Assembly (NCBI GenBank): GCA_905236315.1
Contig: CAJOPO010000185.1
Location: 1 to 5,526, forward strand
Origin: an uncultured Treponema sp.
GTDB taxonomy: Bacteria; Spirochaetota; Spirochaetia; Treponematales; Treponemataceae
Length of the DNA stretch: 5,526 bases
Reading direction: 5' to 3'
This document shows positions 1 to 5,526 of this stretch, one piece after another; positions within the stretch are counted from its first letter, which is position 1; every line of letters begins with the position of its first letter. A model generated the notes under the pieces. It did not search any database and was not told the origin of the DNA. It was given only the letters and a program-made list of their open reading frames with translations. The position numbers and the translations under genes were made by a program.

Positions 1-3
1 GAT

Positions 4-36
4 GTTGTAAGTCGCGCTATTATAGCGACTTGCAAC
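4..36. repeat. Inverted repeat / hairpin A
   Basis: Two 12-nt arms (4-15 GTTGTAAGTCGC and 25-36 GCGACTTGCAAC) are complementary except for one pair, T8 and G32, which is a G-U wobble in plus-strand RNA and an A-C mismatch in minus-strand RNA. The loop is 16-24. An alternative register pairs GCTAT (16-20) with ATAGC (22-26). The stop codon of the truncated transposase frame falls in the loop. This is directly visible. What it does (terminator, repeat unit, recombination scar) is unknown. The window edge may cut a larger repeat. Confidence 0.8.
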
Positions 37-421
37 TCGCAGGAACCTCGAAAAACTTTCTGAAAGGGAGTTTTTCGAGGTTCCCTACAATGAGTCTTTT
101 AATTTCTCTTGCGAGTACGCTGTCCAGCATGATTTTAGGAATCTGTTCCTTATTTGCATTCTGCTCATTCGCTATGTTCTGTGCGTATTCTGCATTGTAT
201 TCATACACCTCGCTTAAATCACTCTTTACGTGCTTTACCGTACCACGTTTTATTTCATTGTATATTGTCTTTCTGTCACACTTGAAGATTTCTGCAAGTT
301 TAGTTTTTTTCGTAACCTTTTCAATTCCTTTTTTGCCAAGTAGATAACATTCCAAAAGAAATCTTGTCTGTGCATTGAAGCAGATATTTTCTTTTCTCTC
401 CTTTTGTGCTATATTTTTCAT
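20..421 (-). pseudogene. IS30-family transposase, N-terminal fragment
   Basis: This is a 133-residue product. Full IS30-family transposases are usually over 300 residues, with a C-terminal DDE (RNase H-like) catalytic domain that is entirely absent here. What remains is the N-terminal DNA-binding part: a helix-turn-helix around residues 41-62 (KLAEIFKCDRKTIYNEIKRG), followed by the typical tyrosine-rich stretch ending in EYNAEYAQ (about 74-81). Family-like sequence fades after LIVG near residue 113. The last 20 residues (from NLEKLPF to CKSL) are translated from the two hairpin repeats. The start is ATG at 421, because AGGAGGA lies 9 nt upstream; a longer reading from a TTG at 454 would put that site inside the gene. 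The fragment cannot transpose itself. It might still bind the ends of related elements, but that is speculation. The missing C-terminal part could lie outside the window. Confidence 0.8.
42..84. repeat. Perfect 16-bp inverted repeat / hairpin B
   Basis: Arms 42-57 (GGAACCTCGAAAAACT) and 69-84 are perfect reverse complements around an 11-nt loop (58-68). It lies 5 bp from hairpin A, and together the two make a tandem dyad block. On the minus strand the block is translated as the last 20 residues of the transposase fragment, and the recognisable IS30-like sequence stops at its edge. This suggests that the block was inserted into the element or lies at a rearrangement junction. It could also act as a transcription terminator for minus-strand transcripts, but no clean T-run follows the stem outside the arms. 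Confidence 0.85.
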
Positions 422-430
422 AGGTTTTCT

Positions 431-437
431 TCCTCCT
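431..437 (-). promoter_or_regulatory. Ribosome binding site deciding the transposase start
   Basis: On the minus strand this reads AGGAGGA, a strong Shine-Dalgarno match 9 nt before the ATG at 421. It argues against the upstream TTG at 454 as the start codon. Confidence 0.8.
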
Positions 438-459
438 GTTGTTTTGGTGTGCAATTTCT

Positions 460-468
460 ATTATAACA
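460..468 (-). promoter_or_regulatory. Extended -10 promoter of the IS30 fragment
   Basis: The minus strand reads TGTTATAAT, a perfect extended -10 (TG, one base, TATAAT; hexamer at 460-465). No good -35 sits 16-18 bp upstream (the hexamer there reads GAAAAA), which is common for extended -10 promoters. It lies 39 bp before the ATG. Transcription from it runs away from rsmE. Confidence 0.6.
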
Positions 469-546
469 GATGGTTGAAAACCTTTTTCGTTTTTTTTGGG
501 TAATTATATTTTACTGCTTACCAACAAAAAAAGAGTGTAAAATTTA

Positions 547-575
547 TTGAAAGTGCCTTGTTATTGTGCTATAAT
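547..575 (+). promoter_or_regulatory. Sigma-70 promoter of the rsmE operon
   Basis: TTGAAA (547-552) is followed by exactly 17 bp and then TATAAT (570-575), with TG at 567-568 giving an extended -10 as well. This is a near-consensus housekeeping promoter. Transcription should start about 582-583, only 4-5 nt before the ATG at 587, so the operon transcript is probably leaderless for its first gene. Confidence 0.8.
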
Positions 576-586
576 CATATTTATCT

Positions 587-1351
587 ATGAATATCTGTTT
601 GTTCACAAAGCAAGAAATAGATAAGCCTCTTAGTCTGCATGACGCTCGTGCCAAACACATAATAAAAATCCTTAAAAAAAAAGTTGGCGATACATTTAAC
701 GCTGGTATTATAGAAGGTTCTTCTGGAATTGCTTTAATAACAGCTATAGATGATATTGATGAAAATGGAACACTTAGTTTTTCTTTTACTCCTCAAGGAG
801 ATGGAAAACCATTGTATCCATTAATTATGATTATTGGATTTCCGCGTCCTATACAGTTAAAACGCCTTTTGCGCGATATGGCAGGTTTAGGGGTGTGTGA
901 AATTCATTTAGTAGCTACAGAGTTAGGAGAAAAATCTTATTTGAATTCTTCTTTGGCTACAAGCGATGCAGGTAGAACTATGCTAGTAGAGGGGGTAGTG
1001 CAGGCGGCAGGAACGCATATACCTTCTCTATATATACATAATTCTCTTAATGAATGTTTAGATGTGATAGAAAAAAACTTAAAGCAAGATGATGTACTTT
1101 TTGCTTTAGATAACGTAAATGCAAAAGATAGTCTATCTAGTGTATTGGAAAGGGAGAGTTCTTTATTAAAAGAAACTAGAACTGCTGTTGCTTGTATTGG
1201 TAGCGAAAGAGGGTGGACAGATAAAGAAAGGGAACTTTTAGAAAGTAAGGGATATAAAAGACTTAGAATGGGAAATAGAGTTTTACGAACAGAAACCGCA
1301 GCAACCGTAGCAGCTAGTTTAATTTTAGGTGCAATGGGATATTTGAATTGA
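587..1351 (+). CDS. rsmE: RsmE-family 16S rRNA (uracil-1498-N3) methyltransferase
   Basis: The product is 254 residues, near the family length (about 245). RsmE enzymes use S-adenosylmethionine to methylate N3 of U1498 in the 30S decoding region and are knotted SPOUT-class proteins. The N-terminal PUA-like part carries LSLHDARAKHIIKILKKKVGD (the usual LR-K-GD block, about 15-35). The C-terminal SPOUT part has RPIQLKRLLRDMAGLGV (about 87-103), IGSERGW (204-210, in place of IGPEGGF) and RMGNRVLRTETAAT (227-240), the cofactor-binding knot loop. It is divergent: the usual QKATELGV block reads RDMAGLGV, and the usual EQS-R block reads VQAAGTHIP (138-146), without the arginine. The ATG at 587 is the only reasonable start. 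No Shine-Dalgarno sequence precedes it, which fits a leaderless message. It is the first gene of a four-gene operon. Family assignment is firm; the exact target uridine is inferred. Confidence 0.9.
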   Translation: MNICLFTKQEIDKPLSLHDARAKHIIKILKKKVGDTFNAGIIEGSSGIALITAIDDIDENGTLSFSFTPQGDGKPLYPLIMIIGFPRPIQLKRLLRDMAGLGVCEIHLVATELGEKSYLNSSLATSDAGRTMLVEGVVQAAGTHIPSLYIHNSLNECLDVIEKNLKQDDVLFALDNVNAKDSLSSVLERESSLLKETRTAVACIGSERGWTDKERELLESKGYKRLRMGNRVLRTETAATVAASLILGAMGYLN

Positions 1352-1393
1352 ATAAAAGTGGCTTTGTAAAGAAAGAGGTGGTTGGTAAATAAA

Positions 1394-2203
1394 ATGGATA
1401 ACGAGTCAATAAAGACTATGTTGCTTAATATTCAAGACTCATCGTTAGAATTTTCAGTTTTGCTTACAGGAAAAGAGAGCAAGCGTGTAAATGGCTTATA
1501 TAAGCCAGATTCACGAGAAATTTTATTGCACAACAAAAATTTTAAGACAGATAATGAGTTAGTATATACTGCAATTCATGAATATACGCACCATCTTATA
1601 AATGAAGAGCAAATTGCAGAAAATGGAGGTAAAGAACCGCCTCATAAGGCTCGTAGTCATACGAATTATTTTTGGGCAAAGTTTCATAGCCTTTTAGAAA
1701 TAGCAGAGCAAAAAGGCTTTTATAAAATGGACCTTTCAATTTCTCCTGAGTTGGAAGAACTTACTAAAGAAATTCGCACTAAATATATAGAGCCAAATGG
1801 TCATCTTATGCAGGAGTTTGGAAAGAGTTTAATAAAAGCGCATACTTTGTGTGAACAAGCTAGTATACGTTATGAAGATTATTTAGATAGGGTGTTGCAG
1901 TTACCACGTACAACAGCAAAAACTGTAACACAAGTTGGCACCTTGCCTAAAGAAGATGCTGTCTTAGGCTTTGATAATATGAAGATTGTGGCTAGATTAA
2001 AAAAGCCTGATGAGCGAGCAAAGGCGCAAGACGCTATAAAGCAGGGTAAAAGTCCTGATAGCGTTATTGCTATGATGAAAAAGAAAGCACAAACGGAAGA
2101 CCCTCGTGCTAAGTTAGAAAAAGAACGAGACCGTCTTACAAAAACTATTAGTGAACTTACACAACGTTTAGAATATGTGGAGGAAAGCCTTGCAAATCTA
2201 TAA
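1394..2203 (+). CDS. Putative zinc metallopeptidase (HExxH, SprT/WLM-like) with C-terminal coiled coil
   Basis: The product is 269 residues. The signature is HEYTH at 62-66 (H62, E63, H66), preceded by ELVYTAI, a helix typical of zincin peptidases. H89 in SHTNYFWAKF resembles the third zinc ligand followed by an FW pair (H...FW) seen in SprT/WLM/YgjP-type proteins, so a complete zinc site is plausible. There is no signal peptide, so it should be cytoplasmic. Residues 190-235 are lysine-rich, and 234-266 form a predicted coiled coil (KLEKERDRLTKTISELTQRL), possibly for dimerisation or partner binding. The ATG at 1394 is preferred; AGAGGTGG lies 12 nt upstream, whereas an in-frame TTG at 1382 sits directly against that site. 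It follows rsmE by 42 bp with no terminator between. The substrate is unknown, and SprT-like DNA-protein crosslink repair is only one possibility. Confidence 0.65.
   Translation: MDNESIKTMLLNIQDSSLEFSVLLTGKESKRVNGLYKPDSREILLHNKNFKTDNELVYTAIHEYTHHLINEEQIAENGGKEPPHKARSHTNYFWAKFHSLLEIAEQKGFYKMDLSISPELEELTKEIRTKYIEPNGHLMQEFGKSLIKAHTLCEQASIRYEDYLDRVLQLPRTTAKTVTQVGTLPKEDAVLGFDNMKIVARLKKPDERAKAQDAIKQGKSPDSVIAMMKKKAQTEDPRAKLEKERDRLTKTISELTQRLEYVEESLANL
2179..2185 (+). promoter_or_regulatory. Ribosome binding site deciding a TTG start
   Basis: GGAGGAA lies inside the 3' end of the metallopeptidase gene, with 6 nt between GGAGG and a TTG at 2190. An in-frame ATG at 2175 lies upstream of this site and has no Shine-Dalgarno sequence of its own. 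Starting at TTG also leaves a cleaner signal peptide (QIYK then a hydrophobic run). Confidence 0.75.
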
Positions 2204-3170
2204 AACTATAACACTATCATTGTTATCCATTATTACACCTATGCTTTTTGCTCAGAGTATGGAATCAATAACTATAACCTCCCCAACTATGCCTTCTATA
2301 ACGGCTCCAACTTTAGGTAGTGGTTTTTATACTCCTAGGAGCGCGGGCTCTTATAACTATCCTAGTAAAAAGCAACAAAGTGTTGTAGCGGACACTAATG
2401 CAGATAGTATTAAAAATTTTGAAGAAGATACTGAAATAGCTTCTTCAGAAATACAACAGAAAGCAAAGGAATTACTATCAACTCTTACAGCAGATGATAT
2501 TCAGCAAATGTCTAAGAATGGACTCCTAAATCAATTAGGAAACATTTTAGGGGCAGACACGAGTTCTATGACAGGTGTAGAACTTAGTAATTTATATACT
2601 TCTAAAAGTAAATCTGCTTCAAATATTTTGCTTTCTCAAGTTATTTCTGAAATTGAAGAGATAAAGGAGCAAAATAAAAAATTACAAGAGCAAGTTGCAA
2701 ATATTACTAAAACTTTAGAAAACGAAAATGCTTATTCTTCCTATTCAAACACAGGCTCTATAGTTGCAAATAATACTGCAAGTAGTTCAAGACATACTCA
2801 GTCATCTCATTTAATAAAGTTTTCTGTAAATGGTTATGATGTTTTAAGAACTTGTCATACAATATATATTTCTGACGTACAGCAAGATGGCACTTTCCTT
2901 GTTACAGGTGATAGAAAATATCAAAGTGATGGTAAAACAAGGTCAGAAACCTTTCATTTATTATTTAAAACTGCTGCTAATTCTTCTTCTCAAACCTATA
3001 GTGCAGCGGCGGCTGTAACACAGGACTCTTTTAATCAATATTCATTTTTGTATCAGCTCTCTCAGAGAGATGATCTACAGGCTACACGAATAGGAAATCT
3101 TGTTTCTATGAAAACTGTAGACCCAGACTGGAAATTAGAATTGCTTATAGACTTAGGAGAAGAAAACTAG
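2190..3170 (+). CDS. Secreted protein of unknown function with coiled coil
   Basis: The product is 326 residues from the TTG at 2190; the alternative ATG at 2175 would add five. I do not recognise the family. The first 23 or so residues look like a Sec signal peptide (QIYK, then TITLSLLSIITPMLF, with cleavage near FAQS). There is no lipobox cysteine, so it should be periplasmic or surface-exposed rather than a lipoprotein. A Ser/Thr/Pro-rich segment follows (SPTMPSITAPTLGSG), then an acidic helical region (about 70-145), a coiled coil (about 150-178, ISEIEEIKEQNKKLQEQV), a Ser/Asn-rich linker (about 181-206) and a C-terminal domain rich in predicted beta strands (about 207-326, starting LIKFSVNGYDVLRTCHTIYI). 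It overlaps the metallopeptidase gene by 14 bp and ends 2 bp before rsmG, so translation is likely coupled. A link to the metallopeptidase as substrate or partner is unlikely if that protein stays in the cytoplasm. Confidence 0.7.
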   Translation: MQIYKTITLSLLSIITPMLFAQSMESITITSPTMPSITAPTLGSGFYTPRSAGSYNYPSKKQQSVVADTNADSIKNFEEDTEIASSEIQQKAKELLSTLTADDIQQMSKNGLLNQLGNILGADTSSMTGVELSNLYTSKSKSASNILLSQVISEIEEIKEQNKKLQEQVANITKTLENENAYSSYSNTGSIVANNTASSSRHTQSSHLIKFSVNGYDVLRTCHTIYISDVQQDGTFLVTGDRKYQSDGKTRSETFHLLFKTAANSSSQTYSAAAAVTQDSFNQYSFLYQLSQRDDLQATRIGNLVSMKTVDPDWKLELLIDLGEEN

Positions 3171-3172
3171 CT

Positions 3173-3841
3173 ATGCAAAGTAAGTTGCAGCAAGGCTTGG
3201 ACACTTTAGGTCTTTTGCAAATTGAAGATTTACAAAGGAAAATGGAAATATATATAGAAGCGGTTCTTGACTTTAATAAGACGTATAATCTTATGAAGGC
3301 TGACACTATGGATGACATGGCAGTAAATCATATATTAGACAGTCTTGCAGCCGTTTCTCATATTAATTCATTAATTCAATCCTTAACGCAACAAAACAAT
3401 ATTGAATCTTTAGAGATTGGCGATATTGGCTCTGGAGGGGGCTGTCCTGGTATTCCTCTAGCAGCAGTTTATCCTCAGCACTCTTTTACTCTTGTAGAAA
3501 GAATGGAAAAGAGATGTTTATTTTTAGAAAGTGTAATAAATAAAATAGGCTTAAAGAACGTAACTGTTCAGTGTGTGCAAGCAGATAAAGTAGAAAAAGA
3601 AAAATTTCATATAGAAGTATTTAGGGCTTTTCATCCATTTGATAAAAAAATAGCAAGGCTTTTGCTTGGAATGTTAAAAAATGGCGGTTTTTTAGTAGCG
3701 TATAAGGCTAGGGCAGAGAAAATTCAAGAAGAAATGTCTAGCCCTGAGGTGCAAAAAATTATCCCTACTTATAAAAAAATAGCACTCACAGTTCCTTTTT
3801 TAGAAGACCATGAGCGCAATCTTGTGGTTATAAAGAAATAA
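3173..3841 (+). CDS. rsmG: 16S rRNA (guanine-527-N7) methyltransferase RsmG
   Basis: The product is 222 residues, normal for the family (about 205-240). RsmG (GidB) transfers a methyl group from S-adenosylmethionine to N7 of G527 in helix 18 of 16S rRNA, and its loss in other bacteria gives low-level streptomycin resistance. Hallmarks are YIEAVLDFNKTYNLM (27-41), NHILDSL (52-58), the cofactor-binding loop DIGSGGGCPGIP (84-95), TLVERMEKRCLFLESV (106-121) after it, and the C-terminal PFLEDHERNLVVIKK (208-222). The usual RAE acidic motif after strand 4 reads QADKVE, and the SRA segment reads VFRAFHPF, both modest departures. The start is ATG at 3173, with AGGAGA at 3155-3160, a rather long 12-nt spacing inside the preceding gene. 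It is the last gene of the operon. Here it sits with rsmE rather than with mnmG, its common partner elsewhere. Confidence 0.93.
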   Translation: MQSKLQQGLDTLGLLQIEDLQRKMEIYIEAVLDFNKTYNLMKADTMDDMAVNHILDSLAAVSHINSLIQSLTQQNNIESLEIGDIGSGGGCPGIPLAAVYPQHSFTLVERMEKRCLFLESVINKIGLKNVTVQCVQADKVEKEKFHIEVFRAFHPFDKKIARLLLGMLKNGGFLVAYKARAEKIQEEMSSPEVQKIIPTYKKIALTVPFLEDHERNLVVIKK

Positions 3842-3917
3842 AAAAGTTTAAATTATGCACATATAAAAAAACAGTTTCTAGTCGCCTCTGCGGATTGAAT
3901 CTGTCGATTACAAAATC

Positions 3918-3931
3918 GAGGGCTAGCCCTC
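3918..3931. repeat. Apical hairpin 1 of the structured element
   Basis: A perfect 14-nt palindrome, GAGGGCTAGCCCTC: a 5-bp stem with a CTAG loop as RNA, or a fully self-complementary site as DNA. Its first two bases also belong to an alternative stem, TCGATT (3904-3909) with AATCGA (3914-3919), which would compete with both this hairpin and the 10-bp long-range stem. Confidence 0.75.
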
Positions 3932-3946
3932 TACACGCCACATTCG

Positions 3947-3967
3947 CACGCCTTCTACGAAGGTGTG
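3947..3967 (+). repeat. Apical hairpin 2 of the structured element
   Basis: CACGCCTTC (3947-3955) and GAAGGTGTG (3959-3967) pair over 9 bp around a TAC loop. One pair is G3950 with T3964, a G-U wobble only if the plus strand is the RNA. Confidence 0.75.
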
Positions 3968-3982
3968 TGTTGTAATTATTTA

Positions 3983-4007
3983 CGTTTGCCGCTTACGCGG
4001 TAGCACG
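3983..4007 (+). repeat. Apical hairpin 3 of the structured element
   Basis: CGTTTGCCGC (3983-3992) pairs with GCGGTAG-ACG (3997-4007) around a TTAC loop, with C4004 bulged. The pairs G3988-T4001 and T3986-G4003 are G-U wobbles in plus-strand RNA and mismatches in minus-strand RNA, the same polarity as in hairpin 2. Confidence 0.7.
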
Positions 4008-4098
4008 AACAGAGTGTTTTTGTAATCCTAAGGATTCAATCCGCTAGTCTCCTTTTCGCTGTTTTTTATATGTGCACTGTAAAACTGATTTCCTTGAA

Positions 4099-5460
4099 CT
4101 AAATTGTAATAGACTTTAATATACGAGTAAGTTGTGCCTTTTCTATAAGGTCAACAGGACGACCTTCTATATATTTATGGGCTTCATCAGAGAAAACCCC
4201 TGCTGTAATGCAATAACCTCTGTCACATTTTACGTCATGCATGTGTCCATGAAAGTCTCTTACATATAACTCGCCAGTAGAACCTGTGGTACGGAAAAAT
4301 CTTAATAATTCAGTATCTTGCCATTTTGTAGTATCTACTTCTGCTAATATATCTGTATATGCAGATGTAACATTTATATCGATAATCTTAACAAAAGAAT
4401 TTTTGTATAGCCCATTAAAGAATTTGCGACATAGTGCCACAAAATCACTTGCTCCTGCTGTTAAATATACTTGTAAATTAGAGTTTTGACTTAATTCTTG
4501 GTATCTTGCTAAAAGAGCATTTACATCTTTATAATTAGCATTTACTTGTTTGATTTTATTTAAATATTCAAGACCTTTTCCGAATTGATTCTTGCTAAAA
4601 AGACACTGGGCATAGCGATACTGCAATTCAAGAAGGACATCTTGTGGTATATTCTGATGTTTTAAACCAATTTCAAAGTCCTGTGCTGCAGCATTGTGGT
4701 CTCCTAGATTCATTCTTTGTGTACCTGCTGCAAGACAAGAACGTGCGCCATAAACAGGGTCTGCACGTAAATGAGAAAAAACTTTCATGGCTCTATCCCC
4801 ATGACCTTCATTTGCCATAGCATCTGCCATATCGAATAACGCTTCTTTGTTTGATGGATTTTCTGTAAGGGCTTTCTTAAAGCATGGCAAACTATCACGG
4901 TAGTGATGTCCCATATAATAACACTGACCTAAAACAAAGTTTATGCCTTCGGCTTCTGGTTTTAATATAAGTGCTTTTTTTAAGCAAGGAATAGCCTTAT
5001 CATATTGTTGCACATTATATAAAGCCTGCCCTAAATAATAATTTGCTTCATAACTATGAGGTTCCTTACCCGCTGCTGTGGTTAACGCTTGAACGGCTTC
5101 TGGATATTTTTCTAATTTTAATGCACAAGTACCATACTTTAATGCAGGTTCAAAAGCATCTATATTGTTACCTGGAACAGCAGAAAGTTTATACAACTGT
5201 TCATATATAGGTATAGCTTTGTCCCAAACTTGACTTGCAAAGTATACATTACCAAGCATAGCAAGACCTTCTGGGTCGCTAGGATTTTTGCCAAGTTTGC
5301 GTTGTGCTTCCCTTACAACTTGAGCCTGAGATTTTGTTTTTTTTGCACCAGAACCTTTTGCGTCGTCTGAATTGGATTTTTTCCCAAATACAACCATGAG
5401 AACAACAATTACAGCCATTACGGCAATTCCAGCGATAAGATAAGGTAATATTGATTCCAT
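4099..5460 (-). CDS. Membrane-anchored TPR protein with Mrr-like (degenerate nuclease fold) C-terminal domain
   Basis: The product is 453 residues. Residues 7-25 form one transmembrane helix (LIAGIAVMAVIVVLMVVFG), followed by a lysine-rich stretch (27-44), so the bulk should face the cytoplasm. About seven tetratricopeptide repeats follow (roughly 67-94, 103-135, 137-169, 171-203, 205-235, 239-270, 276-307; for example YYLGQALYNVQQYDKAIPCL). TPRs are protein-binding scaffolds. The last 115 residues resemble the Mrr/restriction-endonuclease-like fold: DFVALCRKFF (339-348), TDILAEVD (369-376), RFFRTTGSTGELYVRDF (387-403), and RGYCITAGVFSDEAHKYIEG (414-433) followed by RPVDLIEKAQLTRIL. D370 could match the catalytic Asp, but the expected (E/Q)xK reads EVD (374-376), so the nuclease is probably inactive. 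The start is the ATG at 5460; upstream ribosome binding is weak. The gene is monocistronic within the window and convergent with rsmG. Its role is unknown; a membrane scaffold is inferred. Confidence 0.75.
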   Translation of the reverse strand: MESILPYLIAGIAVMAVIVVLMVVFGKKSNSDDAKGSGAKKTKSQAQVVREAQRKLGKNPSDPEGLAMLGNVYFASQVWDKAIPIYEQLYKLSAVPGNNIDAFEPALKYGTCALKLEKYPEAVQALTTAAGKEPHSYEANYYLGQALYNVQQYDKAIPCLKKALILKPEAEGINFVLGQCYYMGHHYRDSLPCFKKALTENPSNKEALFDMADAMANEGHGDRAMKVFSHLRADPVYGARSCLAAGTQRMNLGDHNAAAQDFEIGLKHQNIPQDVLLELQYRYAQCLFSKNQFGKGLEYLNKIKQVNANYKDVNALLARYQELSQNSNLQVYLTAGASDFVALCRKFFNGLYKNSFVKIIDINVTSAYTDILAEVDTTKWQDTELLRFFRTTGSTGELYVRDFHGHMHDVKCDRGYCITAGVFSDEAHKYIEGRPVDLIEKAQLTRILKSITI

Positions 5461-5474
5461 AATTCTATTCTTTT

Positions 5475-5505
5475 ATTATCGGTATTTCCTAATTTACATT
5501 TTATA
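5475..5505 (-). promoter_or_regulatory. Possible promoter region of the TPR gene
   Basis: The 66 bp before the TPR ATG are strongly AT-rich. Two weak minus-strand -10 candidates are visible, GATAAT (5475-5480) and TATAAA (5500-5505). Neither has a recognisable -35 box within the window, and for the second it would fall at or past the window end. The nearest purine-rich stretch before the ATG (AAAAGAATAG) is a poor Shine-Dalgarno sequence. Confidence 0.25.
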
Positions 5506-5526
5506 ATATTATTAGATGTTTTTTGA

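Follow-up and report, generated by a model that had tools for sequence, protein, structure and literature searches.

The window analysed here, 5,526 nucleotides long, is contig C185 of an uncultured Treponema assembly (genome G000) that comprises 2.57 Mb in 546 contigs and is 84.5% complete. It carries two convergent genes, gidB (rsmG; 3173–3841, plus strand; PF02527, 126.7 bits) and a gene for a TPR-repeat protein (4099–5460, minus strand), and the 257-bp spacer between them is filled with nested inverted repeats. The outer stem, evident both in the fold and in a comparison of the arms, joins 3856–3873 on the A-tract side with 4059–4076 on the T-tract side; its arms are perfect over 15 bp (3856–3870 and 4062–4076) and reach 18 bp when a one-base bulge is allowed. 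Within it lies a second stem of 12 perfect base pairs found by arm comparison (3890–3901 and 4033–4044), a part of the stem termed P1 below, and the minimum-energy fold adds a third, of about 10 bp, and at the apex a multiloop with five small hairpins. Folded as plus-strand RNA, the 221 bases reach −92 kcal/mol, a value as low as which was found in none of 200 shuffles (mean −49.28, s.d. 4.01; z −10.65), and the minus-strand RNA reaches −83.1 kcal/mol (z −7.57). The perfect arms of 15 and 12 bp and this fold score bear out an earlier note on the same DNA, which had described nested inverted repeats at 3856–4076. The stems of 18, 12 and 10 bp that it listed are present, the first with the bulge just mentioned, but its three apical hairpins are replaced by five in our fold, and its limits stop short of the right end, since the shared sequence runs on to 4096. 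Its statement that the structure exceeds the needs of a terminator and does not match tmRNA, RNase P RNA, SRP RNA, 6S RNA or group II introns agrees with the Rfam searches, in which no family reached threshold in the window and seven loci searched at E values up to 1 yielded two weak matches, both in L035 and outside its core.

Other parts of the window deserve brief mention. The last ~60 residues of the TPR protein match Mrr_cat (PF04471, 33.6 bits against a cut-off of 21), an odd fusion. A protein encoded at 1382–2203 (plus strand) contains a HEYTHH stretch resembling a metallopeptidase site and has a weak match to DUF6782 (E 0.029). The contig starts inside another palindromic repeat (1–86), the sequence of which also stands behind a CACGGAAATCAG end in L057 (contig C140). 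An open reading frame reading out of this repeat (20–454, minus strand) shows weak helix-turn-helix matches (HTH_17, E 0.0078; HTH_38, E 0.051) and presumably resembles the start of an IS30-type transposase.

The spacer sequence is not confined to this site. A 251-bp query returned 67 matches at 41 places of its own genome (40 if two pieces on contig C156 form one element), a count that includes copies matching only one end of the query. Contig ends are touched by 23 of the 30 copies fetched; breaks of the assembly within the repeat make many copies appear truncated, and the repeat accounts for many contig ends of this assembly. The better-kept copies are bounded by CACGGAAATCAGTTTT and its complement. 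With up to three mismatches the 16-mer end occurs 119 times in the genome, as opposed to 44 times for a reversed control, and the longer right end 17 times as opposed to none. Both ends are present in seven elements, of 97, 97, ~105–125, 123, 214, 243 and 308 bp, the interior of the longest differing from the rest. Three of the seven are flanked by exact target duplications of at least 8 bp (9 bp in L022, 10 bp in L067 and 8 bp in L056); L068 has a shifted 7-bp match, L008 a 5-bp and L076 a 4-bp match, and L092 has no target duplication. Exact duplications recur in two other genomes, flanking 13 of 20 elements in G214 and 7 of 14 in G066, while none accompanies the six copies of G072, one of which is cut by a contig end. 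The four elements L057, L059, L062 and L068 share the CACGGAAATCAG ends and have unrelated palindromic interiors.

The copy in the window occupies 3844–4096, with the conserved core on the minus strand, as delimited from the other copies in the genome, the match to the right end and a comparison with empty sites. Its right terminal inverted repeat (4075–4096, minus strand) is one mismatch away from CACTGTAAAACTGATTTCCGTG and places the right end 20 bp past the 221 bp described earlier. The left limit is uncertain (~3831–3858): sharing begins at ~3844 in L013 and at 3858 in most copies. No left terminal repeat is recognisable, as 259 of 500 shuffles score as well as the comparison of the consensus end with 3816–3855, and no target duplication is visible at this copy. 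The neighbouring genes provide the empty-site comparison. Among 29 relatives fetched out of 50 with a gidB match, ten have a convergent TPR gene downstream, and the other 19 have no downstream TPR match within the sequence examined. The gap between the two genes measures −10 to 60 bp in nine of the ten and 176 bp in L115, as opposed to 257 bp in the window; the nine relatives with an empty site are other species rather than strains.

Short, gene-less copies dispersed over about 40 places (97–308 bp when complete), inverted ends for the family, of which the window copy shows the right one, target duplications and the short gap in relatives together identify the repeat as a MITE, the second of two possibilities that the earlier note had raised, and an ISAs1-family autonomous element for a sister kind of end, described below, points the same way. 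The stretch in the window is thus a copy of a dispersed MITE family with an altered cloverleaf palindrome, and not a single-copy RNA gene.

The palindromic interior has a history of its own. Weak matches to it in 8 of 38 other genomes led to a conserved cloverleaf core of ~140 nt, of which the window holds an altered copy read on its minus strand. An alignment of fourteen cores from seven genomes (A1, 141 columns) shows changes on both sides in 21 of 40 consensus pairs, the covarying structure that would be expected of a non-coding RNA. At its base the core often has an A-tract, followed by a stem with a conserved GGAG/CGAC element and the long, variable stem P1; then comes stem P2, closed off by hairpin P3 together with a conserved strand of the AACGTATATAATTACAAG type; the remainder consists of hairpin P4, often with a T-tract after it. 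The GGAG, P3 and CGTGTAG stretches are highly conserved, although conservation in P3 and the loop is partly a matter of choice, because the cores of collection A2 were gathered by a pattern covering these; P1 and most of P2 lie outside that pattern. Short tandem copies of a P1 stem unit of the GATTGAATC type occur in L020, L024 and L030, a pattern as expected from stem slippage.

The genus-wide core model matches the window at 3891–4042 (minus strand; 47.3 bits, E 9.8e-12). Fold, core alignment and model agree on hairpin P4 (GAGGGCTAGCCCTC) at 3918–3931 and hairpin P3 at 3987–4002, and part of the conserved single-stranded loop lies at 3971–3984 (minus strand; alignment and model). The score is low because one P2 arm has given way to a hairpin module at approximately 3938–3970, as delimited against L022 and L008, two canonical copies. 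These two copies in the same genome keep the canonical form (137.2 and 76.4 bits), while most copies of the genome, as read by eye, have the altered arm. Palindromic repeats of another kind in G001 and G011 (L034, L053) also contain this hairpin module.

A covariance-model search in which at most 16 candidates per genome were scored found the core in 109 of 200 genomes of the genus (44 of the 85 good ones), in up to at least 16 copies per genome. Across the phylum, where at most eight candidates per genome were scored and copies per genome are therefore at-least figures, it was found in 28 of 392 genomes and 3 of 166 genera, all in the family of the window. A pattern scan of named genomes gave 84 stretches, and 79 of the 80 listed are titled Treponema or Spirochaetaceae; they come largely from rumen and omasum assemblies and include Treponema ruminis RU1, whose cores score highly, and the one titled Richelia (L217) has no core match. 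One core with its flanks had no blastn match among phages and plasmids, and viral contigs gave no match to the loop pattern or the CAGGG end; two viral-contig matches to the CACGGAAATCAG end are not flanked by paired ends and seem fortuitous. L176 and L190, from RUG13083 and RGIG2619, have a core copy at a common site, 22 bp ahead of a gene that we take to be coaBC-like; as this site is shared by two species, some copies may predate their split. Pairs of cores ~240–345 bp apart on one strand occur in G059, G080 and G155 (L255, L256, L257). The literature search, as far as the accessible text of its sources goes, found nothing on such a repeat in Treponema.

What could have dispersed these copies? 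The core lies within at least three kinds of ends, CACGGAAATCAGTTTT, CAGGGCAAACGCATTATAA and AATGTCGAGTTTTGAA, the kind being assignable for 59 of 92 cores. Flank pairing, tested in 80 of 82 copies, exceeds the 95% score of mispaired flanks in 45. Median core identity within a genome is 0.891 for the same ends (231 pairs) and 0.874 for different ends (205 pairs), and between genomes 0.809 for the same ends (285 pairs) and 0.754 for different ends (866 pairs); RUG13083 supplies most of the same-genome pairs, and the comparison also contains species divergence. The cores therefore follow the genome at least as much as the ends. Genome G214 contains a candidate mobilising element. Its 20 elements with CAGGGCAAACGCATTATAA ends fall into lengths of 147–149 bp (two), 214–216 bp (twelve) and 335–336 bp (six); the exact junction duplications counted above are of 9–10 bp, and five further elements have a near or shifted match and two have none. 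The genome has 22 matches to PF01609, and twelve of these copies span 1278–1279 bp between ends CAGGGCAAACGCATGTAAAAA, with exact 10-bp duplications in six of the twelve. Their 388-aa transposase matches NF033564 (ISAs1 family transposase) at 349.7 bits against a cut-off of 70, and this element and the MITEs of the CAGGGCAAACGC kind in G214 have common CAGGGCAAACGCAT ends. An ISAs1-family insertion sequence is thus the putative helper found for one kind of end.

For the ends of the window's own kind the case is less direct. PF01609 has no match in G000, an assembly 84.5% complete, and no pair of CACGGAAATCAG ends at insertion-sequence distance occurs among the listed places of G000 and G072. 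The PF01609 locus of G072 (L334) was considered as a helper and rejected, as it has no pair of MITE ends. From the length of the duplications and the CA with which the end starts, we infer that an ISAs1-like transposase may also serve the CACGGAAATCAG ends.

The copies with damaged cores are informative about the role of the palindrome. The 335-bp class of G214, with six copies, has another repeat inserted in the core, and exact duplications flank four of them; P2 and P3 are missing from both short copies, one of which has an exact 10-bp duplication (the sequences read out for core damage were two of the long copies and one of the short). The exact duplications of G066 are 10 bp long and include those of a 78-bp copy without a core and of the 148-bp L388. 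Altogether, core-less or interrupted copies with exact duplications are L313, L314 and L316–L318 in G214 and L388 and L399 in G066. Copies with a broken or missing core have still moved, and the core is therefore not needed for movement. The second repeat inside the core of the 335-bp class has ends of the AATAAGTT type (L314, L315), and similar ends are also present in repeats of G001.

A structured RNA is commonly considered proven by strong covariation across species, and the earlier note had entertained an undescribed one. The pairing statistics provide a test of this reading, with the caveat that the cells counted are not independent of one another. In RNase P of the genus (30 sequences, 82 columns), 154 of 2415 cells are G-T and 18 are A-C. 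Consensus cores of eight groups, each of three or more cores and one of them mixing three unassigned loci, contain 309 Watson–Crick, 3 G-T, 1 A-C and 5 other combinations in 318 cells. They are the better test, because the decay of dead copies by itself gives equal G-T and A-C. Unique core arms, from 164 of 173 aligned cores, have 96 G-T and 76 A-C (12/12 in P2, 9/6 in P4, 68/53 in P1 and 7/5 in P3). Alignment A1 taken alone, with 14 sequences and an RNAalifold structure, points in the opposite, RNA-like direction, with 16 G-T and 5 A-C of 557. Overall, the excess of wobble pairs over A-C displayed by the RNase P control is not seen in the consensus cores or the arms. A conserved, covarying cloverleaf does exist, but it is dispersed and its G-T pairs are far below those in RNase P of the genus, which speaks against the structured RNA of the earlier note.

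The pattern of changes suggests another source of complementarity. Within six genomes, paired double changes outnumber single ones in P2 (52 vs 11) and slightly in P4 (23 vs 18), the reverse holding in P1 (38 vs 112), and RUG13083 has four versions of P2, each paired on both arms, in 35 of 43 copies. In L388, a single instance, the right arm reproduces the left arm of the same element without a mismatch over 50 bp, and the element has the exact 10-bp duplication noted above; L392 is identical to it over the first 98 bases and has an ordinary right arm, and the perfect arms of 33 other elements, by the same fixed-end measure, span 0–22 bp. Twelve G214 copies examined for selection in situ differ too little to tell. 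The available text of Monttinen and Loytynoja 2022 (PMC8794818), a study of RNA genes, describes hairpins created and kept by template switching, and fold-back template switching of this kind would give discrete multi-base changes on both arms, as in P2. We thus read the covariation of the stems as a likely trace of DNA arm copying and not as proof of RNA, and we infer that such copying may be its general cause. Arm copying alone is insufficient, given the pairing of P2 and the conserved GGAG, P3 and CGTGTAG.

We consider it probable that the window holds a left-eroded MITE copy, likely spread by a transposase in trans, and that the complementarity of its cloverleaf stems from DNA arm copying and not from selection on RNA. 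A transposase acting in trans on the inverted ends would spread the non-autonomous element, fold-back template switching at replication would copy one DNA arm from the other and keep the core complementary, and the A-tract, stem and T-tract of an inserted copy would form a candidate two-way transcription terminator. That the site is nothing else than a large two-way terminator between convergent genes is very improbable: many copies do have an A-tract and a T-tract at the stem base, the neighbours here converge, and 3700–4250 holds three terminator-like sites against a mean of 0.3 in shuffles, but the repeat is dispersed, with copies also where the flanking genes are codirectional or divergent, related copies have transposon ends and duplications, and nine relatives lack it at the same place. 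If the core were instead a functional structured RNA on the window's minus strand, with the MITEs as its vehicles, RNA selection would keep the pairing; the changes on both sides of 21 of 40 pairs, the conserved loops and junctions, the presence in 109 of 200 genomes, one core within several kinds of ends, P2 pairing maintained in individual copies and the G-T to A-C ratio of 16 to 5 in A1 would all fit. We nevertheless regard this as unlikely in view of the scarce G-T pairs (3 of 318 in the consensus, 96:76 over arms vs 154:18 in RNase P) and of the altered P2 arm in most copies of the window's genome. Nor does the core keep company with a gene: among 464 open reading frames around cores no cluster stands consistently at the core, one cluster of eight lying across the core itself. 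Neighbour orientations (17, 17, 16 and 10) reveal no strand preference in 60 of 82 copies, six that overlap a reading frame of at least 100 aa and 16 without a neighbour being left out.

Near-perfect complementarity without strand preference, together with conserved unpaired stretches, would also suit a single-stranded DNA hairpin to which a transposase or a protein of the host binds, much as with REP elements or folded recombination sites. This appears quite unlikely, as copies without an intact core have moved with exact duplications and the core is not associated with the Y1 transposase PF01797 (core present in 29 of 54 genomes with it and 80 of 146 without), of which G000 has no match. A broader alternative, to which we attach some weight while doubting it, makes the cloverleaf an independent unit, either selfish or of use to the host, that moves across the genus from one transposon shell to another, unrelated one, its inner stem and loops being selected as folded single-stranded DNA or as an undescribed RNA.

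How does the family, read as a MITE with copied arms, relate to known systems? MITEs of the ISAs1 family, like the sister kind in G214, are short, gene-less and multi-copy, with CAGGGCAAACGCAT ends and 10-bp duplications; the window's kind differs in ending in CACGGAAATCAGTTTT, in having no helper found for it in G000, and in an interior formed by a conserved cloverleaf that is also found within other kinds of ends. REP and REPIN sequences are dispersed intergenic palindromes with conserved unpaired bases, associated with RAYT transposases. The present family is likewise dispersed, intergenic and palindromic with conserved unpaired bases, but has inverted ends, 9–10 bp duplications and, for one kind, a DDE-type helper; identity with RAYT/REPIN was rejected on the Y1 comparison above. 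The core shares with HEARO (omega RNA), a mobile structured RNA, its dispersal, structure and covariation, but has no linked protein, nearly no G-T pairs and no match in Rfam, the searched library of which presumably includes HEARO. In P2 and L388, perfect stems and changes of several bases on both arms recall the template-switch hairpins in the available text of PMC8794818, which concern RNA genes, whereas the present hairpins belong to mobile DNA for which no RNA is known.

The novelty lies in the family itself, a genus-wide palindromic core unmatched in Rfam that is housed within several kinds of transposon ends, one of them with an ISAs1 helper. The covariation of this core looks RNA-like, while it pairs like DNA. 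Covariation in mobile DNA without the expected wobble pairs makes arm copying testable as a source of look-alike RNA families, and the Treponema of the rumen gain a repeat family that Rfam does not list, one kind of which has a putative helper identified.
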